Shown here piece after piece: positions 1 through 64,000 of a stretch of 64,000 nucleotides of DNA. The notes under the pieces are model-generated. The model was not told the origin of the DNA and did not search any database. It worked only from the letters and a program-made list of their open reading frames with translations. The DNA is from Nitrospira sp. BO4. GTDB taxonomy: Bacteria > Nitrospirota > Nitrospiria > Nitrospirales > Nitrospiraceae. Positions within the stretch are counted from its first letter, which is position 1; every line of letters begins with the position of its first letter. The stretch covers positions 620,001 through 684,000 of the forward strand of contig JAMPUU010000017.1 of assembly GCA_030144965.1 (NCBI GenBank). The letters are read 5' to 3'. Made by a program: the position numbers and the translations under genes.

Positions 1-516
1 GCCGCGGTTGACGTTGTTTCGATGGCCGTGATTGCGATGCGCCGGACGGTCGAGCGGCACGTACTGCGTGAAGTTTTCAAAGATGAAGTCGGGCGACAAA
101 TACCGCTCATACCACTCAAGGTCATCGGTGAACGGATTCGTGATGACGCTGAGGGTGAGGCAGTGGTGAAGTTCCGCCAGCGCAAGCGCCCGTTCGAGCA
201 GGGCTCGGTAAGTCTCTCCAATTAGCGCGTGAGACAGGCCGGGACGATGAAAGACCCCGCCCAACGGTCCCGGTTGAGGAACGGACGTCAGCACGTTCCC
301 CGTGTCCGCCTCATACAGATAGAGCGGCAGCCCGGCCAGGTCCTGTGTTCCGTCCGTGCAGATAAGAAAGAGAGGCCTGTCCGGCCCGAGACATGCGATC
401 GCCCGGCACCAGTCCATCGACTGTTGAATGCAGGCATCGGGACACTCGTCGAACAACCGCTCATAGCGGGCAACCGACGAGGGATCTGCCGGGTCGATGT
501 CAATGACCTGCAGCAT
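1..516 (-). CDS. FemAB/GNAT-like acyl- or aminoacyltransferase, C-terminus cut by window edge
   Basis: An open frame runs from an ATG at 516 to the window edge without a stop, giving 172 residues. It begins MLQVIDIDPADPSSVARYER and contains a CxQQSMDWCRAI stretch and the PLYLYE segment typical of the N-terminal half of FemAB-type GNAT proteins, which transfer acyl or aminoacyl groups to cell-wall or polysaccharide precursors. A GGGGAGG ribosome site precedes the ATG. It overlaps the end of the upstream aminotransferase gene by 17 bases, so it is the last visible gene of the amino-sugar operon. The family call is by overall look; the C-terminal half is missing, so substrate and catalytic residues cannot be judged. 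Confidence 0.6.
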   Translation of the reverse strand, partial: MLQVIDIDPADPSSVARYERLFDECPDACIQQSMDWCRAIACLGPDRPLFLICTDGTQDLAGLPLYLYEADTGNVLTSVPQPGPLGGVFHRPGLSHALIGETYRALLERALALAELHHCLTLSVITNPFTDDLEWYERYLSPDFIFENFTQYVPLDRPAHRNHGHRNNVNRG

Positions 517-1639
517 GGACCTCCCCAGCCGGCTGATGCGGTCCGCTCACCAAGCGATGCAGCGCGTCGGCTACCTCATCAACATGGCCGTCGGGCATCT
601 CCGGATATAATGGCAATGACAGCACGGTGGCTGCCGCCTGTTCCGTGATCGGAAATGCTCCGAGCCGGTAACCAAGTGACGACGCCCATGGTTGCAGATG
701 GACGGGAACCGGATAGTGGATACCGGTCTGAATACCGGCTTCCTGCAGCTGCGATTGCAGCCGGTCTCGATCCCGTACCCTGATCACGTACAGATGGTAG
801 ACGTGGTCGCCATGCGCCAGACGTTCCACACGGCCGGCGGAACATTTCTTTAGCTTGGCATCATACCGGGCTGCGAGCTCGCGACGCCGCTTGCTCCAGG
901 ACTCAAGATGGCGCAGTTTGACACGAAGGATCGCGCCTTGAATCCCGTCCATGCGGTAGTTGAACCCCAAATACTCGTGATGGTATTTCCGTTCGGCGCC
1001 CCAGTCGCGAAGGATCCGCAGCTGACGGTCCGCCTCATCATGGCGAGCCGTGACGAGGCCACCTTCTCCGCACGCCCCGAGATTCTTGCCCGGATAAAAA
1101 CTGAAGCAACCGAAATCGCCGATAGAACCAACCGGCTTTCCCTTATAGCGGGCTCCATGCGCCTGACACGCATCCTCAATGACGGTGAGTCGATGGGCTC
1201 GCGCGATATCTAGAATGGGATCAAGATCCGCCGGCTGCCCATAGAGATGGACGGGGATCACGGCCTTGGTCTTCCCCGTAACGGCCGCCGCCAATCGATT
1301 GGGATCCATCGTGAGCGTACCGGGATCGACATCCACGAACCGAGGGATCGCACCGGCGTATCGGATGGCGGCCGCAGTGGCGACAAAGGTAAACGGTACA
1401 GTGATCACTTCGTCGCCCGGTTGTATGCCGGCGGCCAAGAGAGCCAGATGCAACGCGCTGGTACCGGAGTTCACGGCAACGGCATGGCGCGATTCGATAT
1501 ATCGCGCGAAGTCCTGCTCGAACGACATGACTTCCTGCCCCAGCACATACTGGCCGCTTTGGAGAACCGCCAGGACGGCGGGTTCCAACTCTCCCTTCAA
1601 GAAGCGGTACTGCGCCGGCAAATCGGAAAATGGAATCAT
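500..1639 (-). CDS. DegT/DnrJ/EryC1/StrS-family PLP sugar aminotransferase (WbpE-like)
   Basis: Predicted 379-residue pyridoxal-phosphate enzyme that aminates a keto sugar nucleotide. Visible family marks are NSGTSALHLAL (about residue 58), the cofactor aspartate in EDACQAHGA (about 157) and the Schiff-base lysine in FSFYPGKNLGACGEGG (about K185). The frame stays open further upstream, but the ATG at 1639 is chosen because it overlaps the stop of the preceding oxidoreductase as ATGA and starts MIPFSDLPAQ, the normal family N-terminus. With its neighbours (dehydrogenase and N-acetyltransferase) it matches the WbpB-WbpE-WbpD set that builds 3-acetamido sugar nucleotides. Exact substrate is inference. 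Confidence 0.9.
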   Translation of the reverse strand: MIPFSDLPAQYRFLKGELEPAVLAVLQSGQYVLGQEVMSFEQDFARYIESRHAVAVNSGTSALHLALLAAGIQPGDEVITVPFTFVATAAAIRYAGAIPRFVDVDPGTLTMDPNRLAAAVTGKTKAVIPVHLYGQPADLDPILDIARAHRLTVIEDACQAHGARYKGKPVGSIGDFGCFSFYPGKNLGACGEGGLVTARHDEADRQLRILRDWGAERKYHHEYLGFNYRMDGIQGAILRVKLRHLESWSKRRRELAARYDAKLKKCSAGRVERLAHGDHVYHLYVIRVRDRDRLQSQLQEAGIQTGIHYPVPVHLQPWASSLGYRLGAFPITEQAAATVLSLPLYPEMPDGHVDEVADALHRLVSGPHQPAGEVHAAGH

Positions 1640-2673
1640 GCCGCGACCTTCATGTGGTGCAATTCGATCGGTGTCCCCCGCTGTGCCAGCGACAACGTGG
1701 CAGCCTCGAGAATCTCCACGACGCGGGCACCGGCCTCGCCGTTTGTGATCGGCGTCCGCGACTGCCCGATGCAATCAAGAAAATGCCGCGCCTCATGCCG
1801 GAGCGCTTCCGTGTTATCCAGCTGTGGAGCCCACATGTCGCCCGCGCGATAGCCGACCATCATCTGATAGACTTTTTCGCTGTGCTTGCTCTGAGGCTGG
1901 CGCGTCACACCCTTGTCGTACACCTTCACCTTTTCGCTGGGCTCCACGTCGTCGTACATGATCATTTTCCTGCTGCCGCCGATCAACGTGCGACGGACTT
2001 TGACGGGAGCCAGCCAATTGACGTGTACGTGAGCCAGGAGGCTGGAATCATAGAAGAGGGTCAGATAGGCGATGTTGTCCGGCTGTCCGGGGAAGTGGGT
2101 GATCCCGGTGGCCGATACGGCGCGCGGTTTGATCGGAAGCAGGTGCTCCATGATGGAAAGATCATGCACAGCGAGGTCCCACAGCACGTTGACATCGTGT
2201 TGAAATAGTCCGAGGTTCACCCGGACCGAATCGTAGTAGTACAAGTCTCCCACTTCACCGCCATCGATGAGTTCCTTCATCTTCCGGACGCTGCCGGTAT
2301 AGACGAACGTGTGGTCGACCATGAGCACGAGCCGGCGTTTCTCCGCCTCTTCGATCAATTGCCAAGCCTGCTCGCTCGTGATGGCCAACGGCTTCTCGAC
2401 GAGCACGTGCTTGCCCGCCTTGAGCGCTTCCATGGCTAACTGGAAATGCGAAGAAACAGGGGTCGCGATGACGACGGCATCGACGGCCGGAGACCGGATC
2501 AGCTCACTGGGGTTTTGCATGATGCCGATTCCCGGATAGCGCGAGGCGGCGAGCGCCAGACGATCCATGCGCAGGTCGCTCACCGCCAGAACGCGCGAGT
2601 CCGCCATCTCATGGAAGTTGCGCACGAGGTTAGGTCCCCAGTATCCAAACCCGATGACTCCGATGCCGATCAT
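1636..2673 (-). CDS. Gfo/Idh/MocA-family NAD-dependent sugar-nucleotide dehydrogenase (WbpB/WlbA-like)
   Basis: Predicted 345-residue oxidoreductase. The N-terminus MIGIGVIGFGYWGPNLVRNF carries the Rossmann glycine motif GxGxxG-like (GFGYWG), and VLVEKPLAIT is the conserved EKP motif of the family. The ATG at 2673 overlaps the stop of the acetyltransferase gene upstream as ATGA; longer in-frame extensions have an unlikely composition. In the WbpB/WlbA role the enzyme oxidises C3 of a UDP-GlcNAc-uronate to give the substrate for the aminotransferase that follows. The family is clear, the substrate inferred from the three-gene context. Confidence 0.9.
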   Translation of the reverse strand: MIGIGVIGFGYWGPNLVRNFHEMADSRVLAVSDLRMDRLALAASRYPGIGIMQNPSELIRSPAVDAVVIATPVSSHFQLAMEALKAGKHVLVEKPLAITSEQAWQLIEEAEKRRLVLMVDHTFVYTGSVRKMKELIDGGEVGDLYYYDSVRVNLGLFQHDVNVLWDLAVHDLSIMEHLLPIKPRAVSATGITHFPGQPDNIAYLTLFYDSSLLAHVHVNWLAPVKVRRTLIGGSRKMIMYDDVEPSEKVKVYDKGVTRQPQSKHSEKVYQMMVGYRAGDMWAPQLDNTEALRHEARHFLDCIGQSRTPITNGEAGARVVEILEAATLSLAQRGTPIELHHMKVAA

Positions 2674-3152
2674 GCCGACTGCTCCTTCCGATTCAATGCC
2701 GCAAATCGCGCAGGCACGCCCATGACAGTGGCCCGAGGCGGCACGTCGTGTGTGACGACTGCACCGGCGCCGATCTGAGCATCTTCTCCGATGGTGACTC
2801 CGCAAAGAATGACCGCTCCGCTACCGATCGAGGCGCCACGTTTGACGGTGGTCTCGATGACACTCCAGTCCTGGTCCGTTTGAAGACGGCCGCCGGTTGT
2901 GGCGCGCGGATGGCGATCATTGATGAATATGACGCCGTGGCCTACGAAGACTTCATCCTCGATCATGACGCCTTCGCAGATGAACGAATGCGAAGAAATC
3001 TTGCATCGACGGCCGATGCGCGCCCGTTTTTGAATCTCGACAAATGCGCCGATTTTTGTCTCTGCTCCAATGCGGCACCCGTAGAGATTGACCAGCTCCG
3101 GGTGGTGGATCACGACTCCCTCAGCAAGCAGCGTACTGGGACTGATAGGCAT
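2670..3152 (-). CDS. Left-handed beta-helix sugar N-acetyltransferase (WbpD-like)
   Basis: Predicted 160-residue hexapeptide-repeat transferase. Repeated I-G-x-x units run through the protein (GCRIGAETKIGAFVEIQ, ASIGSGAVILCGVTIGEDAQIGAGAVVT), forming a left-handed beta helix. Members acetylate the 3-amino group of a sugar nucleotide with acetyl-CoA. The start at 3152 (MPISPSTLLAEG) is preferred over an ATG 15 bases upstream because AGAGGAG lies 7 bases before it. First gene of a tightly overlapping operon with the dehydrogenase and aminotransferase. Some relatives act on dTDP-3-amino sugars, so the UDP-uronate assignment is not certain. Confidence 0.85.
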   Translation of the reverse strand: MPISPSTLLAEGVVIHHPELVNLYGCRIGAETKIGAFVEIQKRARIGRRCKISSHSFICEGVMIEDEVFVGHGVIFINDRHPRATTGGRLQTDQDWSVIETTVKRGASIGSGAVILCGVTIGEDAQIGAGAVVTHDVPPRATVMGVPARFAALNRKEQSA

Positions 3153-3368
3153 ACCGGCTCCTCTCATTCTCTACATAACAAGTTGTGTGCCAGAGTCAGC
3201 AGACCAATCCGGCGGCTATTCCGGCAAAAGCGAGAATTTATGTGAGTGGCACAGGCTCGACCGGCAAGATTTGCCGAGGCCCATGTGGAAGGAACTGCCG
3301 TCTCATGGTGCGTCGTGGCCATGGACCGGTTCGAGCGATAGCTGCCCCAGGCAGCAGCACAAGTCCAT

Positions 3369-4094
3369 CTATGGGGTGAGAAACGGGGTGCTCGCCTTCT
3401 GCGACACACATTGCTCGATGGCGTTTCGGACGGATCCGCCCCACCCCCGATATTCGATGTACTCCAATTCGTTGAAGCGAAACTCCACGCCGATTATGTC
3501 GCAGCCGTTTCGCACTTCCGCGCTTTTGACGATGCCCGTCAGATTGGTAATATGCCCTAGTCCCGGAAGCTCGAACTCCAAGCGGACCGTAATTCCCGAA
3601 CGCAACCATGAAGGTCTTTGGGCCAACAATACGCTGCAGCCTCCCTCACTGAGGTCTTTGAGCAAACCCCCAAGATAGTCCCCGGTGGACAGCGTGGACG
3701 CGGACGCATTGCCTGCTCCGGTTCGCATCAATAGGATTGGCTCATTGGACGACACGCGTTCATGCTTACGCAGATGCATTTCCTCCACGAGCTTCGGATA
3801 GGCGATGAACATCAATGGGACCGGCGAAAGAGTCAGATCGCGTATCTCGCTGTGGTATCCGACCAGCTTCCCGTCATGAAGATAGCTGACAATGCATGGC
3901 GTACCTGCGGGGACTTGCTGATCATAACCAAGTTGTAGCGGTCGTTCGCAGACCAGCCAAGCATGATCCTTCCATCCAAGAAGCGTTGAGCCGTAGGTCA
4001 CCTTTTCCTGATCAATGGTGAGGGATATTTTCAGCGACAATCCGACCGACAAGAAGGAACCCGCTGGGGGAACGGATACGACAACGTCATTCAT
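3369..4094 (-). CDS. YcgR-like PilZ cyclic-di-GMP receptor (flagellar brake type)
   Basis: Predicted 241-residue cytoplasmic protein. The N-terminal half resembles the YcgR/PilZN domain; the C-terminal half is a PilZ domain with the RxxxR motif (R109-R113 in LRKHER) and the second motif D/NxSxxG (DLSEGG, from about 147), both needed for cyclic-di-GMP binding. ATG at 4094 is chosen with AGGA upstream; a GTG 30 bases earlier is possible. The gene is divergent from an HD-GYP gene and has a FliA-like promoter motif at 4144-4171, so it should be expressed with late flagellar genes. In the YcgR family the protein slows or biases the motor when cyclic-di-GMP is high. Confidence 0.85.
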   Translation of the reverse strand: MNDVVVSVPPAGSFLSVGLSLKISLTIDQEKVTYGSTLLGWKDHAWLVCERPLQLGYDQQVPAGTPCIVSYLHDGKLVGYHSEIRDLTLSPVPLMFIAYPKLVEEMHLRKHERVSSNEPILLMRTGAGNASASTLSTGDYLGGLLKDLSEGGCSVLLAQRPSWLRSGITVRLEFELPGLGHITNLTGIVKSAEVRNGCDIIGVEFRFNELEYIEYRGWGGSVRNAIEQCVSQKASTPFLTP

Positions 4095-4143
4095 GATGAT
4101 CGTTCCTGAGCTCTCAGTCGACACAAACCGACTCTGATGGACT

Positions 4144-4171
4144 CTATCGGAACGTTCCGGGCCGATCTTGA
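4144..4171 (-). promoter_or_regulatory. Candidate FliA (sigma-28) promoter of the PilZ gene
   Basis: Reading the minus strand, TCAAGATC, 12 bases, then TCCGATAG. Spacing and core (TCAAG and CCGATA) match the motifs found before the HD-GYP gene, csrA and flgM in this window. It is the weakest of the four. It lies 50 bases upstream of the ATG at 4094. Confidence 0.45.
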
Positions 4172-4235
4172 GGAACCAGGATCGATCACACCAGCTCAGA
4201 ACCGATCACAACACATCTCGATGCAAGGATAACGA

Positions 4236-4263
4236 TCAAGTTCGACGCATCCTTCGCCGATAA
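4236..4263 (+). promoter_or_regulatory. Candidate FliA (sigma-28) promoter of the HD-GYP gene
   Basis: TCAAGTTC, 12 bases, then GCCGATAA, a full match to the sigma-28 -10 box and a good match to the -35 box; the textbook enteric spacing is 11. The start codon at 4332 is 68 bases downstream. The same spacing recurs at 10897-10924 and 15797-15824. Confidence 0.65.
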
Positions 4264-4331
4264 CGCACACGAGGCCTCTCTTCTGTCGGCACGCCCGACC
4301 GGAGACACTTCTGACTCGGAGTCCAAGACAT

Positions 4332-5594
4332 ATGGCGATAAAGCGCATTCCGATCGAGCAGCTGATTCCAGGCATGTACATCATCGAGATGGATGTCCCT
4401 TGGTATCGAACCCCATTCCTCTCCCATAAAAGAATGATCAAGGATCTCCAGACCATCGAACTCATGAAGCAACATGGGATTAGGATGGTGACGATCGATA
4501 CCAGTAAAGGATGCGATCTTTCATCAGAGGCTCCGGCGAATACACCGCCCACGGCAGACCGGCAACAGGCCACCCCGGACGCATCCACTCCTCCGAACCC
4601 CAGTACCGAACGTCCATCGGAGTCGAAGCAGCCTGACGATCATACCGTGACGATCGTCTATGCACAGGCTCACGAAGCTGTCGAACGCATTTTTGAGGAG
4701 CTTGAACGCGGAGTTCCTCCGACTTTCGCGACTACCAAGGCGATCGTCTCGAATGTGCTGGCACAAATCCTCAGCGACCGCACCGCCATGGCCACACAGG
4801 TCGCCATTCAGAAAATCAAACAGTTCGATCGGTCATTGACGGCCCATGCGCTGGATACTTGCGTCCTGTCCCTCGTCGTGGCCATTGAAAGTGGGGTGGA
4901 GCAACCGCTGCTCGAACAAATCGGTATCGGCGCGTTACTCCACGACGCAGGGTATGTTCGCCTGCCACGAAATCTTGTTCGCAAACGGGAAGAATGCACC
5001 GGACAAGACAAGACACTTCTGGAACAGCATTGTAAATTGGGGGTGACGCTTCTCTCCGAGCATCCCGGCATGCCCGAGGACGTCTTGCGCATCGTCAGGG
5101 AGCATCATGAGCGCGCCGATGGAAGCGGATATCCGGCCGGCCTAGGCAACGATCAGATCTCACGCCACGCGCAGATCGTCGGCATCGTCAATTACTATGA
5201 TGGCATGGTCAGTCGACACGGATCTCGTCCCGCCATGATTCCACACGATGCCGTGCGGCAACTCTTCCTAGCCGGCGAAAAAGGACAGTTCGAAAAATCT
5301 CTCGTGGAACTTATGATTCGGAGCATCGGCGTCTACCCGGTCGGAAGTCTGGTCAAGCTGAATACCGGCGAACAGGCAGTCGTAATCGGAGCCAACCCTC
5401 AGCAACGGCTCAAGCCTCTTGTGAAAATCACGACCGACCCACAAGGGGGATCCTATACGACGCCCCTCGAGGTTGACTTGGCCGTGCCGTCCCCCGACCG
5501 CACGGTGCGAACGGTGCTGCGCGTCCTCGACCCGGCCAAAGAACGCATGAACATCGGTATACATCTGGACCAAACTCTGTCACGAGCCGCTTGA
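4332..5594 (+). CDS. HD-GYP cyclic-di-GMP phosphodiesterase with N-terminal DUF3391
   Basis: Predicted 420-residue protein. The N-terminus (IPIEQLIPGMYIIEMDVPW) is typical of DUF3391. A proline/threonine-rich linker follows at about 65-100, then an HD-GYP domain with the HD pair in LLHDAGYVRLP (about 203) and the signature HHERADGSGYPAGL (about 257). HD-GYP enzymes hydrolyse cyclic-di-GMP, usually to GMP, at a bi- or trinuclear metal site. The GYP residues are intact, so activity is expected. It is divergent from the PilZ gene and overlaps the hybrid kinase gene downstream as TGATG, so the two are probably cotranscribed from the FliA-like promoter at 4236-4263. Confidence 0.9.
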   Translation: MAIKRIPIEQLIPGMYIIEMDVPWYRTPFLSHKRMIKDLQTIELMKQHGIRMVTIDTSKGCDLSSEAPANTPPTADRQQATPDASTPPNPSTERPSESKQPDDHTVTIVYAQAHEAVERIFEELERGVPPTFATTKAIVSNVLAQILSDRTAMATQVAIQKIKQFDRSLTAHALDTCVLSLVVAIESGVEQPLLEQIGIGALLHDAGYVRLPRNLVRKREECTGQDKTLLEQHCKLGVTLLSEHPGMPEDVLRIVREHHERADGSGYPAGLGNDQISRHAQIVGIVNYYDGMVSRHGSRPAMIPHDAVRQLFLAGEKGQFEKSLVELMIRSIGVYPVGSLVKLNTGEQAVVIGANPQQRLKPLVKITTDPQGGSYTTPLEVDLAVPSPDRTVRTVLRVLDPAKERMNIGIHLDQTLSRAA

Positions 5595-8479
5595 TGAAAC
5601 GGTCTGGACGGAAGCGAGGACCATATCAACGTCGAATCGCAGTCGCTCCGCCGGGTGTGTTCCCCATGGTGGATCTATTCGAAGGACTGCCTCTCGCCTG
5701 CATCGTCCTCAACGCCGATCTCACGATTCAGACCGCCAACCGAGAGGGGCTTCGGTTGCTCGGGCCACGGTCAACTTCCCGCATCGCGAAATCATTTCCG
5801 GCTCTGTGGTCCAGGCTCACCCGATCCGATGCCGCGACGATTACGTCACAGCTGACCGGAGCGCTCAAAGGCCGTCCCGCCTCGGCGACACAACAACTCT
5901 TTTTGAGAGGGAGGATCGCCCCTGTTCCGGTGGAGTGGACTTGCGCCCCGGCCATGCACGACGGGATGAGTGTTCTGGTTGTCAGTCTGCGAGACCTGTC
6001 GTATGAAGTGGAACTGGAACACGACCGTGATCGCTTGGCCGCCATTGCCGAGGAAAGCCCCTCTCCGATCATCGAGCTGGATCGGCACGCGAGCTTGTCG
6101 TATGCCAACCCGGCGATGATCTCGTTGCTCTCCCGATTCGGATACAGTCCCGAAGGGTTTCCCAATGTGGTGCCCGGTCGGCTTCCAGACATCGTGCAGC
6201 GCTGTCTCACGACTCGGCACATCCTGCACGGCGAAGAAGTCGTCCTCCCGGGTGCCAGCTTTGTATGGACCTTTTGTCCGGTTCCAATCTTTGGAGTCGT
6301 TCGAGGCTACGCCACCGACATGACGAGCGTCCGTGAGACACAGCAGGCGCTCCAACTGTCGGCCGAGGAGCTTCGCCATAGCAACCAACGCCTCGACCGG
6401 GCTCTCGATGAGGCAAAAGAATCCGCACGGGTCAAAACGGCGTTCCTCGCAACGGTCAGCCACGAACTGCGAACCCCCATGAACGGCGTCATCGGAATGA
6501 CGAGTCTGTTGATGGAAACAAACTTGACGCCTGAACAGCAATCCTACGCGGAAACCATCCGGCTGTGCGGTGAGGCGCTGCTTGAGTTGATCAACGATGT
6601 GCTGGAATGCAGCAAGATCGAGGCGGGTAAGCTGGAGTTGGAGTGCCTCGATTTCAACTTGCGGACGACGGTCGAGCAAGTATTGGCGCAATTTGCCGAA
6701 CGGGCCGAGACGAAAGGGCTGGAACTGACCGGACTCGTGCACGCGGCGGTTCCGACCGGGCTCAAAGGCGACCCAGGACGGCTGCGCCAGATACTGACCA
6801 ACCTTGTGGCCAACGCCGTGAAGTTTACCGACAAAGGCGAAGTGACCCTGCAGGCTTACCTCGAGGAAGACCTCACCGATGCTGCCGTCATCCGTTTTGA
6901 AGTCACGGATAGCGGTATCGGCATCAGTCCGGATACACAAGCCAAGCTGTTCCGCCCATTTGTCCAAGCAGACAGCTCGACGACGAGGAAGTACGGCGGG
7001 ACCGGCCTCGGCCTTTCGATTTCCAAGCAACTCGTGGAATTGATGGGAGGACAAATCGGAGTCCGTAGCGTTGCAGGACAGGGAAGCACCTTCTGGTGCA
7101 CCGCGCGCCTCTCGAAACAAGCCGGCTCTCCACATGCTATTCTGCCGACCGGAGATCTTGCCGGAAAGCGAGTCTTGATCGTCGATGACAACGAATCGAA
7201 TCGTTTGATTCTGCACCATTTGGTCTCAGGTTGGGGCATGATTGACGACCTTGCGGAAGACGCCGAAGCAGGCTTGCAACGGATCACGCAGTCAACGCAG
7301 CGAGGAGAGCCCTACGATCTCGCCATCTTGGATGTGGTCATGCCGGGAAAAGACGGGTTGCAGCTCGCGCGAGAACTGCAATATCACCCTGAAGGTTCAG
7401 GAATACGCCTTGTGGTCATGACCTCAATACTGCAACGGGGCCACGCAGAACAGGCTCGCCAGGCCGGTGCGATGGGCTACCTGCCGAAGCCGGTCCGCCA
7501 TGACGAACTGCGCGACTGTCTAAAAACCGTGCTCGGCATACCCGAGAGCCAAGAACAGAGAGACACCCAGACCCTGGCAGTCGTCCCGCAACTCATTACG
7601 AGGCATACGGTCGCGGAAAATGTCCAGCATCGGCGTGTGCTGGTGGTGGAAGACAATCTCGTGAACCAGAAACTCGCGGTGCGCATGGTGGAGAAACTGG
7701 GATACCAGCCGGACGTCGTCGACAATGGCCAAGAGGCTTTGGTAGCGCTGGCAAAGGGAGACTATGCCGCCATCCTGATGGATTGTCAGATGCCGATTCT
7801 GGATGGATTTGAAACAACCCGAAGCATTCGAGAACGTGAACAGTCGGTCGAGCCTCCTCACACGCTCGATGAGGGCGTCGCTCGTTCAACCGCTACGCCG
7901 TATGCGATCCCGCATATTCCGATCATCGCGGTGACGGCAAATGCAATGCAAGGGGATCGCGAGCGCTGCTTGGCGGCCGGGATGGACGATTATCTCTCCA
8001 AACCGATCAAACTGAACGAACTGCGGGCTGCTCTTTCACGTTGGATCCCCACATCGTCCGATATGAGTGTCTGTCTATCGGAGGAGCCCCGTTCTCCCAC
8101 GAGCGACCCCGTACGAGGCATTTTTGATCCCGCGAAGATGTACCAGAATATCGGGCGCGACAACGAATTGTTCGCTCAACTCGTCTGCCTGTTTCTCGAT
8201 CGCCACCAAACGATGCTGGCCGACATCAGAACGGCGCTGACCAATGCCGACTCGACCGCCGTTGAGCGGGCGGCGCATTCCTTCAAGGGAACAGCGGGAA
8301 ATCTATGCGCCTCCGAGGTGGGACTCACCGCCGGCCGCCTCGAAGCAGTCGGGCGTCTGAATACACTTCATGATGCGCCACCAGTCTACGCGCAACTTGA
8401 GCTCGAAGTCGCTCGGCTCGTCCGTGTGCTTGAATCCTACCGGCAGGGATACCAGCCTCTCCCCCGAGCAGCCGCGTAA
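5594..8479 (+). CDS. Hybrid histidine kinase: PAS-HisKA-HATPase-REC-REC-HPt
   Basis: Predicted 961-residue soluble phosphorelay protein. Order: N-terminal PAS-like regions (about 25-240), coiled-coil linker, HisKA with VSHELRTPMNGVIGM (His about 291), HATPase with ATP-lid motifs DSGIGISPD and GGTGLGLSISKQL, a receiver with VDDNESNR and phosphoacceptor in LAILDVVMP (about 578), a second receiver with VEDNLVNQ and ILMDCQMP (about 729), and a C-terminal HPt with AAHSFKGTAGNL (His about 894). No membrane segment is evident. The ATG at 5594 overlaps the HD-GYP stop; a TTG one codon earlier is possible. Its output partner is not obvious, though the HPt could feed another receiver such as the one fused to FliH. 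Confidence 0.92.
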   Translation: MKRSGRKRGPYQRRIAVAPPGVFPMVDLFEGLPLACIVLNADLTIQTANREGLRLLGPRSTSRIAKSFPALWSRLTRSDAATITSQLTGALKGRPASATQQLFLRGRIAPVPVEWTCAPAMHDGMSVLVVSLRDLSYEVELEHDRDRLAAIAEESPSPIIELDRHASLSYANPAMISLLSRFGYSPEGFPNVVPGRLPDIVQRCLTTRHILHGEEVVLPGASFVWTFCPVPIFGVVRGYATDMTSVRETQQALQLSAEELRHSNQRLDRALDEAKESARVKTAFLATVSHELRTPMNGVIGMTSLLMETNLTPEQQSYAETIRLCGEALLELINDVLECSKIEAGKLELECLDFNLRTTVEQVLAQFAERAETKGLELTGLVHAAVPTGLKGDPGRLRQILTNLVANAVKFTDKGEVTLQAYLEEDLTDAAVIRFEVTDSGIGISPDTQAKLFRPFVQADSSTTRKYGGTGLGLSISKQLVELMGGQIGVRSVAGQGSTFWCTARLSKQAGSPHAILPTGDLAGKRVLIVDDNESNRLILHHLVSGWGMIDDLAEDAEAGLQRITQSTQRGEPYDLAILDVVMPGKDGLQLARELQYHPEGSGIRLVVMTSILQRGHAEQARQAGAMGYLPKPVRHDELRDCLKTVLGIPESQEQRDTQTLAVVPQLITRHTVAENVQHRRVLVVEDNLVNQKLAVRMVEKLGYQPDVVDNGQEALVALAKGDYAAILMDCQMPILDGFETTRSIREREQSVEPPHTLDEGVARSTATPYAIPHIPIIAVTANAMQGDRERCLAAGMDDYLSKPIKLNELRAALSRWIPTSSDMSVCLSEEPRSPTSDPVRGIFDPAKMYQNIGRDNELFAQLVCLFLDRHQTMLADIRTALTNADSTAVERAAHSFKGTAGNLCASEVGLTAGRLEAVGRLNTLHDAPPVYAQLELEVARLVRVLESYRQGYQPLPRAAA

Positions 8480-8529
8480 GTTAACCGCCCTTCCCGACCA
8501 TACATTACCTTCTCTGGCTCATCGCCAAC

Positions 8530-9816
8530 TCAATTATCTGCGCTGGTCGGATCGGAAGCAGGTGGATTCAGCGCGCGTAATTCCAACCCTTCTATTTCCT
8601 GAATCGTCTTTCCCGCAATTCCCTGCAGGTCTCCATACATCCCGGCCGTGGCCTGCATCACACGATCAATCTGCTCTTCTCGTTTGGCCCATTGTTTGAT
8701 GATCGCCTTCCTCTCCTTATCGAGATCCTCCTGCATGGTGGAGAAGGCTTCGACGATCGCTTCAACCCGATGCCGGAAACGCGGTCCCGTTAGATACTGA
8801 TAGATCATCTCGGTCTTGGTCTGCTGCCCTTCCGATGCTTGGCGCGCTGAGGCGACTTCGATCAGGGTATGACGGAGGGTGTACGCCAGCGGAAGCACGG
8901 TCTTTGGATGTGTCACCCATACATTCTCGACCACTCCGAATGTTTCTACCTCTTTAGGAAGCGAGTGACTCACGATGACCGCGATCTCCGCTTTGGCAGC
9001 CCGTTGATCTTCTCGTAGCTTGGCAAGCCAGCCGTCACTCCAATTCTTGGTCCGTTTCGATTCCCAGATGATCGTGCCGCACGGCTGCCCGCTCGATCCC
9101 ACGACACGCTGAAGCGCGTCCCCACCGTATTCACCTTTGGGTACGGGCTCAATCGTATCCCGAGGGAACTTGGCCCGGAGCAACGCTTCCAACTCCAATT
9201 CCTGCACCTCGCCCTGAAGCTGCTGCGAGCCCTGTTCGGCCTTTCGTTTGAGATCCTCAATCTGCTTTTGCATCGAAGCGATCGTTTGCTCTGCCTCCAT
9301 CACCTTGAGCTTGAGACTTTCCTCCGCTTCTTTCTTGGCCTGCTCTCTCGTCACGGCGAGTCCTTCCTGGACTCGCGTTTCGATTGTCAGTTCCAGTTCA
9401 CGTTTAGCATCGTCCAGCTCTCGCTGTTTCCTGATCAGGTCGGCCTGTACCTTCTGCGCCTCAGCCAGTTTCGTGTCGCGCTGCCTCAGAATGTCATTCA
9501 GCTCAGCAACTTCTTTGGCCTTCTGGTCGAGGTCGTTTTGTAAAGCGAGCTTGGCCTTCTTCCCTTCTTCAACCGCAATCTTGCCTCGCTCAAGCTTGAG
9601 TTTCTCAGCCACCTGTTCATCGAGTGCCTGCTGCGCCTTGGATAGGGCTTCTTCCCGCTCCCGTAGGACGGTATCGCGTTTTTCCACATCGGCATCCTTC
9701 TGAGCAAGGCGCTTTTCGTAATCGCGGCGTGTGGATTCGATCAGCGGAGCAGCAAGGGACTCAGTCAGCTTGATTTCCGTTTTACAGGAGGGGCAGATGA
9801 TGGTTGGCTCGCTCAT
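8530..9816 (-). CDS. DUF2130 protein: zinc-finger-like N-terminus, long coiled coil, nuclease-like C-domain
   Basis: Predicted 428 residues. The N-terminus has a CPSCKTEI knuckle, followed by a long charged coiled coil (about 25-215) rich in E, K, R and Q. The C-terminal part has GGDALQRVV, then CGTIIWESKRTKNW, a spacing that resembles the D...ExK pattern of restriction-endonuclease-like folds known from DUF2130. The biological role of the family is not settled; DNA cleavage or binding is inference. It is convergent with the hybrid kinase gene with 50 bases between stops, and stands alone between the signalling genes and the flagellar locus. Confidence 0.8.
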   Translation of the reverse strand: MSEPTIICPSCKTEIKLTESLAAPLIESTRRDYEKRLAQKDADVEKRDTVLREREEALSKAQQALDEQVAEKLKLERGKIAVEEGKKAKLALQNDLDQKAKEVAELNDILRQRDTKLAEAQKVQADLIRKQRELDDAKRELELTIETRVQEGLAVTREQAKKEAEESLKLKVMEAEQTIASMQKQIEDLKRKAEQGSQQLQGEVQELELEALLRAKFPRDTIEPVPKGEYGGDALQRVVGSSGQPCGTIIWESKRTKNWSDGWLAKLREDQRAAKAEIAVIVSHSLPKEVETFGVVENVWVTHPKTVLPLAYTLRHTLIEVASARQASEGQQTKTEMIYQYLTGPRFRHRVEAIVEAFSTMQEDLDKERKAIIKQWAKREEQIDRVMQATAGMYGDLQGIAGKTIQEIEGLELRALNPPASDPTSADN

Positions 9817-10120
9817 ACTGAATTCGCCCTCAGTGTATCCTCAATCGACCAACTGCCGCAGTGGTCAGGTGAATTCTTATTCGACGTGCGTGTTGTGTGA
9901 GCAAGTTCCCACACCCTTGCCTACCTTTAAGGCCGGCGAATTGACCTAAAACTGGCGAAAAGGCTTACCGGTTTTTGCTGGAGAAAGCAATCGGCTCTGA
10001 GACGGGCAAATCAAGTGGAGGGGAAACCCTCGGTGTCAGGAGATCGGAAACTGCCATGATCACGGGGAGAAACGCTTTGGCTGGCAGCGTGTCAGAAGAG
10101 TCAGAGTGGGTGCTTATTCG
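9817..10120. other. Intergenic gap, 304 bases
   Basis: Lies between the start of the DUF2130 gene and the end of fliW. No convincing gene, RNA or strong terminator was seen. It should contain the promoter of the DUF2130 gene, but no clear -35/-10 pair could be picked out. Confidence 0.5.
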
Positions 10121-10609
10121 CTAGACCCGACATTCGGCGGCAACGCCGGCCTGCGTCGTTTCCGGTGTCGGACGCTCTGAGATCGGAAACAACGGGTGTC
10201 TGGTGGGATATTCCTCTGAAAGAACCAGCTGCTTCCCGAGTTTGGTCTTCTGGCTCATGACGAGCGGGCCTCGCAGATTGGCCGTGATCCGACCCGGATC
10301 GTCCGACGGAATCGTTAGGACTACAACCAGCGCAAGGTCCTCGCCTTCTTCACCTTTGATTTCGGCCAAGGCATCGACAGGAACATCCACGTGATAGTCG
10401 GAATAGAACGTGGTTGGATCCAGGATGACGAAGGCCAGCCCCGGTTCTTCAACCGACTGAAGCCACCGGAACGGGGCTTCGGTATCATGATCCAACATCA
10501 CGTACCGTTGTTGGTCAGGGAAACCAAGGAGCCCGGAAGGAAAGCGTATGACGCTTTCGTCAGGAACCTCGAACGATCCAAAGCGGGTCGATGTGCACTT
10601 CACAGGCAT
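10121..10609 (-). CDS. fliW: Flagellar assembly factor FliW
   Basis: Predicted 162-residue FliW. Family features are the opening TSTRFGSFEVPDESVIRFPSG and the segment GFPDQQRYVMLDHDTEAPFRWLQS, followed by AFVILDP. FliW binds CsrA allosterically and is titrated by unexported flagellin, so flagellin translation follows export. It starts 4 bases after the csrA stop and must be cotranscribed with it. No flagellin gene is in the window, so the expected target is elsewhere. Confidence 0.95.
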   Translation of the reverse strand: MPVKCTSTRFGSFEVPDESVIRFPSGLLGFPDQQRYVMLDHDTEAPFRWLQSVEEPGLAFVILDPTTFYSDYHVDVPVDALAEIKGEEGEDLALVVVLTIPSDDPGRITANLRGPLVMSQKTKLGKQLVLSEEYPTRHPLFPISERPTPETTQAGVAAECRV

Positions 10610-10613
10610 ATCC

Positions 10614-10859
10614 TCACGAGGCGATTCGGCGTTTTGCAGGAATCAATCGGCGAAACGCGTCGAGCGGCACGGCTTGAGTCTTTGCCGCCAATCGATTTTC
10701 GTCTTGAATCCTTGCATAGACTTCTTCCCGATGAACCGCAACCTCCCGCGGCGCTTCGATGCCGAGACGGACTTGTCCGCTTTTCAAACCAAGCACGACC
10801 ACGCGGATATCGGGACCGATCGTGACACTTTCTCCACACCGTCGTGTGAGTACCAGCAT
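10614..10859 (-). CDS. csrA: Carbon storage regulator CsrA (translation regulator)
   Basis: Predicted 81 residues beginning [20 protein letters not shown], the standard CsrA N-terminus, with [18 protein letters not shown], which carries the RNA-contacting GIEAP and VHREE residues. The C-terminal tail is longer than in short enteric forms, as expected of CsrA that pairs with FliW. CsrA blocks translation of target mRNAs such as flagellin by binding GGA in the leader. A FliA-type promoter lies 38 bases upstream, giving a csrA-fliW unit distinct from the flgMNKL unit. Confidence 0.96.
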
Positions 10860-10896
10860 ACCAGCCTTCCATGGCGCGAGATACGAGTCCTCACCC

Positions 10897-10924
10897 TTAT
10901 CGGCCTACCGGGACGGAAACTTGA
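10897..10924 (-). promoter_or_regulatory. Candidate FliA (sigma-28) promoter of csrA-fliW
   Basis: On the minus strand, TCAAGTTT, 12 bases, then GCCGATAA: the best match of the four in the window. It sits 38 bases before the csrA ATG and inside the flgL-csrA gap. Confidence 0.7.
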
Positions 10925-10999
10925 TGTCGCAAAGAGCAGACTCAATATATTGAAATGACTTCCAGAACGTCGTCGGCATCATGCCTGTCCGTTCCCTGC

Positions 11000-12763
11000 T
11001 CACAGATAATTCAACAACGAGTTTTCAAATACCTTCGTCAATGTCCTGCTCGCCGCTTCGATCGCAAACTGTTGCAGAGTCAAGTCTGAGATGGCTTTGG
11101 CCAGATCGACATCCTCGGTTTGCGAGAGCGATTGGAGGAAGAACCCTTTGGTGTCTTCAAGCTGCGCGGCGCTTGTGGTCAGACGATTGGATGTTGCGCC
11201 TACTTCTCCCTGAACCGCTGCCATCTGCGACACCCCACGATTCAGGTCGCCCAGGGCCTCGGTGATGCCCTGCCCGTCATTGCCGCGCAATGCGCTGATC
11301 AGCTGTTTGACCCCCGCGAATATATCCACCCCACCCGAAGTGAAAGCCCGATCGCCGGCAACGTTGGTCGGCACAGTCTGGCCGGTTCCGATTTCGATGG
11401 CATGGCTTCCTGCGTCTCCTTGGTACTGTAAGCCCGAGACGATGGAGAACAGATCGCCGTTTGCCGGCGCCCCTGTCCCGTTGCTGAGCGTCACCCGGAT
11501 GCCGTCGAAGCTGATCTCGCTTCCTGAGGCATACGTCTGGTTGGTAAGGATGTTCCTCGGCGACACATTGAAGGAGAAGGTATCGCCGGTTTGAGGCCCT
11601 CCTTGCTGGCCGTTTGCCAGCACGACACGCAATCCGGCAAATGAAATCGACTCGCCCGACACATACGTGTTGCCGGACGACAGAGTGGTGCTGGTCGTCT
11701 GGTCGATCACCGAGTACTGTGTCGAGGACGTAAACTGAATTTGATAGTCGTGCAATGTGAGGCCCGGCGCATTCACCATTCCGGCGTTCTGCACAGCGGC
11801 GCCACCGGTGTTGGATGAGCCGCGCGTTGCGGTCACGGGAGCCGTCACGTTCAGCACATCGTAGGTCGTCGCTGACGTGAACCGGATCAGATAATCGTCC
11901 AGGGTGGCGGCGTTTTCATCCACGACTCGCCCGTGTCCGGCCACAGCCCCGCCTGTGTTGCCGGCGGCAGATGCGACGGTGGCGGTGAGTGCGAACGGCG
12001 TACCGCCGGTTGTCTCGCTGCCACCCGTGAGTCCAAGTGTGGTTCGGGCCGGGCCTCCGGTTACACGCACCGCGGACTGCGAACCGTTCGAATCGGATGC
12101 GATGACGAGATGATCGCCGTCAAACGTGACGGTCACGCTCTTCCCGGCATTGGCCAGAGCCGTATCGGCGTTGATGCGGCTTTGCAGGCGTGCCGCAAGT
12201 TGGGTTCCGGACAAAGATTCCGTCCCGGATGTCAGATCGATCGTGCCCGACGTGGCCCCGTCCACCGTCACGCTGAGAGCATCGTTGGTGCCGTTTGTCA
12301 GCGTCACGGGTGTCGTCAAGGCAAGTCCGGTTACCCGTCCATGCGTGCTGGTGCCGGTGAAGATCGGCTGGTCGTTCAGCACGGTATTGGCCGACTGTTG
12401 GAGTTGCGCGAATAATTGTCGCACTTCTTTGGCGCCGATGGTCCGCTCCACCGCACCGTTCGAATCGTTGCGAAACTGTACCGCGAGCTGCTGCACACGG
12501 GACAGCGAGTTCATCGCTTGACTGAGGGCGTTGTCTGAAAGATCCAGCCTGGTCTGTCCAAATTGGATATTTCGTCCCCGTTGCTCGATCACGGCAAGCG
12601 AGGCCTTGTCCAACGCGATGTGATTGAACGCGCTGGGATCATCGGACGGTTGGCGCACCTGCTTACCGGTCGACACCTGCTGCTGCAGTTCCAGCATTCT
12701 CGCGCGTGAGCGGGTCAGATTATTTGTGAGCACGCCGAAGGTCTGTAGCTCTGTCACCCGCAT
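11000..12763 (-). CDS. flgL: Flagellar hook-associated protein 3 (hook-filament junction)
   Basis: Predicted 587 residues, about twice the enteric FlgL. The flagellin-like N-terminus (MRVTELQTFGVLTNNLTRSR) and the C-terminus (LTLQQFAIEAASRTLTKVFENSLLNYL) that form the coiled-coil core are intact. The extra length is central: a Flagellin-IN-like module at about 158-248 and two short DY-x-I-x-FTS units at about 289-306 and 338-358. The ATG at 12763 has GAGGATT before it; upstream in-frame sequence is unlikely protein. It follows flgK directly. FlgL joins the hook to the filament outside the cell. Confidence 0.93.
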   Translation of the reverse strand: MRVTELQTFGVLTNNLTRSRARMLELQQQVSTGKQVRQPSDDPSAFNHIALDKASLAVIEQRGRNIQFGQTRLDLSDNALSQAMNSLSRVQQLAVQFRNDSNGAVERTIGAKEVRQLFAQLQQSANTVLNDQPIFTGTSTHGRVTGLALTTPVTLTNGTNDALSVTVDGATSGTIDLTSGTESLSGTQLAARLQSRINADTALANAGKSVTVTFDGDHLVIASDSNGSQSAVRVTGGPARTTLGLTGGSETTGGTPFALTATVASAAGNTGGAVAGHGRVVDENAATLDDYLIRFTSATTYDVLNVTAPVTATRGSSNTGGAAVQNAGMVNAPGLTLHDYQIQFTSSTQYSVIDQTTSTTLSSGNTYVSGESISFAGLRVVLANGQQGGPQTGDTFSFNVSPRNILTNQTYASGSEISFDGIRVTLSNGTGAPANGDLFSIVSGLQYQGDAGSHAIEIGTGQTVPTNVAGDRAFTSGGVDIFAGVKQLISALRGNDGQGITEALGDLNRGVSQMAAVQGEVGATSNRLTTSAAQLEDTKGFFLQSLSQTEDVDLAKAISDLTLQQFAIEAASRTLTKVFENSLLNYL

Positions 12764-12776
12764 AGAATCCTCGATG

Positions 12777-14804
12777 CTAGGGTTTGATCGCCAACAGCGT
12801 TTGGAACATCTCATCGGTGAGACGCACAAGGCGCGACGCGGCTTCGAATCCTCGTTGGAACTTGATGAGGTTCACCAATTCTTCGTCGAGGGACACGCCG
12901 GATACCTGCGCCCGCAAGGTCTCAATCTGATCCTTCAGAATCTCTTTCGCTTGCAGGTCACGGTCGGCCGTCTGCGCGGAAACACCCAGCTCCGCCGCGA
13001 CGGTCCGATAGGCGTCGTTCAACGTGCCGTCATCCAGACTCGCGAATCGTCGCTGCTGAAGGGCGACCAGCGAAAGGAGATTGGTATTGTTTCCTGGAAT
13101 TCCGGTTCGCGTGGATGAAGCCGCGACGGACGAGGGATTCGTGAGCGCAACCGTCAGATCACGCGCCGCGTGATTGTACGAATCGACTTCGAAGACGTCT
13201 CCGGCCGCCGCCGCGCCGGTCAACGTCACACTCAGACCATCGAACGTAAGGGTCGTCGGGCTAGCGTATGTGCCCGAGGCGGCCGTACTGGTGCCGGCAA
13301 TCAACCCAAGCGAGGTTCGAGCCGTGCCGCCGGTCACGTTGACGGCCGACGAGGCTGTCGTACTGTTCGACGTGATGACCAGGCGATTGGTGGTGGTGTC
13401 ATAGGTGACCGCTACGGTTTTCCCGGCTGCCTGCAGCGTGGCATCTCCATTGATCTTGCTCTGAACTTCCTGCGCGAGGGCCGCACCGGAGGTATACGAT
13501 AGACCCGGACTCGCGGCGCCTGCCAACGTGATCGTCCCGGATGCCACACCATCAACGGACACCGCGAGTGTATCGTTCGTCCCGGTCACGATGGACAGCG
13601 GACTGTTCGCAGAAGGCGCCGTGATCGCCGTGCCGGTATGGTTGCCGCGAATGGTGGCCCCGGTGGTGGCATCCACGATGGAATAGGCGGTCGCCGAGGA
13701 GAAGCGGATCTCGTAGTCATGAAACGTCAGTAGCTCGTTTGCGGTGACTGCACCGCCGTTGATCGCCGCGGCTCCCTGATTGGCCGTCATAGCCCGCGAG
13801 GTCACCGTCGCGGGACCGAAAAAATCTTGTCCCGTCGATCCGTCGAGCCCATACCCTTGTCGATGGATGACGTTCACGGCGTTCGCCAACGTCGCTGCCA
13901 TCCGGTCGAACGAGGTTTCCAAGCCTCGAACCGTGGTGTCGCGAACATCCAACAGGCTACGCAGGCGCCCGTTCGAAATCAGTGCGTCGATGCTCAAGGG
14001 GCGTGTGCCGCCGGTGGAATAGCCGACCGAGAACAGCCCGTCGTTGTCTGGATCTTCGACAGCCGTCAATTCCCGAATCGAGCCGTTCTCCACCAAAACC
14101 TGTCCCCGCGCAGCGAAGACCGTCAGCGCCCCGGTTCCTGACTCCACGGTTGTAATATCGATGCGCGTCGCCAGCTCGTTCAACGCTAATTCACGCTGAT
14201 CCCGTAGATCGTTGGCATTCTGACCCGACACCTCTGCCCTGACGATCTGACTGTTCAGCTCGGCGATTTGCTTCGACAGGCTGTTGACCTCTCCGACCGT
14301 CTGCTTGACTTGGAAATTCAGTGATTGTCGCGACGTGACCAGGTCGGTGGAGACCTGATTGATACTCGACGCCAACTGTTTCGCGTTCGCCAATACGACA
14401 GAGCGGGCCGCCAGCTCACCCGGATTGGTAGACACATCTTGCAGGCCGCTGAAAAAATCATTCATTCGCGCGGCGATACCTTGATTGTTGCTGTCTCCGA
14501 ACAAGTTCTGCAGGCGGAACAACTCGTCTTTCGACGAGGTCAGGCGTCCAAGATCCTGCTGGGAGGTGGTGAGTTGCCGGTTGATGAATTGATCCGTGTA
14601 CCGCCTGATGGACGTGGCCATCACGCCGGTCCCCGCCATGCCGGGCTGTCCGTCCAGCGGAGGCCGCTCGGTGAGCACCGCTTCCTGTCGGGAATATCCC
14701 GGAGTATTCACGTTGGCGACGTTATGTCCGGTGACGGCGAGGGCTTGTTGCGAGGTGGTCAGTGCGCTTCGCGCGATGTCGAAGAGCGACGATAGGCCGA
14801 TCAT
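12777..14804 (-). CDS. flgK: Flagellar hook-associated protein 1
   Basis: Predicted 675 residues. The N-terminus MIGLSSLFDIARSALTTSQQ with ALAVTGHNVANVNTPGYSRQ is the conserved rod-hook protein motif (ANVNTPGYS). The C-terminus has VSLDEELVNLIKFQRGFEAA, the FlgK signature. A central insert at about 408-503 (LAVSVDGVASGTITL to TARTSLGLIAGT) is closely similar to the FlgL module. It forms the first junction zone between hook and filament. It lies 2 bases after flgN and 13 before flgL, so it is in the same operon. Confidence 0.95.
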   Translation of the reverse strand: MIGLSSLFDIARSALTTSQQALAVTGHNVANVNTPGYSRQEAVLTERPPLDGQPGMAGTGVMATSIRRYTDQFINRQLTTSQQDLGRLTSSKDELFRLQNLFGDSNNQGIAARMNDFFSGLQDVSTNPGELAARSVVLANAKQLASSINQVSTDLVTSRQSLNFQVKQTVGEVNSLSKQIAELNSQIVRAEVSGQNANDLRDQRELALNELATRIDITTVESGTGALTVFAARGQVLVENGSIRELTAVEDPDNDGLFSVGYSTGGTRPLSIDALISNGRLRSLLDVRDTTVRGLETSFDRMAATLANAVNVIHRQGYGLDGSTGQDFFGPATVTSRAMTANQGAAAINGGAVTANELLTFHDYEIRFSSATAYSIVDATTGATIRGNHTGTAITAPSANSPLSIVTGTNDTLAVSVDGVASGTITLAGAASPGLSYTSGAALAQEVQSKINGDATLQAAGKTVAVTYDTTTNRLVITSNSTTASSAVNVTGGTARTSLGLIAGTSTAASGTYASPTTLTFDGLSVTLTGAAAAGDVFEVDSYNHAARDLTVALTNPSSVAASSTRTGIPGNNTNLLSLVALQQRRFASLDDGTLNDAYRTVAAELGVSAQTADRDLQAKEILKDQIETLRAQVSGVSLDEELVNLIKFQRGFEAASRLVRLTDEMFQTLLAIKP

Positions 14805-14806
14805 GA

Positions 14807-15319
14807 TTAGCCTTGCTGATGAATGAGTACGTTGACGTGAGACGCGACGAACGATTGCCCGTCGGCGGTATACAGCTCCCGACCCGGCAAGACGGGTGTG
14901 CCGGCCGAAAGAGCTTGATCGACCACACCGCGAATGCCTTCGATGAGCACGACATTCTGTTTGATTTCGTCACGGACGGTTTTGGCTACCGTCATGTAGC
15001 TTCGGTAGCCCTCCCGCAAGTCGTCCGACGCGGCGCTTCGTACCTGGTCGATAAGGTCCTGGATCGATACCCCCTCCGGCAAGCCGTGATGTAACGACAG
15101 TTCTCGAACAAGTTGCTGCCGTTCGTCGGCAAGAGACTGCAGCGACTCCAGAATCGCCAGCCGGCGGCAATTGATGGGGTGAAATTCGGTGATGGCCATC
15201 GTCCGGATGGCGGCTCGTTCTGTGTGAATCGTCTCAAGCAGCTGCAGGCAGGTCGCTTTTTCCTGGTCCAACAAGCGGCAGAGCTGGGTGATCGCCGGCG
15301 AGAACGTAGACGCGGGCAT
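14807..15319 (-). CDS. flgN: FlgN-type export chaperone for FlgK/FlgL
   Basis: Predicted 170 residues, mostly helical and charged, with a central coiled coil (QLLETIHTERAAIRTM, CRRLAILESLQSLADERQQLVREL) typical of FlgN. FlgN keeps the hook-associated proteins soluble and guides them to the export gate. Its place between flgM and flgK is the usual one. Sequence conservation in this family is low, so context carries much of the call. Confidence 0.82.
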   Translation of the reverse strand: MPASTFSPAITQLCRLLDQEKATCLQLLETIHTERAAIRTMAITEFHPINCRRLAILESLQSLADERQQLVRELSLHHGLPEGVSIQDLIDQVRSAASDDLREGYRSYMTVAKTVRDEIKQNVVLIEGIRGVVDQALSAGTPVLPGRELYTADGQSFVASHVNVLIHQQG

Positions 15320-15413
15320 ACAGACTCCTTGTGATCATAGGCGTGCGCTGTGTTCCGCCATCTGTCTCTTTGGACCGAGAGCAGAGTGTGTTCAGACTCT
15401 GGAACGGCGGATG

Positions 15414-15719
15414 CTAGAGCACGGCGTCGGTCAGCACCTGCTTGATGAGCGCGTCTCCAACCGCACGTCCGGAGACATCATACGTGCCGCTATCAAGAGA
15501 GCGTTTGATTCGCTCCACATGTTCCGTCCGCCCAGGGTCAGGTTGATTGGCCAGTTCTCGAATCCGTTGAAGCTCCTTTGCCTGTGCGGAAATCTGAACT
15601 TGATCCTTACCCGCTTGGGTCGGGACAGCCGTTTGTCGAGCACCAGATTTGTCCGCCTCATGAACCCCAAGCAACAGCTTTGCAAGATGATCGACTTTGC
15701 CATGATCTGATATCTGCAT
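15414..15719 (-). CDS. flgM: Anti-sigma-28 factor FlgM
   Basis: Predicted 101 residues. The C-terminal half (DQVQISAQAKELQRIREL, then HVERIKRSLDSGTYDVSGRAVGDALI) is the conserved FlgM region that clamps FliA; the N-terminus looks disordered, as needed for export. ATG at 15719 is chosen, with GGAAGGAG upstream; an in-frame start 24 bases earlier would lack it. A FliA-like promoter lies upstream, overlapping the end of flgJ. Export through the finished hook releases FliA. Confidence 0.88.
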   Translation of the reverse strand: MQISDHGKVDHLAKLLLGVHEADKSGARQTAVPTQAGKDQVQISAQAKELQRIRELANQPDPGRTEHVERIKRSLDSGTYDVSGRAVGDALIKQVLTDAVL

Positions 15720-15796
15720 ATCGCCGCTCCTTCCCCCGCTCACTTCTCCCAGCTACCATCCCCCTAGAATTGTGGACTTTACCCCGGTCGTGCCTC

Positions 15797-15824
15797 TTAT
15801 CGGTTTCTACCCAGAAAAACTTGA
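15797..15824 (-). promoter_or_regulatory. Candidate FliA (sigma-28) promoter of flgM-flgN-flgK-flgL
   Basis: On the minus strand, TCAAGTTT, 12 bases, then ACCGATAA. It overlaps the last codons of flgJ and lies about 78 bases before the flgM ATG. It implies that the anti-sigma factor is autoregulated through FliA. Confidence 0.6.
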
Positions 15825-16193
15825 GTGCCCCATTGGAGCTGATGAGAAATACTTATCCGTATATTCCTGGACCATCTTGGCAATGCCGATCCCTCCGGCT
15901 TCTGCCGCCCGTTTCCCGATCTCTTCATCATAAAATGAGTGGAAGTAGGCCCCTTGCTTATTCGAAATGGTCCCCTCAGGAACCGTTTCCCGCATCACCT
16001 TCAGTAAGTACGAGATAAAATAGGCCTCAAACTGCTGTCCGGCTTTGACCAGCTGCCGGCGTGCTTCAGCGGGGTTTTGCACCTTTTGCGCATTCACCTG
16101 AGGGTCGAGCTGACCGGAGGGGAGAGTGAAACCCGGATCGACATATAATGGTGAAGATGCTACAGAAGGACTGCCTAATGACTCATTATACAT
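15807..16193 (-). CDS. flgJ: FlgJ-type rod-assembly protein, rod-binding domain only
   Basis: Predicted 128 residues. EARRQLVKAGQQFEAYFISYLLKVMRET and the ending YFHSFYDEEIGKRAAEAGGIGIAKMV are the Rod-binding domain found in the N-terminal half of enteric FlgJ. The muramidase domain is absent, so another enzyme must open the peptidoglycan for the rod. The ATG at 16193 is chosen; a TTG 12 bases upstream is possible, and neither has a strong ribosome site. It follows flgI closely. Confidence 0.88.
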   Translation of the reverse strand: MYNESLGSPSVASSPLYVDPGFTLPSGQLDPQVNAQKVQNPAEARRQLVKAGQQFEAYFISYLLKVMRETVPEGTISNKQGAYFHSFYDEEIGKRAAEAGGIGIAKMVQEYTDKYFSSAPMGHSSFSG

Positions 16194-16213
16194 TATATAT
16201 ATCAATCACTTAT

Positions 16214-17371
16214 CTATATTATTTCAAGATTAGCTTGAAGTGCACCAGCCGACCTAAGCGCCGATAGAATGGCCACAAGATCGCGAGGTGTCACCCCCAC
16301 AGAGTTGAGGGCCCGGACAACCTCCCCCAAAGTCACTGTTTCATCGACAACCATCAGACGCGACTCCTGTTCCTTGATTTCAGTCTGCACATCCGGCGTG
16401 ACTGTCGTTTGCCCCGCGGTCGAACCGATAAGCGGCGCCGGCGGCTGGGAGACATTCAAGGTGTTCTTGACCGAGATGGTGAGATTGCCGTGAGAGATCG
16501 CACACGTTGAAATCCGTACATGCTCACCCAACACGACCGTTCCGGTCCGCTCGTTGACGACGACTTTCGCGACGGCATCGACGGCCACATCCAGGCCCTC
16601 GATTGAGGCAATGTATTCGACGACGCGACCGTGGAACTCTGTTGGAATCGTCGCCTTGACATATCCGGCATTGACGGCTGACGCGCTTCCTTTCCCGAAG
16701 GCGCTCTCGATAGCTTCGGAAGTTCTGATGGCGGTGGTAAAGTCGGGCTGCCGCAGCAGGACGGAAACTGTCTCCCACGAATCGATGTTGACGGGCAGCT
16801 CCTTCTCAATGATGGCTCCCCCGGGAACCACACCGGCCGCTTGATGATTCTTCGTGACCGTGGCTCCACCTGCGCCGCCGGTCCCTCCGAGAAACCCACC
16901 GATTGAAACCGGTCCCTGCGCCACCGCAAACACTTGCTGGTTTGCAGCTTTTAACGGCGTCAGCAACAGCGTGCCGCCTTGCAGACTTTTGGCATTCGCC
17001 ATCGACGACACGACGGCATCCAGTGTCATACCCGGCTTGGAGAACGGAGGAAGCTTGGCGGTCACCATGACCGAGGCGATGTTTCTGGTGAGCAACTGAA
17101 TGGGGTCGATGACCAGATTGACGCCCATCTTGTTCAACATGGACATCATCGCCTGAATCGTAAACTGTCCGCCGATGACCCGATCGCCGGTACTATCCAG
17201 CCCGACCACCAGCCCATAGCCGATCAACTGGTTTTCGCGCACGCCTTCGATCGCGCCGATATCCTTGATTCTCACTGCATCGGCGTTTGAAGGAGAGAAC
17301 AGATAGCCTGTCAGGACCAGTAAACATAATAGCGAGTGAGTCCGTGAGCGCATGCGTCGAGTATCCTTCAT
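16214..17371 (-). CDS. flgI: Flagellar P-ring protein FlgI
   Basis: Predicted 385 residues with an N-terminal signal peptide (HSLLCLLVLTGYLFSPSNADA) and the mature start VRIKDIGAIEGVRENQLIGY, followed by GLVVGLDSTGD, the standard FlgI signature. The P ring sits in the peptidoglycan layer as a bushing for the rod. ATG at 17371 is chosen because it follows orf88's stop by two bases and gives a normal signal peptide. Presence of both FlgH and FlgI shows an outer membrane. Confidence 0.96.
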   Translation of the reverse strand: MKDTRRMRSRTHSLLCLLVLTGYLFSPSNADAVRIKDIGAIEGVRENQLIGYGLVVGLDSTGDRVIGGQFTIQAMMSMLNKMGVNLVIDPIQLLTRNIASVMVTAKLPPFSKPGMTLDAVVSSMANAKSLQGGTLLLTPLKAANQQVFAVAQGPVSIGGFLGGTGGAGGATVTKNHQAAGVVPGGAIIEKELPVNIDSWETVSVLLRQPDFTTAIRTSEAIESAFGKGSASAVNAGYVKATIPTEFHGRVVEYIASIEGLDVAVDAVAKVVVNERTGTVVLGEHVRISTCAISHGNLTISVKNTLNVSQPPAPLIGSTAGQTTVTPDVQTEIKEQESRLMVVDETVTLGEVVRALNSVGVTPRDLVAILSALRSAGALQANLEII

Positions 17372-17373
17372 GG

Positions 17374-17640
17374 TTATGAACGTCTTGAAGCCAGAGCAAG
17401 CGCCTTCCGGCCGAGTATGACCCGCGCCAGCCAACCTTGCGCAGAAGCCGTTCCTCTCAAGGAGTCACGATCGGCTTCATCCGCCACCTGAAATTGTTTC
17501 AGACTCACGGTGGGAGGAGGATCAAAATCAGCTCGTCGGACCACCCCGCTCTGCACCATCATTTCGAGAGTCTGGAGATTCAACGCCAGCTTCTTGCGAA
17601 CTGCCCTCAGAATCGGCCTTCGTCTCACCGGAGCCTGCAT
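17374..17640 (-). CDS. Small basic protein of unknown function between flgH and flgI (orf88)
   Basis: Predicted 88 residues, rich in arginine and lysine, with no signal peptide or membrane segment. It begins MQAPVRRRPILRAVRKKLAL and includes LNLQTLEMMVQSGVVRRADF. I do not recognise a family. It is likely real: AGGAGG lies 9 bases before the ATG at 17640, its end abuts flgI by two bases, and its start overlaps the flgH tail by 15 bases, filling what would otherwise be a gap in a packed operon. Its position suggests a role in rod or ring assembly or regulation, which is inference only. Confidence 0.6.
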   Translation of the reverse strand: MQAPVRRRPILRAVRKKLALNLQTLEMMVQSGVVRRADFDPPPTVSLKQFQVADEADRDSLRGTASAQGWLARVILGRKALALASRRS

Positions 17641-17654
17641 AGAATATCCCCTCC

Positions 17655-18386
17655 TCAGAATGGATAGACCCAATCAAGAATTCGAACAAACCATCCGGGT
17701 CGCTGCACATCGTCCAGGACGCCGAGACCGGAATATTCGATTCTGGCATCGGCGATGGCGGAGGACAGCACGGTATTTTTCGTATCCACGTCCACGCGAC
17801 GCACAATCCCACCGATGCTCATGAGCTGTTTCTCACTGTTCACGCTGACCTCGCGGCGGCCTTCGATACGAAGGTCTCCGTTCGGAAGCACTTCGGTGAC
17901 GATCACGGAGATGGTACCGGTCAGAGTTCCTTCCCGGCTGGTGGCGCCTTTTCCGCCGAATTTATTCGCGGCGCTGGCGTCGATCCCCATTCCACGACGT
18001 GTTTCATCGCTGAACCGGATTCCTGGTATTCCGATGTACCCCATCGCGCTGCCGACAAGACTGTTTTTAATTGTCGACTCACGTTGAGCCGCCGTGTCAG
18101 CGGACTTGGATCCTTTGTGGTTTTCCACAATTTTAACGGTAAGGATATCGCCCATACGCATGGCGCGGAGATCCTCATAGAGATAGGCCCGCCCGTTTTC
18201 CTCCTGCCACAGCGAACCCACTGTCTTCGGTGGAGGCAATGGGGTCAGGGCGATCTTGCTTGAGACACTGGGCGGACTGGAACATCCCTGCAGCAGAAGC
18301 GCGGCGACTATACAGACGCAGCCGACTGCCGTTCCGAGGCGCGGTCTAACGTCGATTCCTTTCTCGCTGATGACATCCATCGACAT
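17655..18386 (-). CDS. flgH: Flagellar L-ring lipoprotein FlgH
   Basis: Predicted 243 residues. A lipoprotein signal ends in ALLLQGC, placing the lipidated cysteine near residue 35. The body contains GSLWQEENGRAYLYEDLRAM, RMGDILTVKIVENHKGSKSA and the ending RIEYSGLGVLDDVQRPGW, all characteristic of FlgH. The L ring is anchored in the outer membrane around the rod. It begins 4 bases after flgA ends, in the flgF-G-A-H-orf88-I-J operon. Confidence 0.96.
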   Translation of the reverse strand: MSMDVISEKGIDVRPRLGTAVGCVCIVAALLLQGCSSPPSVSSKIALTPLPPPKTVGSLWQEENGRAYLYEDLRAMRMGDILTVKIVENHKGSKSADTAAQRESTIKNSLVGSAMGYIGIPGIRFSDETRRGMGIDASAANKFGGKGATSREGTLTGTISVIVTEVLPNGDLRIEGRREVSVNSEKQLMSIGGIVRRVDVDTKNTVLSSAIADARIEYSGLGVLDDVQRPGWFVRILDWVYPF

Positions 18387-18390
18387 CCCG

Positions 18391-19191
18391 TTAGAACTCC
18401 ACTTGAACGATACTGGGAGCGACGACCGTGGCTCTCAGCTCACGACCAGAATCCAGATTGGCAACCATGATGCTCTGCCCCACCTGCCCGCTCGACTTGG
18501 TAATGCCATACGCCCGGATCGACAGGCCTCCCCGTTGCGCTTGGATGAGGACTCGATCCCCTTTCTTCACAACCAAAGGGAGCTTGACGAATGCGGAACG
18601 CAGTGGGGCATCGGGAGGAAGGGGTCTGGTCGCGCTCCTCCCTATGACTTCACTTTGATCCGTCACGAACGGATGATTCACCTGGTACACACGAGTTCGG
18701 GCGGTTTTGAGATCACCGGCTTCGATCACTTCGTCTGTTCTGAGGAAACGGCCGGGAACGACCGCATCGATCATCGCCGTCACATCGGCAAGAACTTGGA
18801 CGGTTTTCCGCAGCTTGCTGTTCGTCACCGCTTCCACCTGGAATATGCGTCGCCCCGGAATTTCCTCAGCCGACCCTGGAATGACGCGCAGTTCCACCAG
18901 GCTACCGGAGACTTGAATCGGATCTGAAGGTTCCAACACCGACACAGAGACCGTCTTAATCTTGTGGGCCCATTCGTCCTCCAAGTATTTCTGAACCACC
19001 TGCTTCATCTGCTCGGGAGTCACCTCACTGCCGGCGACACGGCCCGCCGCCGGTTCAATCTGTTGATGAACCGAGCCTCTGTTTTGAGGAGCGACCGGGC
19101 GGGCATCGCCACTGGATGCCCCTGTGGCCGCCGAAACGGCCTCCAAGAGTCCGGTCGACATGAGCAGGATCAGGCTCAGGATTCTAAACAT
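18391..19191 (-). CDS. flgA: P-ring assembly chaperone FlgA (SAF domain)
   Basis: Predicted 266 residues with a signal peptide (MFRILSLILLMSTGLLEAVS). The C-terminal half has the SAF-domain features GRFLRTDEVIEAGDLKTART and LIQAQRGGLSIRAYGITKSS, followed by SGRELRATVVAP. FlgA is a periplasmic chaperone that helps FlgI form the P ring. The ATG at 19191 has AAGGAG before it, so it is preferred over a start 33 bases earlier. Confidence 0.9.
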   Translation of the reverse strand: MFRILSLILLMSTGLLEAVSAATGASSGDARPVAPQNRGSVHQQIEPAAGRVAGSEVTPEQMKQVVQKYLEDEWAHKIKTVSVSVLEPSDPIQVSGSLVELRVIPGSAEEIPGRRIFQVEAVTNSKLRKTVQVLADVTAMIDAVVPGRFLRTDEVIEAGDLKTARTRVYQVNHPFVTDQSEVIGRSATRPLPPDAPLRSAFVKLPLVVKKGDRVLIQAQRGGLSIRAYGITKSSGQVGQSIMVANLDSGRELRATVVAPSIVQVEF

Positions 19192-19201
19192 GGACTGCTC
19201 C

Positions 19202-19993
19202 TTATCGTCGGAGATTGTTCGCAATGGCCATCATTTCATCGGAGGCCTGAATCGTCTTGGAATTGATCTCGTAACTTCGCTGGGCGATGATCATGTTGAC
19301 CATTTCTTCAGCGAGGTTGACGTTCGAACTCTCCAAGAATCCCTGCTGGATCGTGCCGAACCCGGTGGTGAAACCGCCGGTCCCCTGTGTCGGAGGTCCC
19401 GAAGCGAAGCTGTCGATAAAGAGATTGTTCCCCATCGCGACTAAGCCCGAAGGATTGTCAAACCTGGTGAGCTGAATTTGCCCTACTTGCGAGGCCTGCG
19501 TAACGCCGGGAAGCAGAACTGAGACGGTTCCGTCCTGGCCGATATCCACCTTGAGCGCGCCGGAAGGAATCGTAATGACGGGATTCAGAAGGTCGCCGTC
19601 TCCGGTCACCACGTTACCCACGTTGTCACGCTTGAAGGACCCGTTTCTCGTGTACATGATCGTCCCGTCCGGGCGGGATACTTGAAAAAACCCCGGCCCA
19701 TCGATCGCCAGGTCCAGTTCGTTGTTTGTTTGACGCATATTGCCCTGCAGCCATTCTTTCGCCACCGTTGTCGGACGCACACCGGCGCCGACCTGGATGC
19801 CGACCGGAAAGACGCCGACGTTGGAGGCATTCGTGCCCGGGAGCCGTTGGATCTGATACAGCAGGTCCGCGAATTCAGCGCGACTGCGCTTGAACGAGTT
19901 CGTATTGACGTTCGCGAGGTTGTGCGCGACGGTGTCGACATTGATCTGTTGAGCCGTCATTCCGGTCGCTGCTGTCCACATGGCTCGAATCAT
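19202..19993 (-). CDS. flgG: Distal rod protein FlgG
   Basis: Predicted 263 residues. The N-terminus (MIRAMWTAATGMTAQQINVD, then NLANVNTNSFKRSRAEFADL) and the C-terminus (EEMVNMIIAQRSYEINSKTI) are the conserved rod/hook motifs, and the length equals that of classical FlgG. It polymerises into the distal rod. It is second in the operon after flgF, separated from it by an 81-base spacer that carries an inverted repeat. Confidence 0.97.
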   Translation of the reverse strand: MIRAMWTAATGMTAQQINVDTVAHNLANVNTNSFKRSRAEFADLLYQIQRLPGTNASNVGVFPVGIQVGAGVRPTTVAKEWLQGNMRQTNNELDLAIDGPGFFQVSRPDGTIMYTRNGSFKRDNVGNVVTGDGDLLNPVITIPSGALKVDIGQDGTVSVLLPGVTQASQVGQIQLTRFDNPSGLVAMGNNLFIDSFASGPPTQGTGGFTTGFGTIQQGFLESSNVNLAEEMVNMIIAQRSYEINSKTIQASDEMMAIANNLRR

Positions 19994-20018
19994 GGAAATC
20001 CTCCTCGTCTCTCGTCAT

Positions 20019-20058
20019 TCGTGAAGCGTATCTCGTCCCGATTTCGGACGCTTCACGA
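20019..20058. repeat. Perfect 11-base inverted repeat in the flgF-flgG spacer
   Basis: TCGTGAAGCGT (20019-20029) and ACGCTTCACGA (20048-20058) are exact inverted copies around an 18-base loop. A related GATACGCTTCACGGATAC unit lies in the fliP-fliQ spacer (about 28598-28615). This suggests a dispersed intergenic repeat rather than a terminator, because no T-run follows. Confidence 0.6.
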
Positions 20059-20074
20059 GATATGATTCACGGCG

Positions 20075-20845
20075 CTACAACACTCGACCCACATCTTGAA
20101 TCGCGATCTCGGCCATTCGATCGAGCGACTGAATCAGTTTTTGCGTTGACTCATAGGTGCGCATGCCCTGAATCATCTTCACCATCTCGCCGATTGCATT
20201 GACGTTGGATTCTTCGATGTGCCCGACCTGAATTTGCGGATGTTTGTTGATACTCCCCTTCTCCGAAAAGAAGAGACCTTCCGAGGACTTCTGCGGCATG
20301 TCATTCTCGGCAAATTCCATAATCTTGATCGTCGCCACAGGTTTGTCGTCGACCTTAATGTCCCCCTGTGTCGTAATCTCGAGCTTCCCCGGAGGAACCT
20401 TAATCTCGCCTTTCGTTCCCATAATCGGATAGCCCAGACCATTCACCAACCGACGTTCACGGTCGAGCGACAGCATGCCATTGCGTGAGTACCGAGCCCC
20501 TTGCGGTGTGTCCACCTCAAAAAACCCACGGCCTTGAATCGCGACGTCCAGGGGATTGCCGGTGAGCCGGATCCGGCCCGCCTCGAATGTGGTCTTGATT
20601 TGGTGCGGTGCCACAAATGCCCGTTCAGACGGGCCAGAGGGCCTGGCCATGATCTGCTGCGCCAACCCCATGTTCAGACCGCTCGATGGCGCCACCGCAT
20701 GGTACCGGGGAAAGATTGCCTTGAAGGCTTGCTCGTCCTGCTTGAAACCAGCCGTATTCACATTCGCCATGTTATTGGCAAATACTTGCATCCGCCGCTC
20801 GTGGGCCAGCGCTCCGGACAAGATAGGATAGATTCCACGGTTCAT
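20075..20845 (-). CDS. flgF: Proximal rod protein FlgF
   Basis: Predicted 256 residues. MNRGIYPILSGALAHERRMQ, then ANNMANVNTAGFKQDE, is the rod-protein N-terminus; IQGRGFFEVDTPQGARYSRN and the ending MIQGMRTYESTQKLIQSLDR complete the FlgF/FlgG-family pattern. The call FlgF over FlgG rests on sequence look and on being paired with a better FlgG downstream. ATG at 20845 is backed by AAAAGGAG. First gene of a seven-gene operon with a sigma-54 promoter 35 bases upstream. Confidence 0.9.
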   Translation of the reverse strand: MNRGIYPILSGALAHERRMQVFANNMANVNTAGFKQDEQAFKAIFPRYHAVAPSSGLNMGLAQQIMARPSGPSERAFVAPHQIKTTFEAGRIRLTGNPLDVAIQGRGFFEVDTPQGARYSRNGMLSLDRERRLVNGLGYPIMGTKGEIKVPPGKLEITTQGDIKVDDKPVATIKIMEFAENDMPQKSSEGLFFSEKGSINKHPQIQVGHIEESNVNAIGEMVKMIQGMRTYESTQKLIQSLDRMAEIAIQDVGRVL

Positions 20846-20879
20846 GCTTCCGACTCCTTTTGATGTCCCACAGAGTGAC

Positions 20880-20895
20880 AGCAACCCTTATGCCA
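20880..20895 (-). promoter_or_regulatory. Sigma-54 promoter of the flgF-G-A-H-orf88-I-J operon
   Basis: On the minus strand, TGGCATAAGGGTTGCT, with the diagnostic GG and GC separated by exactly 10 bases. It ends 35 bases before the flgF ATG. It matches the NtrC-type activators encoded at 48900-55353. Confidence 0.75.
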
Positions 20896-21223
20896 GGATC
20901 GTCCGCCCAATAGTTGTGTCCCGTCGTATTCGAAATCAGCCAAATGCAGGGAAAACCTGACGGCCGACAAGGTGGACCTGAATGGGAATCAAGCGCACAG
21001 GCGATCCCGAGAGGGCGGATTCTACCCATCGAGGTGAAAATTCTTCCTAGCAGCGATAGTGGGAAACTCTCCAGCGTCGTTCTCGTCGCTCCCAGGAGTT
21101 CCTTGGCGAATGGTGGATGAGAAGGGCGGTGCGTACGGCCGAAGACTGAAGGGTGAAGGTCTGCGTCGGGAAACAGCAGCGCCGATCGTGGATGATCGCC
21201 AGCGGTATTCGAGCAGAACTGAA

Positions 21224-21241
21224 GGGCGAGCGGGCTCGCCC
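21224..21241 (-). terminator. Possible terminator hairpin after fliA
   Basis: GGGCGAG, a 4-base loop, then CTCGCCC: a perfect 7-base GC stem starting 17 bases past the fliA stop. There is no T-run on the transcript side, so intrinsic termination is uncertain. Confidence 0.35.
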
Positions 21242-21257
21242 CCACCCGTCGGCACGA

Positions 21258-22004
21258 TCAACTGACCGCTTGTAGATGCGCTTTGAGTCGGATGATCGCC
21301 TTCGTATGAATTTGACACACTCTCGACTCGGTCACCTTCATGAGCTCCCCGATCTCTTTCATCGTGAGCTCTTCATAGTAGTACAGCGTGAGGACAAGAC
21401 GTTCTTTTTCCGGTAAGGCTTGGATGGCCCCGGTGATCAATTCACGTTCGCGCTCGTTGACCAACGACGACAAGGGATCAGGCGTATGCGTGTCGGCCAA
21501 CATCTTCACCACTTTATGCCCGTCCGGTTCTTGAAGACTCAAATCGTCCACGCTGATCATCACCGCGCCTCTGGCCCGCGTAATGAACTCGTCAAGTTCC
21601 TCTAAGGACATCTTCAGTTCCGTCGCCACTTCGTCATCATGCGGCGGTCGGCCGAATCGGCTCATGAGCGTCACATGCGCCTTTTGGAGCAGACCGATTC
21701 GTTCGTGGACCGATCGTGGAACCCAATCCATCGAACGGATTTCATCGAGCATGGCCCCGCGAATACGGAACTCCGCGTAGGTCTTGAACTTCGCTTCCCG
21801 GGTGGGATCATACTTGTCCATGGCATCCATGAGTCCAATGGTGCCGACCGAGATCAAGTCCTCCGCATCCAAGTAAGCTGGAAGGCGGAAGGCCAGCCGA
21901 TGCGCCATCGCGCGAATCACGTGGGCAAACTCTTTGATGAGTTCCTCACGTCTCGTTCCCTGCGAAAAGGATTTCCGCTCGTGTGACAATGCTGTTTTGC
22001 TCAT
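21258..22004 (-). CDS. fliA: Flagellar sigma factor FliA (sigma-28)
   Basis: Predicted 248 residues. Region 2 is seen in YLDAEDLISVGTIGLMDAMD and AEFRIRGAMLDEIRSMDWVP, region 3 in the following helices, and region 4 in LYYYEELTMKEIGELMKVTE with SRVCQIHTKAI as the DNA-recognition helix. The protein directs RNA polymerase to late flagellar promoters such as the four motifs listed here. It is the last gene of the fliL-to-fliA run, 24 bases after flhG. Confidence 0.96.
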   Translation of the reverse strand: MSKTALSHERKSFSQGTRREELIKEFAHVIRAMAHRLAFRLPAYLDAEDLISVGTIGLMDAMDKYDPTREAKFKTYAEFRIRGAMLDEIRSMDWVPRSVHERIGLLQKAHVTLMSRFGRPPHDDEVATELKMSLEELDEFITRARGAVMISVDDLSLQEPDGHKVVKMLADTHTPDPLSSLVNERERELITGAIQALPEKERLVLTLYYYEELTMKEIGELMKVTESRVCQIHTKAIIRLKAHLQAVS

Positions 22005-22028
22005 GATTGTTCCACGTATGACCTGTTC

Positions 22029-22898
22029 TCAGTTGCCGGCGTGTATGGCTGATCGTTGCCAGATGAGCTGCACGGAACTTTTCGGAAGACCGGGTTTGGG
22101 CCATTGGACTATCTGTTGAGCGATCTTCCTGAAGGCTTGGGAAGCCGGTGCATCAGGGAATGCTTCGAAGACCGCTTTCTGCTGCATGACTGCCATATGC
22201 ACATAATCGTCATAGGGAATAGACCCGACGAATTCGATGGCCACATGAAGAAAACGGTCCACCGCCACGTCGAGCTTGCCGAACACCTCGGAGGCTTCAC
22301 GGGGACTCTTGGCTTGATTGACCAGAACTTTAAAGCGGCGCTCTCGATATTGACGTGCCAACACTTTGATCAGCGCGTAAGCATCCGTGAGCGACGTCGG
22401 CTCCGGCGATACGATGACCATCGTCTCATCCGCCGAGGATGCGAAAAACGTCACGGTCGGGGAGATGCCGGCGCCGGTGTCGATCAACAGCACGTCCATT
22501 TCACCGGCCAACTGTGCCAGCTGCTCTTGGATCACCACCTGTTGGGATTCCGTCAAGGCCGTAAGCTGCGGGACCCCGGAACTTGCCGGCAGCACATGGA
22601 TGCCCGCCGGACCTTTAAGCACGATCTCGTCGAGCGTATGCGTGCCCGCCAGTACGTTTTCAATCGTGTGCTGCGGGACGAGCCCAAGAAGGACATCGAG
22701 ATTGCCTAAGCCCAGGTCGGCATCCAGAATCAGCACCCGTTTTCCTGCTTTTGTGAGCGCAATGGCTAGATTCGCCACCACATTGGTCTTCCCGACTCCT
22801 CCTTTGCCGCTGGAGACGGCAATGACCTGAGTGGACGACTCACCTGCCGGACGGGCTTCATCCGGCATGAGGACGGACTGTTTCGTTCTGGGCTGCAT
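22029..22898 (-). CDS. flhG: MinD-like ATPase FlhG (FleN), flagellar number control
   Basis: Predicted 289 residues. The deviant Walker A motif SSGKGGVGKTNVVANLA with the signature lysine marks the MinD/ParA class, followed by DADLGLGNLDVLLG and LIDTGAGISPTV. FlhG limits the number of flagella, usually by acting with FlhF and FleQ. ATG at 22898 is chosen since GGAGG lies 7 bases upstream; an ATG at 22925 would overlap flhF. The partner FlhF is encoded directly upstream and a FleQ-like regulator is in the same locus. Confidence 0.94.
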   Translation of the reverse strand: MQPRTKQSVLMPDEARPAGESSTQVIAVSSGKGGVGKTNVVANLAIALTKAGKRVLILDADLGLGNLDVLLGLVPQHTIENVLAGTHTLDEIVLKGPAGIHVLPASSGVPQLTALTESQQVVIQEQLAQLAGEMDVLLIDTGAGISPTVTFFASSADETMVIVSPEPTSLTDAYALIKVLARQYRERRFKVLVNQAKSPREASEVFGKLDVAVDRFLHVAIEFVGSIPYDDYVHMAVMQQKAVFEAFPDAPASQAFRKIAQQIVQWPKPGLPKSSVQLIWQRSAIHAGN

Positions 22899-22917
22899 AT
22901 CGCGACCTCCAAGCAAG

Positions 22918-24255
22918 TTATCCATGATGTGTTCCAGTTCCTGTCAACTCAGGAGCTGCCCCCGATGATCGAACCGATTGACCGACGGACCCACGCGAAC
23001 CTTCTGCGGTGATGAGCGCCGCCAGGCGATCTGCTGAGGCGATTTCGATATCTCCGGGAACTCGTCGCCCGACACTCCAATAGGAGAGCGGTACCCCGGA
23101 TCGATGGGCCACTTCGAAGATAGATCCATAAGACTCCGTCTCATCGAGCTTCGTAAACAACAGACTCAGCTTCGGCAGATCGTGGAGACGCTCGGTGATC
23201 CGGCGAGCCTCACGTTCCGCGATGGACGCCGGAAGGACAAGGTGAGTCGTCACGGTCTCCTTTGCCAACAGATGACGCAATTCTTTGGCCAACGTCAGAT
23301 CATCCGGTCCGACTCCCGGCATATCAACCAGCACAAGATCGACCTGCGCATGACGGCGGAGCCCTTCAGACAGCTGTCGGGCCGATAGCGCGCACGCGAA
23401 CGGCGCTCCAATCAGCTTGGCGTACCGACGCAACTCCTCCACCGCGGCCTCCCGATGATTGTCAAAGGTAATGATGGCCACGGATTTTCGTTGCTCAAGA
23501 CGGTAGTGTGCCGCCAGCTTGGCCACCGCAGAGGTCTTTCCGGTACCACTGGGCCCGATGAAGAGACCGATGGCGGAATGCCCATCCCCGTTGATCAATG
23601 GCCCGCTGGTTCGGATTCGCTGCGAGATCTCTCGCTGGACCGCGCGCTTGGCCGACTCATTGCCGCCCACACCCACGGCTTTCATAGTTTCGCAGACATC
23701 GTTGATGAGCAATTCGGCAGTGGACGGGTTCATCCCCTGCTCGACCAAGGAGCAGCGTAACCTCGCAAACACGGGCGACAGCGCGCGCTCCGGCGGTTGA
23801 CTCTCTTCGTGCGACAAGTCTTGCAACAATCGGCTTAACTCGCCCACCACAGTATGCAGATGCCGCAGCCGGCTCGGCTTCTCATTGTCCAGAGATGGTT
23901 TCAACGATGAGGGCCGCTTCCCGGCAACCGGTGCGCTCGCCTCACCATTCGGTTGCAGCATGGTTGCCAGCGTCTGTTGAAAGGTTTGTGCGGCCAGAGG
24001 CGACGGGGGCGCGGCATCGGGCCGAGGTATTGGTGGAACGGATTTGGGGGCCGGTTCCTTGACCTGAACGGATGGCTGTGCATCCTGATCAGAGGCTGCC
24101 ATGACTTCCAGCACCGGGCGATTGAACGCGCGGAGCAGTCGTCCCCCTTCGCGTACTTCTTTCGATGACAGGATGATGGCGTCCGGTCCAAGTTCTTCCT
24201 TAATGGCCCGCATGGCGTCCTGCATGGTGAGTGCGTGAAACGTCTTTACTTTCAT
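22918..24255 (-). CDS. flhF: SRP-type GTPase FlhF, flagellar positioning
   Basis: Predicted 445 residues. N-terminal B-like region (MKVKTFHALTMQDAMRAIKE, IILSSKEVREGGRLL), proline-rich linker, then the NG domain with P-loop GPSGTGKTSAVAKLAAHYRL (about 232) and LFTKLDETESYGS as the G4 motif. FlhF marks the site of flagellum assembly at the pole. The usual DTAGR of the G3 loop reads DMPGVGPDD here, a variant that keeps D and G but not the TA; whether hydrolysis differs is unknown. Confidence 0.94.
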   Translation of the reverse strand: MKVKTFHALTMQDAMRAIKEELGPDAIILSSKEVREGGRLLRAFNRPVLEVMAASDQDAQPSVQVKEPAPKSVPPIPRPDAAPPSPLAAQTFQQTLATMLQPNGEASAPVAGKRPSSLKPSLDNEKPSRLRHLHTVVGELSRLLQDLSHEESQPPERALSPVFARLRCSLVEQGMNPSTAELLINDVCETMKAVGVGGNESAKRAVQREISQRIRTSGPLINGDGHSAIGLFIGPSGTGKTSAVAKLAAHYRLEQRKSVAIITFDNHREAAVEELRRYAKLIGAPFACALSARQLSEGLRRHAQVDLVLVDMPGVGPDDLTLAKELRHLLAKETVTTHLVLPASIAEREARRITERLHDLPKLSLLFTKLDETESYGSIFEVAHRSGVPLSYWSVGRRVPGDIEIASADRLAALITAEGSRGSVGQSVRSSGAAPELTGTGTHHG

Positions 24256-24263
24256 GGACTACC

Positions 24264-26360
24264 CTAAGATGGTTGCGCCAATTCCAAGTCGATCCGAACC
24301 GTATCGAGTGATTGCAGGCGAACGAAGGCATCGACTTCGTTCAGTCCCATGACGGGAACTGAATGAAGAAGGCGATCGCTGTGTCGCCGGAGATGGCGGC
24401 GCACGGCCTGTGAACAAAGAACGATCGGCTGCTGTCCCCGCGCGGCGACCCTCTCGGCGGCCTGCTTCAGGTTGCTCAAGAGCTTATGCGAAAGTGCGGG
24501 ATCAAGGTTCAAACTGGCGCCGGGCGGCAAGGCTGCCACCTGTTCCGCCAACGAACGATCGAGCCGAGGGTCCAACGTAATCACCAGTAGGCTGCCGTCG
24601 GGCGCCTGATACTGCTTGGTGATGGTCCGGGCTAATGCCTGCCGCGCATACTCCGTGAGCACGTCGGCATCCTTGGTGCTCGTCGCCTGGTCGGAAATCG
24701 CTTCAAGGACCGACCTCAAGTCCCGGATCGGAATGCCTTCCTTGAGCAGATTGCCGAGAACCCGCACGACCGTTCCAAGGGGCAACAGCGTCGGGATAAG
24801 TTCCTCCACCAGTTTGGGATGCGATTTTCCGACTTCGTCCAATAACGCTTGCACCTCCTGCCTTCCCAACAGTTCATGGCCGTGACGTTTGATCAACTCG
24901 GACAGATGGGTGGCAATGGCGGAACTCGCATCGACTACGGTATAGCCGGCAATCTGCGCTTGTTCGCGGGTATCCTCGGTGATCCACAGCGCGGGCAACC
25001 CGAACGCAGGCTCCTTGGTCGTAATTCCTTTCACCAATCCTCGTTGGCCGGTCCCAGGATCGATCGCCAGCAGATGGCCGGGCAATACCTCCGCCTTCGC
25101 AACCTCCACTCCCTTTAAAATGATGGCATACTCGTTCGGACGCAGCTGGAGATTGTCGCGGATATGGATCGGAGGCACCACAAAGCCCATCGATTCCGCA
25201 AACTGGCGCCGCAACGCTTTGATCCGATCCAACAGTGCCGTGCCTTGCGTCCCTTCGACGAGTCCGATCAGTCCATAGCCCACCTGCACCTCCATAAGGT
25301 CGAGCGGGATCACTCGGGTGACTCCCTCATCCGCCTTCGGTGCCACCGGACTCGGCGCCGGAGTTTCTTGAACCTGTTCCTGCTTGTGGAGATGATAAGC
25401 CATCCATCCGACAGCGCTGCCCAACACGAGGAACGCTATATGCGGAAGACCAGGTACCAATCCAAGCGCGAGGAGAATACCTGCCGCGATGCCCACCGTT
25501 TTTGAGGATGTCAACAGCTGTCGCGCCATTTCTCCGCCTAGGTCCGTGTCTGAGGCGGCGCGAGTCACGACGATACCCGCCGCGGTCGAGACGATCAGGG
25601 CCGGAATCTGCGCCACCAACCCCTCGCCGACCGTAAGAATGGTATAGGTCTGCGCCGCGAGGGCCGGACTCATGCCTTGTTGCAGAATACCGATCGCCAA
25701 TCCACCCAGAATGTTGACCAGCACGATAATGACGGCCGCGATCGCATCTCCCCGTACGAACTTGCTGGCCCCGTCCATAGCCCCGTAAAAATCCGCCTCT
25801 TCCGTGATCTCCCGTCTTCGGCGGCGCGCATCCGCTTCATTGATCAGACCGGCGTTGAGGTCGGCATCGATGCTCATCTGTTTCCCGGGCATGGCATCCA
25901 ACGTAAAGCGAGCGGCCACCTCGGCCACACGTCCTGCGCCCTTCGTCACCACGACGAAATTGATGATGACGAGAATGGAAAACACCACCAGGCCGACCGT
26001 GTAATTGCCCCCGACGATAAAGTTTCCGAACGCCCGAATCACCTCGCCGGCCGCTCCGGCACCCTCGTTGCCATGCAGGAGAATGAGACGCGTGGAGGCG
26101 ATATTCAGAGACAATCTGAAGAGCGTAATCATCAAGAGCACCGAGGGAAACACCGAGAACTCGATCGGTCGCCGGACTTGCAGTCCGACCAGCAGAACAA
26201 TGACCGACAAGGTGATGTCGAAGCTCAACAACAAATCGAGCAGAAACCGCGGCAATGGCAACAACATCACCATGATGACGGCCACAACCCCGACGGACAT
26301 CACGACGTCCGGATGCTTGATCAGCTGGTTTCGTCCCGCTGGTTCTATTGCTGTCGCCAT
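24264..26360 (-). CDS. flhA: Flagellar export gate protein FlhA
   Basis: Predicted 698 residues, the usual length. The N-terminal half has eight or so membrane helices (VVAVIMVMLLPLPRFLLDLL, TLSVIVLLVGLQ and others), the FHIPEP-region motif RFTLDAMPGKQMSIDADLNA and AGLINEADARRRR; the C-terminal half is the cytosolic substrate-docking domain (VQVGYGLIGLVEG, PNEYAIILKGVEVAKAEVLP). It couples proton flow to export. AGGGGATT precedes the ATG. Confidence 0.97.
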   Translation of the reverse strand: MATAIEPAGRNQLIKHPDVVMSVGVVAVIMVMLLPLPRFLLDLLLSFDITLSVIVLLVGLQVRRPIEFSVFPSVLLMITLFRLSLNIASTRLILLHGNEGAGAAGEVIRAFGNFIVGGNYTVGLVVFSILVIINFVVVTKGAGRVAEVAARFTLDAMPGKQMSIDADLNAGLINEADARRRRREITEEADFYGAMDGASKFVRGDAIAAVIIVLVNILGGLAIGILQQGMSPALAAQTYTILTVGEGLVAQIPALIVSTAAGIVVTRAASDTDLGGEMARQLLTSSKTVGIAAGILLALGLVPGLPHIAFLVLGSAVGWMAYHLHKQEQVQETPAPSPVAPKADEGVTRVIPLDLMEVQVGYGLIGLVEGTQGTALLDRIKALRRQFAESMGFVVPPIHIRDNLQLRPNEYAIILKGVEVAKAEVLPGHLLAIDPGTGQRGLVKGITTKEPAFGLPALWITEDTREQAQIAGYTVVDASSAIATHLSELIKRHGHELLGRQEVQALLDEVGKSHPKLVEELIPTLLPLGTVVRVLGNLLKEGIPIRDLRSVLEAISDQATSTKDADVLTEYARQALARTITKQYQAPDGSLLVITLDPRLDRSLAEQVAALPPGASLNLDPALSHKLLSNLKQAAERVAARGQQPIVLCSQAVRRHLRRHSDRLLHSVPVMGLNEVDAFVRLQSLDTVRIDLELAQPS

Positions 26361-26398
26361 AATCCCCTAGCAGCTGGTGGACTTTTTCATCATCCTGT

Positions 26399-27475
26399 TC
26401 ATGGCGTCATGCCCCTGGCGCGATACACAAACGCCAGAATCTCCGCCACGACGCGATACAGATCACTGGGAATCTCCCTGCCGATATCGACGAGCTTGAA
26501 GATCGTTCTCGCGACGAACTTGTTTTCGACGACCGGCACGCCGTGATGGCGCGCCAGCTCTCGGATGCGTTCCGCGATCAGACCGGCACCTTTGGCGACG
26601 ACCACCGGAGCTCCCATAGTGGCGGTATCGTATTTCAGCGCGACGGCCAAATGGGTTGGGTTGGTGATCACCACGTCCGCCGTCTTGACGGCCGCCATCA
26701 TCCGTTTCTTCGTGAGTTCCCGCTGGACGGTCCGCACACGGCTCTTGACGAGCGGATCACCTTCCGCCGCCTTGTGCTCTTCCTTGATTTCGTCCTTCGA
26801 CATGCGGAGGCTTCGTTCCCATTCGTAACGTTGATAGAAATAGTCGAGCACGGCCAGAACGGCGATCGCTCCAGCAACGGCTAACCCGACTTTTAAGGAC
26901 AGTTGTCCGGTCACTTGCAAGACGGACCCCATATCGAACTCAATCAACCCCGGAATCCGTAGAACGTCGTGGCGGGCGACCCAGAGACCGACGCCCGTGA
27001 CAATGGCAATCTTGAGAAGCCCCTTGATGAGCTCCATCACGGACCGAAACGAAAACAGCCGGGACAGTCCCTTTATCGGGCTGATCCGTGAGACATCCGG
27101 CTGGAGCGCATTCGCGCGCCACAACAAACCTGTTTGCAAGAGCGCTGTGCCGCTTCCCATCACGAGAATCCCCACCACGATCGGAAGACTGAGCGCAAAA
27201 ACCGTGATGCCGGCGTGAATAATGATCGAAGACACCTGTTCGATCGACATCCCTTCGTAGAACTCCTGGGGAAACGAGAGGGTGAGACCTTGGCGGGTCA
27301 TTTCAGTCATTTTCACCATGCCGACCGGCAACATAGCCGCCAAGAGGCCGACGCCTCCCAAAAGGATAGCCGCCGTCGATACGTCGCGACTGATGGCGAT
27401 CTGTCCTTTGCGGCGCGCCTCCTCTTTACGTTTCGGGGTCGCCGGTTCTGTTTTATTGCTCCGGTCTTCAGCCAT
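26399..27475 (-). CDS. flhB: Export switch protein FlhB
   Basis: Predicted 358 residues: N-terminus DRSNKTEPATPKRKEEARRK with KGQIAISRDV, four membrane segments, then a cytosolic domain with the self-cleavage motif in VVITNPTHLAVALKYD (NPTH). Cleavage there switches export from rod/hook to filament substrates, with FliK from 34480-36162 as the sensing partner. It overlaps the fliR end by 8 bases. Confidence 0.97.
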   Translation of the reverse strand: MAEDRSNKTEPATPKRKEEARRKGQIAISRDVSTAAILLGGVGLLAAMLPVGMVKMTEMTRQGLTLSFPQEFYEGMSIEQVSSIIIHAGITVFALSLPIVVGILVMGSGTALLQTGLLWRANALQPDVSRISPIKGLSRLFSFRSVMELIKGLLKIAIVTGVGLWVARHDVLRIPGLIEFDMGSVLQVTGQLSLKVGLAVAGAIAVLAVLDYFYQRYEWERSLRMSKDEIKEEHKAAEGDPLVKSRVRTVQRELTKKRMMAAVKTADVVITNPTHLAVALKYDTATMGAPVVVAKGAGLIAERIRELARHHGVPVVENKFVARTIFKLVDIGREIPSDLYRVVAEILAFVYRARGMTP

Positions 27476-28256
27476 GACCCAACACTTTCATCAGCCCGTC
27501 GATTGTCAGCTGCAGCCGCTCGATCTCACGCACCAGGAGTTCCACCGTAAACGGCAAGGACAAACCCAGCACGGCCAAGCCTGCGGCGATGGTGAGTGGG
27601 AAACTCAGCACAAACACGTTGATCTGAACGACCGCTCGTCCAAGGATCGCCAGGAGAATATTGATCAGGAGAATGATGACGAGCACGGGCGCCGCCAATT
27701 TCAATCCGACGACGAACATGGATTGAGAGAGGCGCAGGACATCGTCCCCCGTTCCTGCCGGAAGTGACGCTCCAAACGCCGGAATGGCGTCAAAGCTGGA
27801 AAGAATCGTCGCGACCAGGAGCATATGTCCGTTCAGCGAGAGAAAGACGAGTGATGCCAACAGTGTGAAGTATTGGCCGATGATGGAGGTCTGATGCGCG
27901 GTGGCGGGATCGAACAGTTGCACCACCCCGAATCCCATCTGGACGCCGATCAACTCTCCGGCCACTTCAAGAGCGCTGAAAAACAATCGGACGGCCAGTC
28001 CTATCGTGAGGCCGATGACCATTTCGCTCACGAGTCCGGCCGCCAGGCCCAGTGGATCGTAGGGCAGGATCGGGAGCCGCACCATTGGAGCCAACAGCAC
28101 CCCCAACGCCAGAACGAGGATCACTTTGACTTTCATTGGAACCGCTCGGCCGCTCAAGACGGGTAACGCCGCCACAAGCCCCCCAATGCGAGAAATCAGG
28201 ACCAAGAAGGCTTGGAACTCAGGAAGAAGAATCTGGAAGGTCTGCGTCAGCGCCAT
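27468..28256 (-). CDS. fliR: Flagellar export gate protein FliR
   Basis: Predicted 262 residues, almost all membrane helices. LVLISRIGGLVAALPVLSGR, VPMKVKVILVLALGVLLAPM and FFSALEVAGELIGVQMGFGV are family segments. FliR forms the export gate with FliP and FliQ. It starts 9 bases after fliQ and overlaps flhB. Confidence 0.95.
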   Translation of the reverse strand: MALTQTFQILLPEFQAFLVLISRIGGLVAALPVLSGRAVPMKVKVILVLALGVLLAPMVRLPILPYDPLGLAAGLVSEMVIGLTIGLAVRLFFSALEVAGELIGVQMGFGVVQLFDPATAHQTSIIGQYFTLLASLVFLSLNGHMLLVATILSSFDAIPAFGASLPAGTGDDVLRLSQSMFVVGLKLAAPVLVIILLINILLAILGRAVVQINVFVLSFPLTIAAGLAVLGLSLPFTVELLVREIERLQLTIDGLMKVLGHG

Positions 28257-28265
28257 CGTTACGTA

Positions 28266-28535
28266 CTACTGCACGTAGTTGGGAATATTGATCAGCAGAT
28301 TCGCCGTGAATGTGGTCATGACGTTCAACATCCACGGCAGAAACAGCAACAGCGCACCAAAGAGAGCCAGTATTTTCGGGACGAATGTGAGCGTGGCTTC
28401 ATTCAGCTGGGTCATCGCCTGGAGAATGCTGATCGTCAAGCCGACGAACAGACTGAGCCCCAAAATCGGCGAGGACACCAGCAGTGTCGTCTCTAGCGCT
28501 TGTCTGCCCAGTTCGGTCACCAATTCAGGCGTCAT
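28266..28535 (-). CDS. fliQ: Flagellar export gate protein FliQ
   Basis: Predicted 89 residues with two membrane helices, beginning MTPELVTELGRQALETTLLV and including GLTISILQAMTQLNEATLTF VPK. The ATG at 28535 has GAGGAG ahead of it; longer in-frame extensions lack one. It is separated from fliP by a 97-base spacer with repeat-like sequence. Confidence 0.94.
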   Translation of the reverse strand: MTPELVTELGRQALETTLLVSSPILGLSLFVGLTISILQAMTQLNEATLTFVPKILALFGALLLFLPWMLNVMTTFTANLLINIPNYVQ

Positions 28536-28632
28536 GTCATTTCTCCTCGTTGCGCGCATCTCGTCTTGCGTGACGCGTCACCGGTTGAGTCTTGCGCGAT
28601 ACGCTTCACGGATACGAACGACACGCGACCGG
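28536..28632. repeat. fliP-fliQ spacer with dispersed-repeat-like sequence
   Basis: This 97-base spacer carries CGTGACGCGTCACCGG and GATACGCTTCACGGATAC (28598-28615), the latter matching the arms of the inverted repeat in the flgF-flgG spacer. Two such insertions in an otherwise packed locus suggest a mobile intergenic repeat family. Confidence 0.4.
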
Positions 28633-29400
28633 TCACTGAAAACTACGCACCATCGAACCGACCACCAGATACCAGCCGTCGGCCAGCACGAATAAGATCA
28701 GCTTGAACGGGAGGGAAATCACGACAGGAGGCAGGAGCATCATACCCATCGACATCAGGATACTGGCGACCACCATGTCGACGATCAGAAACGGGATGTA
28801 GATCAAGAACCCGATTTGGAATGCAATTCGCAGCTCGCTCAGGATGAAGGCCGGGATAATGGCATGGGTGGGAACATCATCAAGCCGCTCGGGCTTTGGG
28901 ATGTGACTCAGCGTGATGAACAGTTCAAGGTCCTTGTCCCTCACCTGGTGCAGCATGAATGTTCGCACCGGCTCGATACCCCTTTTCCACGCATCCTCAT
29001 AAGAAATCTGCTCGGCGATCAACGGTTGCATGGCATTGCTGTAGACGGCCTGACCCACGGGAGCCATGATAAACATCGTCAAGAACAGCGCCAAAGCCAG
29101 CAACACTTGGTTCGGCGGAACCGTGGGCGTTCCGAGCGCTTGCCGAAGAAACGACAACACGATGACGATTCTCGTAAAGGACGTGACCATGATGAAGAGG
29201 GCCGGCGCCAGGGACAGGACCGTCAGAAGAATCAAGATCTGGATGACCACCGCAGTTTGTTGGGGGCCGTTTGCTCCGAAATCAATGCTGACCGAAGGAC
29301 CGCTCGCTGCCGAACCTGACGACGGCATCAAGAGGATCGCCATTGCCCCGACCACGATCGCCCACATGATGATCCGGCCGGCGTCGTGACGGTTAGCCAT
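28633..29400 (-). CDS. fliP: Flagellar export gate protein FliP
   Basis: Predicted 255 residues with an N-terminal cleavable signal and four membrane helices. Family motifs are [20 protein letters not shown] and [20 protein letters not shown], then [13 protein letters not shown] at 29400 is chosen with AAAGGA before it; it overlaps the end of fliO by 8 bases. FliP is the main component of the export pore. Confidence 0.96.
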
Positions 29401-29794
29401 GGATTCCTTTGTCATGATTAAAAGAGCTCAACGGCAGACGTCGAAGCCATGAGGCCAAGACCGACTGCGGTGCCGGGCTTTCGGTGGAAGGATTCTGGAT
29501 GGGTGAAGCGAGCAACTCACGCAATTGAGCGGAATCGCTGACGCGTCCCAACGGGACCAGATCGGTTGCCGTCGTCCCGATGATCAGATATTCACCCGCG
29601 ACCGACACCAGGCTGACCGTCTTACGCGGAGCGATATAGCCGCTGGCGAGTACCTGGACAAGCGGGCGGCCGCCGGTGATTCCCAGTCGATGCCCCATCA
29701 ATCGCCGGACCGCTAATGCCGCGACCCCCATGAGAACCAATACGACAGCCAGAGCCGAGACGGTGCGGAACAAGCTTTCCCATAGATCAATCAA
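29393..29794 (-). CDS. fliO: Flagellar protein FliO, TTG start
   Basis: Predicted 133 residues. A membrane helix ([20 protein letters not shown]) is followed by the FliO core [20 protein letters not shown] with [15 protein letters not shown] at 29794 is proposed as start because AGAGGGAG lies 5 bases upstream and the membrane segment falls at the right place; an in-frame ATG 60 bases earlier would overlap fliN and add a cysteine-rich unlikely tail. FliO helps assemble FliP. Confidence 0.85.
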
Positions 29795-29813
29795 GATCGC
29801 TCCCTCTGACCGT

Positions 29814-30182
29814 TCAACGCAGCTGCTGCACGCGTTCCGCCGCGCTGACCACATCCGTCAATCGAATGCCGAACTTTTCATTCACGACCACCACTTCGCC
29901 GCGAGCAACCAGTTTGTTGTTCACCATCACTTCCATCGGTTCGCCCGCCAGCTTGTCCAGTTCGATCACCGACCCTTGCGCCAACTGCAACAGATCGCGA
30001 ATCGCCATCTTGGTCGATCCGACGTAAACCGAGACGCTCATCGGAATGTCCAGGATGAAATCGATGTTCTTCGGAGTGCCTCCGGTTTCCGTGTTTTGGA
30101 CGGATGGAAACGAAGCGGGTTGCGGAGTAGGACTTCCGGTCGTATGAGGGTCGGTGCGTGTCGCGGATTCTGATTCAGCCAT
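29814..30182 (-). CDS. fliN: Flagellar switch protein FliN
   Basis: Predicted 122 residues. After a flexible N-terminus comes the SpoA domain: IDFILDIPMSVSVYVGSTKM, RDLLQLAQGSVIELDKLAGE and NNKLVARGEVVVVNEKFGIR. FliN forms the base of the C ring and docks the FliH-FliI complex, which is relevant to the fused FliH in this window. It follows fliM by 25 bases. Confidence 0.96.
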   Translation of the reverse strand: MAESESATRTDPHTTGSPTPQPASFPSVQNTETGGTPKNIDFILDIPMSVSVYVGSTKMAIRDLLQLAQGSVIELDKLAGEPMEVMVNNKLVARGEVVVVNEKFGIRLTDVVSAAERVQQLR

Positions 30183-30207
30183 AGTTACTCTCTCGGTGCT
30201 GTTCCGA

Positions 30208-31182
30208 CTAGCTCAATACTTTGGTTACGCGGCAAGCGTGATTGCCTTTGAAGATCCCTGGACTGCCCTGAAATTTGTGATGGCCCTCTATATAACAGTC
30301 GAGGAGGTCACCCGGACGCTGGTCAAGCAAGATGACGTCTCCCGGGGCAAAATTCATGACATCTTTCACCGTCACCGTCGCCGTTCCCAGCCGCACCGCA
30401 ATAGGGAGGGGACAGTCCTGCAGCCGGTCACGAAATCGCTGATTCCACTCTCCGTTCTGATCGACATGATCGGAGACGAGGCCGGAATAGAGTTTCTCTT
30501 TGATCGGTTCAAGCATGCTATAGGGATACACGATGTACAGCTCGCGGGCGGTTTCTCCCAGAATGACTTGGAGAGTCACGACCACCACGATTTCCGAGGC
30601 AGTGACCACCATCGCGAACTGAGGGTTACTTTCAGAGCGGAGGTACTCCACCTTGACCGGCACGACTGCCTGCCAAGCTTTTTCGAGGTCGACGAGCGCT
30701 TGCAGCAACAATCGTTTAATGATACGCAGCTGGACGGACGTGAAGTCCCGTCCCTCAGGCTTCACATGAGTCTGTCCCTTTCCGCCGAAGAAATAATCCA
30801 CGACCAGATACACCAGAAACGCATCCATCACGAAGAGGGCGTTCCCCCGTAACGGATGCATATGAAACACGTTCAGCGACGACGGCATCGGAACTTTCTT
30901 CAAGAACTCGCCGAACTTGACGACTTGCGTTCCGACCACGGCGAAATCGACGGCCTCCCGAAACATGCTGGTCCAGATAATCGATTGGCGGCGGATAAAC
31001 CGGTCGTTGACCATCTCCATGGTCGGCATCCGCCCGCGGATGATCCGCTCCTGATTGAACAGATCGTATCGCGTCACACCTTTTGCATCTTGTGTATTGT
31101 CCTTCGGAGCGGTTTCTACCTCTCCTGAAACGACTCCCTTGAGGAGCGCATCGATTTCATCCTGTGACAGGATCTTTTCCAT
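30208..31182 (-). CDS. fliM: Flagellar switch protein FliM
   Basis: Predicted 324 residues. The N-terminal peptide KILSQDEIDALLKGVVSG is the CheY-P binding motif (LSQDEIDALL). The CheC-like middle domain and the C-terminal SpoA domain (LGTATVTVKDVMNFAPGDVI) follow. It sets rotation direction when CheY-P binds. The intact N-terminal motif shows that chemotaxis control is expected although no che genes lie in the window. Confidence 0.97.
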   Translation of the reverse strand: MEKILSQDEIDALLKGVVSGEVETAPKDNTQDAKGVTRYDLFNQERIIRGRMPTMEMVNDRFIRRQSIIWTSMFREAVDFAVVGTQVVKFGEFLKKVPMPSSLNVFHMHPLRGNALFVMDAFLVYLVVDYFFGGKGQTHVKPEGRDFTSVQLRIIKRLLLQALVDLEKAWQAVVPVKVEYLRSESNPQFAMVVTASEIVVVVTLQVILGETARELYIVYPYSMLEPIKEKLYSGLVSDHVDQNGEWNQRFRDRLQDCPLPIAVRLGTATVTVKDVMNFAPGDVILLDQRPGDLLDCYIEGHHKFQGSPGIFKGNHACRVTKVLS

Positions 31183-31191
31183 AACACCAGT

Positions 31192-31743
31192 CTATTGAAC
31201 GACGAATTCAGTGAAATAGGCGGAGCGGACGCCGGGCTTTCTCAGGACGGCGCTTATGCGTTGGGTAATTTCATCACGCAGTTGCAATTTTCCTTGAGTC
31301 GTTCTCACCGCATTGACATCCTTGCTGCTCAGCAGGACGAGCACCGCATCTCGAATCTGGGGAACCCGCGCCGACAGCTCGGTGGAGACGGCTTCGCTCT
31401 CCACCTCGAGCTTGATGGTGATCTTCAAGTAACGAACGTCCGGTGTATCCGCGAGGTTGACGATGAAGGGTTCTAAGTCGAACATGGCTCCCGGCACGGC
31501 AGCCTGGCCTTGCTTTCCGTTGACTTCGCTCGCAGGTTCGGGCTTGGCCTCCGCTTCAGCCTTATGCTCTTCCGCACTTTCCGAACCCTTATTGGATCCT
31601 CCCAGGAATTTGATGACCACAAATGCCCCACCCACGCCGAACAGTAAGGCAACGACCGACACAATAATCAGTAGTTTGACCGGGAACGCCGAAGCGGGGG
31701 CCGCTACCGGAGCTTTTTCGTCTGCCGCTGCTGCATCTGCCAT
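31192..31743 (-). CDS. fliL: Basal body-associated protein FliL
   Basis: Predicted 183 residues: short cytosolic N-terminus, one membrane helix (LLIIVSVVALLFGVGGAFVV), an acidic linker, then the periplasmic FliL domain with MFDLEPFIVNLADTPDVRYL and LRDEITQRISAVL. ATG at 31743 is chosen with GAGGAGGAG before it; the frame extends further upstream but across the promoter. FliL supports the stator. It opens the fliL-to-fliA operon. Confidence 0.93.
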   Translation of the reverse strand: MADAAAADEKAPVAAPASAFPVKLLIIVSVVALLFGVGGAFVVIKFLGGSNKGSESAEEHKAEAEAKPEPASEVNGKQGQAAVPGAMFDLEPFIVNLADTPDVRYLKITIKLEVESEAVSTELSARVPQIRDAVLVLLSSKDVNAVRTTQGKLQLRDEITQRISAVLRKPGVRSAYFTEFVVQ

Positions 31744-31782
31744 GGCTCCTCCTCGAGTGACTCGTTGGCCAGGTGCGGAGAC

Positions 31783-31798
31783 TGCAATGCATATGCCA
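31783..31798 (-). promoter_or_regulatory. Sigma-54 promoter of the fliL-to-fliA operon
   Basis: On the minus strand, TGGCATATGCATTGCA, with GG and GC spaced by 10 bases and 40 bases to the fliL ATG. It is a full consensus match and implies that FliA itself is made under sigma-54 control. Confidence 0.75.
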
Positions 31799-31972
31799 CT
31801 ACCGGTTGATCCCAACGGCCATCGGCCATCGCGAATCAACACACTTTTCGCATGATTCAATGGGACGCTCGCTGCGGGGTGGCCGGAGGATGGGCTCGCT
31901 GTCAGCCAACCGCTTGACAGCGTCAATAAGCTGACGGGAGTAACGACGGATACCGGACGCGGGGAATAGAGA

Positions 31973-32014
31973 GGGGTTGGGCCGAGAGTATGACTTCACT
32001 CCCCGCCCAACCCC
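31973..32014 (-). terminator. Inverted repeat after flgE, possible terminator
   Basis: GGGGTTGGGC (31973-31982) and GCCCAACCCC (32005-32014) are perfect 10-base inverted copies with a 22-base loop, starting 13 bases after the flgE stop. The stem is strong, but no T-run follows in the transcript direction, so it could instead protect the mRNA end. Confidence 0.5.
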
Positions 32015-32026
32015 AAGTCAACGGGC

Positions 32027-33763
32027 CTACCGTTTCAGGTTGACCAGTTCCTGAAGAATTTCATCGGATGTGGTGATTACCCGAGAGTTCGCCTGGAAAC
32101 CGCGCTGCGCGGCGATCATATCGATAAAGCTTTCGCCGAGATCGACATTCGACAACTCCAGTGAGTTGGACAGAACCCGCCCAAGGCCTGCGCTGTCCGG
32201 CGTGCCCGTGACCGGCTGGCCGGAGTTACCGGATTGTGCAAAAGTGTTCTTCCCGGTCCGCGTGAGTCCAATGGGGTCCGGGAAACGCGCCAGCACGACC
32301 TGCGCGAGTGCCCGCAGTTGCCCGTTGGAGAAACGTCCGTTGATGATCCCGTTCGCATCCACCGAAAAGGCTTGGAGCGAGCCGGCGGCAAAACCATCCT
32401 GTGTCTGCTGCACGAGAGCCGACGTCGACCCGAATTGCGTGGTCCCGTCGAGTCCGCTCCCGCCGTCGGTCGTCACGCTGGAGCCGAAATTCAGCGCAAT
32501 CAACTGGTCCGGCGTGGCCCCGACAAAGTCGATCTGCAGCTCTCCCGGCACCGTGCCCGACGTACCGGTCGCCGTGCCGGTGTCGTATCGAATCACCGTA
32601 CTCTCTCGATCCAGCGTACCGTCCGTCCCGAACGTCAAGGTACCGGATCCGACCCGGACAATACCCAGACTGGCGTCGATGTTGCTGGAATCATAATTCG
32701 CCGTCACGACGTCGGACATGCCCGCCACGGTATTATAGTTCCAACTGTTGGCGCCGATCTTCGTGAAGTAGGTCGTCAGCAGATGGCTGTTGCCGAGTGA
32801 ATCGAACACCGTCATCGACGTCGAAAAATTCGACGTGGCAGGCGGATCGGATAGTTGGAAGTCCGTGCCGGTCGTCGAGGTGGGCGCCACCATATTGAGG
32901 TTGGCCGCCAGCGTATCGCCTCCGTTTGCCGTCACCACAACTGTCCCGGTACCGGTGGTGGAATTGTTCGTCGTGCCGGTCATGCCCGAGGCGAAAGTGT
33001 AAATATTCGCCGCGTTGACCGACGCAGTGAACCCCGCATAGGCGGCGGCCTTGAAGGGATCGTTCGGAACCAGCGCGCGCACGGCGTTTTGAACCGCAGT
33101 GGCCAGCGCCGAGCCTGTCAACCCGTTCGCCACAGTGACCGTCTGAGCCCCGTCACCGTTCAAATCGATCACGAAAGAATTGTTGCCCCCCGCGGTCGTG
33201 GTCGTCGACGCCGCCGAAGCCACGATATTCCCCAAAACACCGTTCGGTGTGGTTGCTGAGTTCAAGTTGGCTGCGACCAACGCCGTGGTCGTGGCTCGCG
33301 GCGAAGCGGTAGTCGACGGCAGCGCGATATCGCCGATCGTCCCGGTAATGGTGCCGGTCGTGTCGGCGAGGAATCCCTGCAGCTTGAATCCCGTAGGGTC
33401 TACGACGTTGTTGTTCTTATCGAGACGGAACAGGCCGGCTCGGGAATAGAAGGTCCCGCCCTGCGCGTCCTCAACGATGAAAAATCCGTTGCCATCGATC
33501 GCAAGATCCAATACGTTCGATGACGTCGCCAGCGACCCTTGGGAGAAGTTCCCCTGGACGGATGTGAGTGCCACGCCGATGCCGGTTTGAATCGCGCCGG
33601 CGCCGCCTGAAATCGATGAACTGATCAAATCGGCGAACGACGCTTTGCTCCCCTTGAAGCCGACCGTACTGAGGTTCGCGATGTTGTTGCCGATGACGGA
33701 GAGTGCTGTGCCGTTCGCATTGAGCCCGCTGACTCCGGCAAACAATGACGACAGAATTCCCAT
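32027..33763 (-). CDS. flgE: Flagellar hook protein FlgE
   Basis: Predicted 578 residues. N-terminus MGILSSLFAGVSGLNANGTA then NNIANLSTVGFKGSKASFAD; C-terminus NVDLGESFIDMIAAQRGFQA NSR. Both are the conserved hook motifs. The middle is long and rich in T, G, S and A, as in hook proteins with surface domains. It is the last gene of the fliK-flgD-flgE unit. Confidence 0.96.
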   Translation of the reverse strand: MGILSSLFAGVSGLNANGTALSVIGNNIANLSTVGFKGSKASFADLISSSISGGAGAIQTGIGVALTSVQGNFSQGSLATSSNVLDLAIDGNGFFIVEDAQGGTFYSRAGLFRLDKNNNVVDPTGFKLQGFLADTTGTITGTIGDIALPSTTASPRATTTALVAANLNSATTPNGVLGNIVASAASTTTTAGGNNSFVIDLNGDGAQTVTVANGLTGSALATAVQNAVRALVPNDPFKAAAYAGFTASVNAANIYTFASGMTGTTNNSTTGTGTVVVTANGGDTLAANLNMVAPTSTTGTDFQLSDPPATSNFSTSMTVFDSLGNSHLLTTYFTKIGANSWNYNTVAGMSDVVTANYDSSNIDASLGIVRVGSGTLTFGTDGTLDRESTVIRYDTGTATGTSGTVPGELQIDFVGATPDQLIALNFGSSVTTDGGSGLDGTTQFGSTSALVQQTQDGFAAGSLQAFSVDANGIINGRFSNGQLRALAQVVLARFPDPIGLTRTGKNTFAQSGNSGQPVTGTPDSAGLGRVLSNSLELSNVDLGESFIDMIAAQRGFQANSRVITTSDEILQELVNLKR

Positions 33764-33805
33764 GGGTGCATGCCTCCTTCTTCAGCCTGTTCGGACAGTT
33801 TCCTG

Positions 33806-34459
33806 TTACTGCACTTCCACAATCTCCGACGGATCCACAGCTATCGGGCCGATAGCCAACTTGGGTTGCCCATCTTCCATACGCACGCCTGTCACGGTGA
33901 GTTGCGCACGCCCTTTAGAGACCACTGCTGCGCCCTGACTATCAACGGCAGAGATGGCATATTCATAGATGCCGGCCGGCAGGGCGACGCCATTGCTGTC
34001 CTTTCCATCCCACTGTTCCTGGTTGAGCCCGGCCCCGCGGCCGGTGTACTCCAACGATCGCACAGCCTGCCGATTCTGATCGAGAATCGTAATGTTCACG
34101 CGAGCCGCGCTCTTTTCGAGCGCGTATGTCAACGATGCCGAACCGTTCTCCAATTGAGTCAGAGGGCGATCGACGCTGACGTGGCGGCCGACCATGGGCA
34201 GCAGCGTGAACTGCAGCGAAGCGGTCTGCGCGTCGAGACTCTTCTGCATCAGCTGTGCTTGCTTCGCGGTCTGCTCCAACTGGCTGAATTGCGCGAGCTG
34301 TGAGACGAATTCGGTATTGTTGGTTGGGTTCAGAGGATCCTGGCTTTTCAATTGCGTGATCAGGAGTTTGAGAAAATCGTCCTGCCCCAGCTGTCGAGGT
34401 CCGGTTTTATCAGACGTCGATGGGGTTCCAGTCGAAGTGATTTGTGATACATCAACCAT
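33806..34459 (-). CDS. flgD: Hook-capping protein FlgD
   Basis: Predicted 217 residues. LGQDDFLKLLITQLKSQDPL NPTNNTEFVSQLAQFSQLEQ is the defining FlgD N-terminal motif, followed by a FLIG-like Ig/tudor region with YTGRGAGLNQEQWDGKDSNG. FlgD caps the growing hook and leaves at completion. It is 20 bases after fliK and 42 before flgE. Confidence 0.95.
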   Translation of the reverse strand: MVDVSQITSTGTPSTSDKTGPRQLGQDDFLKLLITQLKSQDPLNPTNNTEFVSQLAQFSQLEQTAKQAQLMQKSLDAQTASLQFTLLPMVGRHVSVDRPLTQLENGSASLTYALEKSAARVNITILDQNRQAVRSLEYTGRGAGLNQEQWDGKDSNGVALPAGIYEYAISAVDSQGAAVVSKGRAQLTVTGVRMEDGQPKLAIGPIAVDPSEIVEVQ

Positions 34460-34479
34460 TGCCGTATCCCCTTTCCAAT

Positions 34480-36162
34480 CTACGCGACCAAATTCAAGAG
34501 ACCGTGCAGTGACCCGCGCGGTTCGTCCCGCCTATCGTGGCCATGCTCATGCTCCATTCCATGTGAACCTTGATTCCATGCATAACCTTGTTCCTGAAAC
34601 GAACCTTGTTGAAACGAACGGCCAGTGCCCTGGCGGTCGATGTCGACGCGGAACTGTCCCATTTCCAGTCCGTTCGTCTGCAAGACGGCTTGAAGACGAT
34701 CCTGCCCGTTCATGAGGTATTGACCAACCTCCGGTCTGTCGGCTGACATATGGGTATGAACCACATCATTCATCATTGCGACACGAACATTCACATGACC
34801 CAGATCAGGTTGAGCCAAGTCGAGCACCACCGATCGGGTCATCAAGCGCGCAGAGTGTTCCATCGTATCGTGGGCCGGCAGGGCCGGCGGTGGTGGGCTC
34901 ACGAAGGAAGCAGTGGAAGGCGGCGGCGTTGGACCGGAGCCGGAATGGGCCTGGACTCCGGCCGCCATCGGCCCGGCAGACTGTCCGTTCGCAAGCTGAA
35001 GCTCGACCACAGCTGCCTGCGGGAGTTTGGCGACCACGTGATCAGGTTGTGGACCATTGTGATCCGCCCACAACTCGTTGGACTGCTCTCCTGCCTCGGC
35101 ACCCGGCTGCTGGCCATGTGGGAAAGCCCACCGCGCCCTCGCTCCGATGTCCTCAGGATTCCCGAGAGCTCGCCCATAGCAGTTGACCTGCGTGGAAACG
35201 GAATGGTCTTGCGGGACCGCTTCGGGCTGAACCGAATCCGGCTTGGGGGTTTCAGGTTTTCCGTTTGACGACACGGCGCCGAGGTAGGCGTGAAACGCCC
35301 GCCGAACAACCGAGTCTTGATGTGGAAGGGTCGAGGTAGGCTGCGGCTCCACAGACACCGGCTGAGTTTTCCCGCTATCCGTCGCGCCTGCGCCGCTGTC
35401 ATCCGCAACGACATACGGAGTCTGCCTTACGGCTTGATCGGCTTGTGAAGCATTTTTCACTTGAGTCGACGAAGCATCCAACTCCTGCCTTGCCAGATCG
35501 TGAGGAGGAGTGCTGACCGTATTGGGAGAAGGATGATCTTCAGAGGGGTGGGACTCCGTCACCGGAGCATTCACTGTCGCCACCGATATCAGCGGAGACT
35601 TTGGGAGATCACCGGAAGCCTCAGTGTCCTTCTGAGATGAGTGAATCTCTTCTCCGACCTCAACCTTGTCTTCTAGGTGACTCTCTCCCTCCGTGTGAGC
35701 CTCGGTCTCATCGATCGCTTCGGGTGCCGGCTGAAAAGGAATGACGGCCACGACAGGCGCAGATTCTTGTCCTTGACTGTCGGAGCCTGCGCTGCTCTCC
35801 TGTCCGGAAGATTCCACGTCTGTCTTTGAAACTTCAGTGTTGCTCTCATTGTCACTCGATCGGCTGTCGTCCGTTGCCTGAGCGGGTGATGTATCCGCCC
35901 GCTCCGTACGAGTCGAGGAACCACTCAGACCTCTCGTCTCCTTCGACGGGGAACCAGCATCGGACTTCGTCGCCGGTCGACTGTCATCCGCTTCGCGAGC
36001 GTCTCCCCTCTCCCCTTCTCCACGCGCTCTCTGAAGAACCGTGGAAAAACTCTTTCGAACGCTGCTGGAGTTTTGAGACGTCGTTGCCCGGACCGGCTTG
36101 GGACTCCCATCCACAGGGGGACCGGATGGAGCGGAGGGCATATTAGGAGCGATGAAATCCAT
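34480..36162 (-). CDS. fliK: Hook-length control protein FliK
   Basis: Predicted 560 residues. Long low-complexity N-terminal and central part (serine, proline, glutamate, glutamine rich), as expected of a molecular ruler, then a FliK C-terminal domain with LDLAQPDLGHVNVRVAMMND and MNGQDRLQAVLQTNGLEMGQ FRV. It measures the hook and signals FlhB to switch specificity. ATG at 36162 is chosen on composition, though its ribosome site is weak. First gene before flgD-flgE. Confidence 0.88.
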   Translation of the reverse strand: MDFIAPNMPSAPSGPPVDGSPKPVRATTSQNSSSVRKSFSTVLQRARGEGERGDAREADDSRPATKSDAGSPSKETRGLSGSSTRTERADTSPAQATDDSRSSDNESNTEVSKTDVESSGQESSAGSDSQGQESAPVVAVIPFQPAPEAIDETEAHTEGESHLEDKVEVGEEIHSSQKDTEASGDLPKSPLISVATVNAPVTESHPSEDHPSPNTVSTPPHDLARQELDASSTQVKNASQADQAVRQTPYVVADDSGAGATDSGKTQPVSVEPQPTSTLPHQDSVVRRAFHAYLGAVSSNGKPETPKPDSVQPEAVPQDHSVSTQVNCYGRALGNPEDIGARARWAFPHGQQPGAEAGEQSNELWADHNGPQPDHVVAKLPQAAVVELQLANGQSAGPMAAGVQAHSGSGPTPPPSTASFVSPPPPALPAHDTMEHSARLMTRSVVLDLAQPDLGHVNVRVAMMNDVVHTHMSADRPEVGQYLMNGQDRLQAVLQTNGLEMGQFRVDIDRQGTGRSFQQGSFQEQGYAWNQGSHGMEHEHGHDRRDEPRGSLHGLLNLVA

Positions 36163-36197
36163 AATAGGTCGGTCTCGTATGATCCGTGCCGAAAGAA

Positions 36198-36213
36198 TAC
36201 AAGCCCCATGCCA
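36198..36213 (-). promoter_or_regulatory. Possible sigma-54 promoter of fliK-flgD-flgE
   Basis: On the minus strand, TGGCATGGGGCTTGTA: the -24 box is perfect and spacing is right, but the -12 GC reads GT. It lies 36 bases before the fliK ATG, nearly the same distance as at flgF, which argues for function. Confidence 0.45.
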
Positions 36214-36352
36214 CTCGAGCGGGTTAGCAAGATCAATAAATACGGGCAATTGTAATGATGATTCCTACAACTCGATGCTGGGAGGGAAAAACTTTACTGG
36301 GTACTAGGCAAAAGTGACCCGCGAAACGATAAACGGATCGTTCTTTGCCCTA

Positions 36353-36745
36353 TTACAACGGGGATTCAAACTGCAGCGGGAGTTTCTTGGAGCGATCGTC
36401 AGGCAACATGAACCTGAAATGCCAATCACGCTGCCCGGTCTCCGGTGCGGAGCGAAACCAGCCCTCAGCGGTAAGATGCTGATCCGATTTCGACTTGCCT
36501 TCGGGATAGAACTTGAAGCGCAAATGGTTGTCTTTCCCGCCCGGTGACGAATCCGGGTTTAGCCGGCCGGTGATTTCCACGTGGTCTTCCAGCGTATCAA
36601 GCGCCTGATCCAGGAGCGACCGAAGCAGAGTCGTGCTGAGCGCCTCCTCGAAGGGTTGATCGGGGTTGAACGGTTCTGTTTCCGCGGCCCACAGAGGAGC
36701 GGCCATACACATCAAGAACAGCGCGGGTACCATAGTTCGTAACAT
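36353..36745 (-). CDS. Exported protein of unknown function
   Basis: Predicted 130 residues with a clear signal peptide (MLRTMVPALFLMCMAAPLWA, cut after AWA-like AxA). The mature part is acidic to neutral with a tandem of short beta-type stretches (HVEITGRLNPDSSPGGKDNH, LRFKFYPEGKSKSDQHL, TAEGWFRSAPETGQRDWHFR F). I do not recognise a family. It stands alone between fliK and the sugar islet. Confidence 0.65.
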   Translation of the reverse strand: MLRTMVPALFLMCMAAPLWAAETEPFNPDQPFEEALSTTLLRSLLDQALDTLEDHVEITGRLNPDSSPGGKDNHLRFKFYPEGKSKSDQHLTAEGWFRSAPETGQRDWHFRFMLPDDRSKKLPLQFESPL

Positions 36746-36877
36746 GCGATCACTCTATCGCCCCCTCGCCGCCTGGTCAAGGCCGAGTCGGAAGGATGAC
36801 AGGATCGAATGGCTAACCTTCCGAATACGGATGGTGGTGTCGTCACTTCGAGTAAATCATTTCCCGTCTGAACACAG

Positions 36878-37903
36878 CTATTTAGCGATTCCCGAAGTTC
36901 CGATGCCTGCGTTCTCCGGATCGCCCATGAACTTGTTGGCGATCATCTGAGTCGCCTTGAGCGGATTCAGCGCCAGATCAAGCAACCTAGCTGTCGCAGA
37001 TTTGGCAACCTCTCCATAGCGGAACCGATAGCCGAGCCTGGCTAGTTCCTTTTTGTGGAAGGTCCACAATCCCTTGTCGGAATGATCAAATATTTTGGCG
37101 CCCAGGAATGCGTAATACTCCCGCCATCGTTGCCTGAAACATTGTTCAAATTCCTCGTCGCTCAAATAGGCCCGTCCATACTTGGTCAAGTGTTCAAGCA
37201 TCCCCAAATAGTCGGTGCCAAAGCGCTTACAAAAATGACTTTGCGCCGCCACATGCACTCTCGTGAACGTCAATACCTGGTGGACAAAGCCGAAATCTCG
37301 ACTCCTGAGAATATCGAAACACGCCTCAATATCGCAGTGGAAGTTGGCTTCGTTGTAAAACGTGGGACGCTTTCTCACTTCATCGGCGCCAATCAACGTC
37401 GACGTCGATCCCCCGAACACGTACGGGTCGTCCAGGAAAGCATGTCGGCCGATCTCTCGGCCGGCCATGATACTCGTCTCATACGGTGGAGTTCCATCCC
37501 AGAACATAAAATCATTGCGCAACCTATGTGCGCCGACAATGGCGACTGTCGGATGAGCTTCGGCAAGTGCAACCATGCGCTCGATACACTCCTGAAACAG
37601 CCAGTCATCTGCATCTACCAGTTTGCAGTATTTCGCCGCTGGGGACATCAGCCGAAATGCCACATTATGGTTCTGAAGGCTGCTGACGAATTTCGAGTTG
37701 TTATGGATACGAATCCTCGTATCCTTGCTGGCGTAGCTTTGAGCAATTTCAAGAGTTCGATCGGTACTGCAATTATTGACAATGCAATACTCCCAATTGT
37801 GGTAGGTCTGCGCCAACACGCTTTCGATGCATTCGGCCAGGTATTGCTCGCCGTTGTAGACGGGCGTGAGGACACTCACGAACGGCTGTGATTGTGGCTT
37901 CAT
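36878..37903 (-). CDS. Family 2 glycosyltransferase
   Basis: Predicted 341 residues. The GT-A fold begins VSVLTPVYNGEQYLAECIES; NCSTDRTLEIAQSY is the nucleotide loop and LVDADDWLF holds the metal-binding DxD (DADD). Family 2 enzymes move a sugar from a nucleotide donor. The acceptor is not visible; with the neighbouring nucleotide-sugar genes it could decorate flagellin or surface polysaccharide. It is the last gene of a four-gene islet inside the flagellar locus. Confidence 0.88.
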   Translation of the reverse strand: MKPQSQPFVSVLTPVYNGEQYLAECIESVLAQTYHNWEYCIVNNCSTDRTLEIAQSYASKDTRIRIHNNSKFVSSLQNHNVAFRLMSPAAKYCKLVDADDWLFQECIERMVALAEAHPTVAIVGAHRLRNDFMFWDGTPPYETSIMAGREIGRHAFLDDPYVFGGSTSTLIGADEVRKRPTFYNEANFHCDIEACFDILRSRDFGFVHQVLTFTRVHVAAQSHFCKRFGTDYLGMLEHLTKYGRAYLSDEEFEQCFRQRWREYYAFLGAKIFDHSDKGLWTFHKKELARLGYRFRYGEVAKSATARLLDLALNPLKATQMIANKFMGDPENAGIGTSGIAK

Positions 37904-37964
37904 CCGCTTCGCCTCGAGTGATTATCGAATCGCTAAGCTCACAGAACGGAACGGAAGTCGCGCC

Positions 37965-38621
37965 TTAGCCGAGGACGATTTTACGACCGTAAAAAGCCTC
38001 CGCATAGTTGCTTGGCGCATTCGATTCGATACCCCGAAGACGCAATATGGAATGGAAGGTCTCTCGGGAAAACCATTGCCTGCTTCGCTGGCTGGGAAAT
38101 TCATCCATAAGATAACCGACCTTTTCGTTGCATATGGACTGAGTCAAAGGAACAAAGACATTCGGCTGCCCGAGATCTCCGTCATACTTCGGAATTTCAA
38201 ATTCGAGTATCTGATGATGACGAAAGGTATTCCACGTCAGGTCAGATACCACTCGATGATCCTGATGCAGGTCGTGCCTATAGTGCGTGAAGATCAAATC
38301 AGGGCTTACCCGCTTTTTAAGACGTTCAAAGAAACCCTTGATCTCTTCACCCCGGTAGGGAAAGAAGCTTTCTTTGAATTGTTTCGTGACAACGGTCTTC
38401 TTCTGCGCGTTTCCGAGAAATCGCCTTGCGCTGGACAGCGCCTCACGCCTCCGCTGCCCCGCCGCGCTCAATACCACCCACGTGACGTGGCAATTCTCGC
38501 AGGTGCTCAGGAGACGAAGGATCGTGCCACCACAACCAATTTCGATGTCGTCGGAGTGCGCCCCCAGACACAACACCGACAGCGCCTCGTTCCGGGGACA
38601 AAGGGCGTTCAATTGGAGCAT
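37965..38621 (-). CDS. PIG-L/LmbE-family zinc-dependent deacetylase
   Basis: Predicted 218 residues. LCLGAHSDDIEIGCGGT has the metal motif AHxDD and HYRHDLHQDHRVVSD the second one (HxxDxHxDH). Members remove acetyl from N-acetylglucosaminyl substrates. The start at 38621 (MLQLNALCPRN) gives the typical family N-terminus, though its ribosome site is weak; a start at 38747 would add 42 residues. It lies between the GT2 and cytidylyltransferase genes. Confidence 0.85.
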   Translation of the reverse strand: MLQLNALCPRNEALSVLCLGAHSDDIEIGCGGTILRLLSTCENCHVTWVVLSAAGQRRREALSSARRFLGNAQKKTVVTKQFKESFFPYRGEEIKGFFERLKKRVSPDLIFTHYRHDLHQDHRVVSDLTWNTFRHHQILEFEIPKYDGDLGQPNVFVPLTQSICNEKVGYLMDEFPSQRSRQWFSRETFHSILRLRGIESNAPSNYAEAFYGRKIVLG

Positions 38622-38854
38622 GTCGAGATCGTATCCGCTCCATGAGCACGCCCCCAACCAAGACTCGGTGTCACTCGCTGCATCATTTTGCTCCTCGTTA
38701 AGTAAATTCCTGACATCAGCAGGATCGTCGCCGCACAATGGATGCAATAAGAATTGAGAGCGAGTTCCTTATGATCGTCTCGAAATCATGACAGCCGACA
38801 CCGACGTTGACCGCGGCACAATCTCTGACCATTCGGTGGAGTGCAGACATCCGC

Positions 38855-39652
38855 CTAATCCGGTTTCTTAGCAAGGTGATTCTTCCATATCATCCATGGG
38901 CAATTTCCACGTGCCTCCATGCGATCGAATGCGATCTTGTCCTTGAACGTATCCATGCATTGCCAAAAACCGTCCCACTGGAATGCCGCAAGTCCGCCTT
39001 CGTCGACAAGACGCCTAAACGGCTTCTCCACCAACTCTTCACCGTCATGTATGTATTTGAATATCTCGGGCTTCATCACGAAAAACCCGGCGTTAATCCA
39101 AAATTCTTGATCGCCCATTGCACCGATACTGGTGACGATACCGTCACGCCCGGTCTGCACGGCATGAACACTTTGCCGACTTCGCACTGCAACGAGACTC
39201 GCAATTACGTTCCGAGACTTAAATTCGGTGAGTTGCCGGTCGAGCGGAAGATCAGTCAGCGCGTCCGCATAATTGGCGAGAAACGCCTCTTCGTTTTCAA
39301 CAAACTTGCGCACATGAAGAAGCCGTTGCCCGATGTTGTTGTGCAGGCCGGTATCCACGAAGGTGATTTTCCAGTCGGCGAGATCTCGCGAGTGCAGTTC
39401 TCTGCGGCCATCCTTGCCGTACATGGTAAAGTCATTCGTCAGCTCTTCATCGTAATCAAGAAAATACCTTCGTATGAGATCTCCCCGATAACCCAAACAC
39501 AGAATGAACTCATTGTGGCCATAGTGAGCATAGTAGCGCATGAGATGCCAGACGATCGGTCGAGCCCCGATATTGACCAGCGGCTTCGGGATCGTCTCCG
39601 AGTGTTCCCGGAGTCGTGTTCCCATCCCACCACAAAACAGCACCACTTTCAT
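38855..39652 (-). CDS. rfbF: Glucose-1-phosphate cytidylyltransferase
   Basis: Predicted 265 residues. MKVVLFCGGMGTRLREHSET is the nucleotidyltransferase pyrophosphorylase motif and IPKPLVNIGARPIVWHLMRY continues the RfbF pattern. The enzyme forms CDP-glucose from CTP and glucose-1-phosphate, the first step to CDP-dideoxy or branched sugars. No CDP-glucose 4,6-dehydratase (RfbG) is in the window, so the pathway must be completed elsewhere. Confidence 0.9.
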   Translation of the reverse strand: MKVVLFCGGMGTRLREHSETIPKPLVNIGARPIVWHLMRYYAHYGHNEFILCLGYRGDLIRRYFLDYDEELTNDFTMYGKDGRRELHSRDLADWKITFVDTGLHNNIGQRLLHVRKFVENEEAFLANYADALTDLPLDRQLTEFKSRNVIASLVAVRSRQSVHAVQTGRDGIVTSIGAMGDQEFWINAGFFVMKPEIFKYIHDGEELVEKPFRRLVDEGGLAAFQWDGFWQCMDTFKDKIAFDRMEARGNCPWMIWKNHLAKKPD

Positions 39653-39832
39653 CGTGACCCACTTCTGAATTGTCGCCCGATGGCTTTATGACGATCGGCA
39701 ATCCCCATCAAAGTCACAATCCTTCAAGAACACTTCATGAATGGACGAAGATGACTATCCGTACCTTCTGCCCCAAACCGCAGCGTCAGTTCGTTGCCCC
39801 GCAGCCACACATTACTGCCTAAATGTTTTGGC

Positions 39833-41071
39833 CTAAGAGTATACTCGAACTTCTGGGATCGGCACAACAAATTGTCCGCCCCACTCCCGAATCCAGCATA
39901 GCTGCTCCATAATTTCGTCTCGTATATTCCACGGAAGAATCAACACGTAATCCGGTTTTGTTTCTCGAATCTTGCCGGGATGATGGATGGGGATATGCGT
40001 TCCCGGCAGAACTTTCCCTTGCTTATACGGATTACGGTCGACAGTGTAGTCAACAAAATCCGTTCTGATCCCGCAGTAGTTCAGAAGCGTGTTACCTTTT
40101 CCCGGCGCTCCATAGCCAACAACCGTTTTCCCCTTGCGCTTTGCCTGGATCAAGAACTCCAGGAGCTTCCGTTTCGTTTCCTTGACCTGCTCTGAAAATG
40201 CCGCATATGTATCCAGCTGATCGAGCGCGACCGTCTTCTCATGGTCTATCAGCGCCCGGTATCGAGTCGTCGTTTCATTGCCGGCATACTCCCCATGGCA
40301 GCCGTAGATCCGCAACGATCCCCCATGCGTCGGCAATTCCTCGACATCGAACAGTCGCACCCCGTGAGCGGCAAAGATTCGCTCAGCGGTCATCAGTGTG
40401 AAGTAGAAAAAGTGTTCATGATAAATCGTATCAAACTGGTTTTCCTGCATAAGCTTCATCAAATGAGGGAATTCGATCGTCACGACCCCGGCAGGAGCTA
40501 GGAGAATTTTTATCCCGGCCACAAAATCGTTGATGTCAGGGACCTGAGCCAACACGTTGTTCCCAACGATCAAGTCGGCGGTCTTCCCCTCTGCTCTCAA
40601 CAATTGAGCCGTATCTTTCCCGAAGAACTTTATCAGCGTTGGAATCTTCTTCTGCCGCGCCACTTCCCCCACATTTGCGGCGGGCTCAATCCCCAATACC
40701 GGAATGCCGGCCGCGACAAAATGCTGCAGTAAGTAGCCGTCGTTACTGGCCAGTTCCACCACGAAGCTTTCCGGCGAGAGGCCAAGGCGTCGACAAATCA
40801 TTTCTTGGTACCGCTTGGCATGTTGCACCCAACTGTCCGAGTAGGAAGAAAAATACGCATATTCGGTAAAAATCTCGTCCGGCTTGACATACTCGTGCAG
40901 CTGCACCAAAAAGCATCGGTCGCATACCAATACATGGAGTGGATAGAACGGCTCCATGCTGTTAATCCGCTCCGGAGGCACGAAGCTCTCACAGAGCGGG
41001 TGCATGCCAAGATCCACGAAGGTCATGCCTAACGGCGCATGACAGAACAAACAGCCGCGGACATCCGTCAT
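39833..41071 (-). CDS. Sugar C-methyltransferase with N-terminal zinc-binding domain
   Basis: Predicted 412 residues. The N-terminal cysteines (CLFCHAPL and later CDRCFLVQLHEYV) form the putative zinc-binding domain of NDP-sugar C-methyltransferases; VVELASNDGYLLQHF is the SAM-binding motif and the C-terminal GYGAPGKGNTLLNYCGIRTD is the Methyltransf-14-like half. Relatives add a methyl to C3 of keto deoxysugars. Paired with rfbF it suggests a CDP-linked branched sugar. ATG at 41071 is chosen; a GTG 6 bases upstream is possible. Base use looks more AT-rich than the flagellar genes. Confidence 0.88.
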   Translation of the reverse strand: MTDVRGCLFCHAPLGMTFVDLGMHPLCESFVPPERINSMEPFYPLHVLVCDRCFLVQLHEYVKPDEIFTEYAYFSSYSDSWVQHAKRYQEMICRRLGLSPESFVVELASNDGYLLQHFVAAGIPVLGIEPAANVGEVARQKKIPTLIKFFGKDTAQLLRAEGKTADLIVGNNVLAQVPDINDFVAGIKILLAPAGVVTIEFPHLMKLMQENQFDTIYHEHFFYFTLMTAERIFAAHGVRLFDVEELPTHGGSLRIYGCHGEYAGNETTTRYRALIDHEKTVALDQLDTYAAFSEQVKETKRKLLEFLIQAKRKGKTVVGYGAPGKGNTLLNYCGIRTDFVDYTVDRNPYKQGKVLPGTHIPIHHPGKIRETKPDYVLILPWNIRDEIMEQLCWIREWGGQFVVPIPEVRVYS

Positions 41072-41335
41072 CTTCACCGCACAAATCCCCCTTAAAGGTG
41101 GCGCAGAATATCAACTACTTATACTCATAAAGTCAATGACGATTCCGGTACAATACTATGGTTTCTCACTCTACATGAACTATCTGGGGCGCGCGCCGGC
41201 TATGACTTGGTAGACGACCCCAAACTGTGCGGGCATATCGCGGTAACGAAGCAAATGGCCATAGATGAGAATTGCCAACGCGGCCATCTCCGTTGGACAA
41301 GCGCGGGCAGAGATCAAGGAAGACCTGAAACGTCT

Positions 41336-42094
41336 CTACGGTGTTTGCGCCAACAGCTGTTCGGTGAGTTTTGCGGCCCGGTCCGCTTTGACCTGGGCCA
41401 GGATCGCTCCGGCGGTTTTGGATTTGACCATCCGGAGAATCTCGATCGCTTTGCGGTCCGGCATACGTTCCAGGCGTGCGGCGGCGTCCTCTGACGCCAT
41501 GGCTTCATAGATTTTGGCGAGTTGCATCCGCTGATCCTGTCCCGCACGGTCCTTCTCCGCGCGGATTTTGGCGAGTTGAGCCGGAGAGCGGTCGTCTTTG
41601 CCCTGCGCGCTCTGAATTCGCTTTTCCAAGGCTTCGTTCTGGTCCAAGAGTTGCTCGACCTGACTCCTCACGATCATGAGCCGTTCTTCGTTTTCCCGGA
41701 TCGCATCCTCGCGCCGGTCCAAATCGCGCTTTCGCTGTTCCAGCATCTCGATCACTTCGCGGGGCAGATTGATTGCCGGCCCCTGCGTCACGGGGGGTGC
41801 CAACAGCTTGGCATCGTCGCGGGATTCGCCTTCGGTGCTTTCCCCCTCTTGCATAGGCTGTGGCTGACTTTGTTTCACTGAACTTTGCGGCAGAGGCAGC
41901 GTCTTTGGTTTGGGTCCGGATGAGGCTTGTCCCAATTGCACCATCACCCACAGGAGGATGGTCGAGCCGATGATCCCGCCGACCATCGTCCACAGCGACG
42001 ACCGCCGGTTCCTCCTCGGCATATTCACAGCAAGATGTCCAATGCCGCCGAGACGAAATGGATTTACCCTGACCTGCGTAGATCGTACCTTCAT
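41336..42094 (-). CDS. MotE-like (MgtE-N-like) flagellar protein
   Basis: Predicted 252 residues: a basic N-terminus, one membrane helix (SLWTMVGGIIGSTILLWVMV), a long charged coiled coil (about 105-190) and a C-terminal segment IYEAMASEDAAARLERMPDR, then AIEILRMVKSKTAGAILAQV, matching the MgtE intracellular domain found in MotE. MotE proteins stabilise stators in some bacteria. The ATG at 42094 overlaps the fliJ stop as ATGA; an ATG at 42022 is possible. Last gene of the flgB-to-motE operon. Confidence 0.75.
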   Translation of the reverse strand: MKVRSTQVRVNPFRLGGIGHLAVNMPRRNRRSSLWTMVGGIIGSTILLWVMVQLGQASSGPKPKTLPLPQSSVKQSQPQPMQEGESTEGESRDDAKLLAPPVTQGPAINLPREVIEMLEQRKRDLDRREDAIRENEERLMIVRSQVEQLLDQNEALEKRIQSAQGKDDRSPAQLAKIRAEKDRAGQDQRMQLAKIYEAMASEDAAARLERMPDRKAIEILRMVKSKTAGAILAQVKADRAAKLTEQLLAQTP

Positions 42095-42531
42095 GACCTA
42101 TTCTCGCTTCCGCTGGAATACCGGCGGCTCGCGGCATCATCCGTGATCCGCTGCTCTTGACGCCCCATGTCCGCCCGCTTCGCTTCCTGGCGCTTTTCCG
42201 CCACCAGCTCAAGCAGCTTGCACTCCTGACTGGTTTCGACAAGGAGAGACTTGGTATGCTGCCATGCCGAAGCGGCCTGGTGGATCTCGCTACGCGCGTG
42301 CCGCAGTGCGGTTTGTTGGGAATCCATGCGTGCTTGCCATTCCAACAAGGCTTCGATCGTCAGCCCTTGCTTCGTGTGTCGTTCATAGTCCGCGGAATCC
42401 GTTTGAATCTGAGCTTCAATGTTGCGATGGCGTTCCTCGCTGCGGGCGAGAGTTTGGGTGATCTGCGCCAATTCCATCATCAAGGCCTCTACGGTCTGGG
42501 CGCGCAGCTTCTGCAACGAATCGAGACTCAT
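42091..42531 (-). CDS. fliJ: Flagellar export chaperone FliJ
   Basis: Predicted 146 residues, nearly all coiled coil (LDSLQKLRAQTVEALMMELA, then QTLARSEERHRNIEAQI), the normal FliJ shape and length. FliJ links the FliI hexamer to the FlhA gate. It overlaps fliI upstream and the motE-like gene downstream by 4 bases each. Confidence 0.88.
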   Translation of the reverse strand: MSLDSLQKLRAQTVEALMMELAQITQTLARSEERHRNIEAQIQTDSADYERHTKQGLTIEALLEWQARMDSQQTALRHARSEIHQAASAWQHTKSLLVETSQECKLLELVAEKRQEAKRADMGRQEQRITDDAASRRYSSGSENRS

Positions 42532-43835
42532 GCCGTCTTCTGGGCCAGCGCCTCAAGCTGCTGCACCGACGCGGCTAAACTCGAGGGCTCCTCAATGTCC
42601 TGCCTCAAATACGAGTTGATCGCCTCTTGCGCCTGAACGGCGCGGTCGAGTCCGGCATTCATCCCCGACTTGTAGGCTCCCAACAGTACCAGATCTTCGG
42701 ATTGGCGATACCGGGCCACTAATTCGAGAAGACGCCTGGCGGCATCGTACTGCCGTCGCCCGACGATATCCCGCATCACACGGCTGGCGCTCTGGAGAAG
42801 ATCGATCGCAGGAAAATGATTGCGCGCGGCCAGCGCGCGTGACAGGACGATATGGCCGTCCAAGATCGAACGGACCGAATCCGCGATCGGATCACTGAGA
42901 TCATCGCCATCCACCAGCACGGTATACAATCCCGTAATGGTTCCCGGTCCCGGTCCGGTTCCGACGCGTTCCAGGAGCTTGGGCAACAGCGCGAACACAG
43001 ACGGCGTATACCCTTTGGTCGTCGGAGGTTCGCCGATCGCCAGCCCGACTTCTCGCTGGCCGTAGGCCAATCTGGTCAGCGAATCCATCAACAGCAAGAC
43101 CTGTTTCCCGGCGTCACGAAAATACTCCGCAATGGTCGTGGCGACCAGCGCCGCGCGTATCCGCACGAGCGGGGCTTGGTCGGAAGTCGCCACGACGACG
43201 ACCGAGCGTCCGAGTGCCTCCGCGCCGAGATCGCGTTCCAAGAACTCGTTGACCTCACGGCCTCGTTCTCCTATGAGGGCGATGACGTTGACCTCCGCTT
43301 TCGTATAGCGGCTGATCATCCCCAACAACACACTCTTTCCGACCCCCGATCCGGAAAAAATACCCATTTTCTGCCCGCGCCCGCACGTCAGAAAGCCGTT
43401 GATCGCCCGAACGCCGAGATCGAGGGGAACCTGGACGCGGGCTCGTTGAAGCGGATTCGGCGCACCGGCATGAAGCGGATAGCGTTCTTCGGTCCTCAGC
43501 GGCCCTTTGCCGTCCATCGGGTTTCCACAACCATCGAGCACCCTTCCCAACAAACCCGGTCCGACGGCGAGATCGGCCACGTGGCCCGTCATCGTAATTC
43601 GGCTGCCCGGCCCGATGCCCTGCATGTCGCCCAGCGGCATCAGCAAGACACGATCCCCACGGAATCCCACCACCTCCGCCGCGATCGGTCCCCCACAGGC
43701 TTCTCTTGTAATCCGGCACAGTTCTCCGACGGTCGTCATCGGCCCATACCCTTCCACAACTATCCCGACAGCTTGCGCAACTCTTCCGGAGATTTCGATC
43801 GGCTCGACGTGCTCGATGAGCTGACTAAGACTCAT
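42528..43835 (-). CDS. fliI: Flagellar export ATPase FliI
   Basis: Predicted 435 residues. Walker A GIFSGSGVGKSVLLGMI, then GERGREVNEFLERDLG and the Walker B VLLLMDSLTRLAYGQREVGL are the F1-beta/FliI signatures, with ATPase-alpha-beta motif near SGMNAGLDRAV. It overlaps the REC-FliH gene by 11 bases, so the two products are translationally coupled, consistent with FliH2-FliI complex assembly. Confidence 0.97.
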   Translation of the reverse strand: MSLSQLIEHVEPIEISGRVAQAVGIVVEGYGPMTTVGELCRITREACGGPIAAEVVGFRGDRVLLMPLGDMQGIGPGSRITMTGHVADLAVGPGLLGRVLDGCGNPMDGKGPLRTEERYPLHAGAPNPLQRARVQVPLDLGVRAINGFLTCGRGQKMGIFSGSGVGKSVLLGMISRYTKAEVNVIALIGERGREVNEFLERDLGAEALGRSVVVVATSDQAPLVRIRAALVATTIAEYFRDAGKQVLLLMDSLTRLAYGQREVGLAIGEPPTTKGYTPSVFALLPKLLERVGTGPGPGTITGLYTVLVDGDDLSDPIADSVRSILDGHIVLSRALAARNHFPAIDLLQSASRVMRDIVGRRQYDAARRLLELVARYRQSEDLVLLGAYKSGMNAGLDRAVQAQEAINSYLRQDIEEPSSLAASVQQLEALAQKTA

Positions 43836-44850
43836 GATGAGCCCTGCTCTTCAAGACATCGCCCAAACGGAACAGCTGGGTATCGAGAGAAGCATCGACT
43901 TGTCGAGTTGCGGTGTGCAGCAGGCAGCTTCCCCGTGGAAGAGATGGCACCGGTTCGATGGTGATCGTCAACGCAATATCCTGCTGCCCCGTGAGTTCCG
44001 TCCGAACAGCCTCGAGCACCGCTGCATCCGCCGGATGGACCCGTATCACGACGCCGCCTGACTCTCGAATGACGCCCAACGCGGCTTTGACCTGCACAAC
44101 GATCTGTTCCCGGCGCGACTCGGCCGATTCGTGAAGAATCTTGGACACAATCTGAAGCGCGAGTGCGATGACTTCGTCGTCGACCGTCTGACGGAGCAGT
44201 GATCGGGCGGCATCGAACTTTCTGACGGCATCGGTCAGCACCGTGATATCGTGCCGGCGCTGCTCTTCCGTCTGTCGCCGGCCGTCCGCCAGTCCTCGCT
44301 CGTATTCCGTCGGATCGTCCTCTCTTCGGAGCGCCTCTCCGTCTCCGAAGGTCTGGAAGGGCGCGCTCTGCAGACGTATCGCGCCGGATCGCACGGCGGC
44401 ATGTTTCAAGACCGTATTTTCGGTGCGCAGCCGATGGAGTTCCAGTAAACGGCGCACGGTTGCCAGGACGACTTCGTTCTGAAAGGGCTTCATCAAAAAA
44501 TCGGTGGCGCCGGCCTTCATCGCGCGGACGGCGAGTTCCACCGTCGCCGCTCCGGTCATCGCCACGCCGATAATCCGATTGTCGATCCGCTGTGCTTCTT
44601 CGAGCACTGCAATCCCGTCTTGATCCGGCAGTAAGACATCGACGATCAGCAACGCCGGCGCCATCTGCTTCACCATCGATAGCGCCTCCTGGCCCGAACC
44701 GGAGACTCGAATGGGCACTCGATCCGGCTTGAACAGTTCGACGAACAAATTGCGAACCCCCTCGTCATCGTCAACGACTAGGATGCTGCCCTGAAGTCGT
44801 GGAACCCCTCGTTCGCGCGCGGTCATCCCCGGGATGGTCATACCCGTCAC
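43825..44850 (-). CDS. fliH: Fusion of a CheY-like receiver domain to FliH
   Basis: Predicted 341 residues. The N-terminal receiver (about 20-140) has every active residue: acidic triad VDDDEG (27-29), phosphoacceptor D71 in LLIVDVLLPDQDG, T99 in VAMTGA and K121 in DFLMKPF. A coiled linker (about 140-225) leads to a FliH-type C-domain with DDEVIALALQIVSKILHESA and REQIVVQVKAALGVIRE, and a tail with RVHPADAAVLE. FliH regulates FliI and ties it to FliN. The GTG at 44850 overlaps the fliG stop as TAGTG and has GAGAGGAG upstream. Lying exactly where fliH belongs, with no other fliH nearby, this is the functional FliH. Confidence 0.85.
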   Translation of the reverse strand: MTGMTIPGMTARERGVPRLQGSILVVDDDEGVRNLFVELFKPDRVPIRVSGSGQEALSMVKQMAPALLIVDVLLPDQDGIAVLEEAQRIDNRIIGVAMTGAATVELAVRAMKAGATDFLMKPFQNEVVLATVRRLLELHRLRTENTVLKHAAVRSGAIRLQSAPFQTFGDGEALRREDDPTEYERGLADGRRQTEEQRRHDITVLTDAVRKFDAARSLLRQTVDDEVIALALQIVSKILHESAESRREQIVVQVKAALGVIRESGGVVIRVHPADAAVLEAVRTELTGQQDIALTITIEPVPSLPRGSCLLHTATRQVDASLDTQLFRLGDVLKSRAHHES

Positions 44851-45842
44851 TACAGCATCTCCTCTCCCGGTCCGGCGATGACGATGCGGCTTTCCTCCTC
44901 CAGCTTGCGGCATACTTTGAGGATATTCTGCTGAGCCTTCTCGATATCGGATACCTTGACCGGTCCCTTGGACTCCATATCGTCCTTCAACATTTCCGAA
45001 GCACGGCTCGACATGTTCTTGAAGAATTTCTCCTTGACCTCCGGATTGGCGCCGCGGAGGGCCAACGGAAGGTCTTCCTTGCTGATCTCCTTCATCAATT
45101 CCTGCATGCCGCGGTCGTCGACTTTGATAAGGTCGTCGAACACGAACATGAGCGCCCGGATGGCGTCGGCCAGCGGCTGGCTCTTCTCGGCGATCCTGAC
45201 CATAATGCCGCCTTCGTTGGCCTTGTCCATTCTTGTCAGAATGTCGGCCATCACTTCAGGCCCTCCGATGCTCTGCGATCCCATTCCTTTACTGGTCAAT
45301 AACGCCTCTTGCATACTTTGGCTGAGTTCCTCCAAGACCTCCGGCTGAACTTCCTCCATGGTCGCGAGCCGAAGCGCCACGTCCCCGCGCATCGATTCCG
45401 GAAGCCCGGCCAGTACCTGCCCGGCTTGTTCACTTTCAAGGTGGGCGAGCACCACCGCCACCGTCTGGGCATGCTCGATTCTCAGCATTTGAACCAGGCT
45501 CCTCACATCAACCCATTTCAGCGCTTCCAGGCCGGGATAGGTTTTTCGGGCCATCGATTCGATGATCCGTGCCGCCTTTTCCGGACCCAACGCCTTATTG
45601 AGGACGGTCCTGATAAACTCTTTTCCATGGAACTGGACTTGTCCCGTCGCGCTCTGGGCGCGAAAGTCCGAGATGACCGCATCTTCCTCGTCTCGCGAGA
45701 TTTGCGCCGTGCCGTCCATGAAGCTTCCCAACTTTTTGATTTCTTTGGGGTCGAGTTGCTTCAAGACCTGGGCAGCCGCCTCTTCCCCGATGGCGCGAAG
45801 AAGAATGGCTGCTTTCTGCTCACCCGTCAGGTTCTTCGTCAT
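44850..45842 (-). CDS. fliG: Flagellar motor switch protein FliG
   Basis: Predicted 330 residues. KAAILLRAIGEEAAAQVLKQ, then LRIEHAQTVAVVLAHLESEQ, are the N- and middle-domain motifs; the C-domain has EGGIMVRIAEKSQPLADAIR and LMFVFDDLIKVDDRGMQEL M, with the charged torque helix that meets the stator. It forms the rotor ring on FliF. Starts 9 bases after fliF. Confidence 0.97.
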   Translation of the reverse strand: MTKNLTGEQKAAILLRAIGEEAAAQVLKQLDPKEIKKLGSFMDGTAQISRDEEDAVISDFRAQSATGQVQFHGKEFIRTVLNKALGPEKAARIIESMARKTYPGLEALKWVDVRSLVQMLRIEHAQTVAVVLAHLESEQAGQVLAGLPESMRGDVALRLATMEEVQPEVLEELSQSMQEALLTSKGMGSQSIGGPEVMADILTRMDKANEGGIMVRIAEKSQPLADAIRALMFVFDDLIKVDDRGMQELMKEISKEDLPLALRGANPEVKEKFFKNMSSRASEMLKDDMESKGPVKVSDIEKAQQNILKVCRKLEEESRIVIAGPGEEML

Positions 45843-45851
45843 CTCAACGTA

Positions 45852-47426
45852 CTAGGTTGGATTCTTGAGCCACTGTTTGACGACAACCGCCGTCGTGTCT
45901 GGATTCTTTCTGGCCATGTCAATGATCTGAGCTCGATCCGGCGCGTTCGGCAAGGAAGCTTCCCCCATTCCCACAGCGCCGGGTAATGCAGAGGCGACCG
46001 CCTCGGCCGGCATCTGCTCCGTCGTCGAACCCAGCATGGCCAGCAACGGACGGACGACGAAGAGGAGAATCACCGTAAACAGCAGAATTCCGACCCCGTA
46101 GCGGAGATACGGCAGCCATGGCCTCGGGCCTTCCGCCATGGCCTCTGCCGTCGCACCCTGTGCTTCTTCCGGCTCCGTGCCGAATTGGACATTGACGACT
46201 TCAACTTGATCTTGCCGCTCGGCCGAAAAGCCCATCGCCTTCTTGACGATTTCCTCAATCCGTTTTAAATCTTCCTCCGAACGCGGAGTGTATTTTCGTG
46301 CGACGACCGGCGTGTCCGCCGATTGCCCCTCACCGGCTTTTGCGGTTTCATAGATGCCGTCGACCAGCACCGCGACCGACAATTGCTTGATGACCCCCAC
46401 CGGCTCCACGATTTTTGAGACTGTTCGGCTGATTTCATAGTTCACCGTCTCGTTTTTCGTCTGGCTGCTGCTCGAACTGGTCTGAGGCGGTTCCAGATCC
46501 GTTCCCGGCGGTACATTCGACTGCACACCGGGAACCCCGCCGCCGACCCCGTTGGAGCCATTGGCTTTTTCCTGCCCGCGCTGCTCGCTCCTCACCACCT
46601 GGCTGTTCGGATCATAGCGCTCTTCCGTCGTCTCGACCTTGCGGAAATCGACCAGGCTGGACACACGGACCACCGCCTTGTTGGGCCCGACGATTCGCTC
46701 CAACATCGTTTGAATGCGGGTCTCCACATCCTTTTCGATACTGCGTTGGTATTCGAGCTGCGAGTTGGTCAACCCCGACGTCTCGTCCGTCGCCGTGGAC
46801 GACAACATGCGGCCGTGTCCATCCACCACCGTGACATCTCGGGCCTGCAGCCCTTCGATACTGCTGGAGACCAGATGGATCACCCCTTGCACCTGCGACT
46901 GAGTCAGCTGTTGTCCGTTGCGGAGCGAAAGAATGACCGACGCGCGCGCTTTTTCCTGTTCGCTGGCGAAAAGACGACGCTCCGGAATGGCCAGATGCAC
47001 ACGGGCCCGTTCGACTTCCGGCAGCTGCGCGATGGTTCTCGCCAACTCTCCCTGTAGGGCGCGACGATAGTTCAGCTTCTGGACGAATTCGGACATGCCG
47101 ATCGATGTTCGATCGAAAATTTCAAACCCGACCCCGCCTCCGTGGGGAAGCCCTTGGGTCGCCAGTTGAAGCCGCAGATCGTGAACCTGAGCGGTCGGAA
47201 CGAGCACCGTCGATCCGCCGCCGGTCGTTTCGTACGGCACCTTTGTTTCTTTGAGCTTGTCGACGATGGCGGCTGCGTCTTCAGTGCTGAGGTTGGTGAA
47301 CAGCACCTGCATGTCCGGTTGCTGCGTCCATAGAGTAAGGGCAATGAGACCCGCAACGGACCCGGCCAACGCAATGAGGATGATCATCCGCTGATTGATG
47401 GAGAATTTGGAAAATATACCGGCCAC
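45852..47426 (-). CDS. fliF: Flagellar MS-ring protein FliF
   Basis: Predicted 524 residues. An N-terminal membrane helix (MIILIALAGSVAGLIALTLW) is followed by the YscJ-like ring-building motifs (ALQGELARTIAQLPEVERAR VHLAIPERRLF) and a second helix (YGVGILLFTVILLFVVRPLL); the C-terminal tail with VVVKQWLKNPT binds FliG. It is the base of the basal body and its assembly starts flagellum building. Confidence 0.97.
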   Translation of the reverse strand: MAGIFSKFSINQRMIILIALAGSVAGLIALTLWTQQPDMQVLFTNLSTEDAAAIVDKLKETKVPYETTGGGSTVLVPTAQVHDLRLQLATQGLPHGGGVGFEIFDRTSIGMSEFVQKLNYRRALQGELARTIAQLPEVERARVHLAIPERRLFASEQEKARASVILSLRNGQQLTQSQVQGVIHLVSSSIEGLQARDVTVVDGHGRMLSSTATDETSGLTNSQLEYQRSIEKDVETRIQTMLERIVGPNKAVVRVSSLVDFRKVETTEERYDPNSQVVRSEQRGQEKANGSNGVGGGVPGVQSNVPPGTDLEPPQTSSSSSQTKNETVNYEISRTVSKIVEPVGVIKQLSVAVLVDGIYETAKAGEGQSADTPVVARKYTPRSEEDLKRIEEIVKKAMGFSAERQDQVEVVNVQFGTEPEEAQGATAEAMAEGPRPWLPYLRYGVGILLFTVILLFVVRPLLAMLGSTTEQMPAEAVASALPGAVGMGEASLPNAPDRAQIIDMARKNPDTTAVVVKQWLKNPT

Positions 47427-47449
47427 GTCCCCTCACTCCTTCCGGTTGA

Positions 47450-47764
47450 TCAGAGCTGCATCCGTTGAATCTCTTCATATGCTGCGACCAGCTTGTTCCG
47501 GATCTGCATCATCAATTGGAACGACACGTCCGCCTCCTGCAGGGCGACCATCGTGCGATGAAGATCCTGCGATTCACCCGTCATGAGGGCATCCACCGCC
47601 CGGTTGGATTCTATTCTCGCCTCGTTGACTTTTCCGATGGCGGACTTGAGAGAGTCCACGAACCCGGAGGTTCCTGAGCTTTCGGCGGGGCCTGCCGTCC
47701 CAATCTTCGCCACATCGGCGATGGGAGCGATACCGGATGTCACGCCGTAAATCTGACTCATCAT
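47450..47764 (-). CDS. fliE: Hook-basal body complex protein FliE
   Basis: Predicted 104 residues. KVNEARIESNRAVDALMTGE, then LHRTMVALQEADVSFQLMMQ and IRNKLVAAYEEIQRM, is the standard FliE C-terminal region. It joins the MS ring to the rod. Its start overlaps the flgC stop (TAATG), and it lies between flgC and fliF as in many bacteria. Confidence 0.95.
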   Translation of the reverse strand: MMSQIYGVTSGIAPIADVAKIGTAGPAESSGTSGFVDSLKSAIGKVNEARIESNRAVDALMTGESQDLHRTMVALQEADVSFQLMMQIRNKLVAAYEEIQRMQL

Positions 47765-48213
47765 TACCTCCCGATCTCGAGCGCCTTATTCCACATGGCG
47801 CGTGTCGCGTTGATCGCCTGGACATTGGCTTCATAGGCGCGCGATGCCCCGATCATGTTCACCATTTCTTCCATGACGTTCACATTGGGCAGACGGACAA
47901 ACCCTTTTTTGTCGGCATCCGGGTGATGCGGGTCATAAATCAGTTGCCCGGGTTTGGGATCTTCCACGACCTTTGCCACGGAAACCCCTTCGAGCGCATG
48001 CGCCGATGGTCCAAGGGCGACTTGGCGGAAGGCCCGCTGAAACGCGCTGGGGACCGCCGTCGAGCGAAAGACGACGTCGCGTCGTTTGTACGGACCACCC
48101 GTCGGAGTCTTGGTCGATTGCGCGTTCGCAAGATTGCTGGCAATGACATTGAGTCGTCGCCGTTGGGCGTCTAAACCGGAAACCGATACGGCCATACTGT
48201 CGGACATTTCCAT
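47764..48213 (-). CDS. flgC: Proximal rod protein FlgC
   Basis: Predicted 149 residues. SVSGLDAQRRRLNVIASNLA NAQSTKTPTGGPYKRRDVVF is the FlgC N-terminus and NVNVMEEMVNMIGASRAYEA the C-terminal rod motif. ATG at 48213 is chosen with AGGAGG 7 bases upstream. It builds part of the proximal rod together with FlgB. Confidence 0.96.
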   Translation of the reverse strand: MEMSDSMAVSVSGLDAQRRRLNVIASNLANAQSTKTPTGGPYKRRDVVFRSTAVPSAFQRAFRQVALGPSAHALEGVSVAKVVEDPKPGQLIYDPHHPDADKKGFVRLPNVNVMEEMVNMIGASRAYEANVQAINATRAMWNKALEIGR

Positions 48214-48287
48214 ACACAACCTCCTCGATGGCAGTCAGCTCTCGGCAACCATCTGTCGGACGTCAATTGTTTGTTGACGGTGATTCG

Positions 48288-48698
48288 TCATCGCGCATCT
48301 CGTATGGCGCTCAACAACCCCCGGAACCTGGCGGCCAGTATCGTGGTCGCCGCGTTGTACTGCATCGCGTTCTCAGATAACTTCGCCATCTCCAACTCGA
48401 GATTCACGGAGTTCGCGTCGAGAGGGAGATCCCCTGCCGGCATTTCGCTGAGCTTCCCTGTGACGGCTTGCACCCCTTGCGGCCCATGGACGCCGAAATG
48501 CCCGGACTGAGTGGCCGCCAGCATGATCGGCAGGCGCCCCTTGTGCGCAGAATGCAATTGGTCCATAAAGTTCAGCTCTGATGCGCGATAGCCCGGTGTT
48601 TCTTCGTTGGCCAGGTTCGAGGCGATCACACGTTGCCGCGCACTGCGAAGATCAAGTGTCCGTTCCAACAGTCGCATGGTTCGATCAAAAATCGTCAT
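48288..48698 (-). CDS. flgB: Proximal rod protein FlgB
   Basis: Predicted 136 residues. MTIFDRTMRLLERTLDLRSA RQRVIASNLANEETPGYRAS is the FlgB pattern, with the rod motif ANEETPGYRA and a shared C-terminal helix (EMAKLSENAMQYNAATTILA). First gene of the flgB-flgC-fliE-fliF-fliG-[REC-fliH]-fliI-fliJ-motE run, under a sigma-54 promoter. Confidence 0.96.
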   Translation of the reverse strand: MTIFDRTMRLLERTLDLRSARQRVIASNLANEETPGYRASELNFMDQLHSAHKGRLPIMLAATQSGHFGVHGPQGVQAVTGKLSEMPAGDLPLDANSVNLELEMAKLSENAMQYNAATTILAARFRGLLSAIRDAR

Positions 48699-48747
48699 AG
48701 CCTTGTGCTCCCTTCAGTATGCGTCGGCGTACCGTTTGCACTTTGAT

Positions 48748-48763
48748 TGCAACCCTAATGCCT
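48748..48763 (-). promoter_or_regulatory. Sigma-54 promoter of the flgB-to-motE operon
   Basis: On the minus strand, AGGCATTAGGGTTGCA: GG and GC are 10 bases apart, and only the first base departs from TGGCAY. Its middle, CATTAGGGTTGC, is nearly the same as at flgF (CATAAGGGTTGC). It lies 50 bases before the flgB ATG. Confidence 0.7.
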
Positions 48764-48899
48764 GCTTAAACCATCCGGTTATGGCCGAGACCCCAGCTTC
48801 GTCCCGATCACACGGCTTGTCGCAGCACGTGTTGTGGTTCTCTGTTTGGCGCGAGCCGTGGCTCGGGACGAACTTGCCGACCGGCAATTCTTGCCTCCC

Positions 48900-50312
48900 T
48901 CATGGCGTGATGATCGACAAGGGCTGCTCGCTCTCCCGATACTCCCGCAGCTTGTTTCGTAACGTGCGGATGCTGATGCCCAATTCTTTCGCGGCGTGTG
49001 TGCGATTGTCTTTCACACGCGCCAGCGTCTTAAAGATCAATTCCCGTTCCATCTCCCACAGAGATCCGTTGGCCGGCTGTTGCGGACGGACGGGCTGCGC
49101 CGCCGTCTCATCGCTTCGCTCCGGAGGACAATGATCGGGAAGCATGGGACTCTGCCCGGCCAACAGCACCGCCCGTTCCATCACATTCTCCAACTCGCGC
49201 ACGTTTCCCTTCCACGCCAGCCGTTGCAAGTGCGCGATGGCGCTCTCCGACAAGGACGGCGGAGTCAGGCCGTTCCTCGTGGCCGATTGGTTCACAAAAT
49301 GCCGCGCGAGGAGAGGAATATCGGCGATGCGCTCGCGTAGCGGCGGGACGGTGATGGGGAATACGTTCAAACGATAGTAGAGATCCTCGCGAAAGCGGCC
49401 TTGTTCGACCTCGCGATAGAGCGCCCGATTCGTCGTTGCGATCACGCGGATGTTGACGGGAACCGGATCGCGGCCTCCGATCCGATCCACCTCGCGTTCT
49501 TGCAAGACACGCAGCAGCTTCGCTTGGAGGGTCAGGTTCATTTCGCTGATTTCGTCCAAGAGCAGCGTTCCGGAATGCGCCATCTCAAACTTCCCGATTT
49601 TTCTGATCAAGGCGCCGGTAAACGCGCCGCGCTCGTGGCCGAAGAGTTCGCTCTCGAGTAGTCCGTCCGGCAATGCGGCACAATTGACCGCAATGAACGG
49701 TCGATGCGCCCGTGGGCTCCTATTGTGGATGAACCGAGCCAGGAGCTCTTTTCCCGTACCGCTCTCTCCATGGATCAGCACGGTCGCTTGACTGGAAGCC
49801 ACCCCTTCGATTGTGCTTAAGAGCCTGACCATGCCCGGGTCTTGAGTTAATATCGCCCGGGTGTCCGTCGGTTGGGTCGGCAGGTCTGTTCCCGCCCCTT
49901 CTTCCCGTCCCACTTTGAGGTTCACGACGACTCGCTCCAGCAAGTCCATTGAAAACGGTTTCAAGAGGTACTCGCTGGCGCCCAGCTTCATCGCCTCGAC
50001 CGCCGTTTCGATCGTGCCATACGCCGTCATGAGCACGATCGTGACCTGCGGAGCGCGCGACTTGATCTCCTTGATCAAGTCCAGGCCGTTCAGGCGCGGC
50101 ATCCTGAGGTCGGTCAGCACCATCCAAGGACGAAACCGGACGATCCGTTCCATGGCATCGACGCCGTCGGACGCCCCTTGCACGGAATACCCAAGCCGCC
50201 TGACGGTTTCCATCAGCGCTGCTCGCATCGACGGGTCATCGTCCACAATCAGAACGCGTTCGTTTTCCTCGGCACTCTCCGGAAGAGGGCTGTTTTTATC
50301 GCGGTCACTCAT
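48900..50312 (-). CDS. Sigma-54-dependent response regulator, FlrC/FleR-like
   Basis: Predicted 470 residues. Receiver with LIVDDDPSMR and phosphoacceptor D68 in MVLTDLRMP; AAA+ domain with Walker A GESGTGKELLARFIH, sigma-54 loop GAFTGA and Walker B GTLLLDEI; C-terminal Fis-like helix-turn-helix (AAKELGISIRTLRNKLREY). It should activate the sigma-54 flagellar promoters listed here when phosphorylated by the kinase encoded directly upstream. Specific name FlrC/FleR is by position and partner. Confidence 0.9.
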   Translation of the reverse strand: MSDRDKNSPLPESAEENERVLIVDDDPSMRAALMETVRRLGYSVQGASDGVDAMERIVRFRPWMVLTDLRMPRLNGLDLIKEIKSRAPQVTIVLMTAYGTIETAVEAMKLGASEYLLKPFSMDLLERVVVNLKVGREEGAGTDLPTQPTDTRAILTQDPGMVRLLSTIEGVASSQATVLIHGESGTGKELLARFIHNRSPRAHRPFIAVNCAALPDGLLESELFGHERGAFTGALIRKIGKFEMAHSGTLLLDEISEMNLTLQAKLLRVLQEREVDRIGGRDPVPVNIRVIATTNRALYREVEQGRFREDLYYRLNVFPITVPPLRERIADIPLLARHFVNQSATRNGLTPPSLSESAIAHLQRLAWKGNVRELENVMERAVLLAGQSPMLPDHCPPERSDETAAQPVRPQQPANGSLWEMERELIFKTLARVKDNRTHAAKELGISIRTLRNKLREYRESEQPLSIITP

Positions 50313-50328
50313 GAGACCAATCCTCCAG

Positions 50329-51606
50329 TCACATCACATTGCTTTCCACAGGGTCCGTTACATCGGATGCATTCCTATTCCGCGCCATGACCGGACCCTC
50401 ACTCTGATTCGAGGACGCCGATGGGTGCGGCAGAATGATCGAACAGGAGGTGCCTTGCCCGACTGTGCTTTCGACATCGATCCGTCCTTGATGGGCTTCG
50501 ATGATTGAATGGACGATAGCAAGGCCGAGGCCGGTTCCCTCGTCTTTCGTCGTGAAGAAGGGATCAAATATGCGCGAGCGAAGAGCCGGGTCGATGCCGG
50601 TACCGGAATCGCGCACGGTCAGCCGAACGGCGGGCATGCCGAGTGTGTGCGCCGGTTCTTGTTGAAGACCGACCACCAAGATGCCTCCGTTAGGCATCGC
50701 CTGCACGGCGTTCACGACCAGATTCAAGACGACCTGTTTCAACTGCCCCTCATGGCACCAGATCGACGGGGTCTCTCGATCGATGTCGACTCGAATCTCC
50801 ACCGGCGCTTTGGCGATCGTATGGGCGGCCAGCTTGATGGAATTGCGGATCAACGGGTCGACCGGGTACCAGCCACGAGCCATGCGTACCGGTGTTGTGT
50901 ACAGCAAGAGATTGGCCAACAAGCGGTCCATCGATTGGACAGCCTGCGAAATCTGTTCGGCATAGCGTTTGGCGGACGGGCGCTCATCGAGATCGCGCTG
51001 GAGCATGGATGCAAAGAGCTCCACGCTGCCCAACGGATTTCTGATTTCATGTGCGATCCGTCCGATGAGCTCCCCCATGGCCGCCAGTCGTTCCTTGCGC
51101 TGTAATTGCTCTTCAAGCTGATACACCCGAGTGATGTCCTGAATCAGGACGAGGTGACCGGAGGCATCTCCGGAATCGTTGTGCAACGGTACCCGACTGA
51201 TTGAGACCAACGCCTGCCCGATGCGTTGCGGCCGATCGCACACGCTGAGGCCCGCACGTGCCAAGACGTCGGATGCGCGACGATTCCGCAGTTCGGCATC
51301 CGTCGCCCCGAGCAACGCTCCGGCGGCTCGGTTGCTCCGGCTGATGATCTCGGAATCGTCCACCACCAAGACCCCGGTCGATAAGGACTCGAGGATGCCG
51401 TCCAGATGCACGCGCATGGCCTCGTTCTGACCGAGCTGCCGGCGCAGCGCCTCGTTGCTGTGAGCCAATTCCACATCCATCTGCTCCACACGCGCCGTGA
51501 GCGCGTGATACGATTGCTGCAGGGTATGGGCGGCTTCATCAAAACTTTTGAATGCCGCGCAAAGCAGTTCCCGTTCCTCAGGACGCCCTGTGGTCACGCT
51601 GGTCAT
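50329..51606 (-). CDS. Soluble PAS-containing histidine kinase, FlrB/FleS-like
   Basis: Predicted 425 residues. A coiled-coil N-terminus precedes a PAS domain (MRVHLDGILESLSTGVLVVD), then HisKA with GRIAHEIRNPLGSVELFASM (phosphorylated His in IAHEIRNPLG) and an HATPase with VLNLVVNAVQAMPNGG, DSGTGIDPAL and DEGTGLGLAIVHSI. No membrane segment, as in FlrB and FleS, so it probably senses an assembly state inside the cell. It overlaps the TPR gene upstream as ATGA and precedes the regulator gene by 16 bases. Confidence 0.9.
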   Translation of the reverse strand: MTSVTTGRPEERELLCAAFKSFDEAAHTLQQSYHALTARVEQMDVELAHSNEALRRQLGQNEAMRVHLDGILESLSTGVLVVDDSEIISRSNRAAGALLGATDAELRNRRASDVLARAGLSVCDRPQRIGQALVSISRVPLHNDSGDASGHLVLIQDITRVYQLEEQLQRKERLAAMGELIGRIAHEIRNPLGSVELFASMLQRDLDERPSAKRYAEQISQAVQSMDRLLANLLLYTTPVRMARGWYPVDPLIRNSIKLAAHTIAKAPVEIRVDIDRETPSIWCHEGQLKQVVLNLVVNAVQAMPNGGILVVGLQQEPAHTLGMPAVRLTVRDSGTGIDPALRSRIFDPFFTTKDEGTGLGLAIVHSIIEAHQGRIDVESTVGQGTSCSIILPHPSASSNQSEGPVMARNRNASDVTDPVESNVM

Positions 51607-53783
51607 AATCCCTCCGCATTCGCCGAACGACGGACGACTTGCAAGCTGGCTTTGAGCGATGCCGCCAACCGGTTGACCGTCTGATCACCGGCTACATCGA
51701 GTTCCGCCAGCGCGACGGTGGCGCGATCGTACTGCTTCAACGCCGTCCAATGCTGGGCGGTTTGGAGATGCGCCCATTCGGCTTGGCTCGCCCTCGGTTT
51801 CTTTTCCAACACCGCCAGATAGGCCGTGATGGCCCGTTCATGCCGATTCAATCGAGACAAGGTATCTGCGTAGGCCAGGAGTGTATCGGGCGATTTCCCT
51901 GCGCCGGCCTTGAACGCTTCTTCGTACGCCAGCGCGGACTCGTCGAGCTTCTCCAGTTCTCCCAAGGTCTTGGCCAACTGCAGATACATCGCCGGCCGTT
52001 CCGGATGAACCGGATGGCGCATGAGCCATGTGCGACAGAGATGGAGAAGGCCTTGCAGATCCCGCTGTTGCCGCATGGCGGCGATGAGCAGGTGCAGCAC
52101 CTCCCCTTCGTACTGTCCGATGGGAAACTGAAACCGGTATCGCTCAAGAACTTTTCGAGCGGCCTCAGGATCCCGTTGATCGAGATAGATCTTCCCCAGG
52201 CTGATCAAGGCCGGTTCGATCAAGGTCGGCTCTCGATGCGCCTTCATCACTTGTTGGTGGAGGCGCAGGGCCTCCCGAGCGAACCCGATGCGTCGATGGG
52301 CCTCGGCGATTTCGAGCAGCAAAGGAGAACGCGCATAGCGTTGTTCTCCGGTCGCGCCGTAGCGGTGAAAGAGACTCACCACCGTAAGATCGTCATGCGA
52401 GGACACCGCCGCTTCGATCCAAGGCGTCAAGAGGGCCGACAGACGCTCCGAAGCCTTCATCGCCCACGGAGCGCTTCCAGGCTCGGTTCGAATGGTGACG
52501 TCCCTGTATGCACCAAGTGCCCGATTCATGTCATTCGCATCTTCATACCCCTTCCCCAGGTAAAACAGCGCCTCGCCACCGATGGGAGCATCCGTCTCTT
52601 GCGTCGCGATGGCCTCCAGCAGCGCCCGGTAGGATGTGTCGGTTTGATCCGGGACCGGTACGCCGTGCATCATGGCGCGCACCGTGAGCCCGACCCAATT
52701 TCCTCCAGCAGGAAGCATGCTTTCCCCGCGAAGCGTGGCGATCCGCAGCCTGGCCGTCGCCGCCAATGGGCTTTGAGGGTACAGCGAGGGAATCAACGCA
52801 TAGACAAACTCCGCGAGCGGCTGTTTGGACCCCGCCCGGAAGCTCTCGGCCGCCTGCAGCAACGCTGCAGGAGCGTACTCGTGGTGTGGATACAGATTGT
52901 AGAACAGCATCATGAGCTCTCGGACAGGCGCCTCATGATGCAATTCAACCTGTGTAACGGCGTACCACTGGAGAGCCAGAGGGTCACCCCTGAAGAGGGT
53001 CGGCCATCGCCGATAACTCAGGTCGTAGAAGATGTGCGCCTCCGCAAATCGTCTCTGCCGGAACAGGGCATGGGCCAATCCCAGCGTGGCCCCTTGAAGC
53101 AGCCGGTCATCCTCGCTTCGCTTTCTCACATTGGCATAGGCGTGCTCGGCGTCCTTCCATTTGCTCATCGCCATGAACGTATGTCCCAGCCCGAGTAGAG
53201 CCCGATTCGCGTCGAACGGAAGGTGGGCGGAATGGGCCATGGCTTGTTCATAGAACGCCTGTGCTTCCTGAAACCACCCTTGATCGATGTATAAATCCGC
53301 GATCCGCCATTCCGCTCTTCTGGCGTTCGCAGACTGTGGATGATCATGGAGAAGCTTTTTGTATTCCTGAATCGCATCCAACCGGTGTGGCGTGGAGAGC
53401 TCGTCACGAAGCGACAGCTCAACCAAAAACGCCTTCGCCGACGGAACGAGTACGCTTGCCGGATGTTCTTTGACGATCATCTCGAAAAATCGTCGCGCTT
53501 CCACCCAGGATTTCTTTCTATAGGCAGACTGGCCTTCTTCCCACGCCAGACCTTCAATTCCTTGAGAGAGGCCTTCCAGACGGGGCCCGTCGTCGGGCAA
53601 GAGCTGCAGGAGCCGGTCGACCGGCTCCGGATTGCGCACCGAGGGGGCCCGCTCGGTGACGGCGGCCGACAAGGTGGGAGGAGATGAGCGGCCGGAAGAC
53701 TCCCCAATGGCTGAGGGAGGGATCGCCATCCAGGCGGCGGTCCAGAGAATCAACGGAGCATATAAAGGGCGGTATCGATGCAC
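51603..53783 (-). CDS. Large exported TPR-repeat protein in the FlrBC operon
   Basis: Predicted 726 residues with a likely signal segment (YAPLILWTAAWMAIPPSAIG) and many tetratricopeptide-like repeats, for example EWRIADLYIDQGWFQEAQAF, AEHAYANVRKRSEDDRLLQG, YLQLAKTLGELEKLDESALA. TPR proteins of this size usually scaffold complexes in the periplasm. It shares an operon with the FlrB-like kinase, so it may help sense flagellar assembly, which is inference. I know no fixed flagellar name for it. Confidence 0.75.
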   Translation of the reverse strand: MHRYRPLYAPLILWTAAWMAIPPSAIGESSGRSSPPTLSAAVTERAPSVRNPEPVDRLLQLLPDDGPRLEGLSQGIEGLAWEEGQSAYRKKSWVEARRFFEMIVKEHPASVLVPSAKAFLVELSLRDELSTPHRLDAIQEYKKLLHDHPQSANARRAEWRIADLYIDQGWFQEAQAFYEQAMAHSAHLPFDANRALLGLGHTFMAMSKWKDAEHAYANVRKRSEDDRLLQGATLGLAHALFRQRRFAEAHIFYDLSYRRWPTLFRGDPLALQWYAVTQVELHHEAPVRELMMLFYNLYPHHEYAPAALLQAAESFRAGSKQPLAEFVYALIPSLYPQSPLAATARLRIATLRGESMLPAGGNWVGLTVRAMMHGVPVPDQTDTSYRALLEAIATQETDAPIGGEALFYLGKGYEDANDMNRALGAYRDVTIRTEPGSAPWAMKASERLSALLTPWIEAAVSSHDDLTVVSLFHRYGATGEQRYARSPLLLEIAEAHRRIGFAREALRLHQQVMKAHREPTLIEPALISLGKIYLDQRDPEAARKVLERYRFQFPIGQYEGEVLHLLIAAMRQQRDLQGLLHLCRTWLMRHPVHPERPAMYLQLAKTLGELEKLDESALAYEEAFKAGAGKSPDTLLAYADTLSRLNRHERAITAYLAVLEKKPRASQAEWAHLQTAQHWTALKQYDRATVALAELDVAGDQTVNRLAASLKASLQVVRRSANAEGL

Positions 53784-53797
53784 GGCGATAGGGCATC

Positions 53798-53813
53798 AGC
53801 AAGGCTCATGCCC
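53798..53813 (-). promoter_or_regulatory. Possible sigma-54 promoter of the TPR-FlrB-FlrC operon
   Basis: On the minus strand, GGGCATGAGCCTTGCT with correct GG-N10-GC spacing. It would give a leader of only a few bases before the ATG at 53783, which is unusual, so either the true start is later or the match is chance. Control by the FleQ-like protein next door would fit the Vibrio/Pseudomonas pattern. Confidence 0.4.
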
Positions 53814-53901
53814 TGTGCATCCGCAGAAAACTCGAAGGAAATCATGACACTTATCGTGAGCGGTCGTGAACCGCGGCTGGCGGCGTCAGGATTGGCGTCG
53901 G

Positions 53902-55353
53902 CTAGGTCGCGATATCGTCAATCTTTTGACTGGATGGCCCGGGCCACAATGGGAGCGTTTCCAGGTGGGATCGCGGATCAACGCCTTTGCGTTTGAGTTT
54001 TTCGACCAACGTCGTTCGATTGAGATGGAGAAGTTGAGCGGCGCGAGACGTGACGCCGTTTGCCTTGCGTAACGCCTCCATGATGAGGTGCTTTTCGTAC
54101 TGCTCGACCTCTCTGGAAAGATTGATGCCGTCCTCACTGAATCTGAAGAACTGTTCCTTGAATTCAGGGGCGGCCGGTTTCGGACCAATCTTCTGCGGAA
54201 GATCCTCTGCCGACAGAATGCCGTGCTTCTTCAGGACGACCAACCGTTCGACCATATTCTCCAGCTCGCGAATGTTCCCAGGCCAGTCGTACTCGGTCAA
54301 CTGATGCAGAGCCTCGGGGGTAAAACCCGACACCTCGGTGTGCTTGCCCTGATTGAAGCGGGTCAAAAAGTGATCGATGAGGAGCGGAATGTCGCTGCGG
54401 CGGTCTCGGAGGGGCGGGATGACGATCGGAATCACGTTGAGCCGATAGAACAGATCCTTGCGGAATCGCCTTTCCTCCACGAGCGTTTCCAAATCCTGAT
54501 TCGTCGCAGCGATGATGCGCACGTCCACATGAATCGTCCGATTTCCCCCCACCCGTTCGAATTCCCGTTCTTGCAGCACACGGAGCAGCTTCACTTGCAG
54601 CGGGAGGCTCATTTCCCCGATTTCATCGAGAAAGATGGTCCCGCCATGCGCCAACTCAAAACGGCCCATCCGCGGATGGGTGGCACCGGTAAACGCGCCC
54701 TTTTCGTGCCCGAAGAGTTCCGATTCCAGCAGATTTTCAGGAATGGCTCCGCAATTCACCGGGACCAACGGGCGATCTCTTCGGAGACTATTGAAGTGGA
54801 GCATGCGGGCCACCAGCTCCTTGCCCGTGCCGCTCTCCCCTTGAATCATCACCGTACTGTCGCTGTCGGCGACTTTTTGCACGAAGTCCATCACCTGCTG
54901 CATCGGCTCGCTGATGCCCACCAATTGCTCCAGCCGGTATTGATCTCGCACGGCCTTTCTCAAGAGGTGGTTTTCTTGACGCAGGCGATGAAACTCCGCC
55001 GCCTTCCGCACCACCACCGCAACAGTCTCGAGATCAAACGGCTTCGTAATGAAATCGAACGCGCCGGACTTCATGGCACGGGCAGCGGTTTCGATCGTGC
55101 CGAATCCGGTCATCATGATGGGAATGATTTTCGCGTCGAGCTTGGCAAGGCGATCGATAATGGCAAGTCCGTCGATGTCGGGCAGCTGAAAGTCCGTGAT
55201 CACGATATGGACCACTGCCTCCCTGACCGCACGGATCGCCGCAGTCCCATCCTCTGCAGTCGAGACACTGTATCCCTCCTGCACGAGCGTTTCCTGCAGA
55301 ATGTCCCGAAGCGCGGGATCGTCGTCGACAACCAACACGTGGACTTGACTCAT
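53902..55353 (-). CDS. Sigma-54-dependent master regulator, FleQ/FlrA-like with intact receiver
   Basis: Predicted 483 residues. Receiver with VLVVDDDPAL and D54 in HIVITDFQLP, AAA+ domain with GESGTGKELVARMLH, GAFTGA and GTIFLDEIGE, and a helix-turn-helix ending RAAQLLHLNRTTLVEKLKRK, a sequence typical of FleQ/FlrA. Unlike FleQ, whose receiver is degenerate, this one keeps D54 and should be phosphorylatable. The ATG at 55353 is chosen for its receiver start; upstream in-frame residues are unlikely. It heads the flagellar locus and probably activates the TPR-FlrB-FlrC operon. Confidence 0.88.
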   Translation of the reverse strand: MSQVHVLVVDDDPALRDILQETLVQEGYSVSTAEDGTAAIRAVREAVVHIVITDFQLPDIDGLAIIDRLAKLDAKIIPIMMTGFGTIETAARAMKSGAFDFITKPFDLETVAVVVRKAAEFHRLRQENHLLRKAVRDQYRLEQLVGISEPMQQVMDFVQKVADSDSTVMIQGESGTGKELVARMLHFNSLRRDRPLVPVNCGAIPENLLESELFGHEKGAFTGATHPRMGRFELAHGGTIFLDEIGEMSLPLQVKLLRVLQEREFERVGGNRTIHVDVRIIAATNQDLETLVEERRFRKDLFYRLNVIPIVIPPLRDRRSDIPLLIDHFLTRFNQGKHTEVSGFTPEALHQLTEYDWPGNIRELENMVERLVVLKKHGILSAEDLPQKIGPKPAAPEFKEQFFRFSEDGINLSREVEQYEKHLIMEALRKANGVTSRAAQLLHLNRTTLVEKLKRKGVDPRSHLETLPLWPGPSSQKIDDIAT

Positions 55354-56050
55354 GGTCGATACCATTGGGAATACGAAGTACGCGGCGGGGTTAGGATAAT
55401 CACCAAGGGCATCCAATGCAAGTTATATCAGTTACCCAACAGCAACCTGATCGGAGGGAGATTACTTGAGAGGTTCTAGTGAAAGGACACCCCATGTCAT
55501 TCGCCAAGCAACGTATCGAAGAACTCAAAAGAGAGCTGAGCTGGCCCAAGCGGAAGAGGAACTCACACCGCACACTGTAGAGGTTAACCGACGACAAGGA
55601 GCAACGCGTAGTTAGACTCTATCCGAGCGAGACAATTCGCACTGATACCCGCGCAGGCGATCCAGAGGCAAACCAGCACATCCCCGATTTAGGAAACCAG
55701 GTGAAGACGTAGAGGGGCAATCTAGCCCGGCAGTGTTCTATGAGTTCGTGTCACGTGGCCGGGAGTGTCCGGGAGTGTAAGGAGAAGGACGAGCAATAGC
55801 TCTTAGAGTGTTAAAAAGAACCGCAGGAAGAAGCCAAAGGAAGTCGTCCAGGTGGGTGACTCTAGACGACTCCCTTTAGGCCAGCCAACAGCGGGTGATT
55901 GTCAGGGTAACTAATCCAGCTGTTGAACTCTCTTATACCGGTGACAAATCGGGAATGCGGGCACAGTCCCAGAAGTATTTTGAGGAGCATGCCCTTATTG
56001 CCGATTCACAAAGCCTCCGTGTCGTTCACAGAATGGGTGTCGCACACAGG
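55354..56050. other. Non-coding or decayed region right of the FleQ-like gene
   Basis: About 700 bases, with only a frameshifted small frame at 55494-55615 and no other gene that could be supported. GTGTCCGGGAGTGT occurs as a short tandem near 55770. Composition is more mixed than in the flagellar locus. Confidence 0.5.
55494..55615 (+). pseudogene. Remnant of a small coiled-coil protein, frameshifted
   Basis: An ATG with AAAGGA before it opens MSFAKQRIEELKREL, then runs out of frame; a one-base shift near 55540 continues as LAQAEEELTPHTVEVNRRQG ATRS and stops at 55615. The smooth acidic helix across the shift suggests a broken or mis-sequenced gene. No family is recognised. Confidence 0.35.
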
Positions 56051-56131
56051 CTAACGCCGCGCGAGTTGAAACACTTGGTACACCAATCCAACGATGGTGG
56101 CCAACAGGAATACTTCTATGAGGATTGTCAT
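56051..56131 (-). CDS. Micro-ORF, 26-residue single-pass membrane peptide
   Basis: An ATG at 56131 opens MTILIEVFLLATIVGLVYQV FQLARR and stops with TAG. It is one hydrophobic helix with a basic end, so it should sit in the inner membrane with its C-terminus in the cytosol. AGGAGGGAGGTG lies 8 bases upstream, an unusually strong ribosome site that argues it is translated. Function unknown. Confidence 0.55.
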   Translation of the reverse strand: MTILIEVFLLATIVGLVYQVFQLARR

Positions 56132-56309
56132 AATGTGTTCACCTCCCTCCTCTTGTCTTTAGCCTATCCTGCGAACATGAATTCCCGATGACGATTTCGT
56201 GAACATTTCTTCATTGATCTGAAACACAACAATTATGCCTATGGAACCGTCTCAGGCTGCACTCCGAAACGGCCCATAGGCGAATCGGGAAGGGCCTTCA
56301 GGTTAGTTC

Positions 56310-56405
56310 TCACTTTTGCGGCTGTTGACCCTTTTTGTAGACGACCACTGCCGCAATTACTAACCCAAGAATCGTCCCACCGAATATCAGCCAATTGGTG
56401 TCCAT
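56310..56405 (-). CDS. Micro-ORF, 31-residue single-pass membrane peptide
   Basis: An ATG at 56405 with AAAGGGGA before it opens MDTNWLIFGGTILGLVIAAV VVYKKGQQPQK and ends in TGA. A 17-19 residue hydrophobic helix with a GG start and a lysine-rich tail gives the look of a small membrane protein. It is the second such frame within 300 bases on the same strand. Function unknown. Confidence 0.55.
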   Translation of the reverse strand: MDTNWLIFGGTILGLVIAAVVVYKKGQQPQK

Positions 56406-56524
56406 AGGTTCCCCTTTCGTTTAATCGATGTAGACAGCCTACCGCTGGGAGATGAAGACAGGGTGAAGGGAGCATGAAGAAGGTCTAATGAGAGCAGCGC
56501 ACCGCCAAACCACGGAAGACACTC

Positions 56525-56751
56525 ATGGGACTAACCCAGCGGCCTGATAGTGACTATGTGAAGTTTCGCGTGATCGAGAGCGAAGACGGGAAATCGTTGG
56601 TCTTGGCGAGTGGGGTACACACTCCCCTCAACTGTGGAAGCGGTATAATTAGATTCGAGAGGAAGACTTAACTCAGGCGGCACACCGACTCGGAAAGTAT
56701 CTCCAACAGCACACGCCCAGAACACTTGACGGAGCACCCCATAAAGGATAA
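56525..56751 (+). pseudogene. Remnant of a second tyrosine integrase, deleted in the middle
   Basis: MGLTQRPDSDYVKFRVIESE, continuing DGKSLVLASGV, resembles the N-terminus of phage-type tyrosine integrases. The frame ends at 56671; in another frame EEDLTQAAHRLGKYLQQHTP resembles an integrase C-terminus and stops at 56751. The catalytic middle is missing. It points towards tRNA-Thr from its 5-prime side, so this site has been used before. Confidence 0.5.
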
Positions 56752-56779
56752 AACGACAACTACTCGAAATTCTTAGAGG

Positions 56780-56855
56780 GCTGGCGTAGCTCAATCGGCA
56801 GAGCAGCGGTTTTGTAAACCGCAGGTTGGAGGTTCGATTCCTCTCGCCAGCTCCA
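56780..56855 (+). tRNA. tRNA-Thr (anticodon TGT)
   Basis: A complete cloverleaf of 76 bases including CCA: acceptor GCTGGCG pairs with CGCCAGC, anticodon stem GCGGT/ACCGC with loop TTTGTAA, and T-arm GGAGG/CCTCT with TTCGATT. The loop gives TGT, reading ACA. It is the attachment site of the integrative element to its right, and the integrase gene ends inside it. Confidence 0.96.
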
Positions 56856-58059
56856 TTCTTTCTTCAGCAATTCCAATGAGTTCAGGCTCTTCTTCATGAT
56901 TCGGTGCGTGCGGTAATTCTGCGAGTGTGCCCGCCAGTGTGCCCATACTCGCTTGTTTCTCTCGCACAAAATAATCAGAGAGACTCTTTGCCGCTCTCGC
57001 TAGGTCGGCTTCATTCACAATGTTATAGCGATCAAAGACGGAACGTGTCCGATGTCCTGAGATCGCCATCGCAACTTTCTCAGGTATCCCCGCCCTGACC
57101 ATATTGCGAACAGCCGTTCGTCGGAAGTCGTGAGGGATAGGACCATCCCATATCACCTCACCTGTTTTCTCATCTTTCACCATCCTGCCCAATCCTATGT
57201 GCTGACAGGCCTTACGCCAAGAATGCTTCAGACTTTCGAGCCGGACCCCTCCCCGATGGCAAATCCATGAACAAGATGGCCACTTCGTCTCACACCGTTG
57301 CTTCCATGTTGCGAGAACCTTCAATAAGTCTCCAGTGAGATATAGGATTCTGGGCGTTTCGGTCTTCGTATTCTGTGCCCGAAGATACAGCTTTCCTTCG
57401 TTCCAATTGATCTGTTTCCATTCCAGTGAACAGACCTCTCCCATGCGCATGCCACTGTAATAAGCCAACGTCACCGCTACTTGGGCATAGTCAGGCAATG
57501 CCCCTCGCAAGGCCAGAAAGTCTTCATGCTCAAAAAAACCGGAGCGAATGTTGCGTTCTTCCAACATGGAGATATGCGGGACCCGCGTCACCTTCGGTGG
57601 AGTCTGCTGGTAAGCCAGCTTGAACATCCGCTTGAGACATCCCAACTCGCGGTTGATGGTTCCATTCGCTGCCCCTTGCCCTCTCCGTTTGGCAATGTAG
57701 ACATTGATTTTGTCCGTCGTAATTGCCTTCGCTCTCATGTTGCCGAATGAGGCAGACAGATGCAGGATGAAGTCGTTTAAACGTCGGTGGGACTTTCGAT
57801 CATTTAACGTGTAGTCTTGCCTAATTCCTTCAATCAGATCCTCAAACTTCGTCCGCTCCACCTGAGGACCTTGGTACACACCTTCCGACACTTTACCCTC
57901 TTTCTGCTTTAAGCGACGGCGAGCTTCCGCCTTGTCAGTCGTGCCTGTACTTTCACGGATAGGGCGTCCGTGGTCATAAAACTTGATCCACCATGGGCTT
58001 AACACGATCATCTGACCGGTGAGAGGGTCCCGTTTTCGTCGTCGATATAGCATGCCCAT
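56791..58059 (-). CDS. Tyrosine recombinase (site-specific integrase) ending inside tRNA-Thr
   Basis: Predicted 422 residues. N-terminal SAM-like arm region, then catalytic domain with YYSGMRMGEV (first Arg), PHDFRRTAVRNM (HxxR), SGHRTRSVFDRY (His and nucleophile Tyr), all intact. The last 25 residues or so (including GIEPPTCGLQNRCSAD) are the antisense translation of the tRNA, so the C-terminus is set by the host tRNA at the junction. It should catalyse excision and integration at the 3-prime end of tRNA-Thr. Starts 9 bases after the XRE gene. Confidence 0.93.
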   Translation of the reverse strand: MGMLYRRRKRDPLTGQMIVLSPWWIKFYDHGRPIRESTGTTDKAEARRRLKQKEGKVSEGVYQGPQVERTKFEDLIEGIRQDYTLNDRKSHRRLNDFILHLSASFGNMRAKAITTDKINVYIAKRRGQGAANGTINRELGCLKRMFKLAYQQTPPKVTRVPHISMLEERNIRSGFFEHEDFLALRGALPDYAQVAVTLAYYSGMRMGEVCSLEWKQINWNEGKLYLRAQNTKTETPRILYLTGDLLKVLATWKQRCETKWPSCSWICHRGGVRLESLKHSWRKACQHIGLGRMVKDEKTGEVIWDGPIPHDFRRTAVRNMVRAGIPEKVAMAISGHRTRSVFDRYNIVNEADLARAAKSLSDYFVREKQASMGTLAGTLAELPHAPNHEEEPELIGIAEERMELARGIEPPTCGLQNRCSAD

Positions 58060-58067
58060 ATAACCTC

Positions 58068-58253
58068 CTATTCGTCCGCGACAAGATCCGCTACCCGAAC
58101 CTTTAAAGCTTTTGCAATACGCCGCAACGTGTATAGCGAAACATTGACCTTCCCCGCTTCAAGATTACTCAGATACGCGTGACTCATTTTCAGCTTGATA
58201 GCTAAATCACGTTGTTTTAGCCGTCTCTCTTCTCGGATTGCTCGAATCTTCAT
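58068..58253 (-). CDS. XRE-family helix-turn-helix regulator
   Basis: Predicted 61 residues, a single HTH: MKIRAIREERRLKQRDLAIK LKMSHAYLSNLEAGKVNVSL then LRRIAKALKV. It is probably the element's repressor, controlling int and itself. The ATG at 58253 is chosen since it makes the HTH start normally; longer frames read through the promoter and operator. Its gene lies between xis and int. Confidence 0.85.
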   Translation of the reverse strand: MKIRAIREERRLKQRDLAIKLKMSHAYLSNLEAGKVNVSLYTLRRIAKALKVRVADLVADE

Positions 58254-58262
58254 CTCTAGATA

Positions 58263-58288
58263 CTCTATATGATAATTACTATATAGAG
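58263..58288 (-). promoter_or_regulatory. Palindromic operator candidate before the XRE gene
   Basis: CTCTATAT (58263-58270) and ATATAGAG (58281-58288) are perfect inverted 8-base arms around 10 bases, 10 bases before the XRE ATG and overlapping the -10 region of its promoter. This is the expected arrangement for autorepression. Confidence 0.5.
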
Positions 58289-58309
58289 CATTATAGGTAT
58301 ATCTGTCAA
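58280..58309 (-). promoter_or_regulatory. Sigma-70-type promoter of the XRE-integrase unit
   Basis: On the minus strand, a consensus TTGACA, 18 bases, then TATATA. It overlaps the palindrome at 58263-58288 and the end of the excisionase gene. Confidence 0.45.
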
Positions 58310-58507
58310 CTATCCCTCTCTCACCTTGTGCTGAGCTATAAAGACCTCTAAATCCATTACATCGATGTGTACCCTCCGGCCACCACGGACACACGGTAAC
58401 TCCCCTGCCCACACGAGCCGTCTGACAGACCATCCCGACCGACCAAGGTACCGAGCGGCCTCCTGAATCGTGAGTAACCGTCGCTCTATAGCGGACTCAT
58501 TCTTCAT
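58310..58507 (-). CDS. Excisionase / MerR-like DNA-binding protein
   Basis: Predicted 65 residues. LLTIQEAARYLGRSGWSVRR LVWAGELPCVRGGRRVHI is the winged-helix excisionase pattern (helix-turn-helix-17 type). It should bend DNA at the attachment site and favour excision. It lies upstream of the XRE regulator and integrase on the same strand. AAAGGA precedes its ATG. Confidence 0.85.
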   Translation of the reverse strand: MKNESAIERRLLTIQEAARYLGRSGWSVRRLVWAGELPCVRGGRRVHIDVMDLEVFIAQHKVREG

Positions 58508-58914
58508 TCGATAGATCCTTTCGTCTGGTTAAGCCCCAAGTCACAACCCATTGAAAGATCTACATCTTCTGCGGTTGTCATGTACCCCTTCACAACCCAT
58601 TGAAATCATTGATAGCGCCTTTTTGTCTTTTTTACTGCACTGTGAGGGGCCAGAGGACCCTTCACCGTCAGAAAATATGAGTAGATCAACGAGATATGAG
58701 TGTTTGTTCTCCATATTGCCAACCATATCTGTCACGTCATCCTGCCTCCTTTTGGCATGCTCTAGCACCTAAACCTCACACAATTGCAGTGTCCTTGCTT
58801 TGAGAAGGGGTGACCGAGGTGACCACCCATTTTCCCTACTCATCATTACCAATTCTTTCTTCTCGATAGAGAGATTACATGTCACCCCTGTCACCTTCTG
58901 ACTTAACGGGATAC
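58508..58914. other. Intergenic region between excisionase and ATPase genes
   Basis: 407 AT-rich bases, with a 16-base direct repeat at 58542-58557 and 58591-58606. No supported gene; a 75-residue minus-strand frame in it has no family look. Confidence 0.5.
58542..58606. repeat. Two copies of a 16-base direct repeat (iteron- or operator-like)
   Basis: TCACAACCCATTGAAA occurs at 58542-58557 and again at 58591-58606, a 49-base period. Its place just upstream of the excisionase gene suggests an operator or a binding site for excisionase or a replication initiator. Confidence 0.5.
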
Positions 58915-60516
58915 CTAAACTCGGCTGATTTGAATGAGGGACTTTCCGTTGAGAGTTCGGAAACTAATTCGTGCTTTAAGTTCTGTCTCAAAGAGTTTTT
59001 TAAGAGTCTTCAATTGAGTGGTACAACTCGCTGCGGTACGGGGGAACCCTGATGGCCTTTCAGTACCCTGAGCCCTGTCTGACAGTTTGTCGAAGAAATC
59101 CAAGGTAGGCATTTCTGGAATATCCCCCTCACTTAACCAGTCCCTTAGGATTGGTAAGAGGGGGTTATCTTCGAGTGAAAAGCCTGCCTGGGCAGTCTTT
59201 AAGCAAGACATGGTCTCTCGCCACGCGTTTCCCTCACCATATAACGACGACACACGCCACCCAAAAGAGTCGAAATCAGCAAGACGAGCGGTAGGCTGAG
59301 GGGGATTCAGCGAAGAGAAGTTATCCTGAATTTGCGCCACAACCTGTAAGATGCCAGCCCAAATCTGTCCCCTCTTCGCAATCACAGGATTGAGCAGTTG
59401 TGCTTCGGTCTTTCGCTCCTCGTCCCCAATAGGAGCAAAGCGAAAGGGAATGATGCGGGTCGCGACATCCTCACGATTGAAGGATGCCTTGCGGCTCGTG
59501 ACACAGAGGCGGGCTTTCGGTTCAAAGTAGACCAGGGTCGCATCGGAATAGAGCTTCCGTTTTGACATCTGCCCACCGGTCGCATAGGTGCAAATATAGT
59601 CATTGAGCCACTTCGTCTGGGTATCGGCATTGTCGAGTAAGACAAAGGGGGTTTGTCCTAGGAGCAGGGATAAGGCTTCTTTCCCCTTTTCGCTACCATC
59701 CATCGGCGTCGGCTGGAAGGCTGGGCCCTCCCACACGACCCCAATCATTTTTCCTGCCGTCGTCTTGCCCGTATCGTGCTGCTGATCTTGGCTGAGGCCA
59801 AGGTGAGCTGAGACAGGTCGTGTGTGGTTCAGGGAGGGAAATAGCGGCACAAGCAACACTGCTCTAAACAACAATCGCTGATCTCTGATCGTCAGATCGT
59901 GTTCGGCAAAATGAGGCTGCTGGATGAACCACTGGAAAGCATCCTCAGCCTGTCTTGTACTGTCTGTATTGAATTGGGGGACCCACTTCTGAACCTTTTC
60001 GTTCGGTGACCAAAAGAAAATGCCCTCACTGCCATTGGGCTTCCATTCCCACTGTCCCCCCTGGTTGCGATACCACATGCCGCCCCCGAAATCGCTCACG
60101 GCAATCACGCTCAGATCGTGAGCGTTGTAGGCTATGCCATGAACCTCCACTAACTTTGCTTCCTCCAACATCGCGGCATGCAGACGATCAAGCGAACGGC
60201 GCAAGAGATGAAATGTGACACTCTGATCCGTGATGCTCGTAATGTATTTCGCGAAGGCGCTTTCGGGATGAGTCGTCACCTCATACAATTTGTGATTGTG
60301 ATGACGAAAGAACCAGATCACCCCATCTGATTGGCGATAAAACTCGCCAAGTTTCTGAAGAGACGAACGCAGGAATTGTGCAATCTTGTCTTCCTTGCAG
60401 TGGCTCGGAAGGTCCCACCCCTTTTTATCCAGTACCTTGCGGATGTGCTTCTTGAGCTCACTAGCAATCTCCTCTTGTGAGAGTGCTGTTGTGCTGCTAC
60501 GTCGCGAATTAGCCAT
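58915..60516 (-). CDS. P-loop ATPase of the integrative element, replication/primase-helicase-like
   Basis: Predicted 533 residues. A C-terminal-half NTPase has a P-loop-like SQDQQHDTGKTTAGKMI, a Walker-B-like PFVLLDNADTQTK and later CVTSRKASFNREDVATRIIP, a plan seen in helicase/primase proteins of phages and mobile elements. The first glycine of the P-loop is not present (QQHDTGKTT), so ATP binding may differ. The N-terminal third has no recognised domain. I cannot give a family name. Its size and position after an excisionase make it the main functional gene of the element. Confidence 0.6.
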   Translation of the reverse strand: MANSRRSSTTALSQEEIASELKKHIRKVLDKKGWDLPSHCKEDKIAQFLRSSLQKLGEFYRQSDGVIWFFRHHNHKLYEVTTHPESAFAKYITSITDQSVTFHLLRRSLDRLHAAMLEEAKLVEVHGIAYNAHDLSVIAVSDFGGGMWYRNQGGQWEWKPNGSEGIFFWSPNEKVQKWVPQFNTDSTRQAEDAFQWFIQQPHFAEHDLTIRDQRLLFRAVLLVPLFPSLNHTRPVSAHLGLSQDQQHDTGKTTAGKMIGVVWEGPAFQPTPMDGSEKGKEALSLLLGQTPFVLLDNADTQTKWLNDYICTYATGGQMSKRKLYSDATLVYFEPKARLCVTSRKASFNREDVATRIIPFRFAPIGDEERKTEAQLLNPVIAKRGQIWAGILQVVAQIQDNFSSLNPPQPTARLADFDSFGWRVSSLYGEGNAWRETMSCLKTAQAGFSLEDNPLLPILRDWLSEGDIPEMPTLDFFDKLSDRAQGTERPSGFPRTAASCTTQLKTLKKLFETELKARISFRTLNGKSLIQISRV

Positions 60517-61029
60517 TCCCTACCTCCTCTATGTTGTTAGACTAGGTCAGTAATGTTGCCAATCATGGCGAAATCAACGAACCCCTTATTCATTAGATGT
60601 TTATGGCAATAGCGATCCATCCACTCCTTGAGGTGTTTCTCTGCTCTCCTACGAATTAAGGGAAAGAATTAGAAGACGGTCCTGATGGATGGTTCCATCA
60701 GCGAGTTAATGCACTTCGCAAGCTCTATACAGGTATTATCCCATCTATCAGCCCAAACGATGGTAAGTTCCCTCATGACTTGCTCTGATTATTTTTGACG
60801 AGCATATCTTGATACCTCCCTCATGAGACGTTGCTCTGCGTTCAGCGGCATGTGGGTTATGACCTTCATTTCTGATGAGGTGGACTACAAATAGCGACCA
60901 TGAATTTTTGTCAATACCAAATATTGTGTGTGTACTGGGGAATGAGAGGAAAGCCTGTGGATAGTCGTAAAGGGAATGTTCTAGCCACTTTGAGTTGCTT
61001 AAAGAGAACGTTATCCACAGAAATGACCC
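60517..61029. other. Non-coding or decayed region right of the ATPase gene
   Basis: 513 bases, with a degenerate minus-strand frame (RRRAEKHLKEWMDRYCHKHL MNKGFVDFAMIGN, stop at 60542) that looks like a leftover of a protein end. No complete gene or attachment-site repeat of the tRNA was seen. Confidence 0.45.
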
Positions 61030-61264
61030 CTAAAAAGGTCTCAGCACATTATCCGGGCATGTGAATCGACCGAGACCGAGCACCAGAACGTGTGTCTCTG
61101 CCACATCCGTCTCATACCGGCTAAGAAACCACCAGTTGTGTCTTGCGGTATTCGGCCGAACAACTGACTCCAGGCAAATAGTCGTCCATGGTGGGATTCG
61201 ACCATGCCAGACCGACCGCGCCGGTCAGTGCCACGACCAGCATGCTCAAACGAAGAAGGCTCAT
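61030..61264 (-). pseudogene. Small exported protein gene, frameshifted (DUF4359-like)
   Basis: An ATG at 61264 opens MSLLRLSMLVVALTGAVGLA WSNPTMDDYLPGVSCSAEY, a signal peptide followed by an NPxxxDY start seen in DUF4359-type proteins. The frame stops at 61121, but a shifted frame continues FLSRYETDVAETHVLVLGLG RFTCPDNVLRPF to a stop at 61030. The two parts read as one protein broken by a frameshift. The family call is by look only. Confidence 0.4.
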
Positions 61265-61361
61265 AAGGCTCTGAACCTTTATTTCCAATGCAATCCGATG
61301 ACGGCCAAACCAGCCTGATTTGGCAGCTAACTGTCAGCCGATCAGCTTGCCCTGACTGCGT

Positions 61362-61585
61362 TCACCTGGTCCTTGTGAATGCCATCCCTCCTGTCACATT
61401 TTCGATCACGACTGCCGCCGTCAGTACCGTCGCATTCTTTCCTGCCAATGCCAATGCGACAAATCCGAGGTTTGAGACAGCCTGCAAACGCAGAGTTGCG
61501 CCACCACCATCAAGCCACGGCCCCGACCTAACCAGGGTGGGACGACCCGATCCACCACGGGAGCCCAGAGAAACTTCGGGGTATA
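61362..61585 (-). pseudogene. AmpG-type permease remnant, N-terminal and C-terminal pieces joined
   Basis: One frame has YTPKFLWAPVVDRVVPPWLG RGRGLMVVAQL (61495-61585), an N-terminal AmpG/MFS motif. Directly after it, in another frame, LRLQAVSNLGFVALALAGKN, then VVIENVTGGM (61362-61493), is a C-terminal-half AmpG motif. The middle of the protein is missing between them. AmpG imports muropeptides for cell-wall recycling. This copy cannot work. Confidence 0.55.
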
Positions 61586-61849
61586 GGGAGGCCGACTCGA
61601 ATCTGTATGTTCCAGATAGCCCTTTTCGTTACCATTGACCACGTTCTGCTCCGAATCACTTTCCCTATAATGATGCCCCCTATATATAACCGTGCATCAA
61701 TGAATATCCGTGCATCCCTTCATACGCTCGGCTGTCCAACTAGACCTGTCTGCCTATCTTCCTCCCGCCCACGCCTGATGTGCAGCAGCTTCTGCATTAT
61801 TCCGTTCGCGTGGGGGCACGAGCGCAGTAGAACATTCGATAAAACAGTC

Positions 61850-62080
61850 TGGAGTGTAGATGCAAAGGCATCTCTAAGCTTGTAGAGGATAATCACGGCC
61901 AAGAAGCCCCACGCATGGGGCCGAGTGAAGAATTCAGCGAGAGGCGCGCCGACGGCTTCTTTCAGGCTCTTCGGGGCATCGGCAACAAGTGTGGGAGCCG
62001 GGCTGACTAGGACGATAGCCGATGCTGCTATATGATGGCCTAGTTGGTAGTCTGGAGGATTGATCAAGTCAGAGGGGGAC
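61850..62080 (-). pseudogene. AmpG-type permease remnant, middle piece
   Basis: YQLGHHIAASAIVLVSPAPT, then SLKEAVGAPLAEFFTRPHAW GFLAVIILYKLRDAFAS, matches the middle of AmpG (normally LYKLGDAFAG). It lies upstream of the N/C-terminal piece on the same strand, so the order of parts is scrambled relative to an intact gene. Confidence 0.55.
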
Positions 62081-62426
62081 TCTTTGCTTGAACACATGGT
62101 CCACAGGAGCCAGATGGAAGCCTAGAGCACGCAAGCGAGAGCGATAAGCTGAGACCTGATAGCTATAGTATCCCTACCAGTGCCTAAACCCTTTGTGATA
62201 TCTTTCCTTCTTTTATTCCAGGTATGACACCAAAGAAGCCTTCCAAACCAGGTTCGACTGTCAAAGGCCAATTGCATTGCTCTCGCAGGCCGCCCCTGCA
62301 TCCGAAGTACGAGAATAAGACACGTCTGCCTGATACAAGTTGCATCCCATGGATGCCTGAGCCATCAACCATCTCCAAAACAGGTACGGACGACCAGCCG
62401 CTCAGTTCTAACATCAGCTAAGTGGC
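62081..62426. other. No gene supported, 346 bases
   Basis: Short open frames on both strands (such as 62184-62414 minus and 62224-62421 plus) show no family resemblance and lie among decayed genes. Confidence 0.45.
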
Positions 62427-62520
62427 TCACAGCATCTCCACCAGTGCCTGGATAGTAGTAGGTGCATTGCCCTCTGACCGGTTGTTCACCAGGACATAGG
62501 CCAGTTTTGCAGCCGCCACC
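62427..62520 (-). pseudogene. C-terminal tail of a DUF72-family gene
   Basis: The minus strand reads KLAYVLVNNRSEGNAPTTIQ ALVEML and stops at 62427. YVxVNNxxEGxAPxTIQ is the conserved C-terminus of DUF72 proteins. The rest of the gene is not present next to it. Confidence 0.5.
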
Positions 62521-62629
62521 CTGTGGGACAAACTGACACTATGCAACCTGCTCTCCAGTGAACCAGGGGATAGGCCATTGTGAAATGCCCTAGCTCTTCA
62601 TAGGATATAAATAAGAAATGGAGGGTACC

Positions 62630-63547
62630 ATGAACCGAACCAACATCTGCATAGGGATTTTGGGAATGATGTCTTTGTTCGCAGCACCTGTAACAGGCGA
62701 AGCAGCGGCAACAGACAGCCTCGATACCAAAGCGATCGAGCAAGCCATCGGTAAACCCGGGGAGATGAAGGACGATGTCTATAAGATTTCGCTGCCGCGC
62801 AAAGACTTGTCGGTCTCTCTGAATGGAGTTCAACTGAAACCTGGTTTTGCCCTCGGTAGTTGGCTTGCGTTTAAGCAGGCAGGACATGTCACGGTCGTGG
62901 ATGGGGATCTGGTGTTAACAGAACATGAGGTCGGTGCGGTGTTTAGAAAACTCCGAAAAGAAGGCATTCAAGTGAGTGCGCTTCATAATCATCTCATCGG
63001 CGAGTCACCCAAGCTCATGTTTCTCCATATTGAAGGTAAAGGCGATGCAGGGAAAATGGCAGTCTCTGTGAAGGAGGCTTTAAGTCTTACGAGTACGCCG
63101 ATGGAACCGCAAATTGCCAAAGCGACCGCAACGGCGATGAGCACGGCCAGTGAGGAAGCCGATTTTGACGCCGAGACCATTCAGAAGGAACTCGGCCAGA
63201 CGGGGAAGATCAAAGACGGGGTGTTGCAGATCGCGGTCCCGAGGCCGGAGTCCATCAAACTACATGGGGCGATACTGCCTCCCAGTATGGGCATGGCGAC
63301 CGCACTCAACTTCCAGTCAGCCGGAGAGGGAAAAGTGGCTGCGACGGGCGATTTTGTCATGGTGAGCGAAGATGTGGACGGAGTTACCAAAGCATTGGCT
63401 GATCATGGCATTTTGGTAACGGCCTTACATAACCATCTCGTTCATGGATGGCCGGATTTATACTTCATGCATTTCTGGGCAAACGATACTGCGGAGAAGT
63501 TAGCCCATGGGTTGCGAGCAGGCCTCGATGCGATGAAGAAAGGGTAA
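62630..63547 (+). CDS. Exported protein with two DUF1259 domains
   Basis: Predicted 305 residues with a signal peptide (MNRTNICIGILGMMSLFAAP VTG). Two similar halves (about 30-150 and 175-305) each hold LHNHL followed by a MFLHIEG/FMHFWA-type stretch: SALHNHLIGESPKLMFLHIEG-like and TALHNHLVHGWPDLYFMHFW. This is the DUF1259 (LppY/LpqO) pattern; its function is not settled. ATG at 62630 is chosen as GGAGGG lies 5 bases before; an ATG at 62618 is in frame. Confidence 0.85.
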   Translation: MNRTNICIGILGMMSLFAAPVTGEAAATDSLDTKAIEQAIGKPGEMKDDVYKISLPRKDLSVSLNGVQLKPGFALGSWLAFKQAGHVTVVDGDLVLTEHEVGAVFRKLRKEGIQVSALHNHLIGESPKLMFLHIEGKGDAGKMAVSVKEALSLTSTPMEPQIAKATATAMSTASEEADFDAETIQKELGQTGKIKDGVLQIAVPRPESIKLHGAILPPSMGMATALNFQSAGEGKVAATGDFVMVSEDVDGVTKALADHGILVTALHNHLVHGWPDLYFMHFWANDTAEKLAHGLRAGLDAMKKG

Positions 63548-63638
63548 AAGACTCATAACATTGCCACGAATCTTTGGCACAGTCTTTTGGAACACCAGGA
63601 ATCCATCGCCTGACAAGGCTGGGCAGTGTTGGCAGGGA

Positions 63639-63926
63639 TTACCAATAATAATCGTTGTCGCCTATTTGCATCATTCCACTGGCGACGTTGCCGCTGTCCA
63701 ACGCAGAGCGGGTATGCTCGGGCGTATTGCTACGGTCTGAAAGTCGCGGCCAGCTCACCTTGAGTTTGTACCGTGTATACTGCGTATGGTTCGTCACAGT
63801 GAACTTGTGATAGAGACTCGGTACGGCGGCTTCCGTGATGGTATGGTCAGGAAACTTACTCGTCAGATACAATCGAATGACGGCCAGATTGTCCTTAATG
63901 CGCTTCTGCTCCTCAGGAATTTCCAT
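63639..63926 (-). CDS. Small hypothetical protein
   Basis: Predicted 95 residues, MEIPEEQKRIKDNLAVIRLY LTSKFPDHTITEAAV... with a C-terminal GMMQIGDNDYYW. It has no signal peptide or membrane segment and no family I recognise. Its plain soluble composition and good fit between neighbours make it probably real. It is convergent with the DUF1259 gene. Confidence 0.5.
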   Translation of the reverse strand: MEIPEEQKRIKDNLAVIRLYLTSKFPDHTITEAAVPSLYHKFTVTNHTQYTRYKLKVSWPRLSDRSNTPEHTRSALDSGNVASGMMQIGDNDYYW

Positions 63927-64000
63927 TATAGATAGGATACCTTACTATATGTAAAACTACCCTGACCGTGAGAAGGATGTCAAGATTTGGGTTCGGGTGA

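Follow-up and report, generated by a model that had tools for sequence, protein, structure and literature searches.

A predicted FliA-controlled c-di-GMP motor brake divergent from a conserved, probably non-hydrolytic HD-GYP protein in Nitrospira

Introduction

The closest described system is that of Escherichia coli, where late FliA promoters precede both the c-di-GMP brake YcgR and YhjH (PdeH), an EAL phosphodiesterase, which are encoded at separate loci (PMC4183435). The FliA sites given there are TCAAG-N15-CCGATA for flgKL, TTAAG-N15-CCGATA for ycgR and TAAAG-N15-CCGATA for yhjH, the N15 spacing being our own count from the printed sequences. In Pseudomonas a YcgR-type PilZ protein, FlgZ, is likewise encoded among flagellar genes (PMC3913639).

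For the HD-GYP domain, the reference is the active tri-iron phosphodiesterase PmGH, in which K225A abolishes activity, while D305A and E185A reduce it strongly (PMC4159591). The same source describes Bd1817 of Bdellovibrio as inactive with its metal site kept, the GYP tyrosine being absent and the lid closed. Vibrio cholerae VCA0681 is active though it misses one residue that PmGH needs (PMC4212101), and DvhD of Desulfovibrio, a non-hydrolytic HD-GYP c-di-GMP receptor, is a precedent for a domain of this kind that binds and does not cleave c-di-GMP (PMC13090378).

Here we analyse a divergent gene pair in a 64-kb stretch of Nitrospira DNA (hereafter the window). The locus, as we read it, is a variant of the E. 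coli FliA-YcgR/YhjH module, and differs from it by its divergent layout, by an HD-GYP in place of the EAL protein, by the loss of the catalytic lysine from this HD-GYP and by a putative hybrid kinase partner, whose gene overlaps that of the HD-GYP. A limited literature search on Nitrospira HD-GYP, PilZ, c-di-GMP and FliA/sigma28 returned no paper on the locus.

Results

Organization of the locus

The gene for the PilZ protein (positions 3369–4094, minus strand, 241 amino acids, ATG at 4094) and that for a DUF3391 plus HD-GYP protein, which we call HD-GYP1 (4332–5594, plus strand, 420 amino acids), are divergent and separated by a gap of 237 bases (4095–4331). HD-GYP1 is followed on the same strand by a hybrid histidine kinase (5594–8479, 961 amino acids), which has PAS, HisKA, HATPase, receiver and Hpt domains by Pfam, and in which the H-box, the ATP-binding motif, two receiver aspartate motifs and the Hpt histidine motif are all present. 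Since the kinase ATG (5594) overlaps the HD-GYP1 stop codon (5592–5594), the two genes are very probably co-transcribed; that their products are also partners is suggested by this overlap and by synteny. The initial annotation had placed the kinase in the transcript of a c-di-GMP eraser, of which the shared transcript agrees with the gene overlap and the eraser label is not supported (see below). The gene for FliA (sigma-28) itself lies in the window at 21258–22004 on the minus strand (TIGR02479, 1e-75, 254.3 bits against a cut-off of 189.6). A search of the window against Rfam gave a single tRNA, distant from the locus, and no other RNA match.

Two sigma-28 type promoters in the gap

The gap carries two sites of the form TCAAG-N16-CCGATA facing outward, one for each gene: at 4145–4171 on the minus strand towards pilZ, and at 4236–4262 on the plus strand towards HD-GYP1 and the kinase, where the sequence reads TCAAGTTC-N12-GCCGATA. 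Their presence in both directions is as the initial annotation had proposed for this divergent pair. With the spacer allowed to vary from N10 to N22, the same word is found five times in the window, where 100 dinucleotide shuffles lead one to expect 0.20. Four of the five matches have N16, namely the two gap sites and two sites on the minus strand that we used as internal motif references, one upstream of csrA-fliW (10898–10924) and one upstream of flgM-flgN-flgK-flgL (15798–15824). The csrA-fliW site is present in 15 of the 22 orthologous loci where csrA was found, and the CsrA/FliW pair appears to belong to the late flagellar class.

In the whole genome to which the window belongs (G000, with the window starting at position 620001 of contig C17), sites with N15 precede two genes, one for a flagellin and one of rod or hook type, and the −35/−10 word and spacing of the gap sites are common to the flagellin, flgM and csrA sites. 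By itself the word is unspecific at this scale: a scan with N14–18, which includes both gap sites, gave 25 matches against nine for a reversed control, and TNAAGW-N14..15-CCGATA gave 17 against four; a scan at N13–15 misses both gap sites because of their N16 spacing. Several of the genome-wide matches have no plausible gene start downstream. The promoter assignment is thus drawn from conservation and flagellar neighbours, and not from the word alone.

Three further genes of G000 begin at or close to FliA-type sites. A second hybrid kinase (L150; PAS/GAF/HisKA/receivers, 1061 amino acids) starts 69 nucleotides past C6:56324-56349, and an HDOD-GAF protein (L151, 526 amino acids) begins 30 nucleotides past C24:264850-264876. 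A small stand-alone PilZ protein (L036, frame of 129 amino acids) lies right at C15:126924-126949; the site and the first start codon of this frame overlap, which leaves its true start uncertain. From L036, PilZ proteins besides the brake may be in the FliA regulon.

Conservation of the locus and its tie to FliA

The distribution was followed in 39 genomes, including G000, and in a second sample of 25 orthologous loci, 22 of which are titled Nitrospira sp.; at least seven of the 25 loci also belong to the genome set, and all counts are sequence matches rather than independent events. An HD-GYP1 orthologue (53–100% identity) is found in 18 of the 39 genomes, all of one genus. PilZ is directly divergent from it in 13 of these, with the PilZ ATG in an identical position in 13/13. 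In L014, L015 and L018 another HD-GYP gene lies between the two; L017 stops at a contig edge, and L010 is without PilZ.

Among the 25 loci, the HD-GYP1-side site is present in all and the PilZ-side site in 24, PilZ is present in 24 and the hybrid kinase follows HD-GYP1 in all. The sole exception is L092, which has lost PilZ and has CCGAGA as the PilZ-side −10, with the HD-GYP1-side site intact; this locus amounts to a natural experiment on the promoter assignment. In L104 HD-GYP1 is shortened. With L092 and L104 excluded, both sites occur at N15–16 in 22 of 23 real gaps (L100 misses, with N17 on one side), and 100 dinucleotide shuffles of each of the 23 gaps gave none. In an alignment of gaps from genomes whose HD-GYP1 proteins are 53–100% identical, no blocks stand out as conserved more clearly than the two sites. 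The distance from −35 to −35 is near constant (68–71 in 22 gaps, 64 in the window), which indicates that insertions and deletions in the gap are rare; low divergence may therefore contribute to the promoter conservation.

FliA scored above the cut-off in 23 of the 39 genomes. HD-GYP1 is present in 18 of these 23 and in 0/16 FliA-negative genomes (Fisher 1e-6, a test that ignores kinship), and PilZ in 17/23 and 0/16, respectively. The FliA-positive genomes without HD-GYP1 are G014, which has a fragment only, G020, with a completeness of 67%, and three genomes from other genera. We interpret the two gap sites as back-to-back sigma-28 promoters, and infer from their sequence that they depend on FliA.

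The PilZ protein

The pilZ product matches PilZNR (PF12945, 2.4e-11, 44 bits against a cut-off of 23) and PilZ (PF07238, 2.8e-6, 28.1 bits against 22.5), and it is the sole PilZNR protein in G000, against 33 PilZ matches genome-wide. In the window protein the c-di-GMP-binding motifs read RKHER (RxxxR) and DLSEGG, and RxxxR and [DN]xSxxG are intact in 41 of 41 orthologue matches. A PDB sequence search with this protein as query gave no match at E<0.01. The protein is probably a c-di-GMP-dependent motor brake of the YcgR/FlgZ type, and at the level of sequence the earlier proposal of such a brake stands. The flgZ gene of Pseudomonas is not known to lie beside an HD-GYP gene.

HD-GYP1 lacks the catalytic lysine

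HD-GYP1 matches DUF3391 (3.4e-25) and HD_5 (8.5e-23, 81.4 bits) in Pfam, has the HD dyad at 204–205 and the motif DGSGYP, and shares its domain with PmGH. In the alignment with PmGH (4mcw), six of the eight metal ligands have equivalents (H189, H221, D222, H250, H276 and H277 of PmGH), and D183 corresponds to a conserved D166; these residues fit a working metal centre, and count against a non-hydrolytic HD-GYP1. Three positions differ in the window protein: K225 is replaced by Y208, so that HDxGK reads HDAGY, D305 by N287 and E185 by S168. The tyrosine at the lysine position (HDxGY) is found in 18/18 orthologues of the genome set and in 25/25 loci. Asparagine at D305 is restricted to the window and L006/L088, the other orthologues read at this position having aspartate (L104 excluded). 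Over 20 sequences the mean column identity is 79%, no variation is seen at the tyrosine, the HD dyad or the histidine ligands, and the protein looks constrained rather than decaying.

Five of the eight HD_5 proteins of G000 are without the HDxGK lysine, and have L, M or Y instead; lysine-less HD-GYPs seem to be common in this genome, and in this lineage a protein without the lysine may therefore still be active. The activity of VCA0681, which misses a residue needed by PmGH, likewise speaks against reading HD-GYP1 as non-hydrolytic. An AlphaFold model of HD-GYP1 is of low confidence (mean pLDDT 67.6) and too weak for active-site geometry. The top Foldseek matches of this low-confidence model are HD-GYP proteins, with Bd1817 the best fold match. 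Like HD-GYP1, Bd1817 has a non-lysine residue at HDxGK (HDYGH, against HDAGY) and keeps the metal ligands; the two differ in that the lid of Bd1817 is closed and its GYP tyrosine is missing, whereas HD-GYP1 keeps G-Y/F-P. DvhD, which carries dCache and PAS domains and is a receptor of the membrane, has by alignment lost the HD dyad; in HD-GYP1 the dyad is intact and the N-terminus is a DUF3391 domain. HD-GYP is the correct domain name for HD-GYP1, and activity is a separate question; on its residues, we consider HD-GYP1 probably non-hydrolytic.

HD-GYP2, a canonical paralogue

The HD-GYP gene found between HD-GYP1 and PilZ in L014, L015 and L018 encodes a paralogue, HD-GYP2, which lies there between the PilZ-side promoter and pilZ, with pilZ starting within a few bases. 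Its motifs are canonical (HDIGK, HHERxDGTGYP and DIYDA), and in a quick tree of 34 rows HD-GYP1 and HD-GYP2 separate on opposite sides of one branch. At E<1e-160 it was found in 13 of the 39 genomes, all within the 18 that have HD-GYP1, and was absent in the same search from G000, G001, G005, G012 and G018. Two copies per genome are present in G004 (C382), G006 (C54) and G011, side by side in G004 and G006.

The pattern T[ACT][AC]AG-N15/16-CCGATA precedes 13 of 13 start-complete HD-GYP2 copies with at least 131 nucleotides upstream, a count that leaves out L113, L078, two partial copies (upstream region or start missing), and some second copies. HD-GYP2 is, judging from its residues, likely to be the FliA-linked c-di-GMP eraser proper. 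A plausible history is that of an old HD-GYP2-pilZ operon facing HD-GYP1 and the kinase, from which HD-GYP2 left the locus and was then lost in several lineages. Among the FliA-type sites of G000 read with two patterns, a search that leaves weaker promoter variants outside, no other HD-GYP gene was found downstream. Erasers that are not under FliA, such as the canonical L142, may serve in this genome.

Discussion

The best explanation of the locus as a whole, to which we give a probability of about 0.6, is a FliA-controlled brake together with a conserved, probably non-hydrolytic HD-GYP1 that would work with the hybrid kinase. The two back-to-back sigma-28 promoters would place both outputs under late flagellar control, with FliA turning on both arms late in flagellar assembly. 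The PilZ protein, when loaded with c-di-GMP, would slow the motor at high c-di-GMP. HD-GYP1, made with the kinase, retains most of the metal site and is without the catalytic lysine; it would most likely not hydrolyse c-di-GMP, and would most probably serve the kinase phosphorelay as a scaffold or as a partner that responds to a nucleotide. The role of true eraser would fall to HD-GYP2, beside pilZ in deep branches and elsewhere with its own FliA-type site; in G000, from which it is absent, no HD-GYP2 would remain to lower c-di-GMP under FliA. The brake-and-eraser circuit of the initial annotation thus keeps its FliA-type promoters on both sides and its brake motifs, and probably loses its eraser, as HD-GYP1 is without the lysine and HD-GYP2 is absent from G000.

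According to the initial annotation, HD-GYP1 would be an active c-di-GMP phosphodiesterase that relieves the PilZ brake expressed alongside it. We now consider such a circuit, which would parallel that of YhjH and YcgR in E. coli, unlikely. It would account for the retained HD dyad, the GYP motif and six of the eight metal ligands of PmGH, as well as for the predicted co-regulation with the brake, and it has a precedent in the binding of FliA upstream of yhjH and ycgR in E. coli (PMC4183435). Against it are the tyrosine in place of the HDxGK lysine in all orthologues read, the replacement of the D305 ligand by asparagine in the window and L006/L088, and the existence of a canonical, FliA-linked HD-GYP2 in 13 of the 18 genomes. 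Members of the HD superfamily act on many different substrates, and the invariance of the histidine ligands, the dyad and the tyrosine in 20 orthologues, as in a working site, would also suit a phosphohydrolase of another substrate (pGpG, 3′3′-cGAMP or other) with the tyrosine replacing the lysine. Any such site would be weakened by the D to N change that the window shares with L006/L088, and we regard this activity as quite improbable.

The promoters themselves could be recognised by a factor other than FliA or be conserved for another reason, given that their assignment is made from sequence and that the N16 spacing in the window exceeds by one base that of the ycgR and yhjH sites in E. coli (by our count). 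The same word stands at N15 or N16 before flagellin, flgM and csrA, and HD-GYP1 and PilZ are both absent from genomes without FliA, which makes this very unlikely.

A more specific version of the preferred reading, a non-hydrolytic HD-GYP1 in partnership with the kinase, can be put forward only tentatively. HD-GYP1 could be a c-di-GMP sensor that feeds the kinase, so that one late switch would build both a motor brake and a phosphorelay that reads c-di-GMP, and several Nitrospira lineages, G000 included, would have given up the true FliA-linked eraser and retained just brake and sensor.

For Nitrospira, nitrifiers known mainly from metagenomes, the analysis defines a promoter word for FliA and outlines a small predicted late regulon. 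At this locus, the HD-GYP label should not be taken to mean "phosphodiesterase". Were HD-GYP1 a sensor linked to the kinase, it would offer a testable example of an enzyme that has become a receptor within the flagellar hierarchy, for which the canonical FliA-linked paralogue HD-GYP2 in sister genomes would be a natural control.
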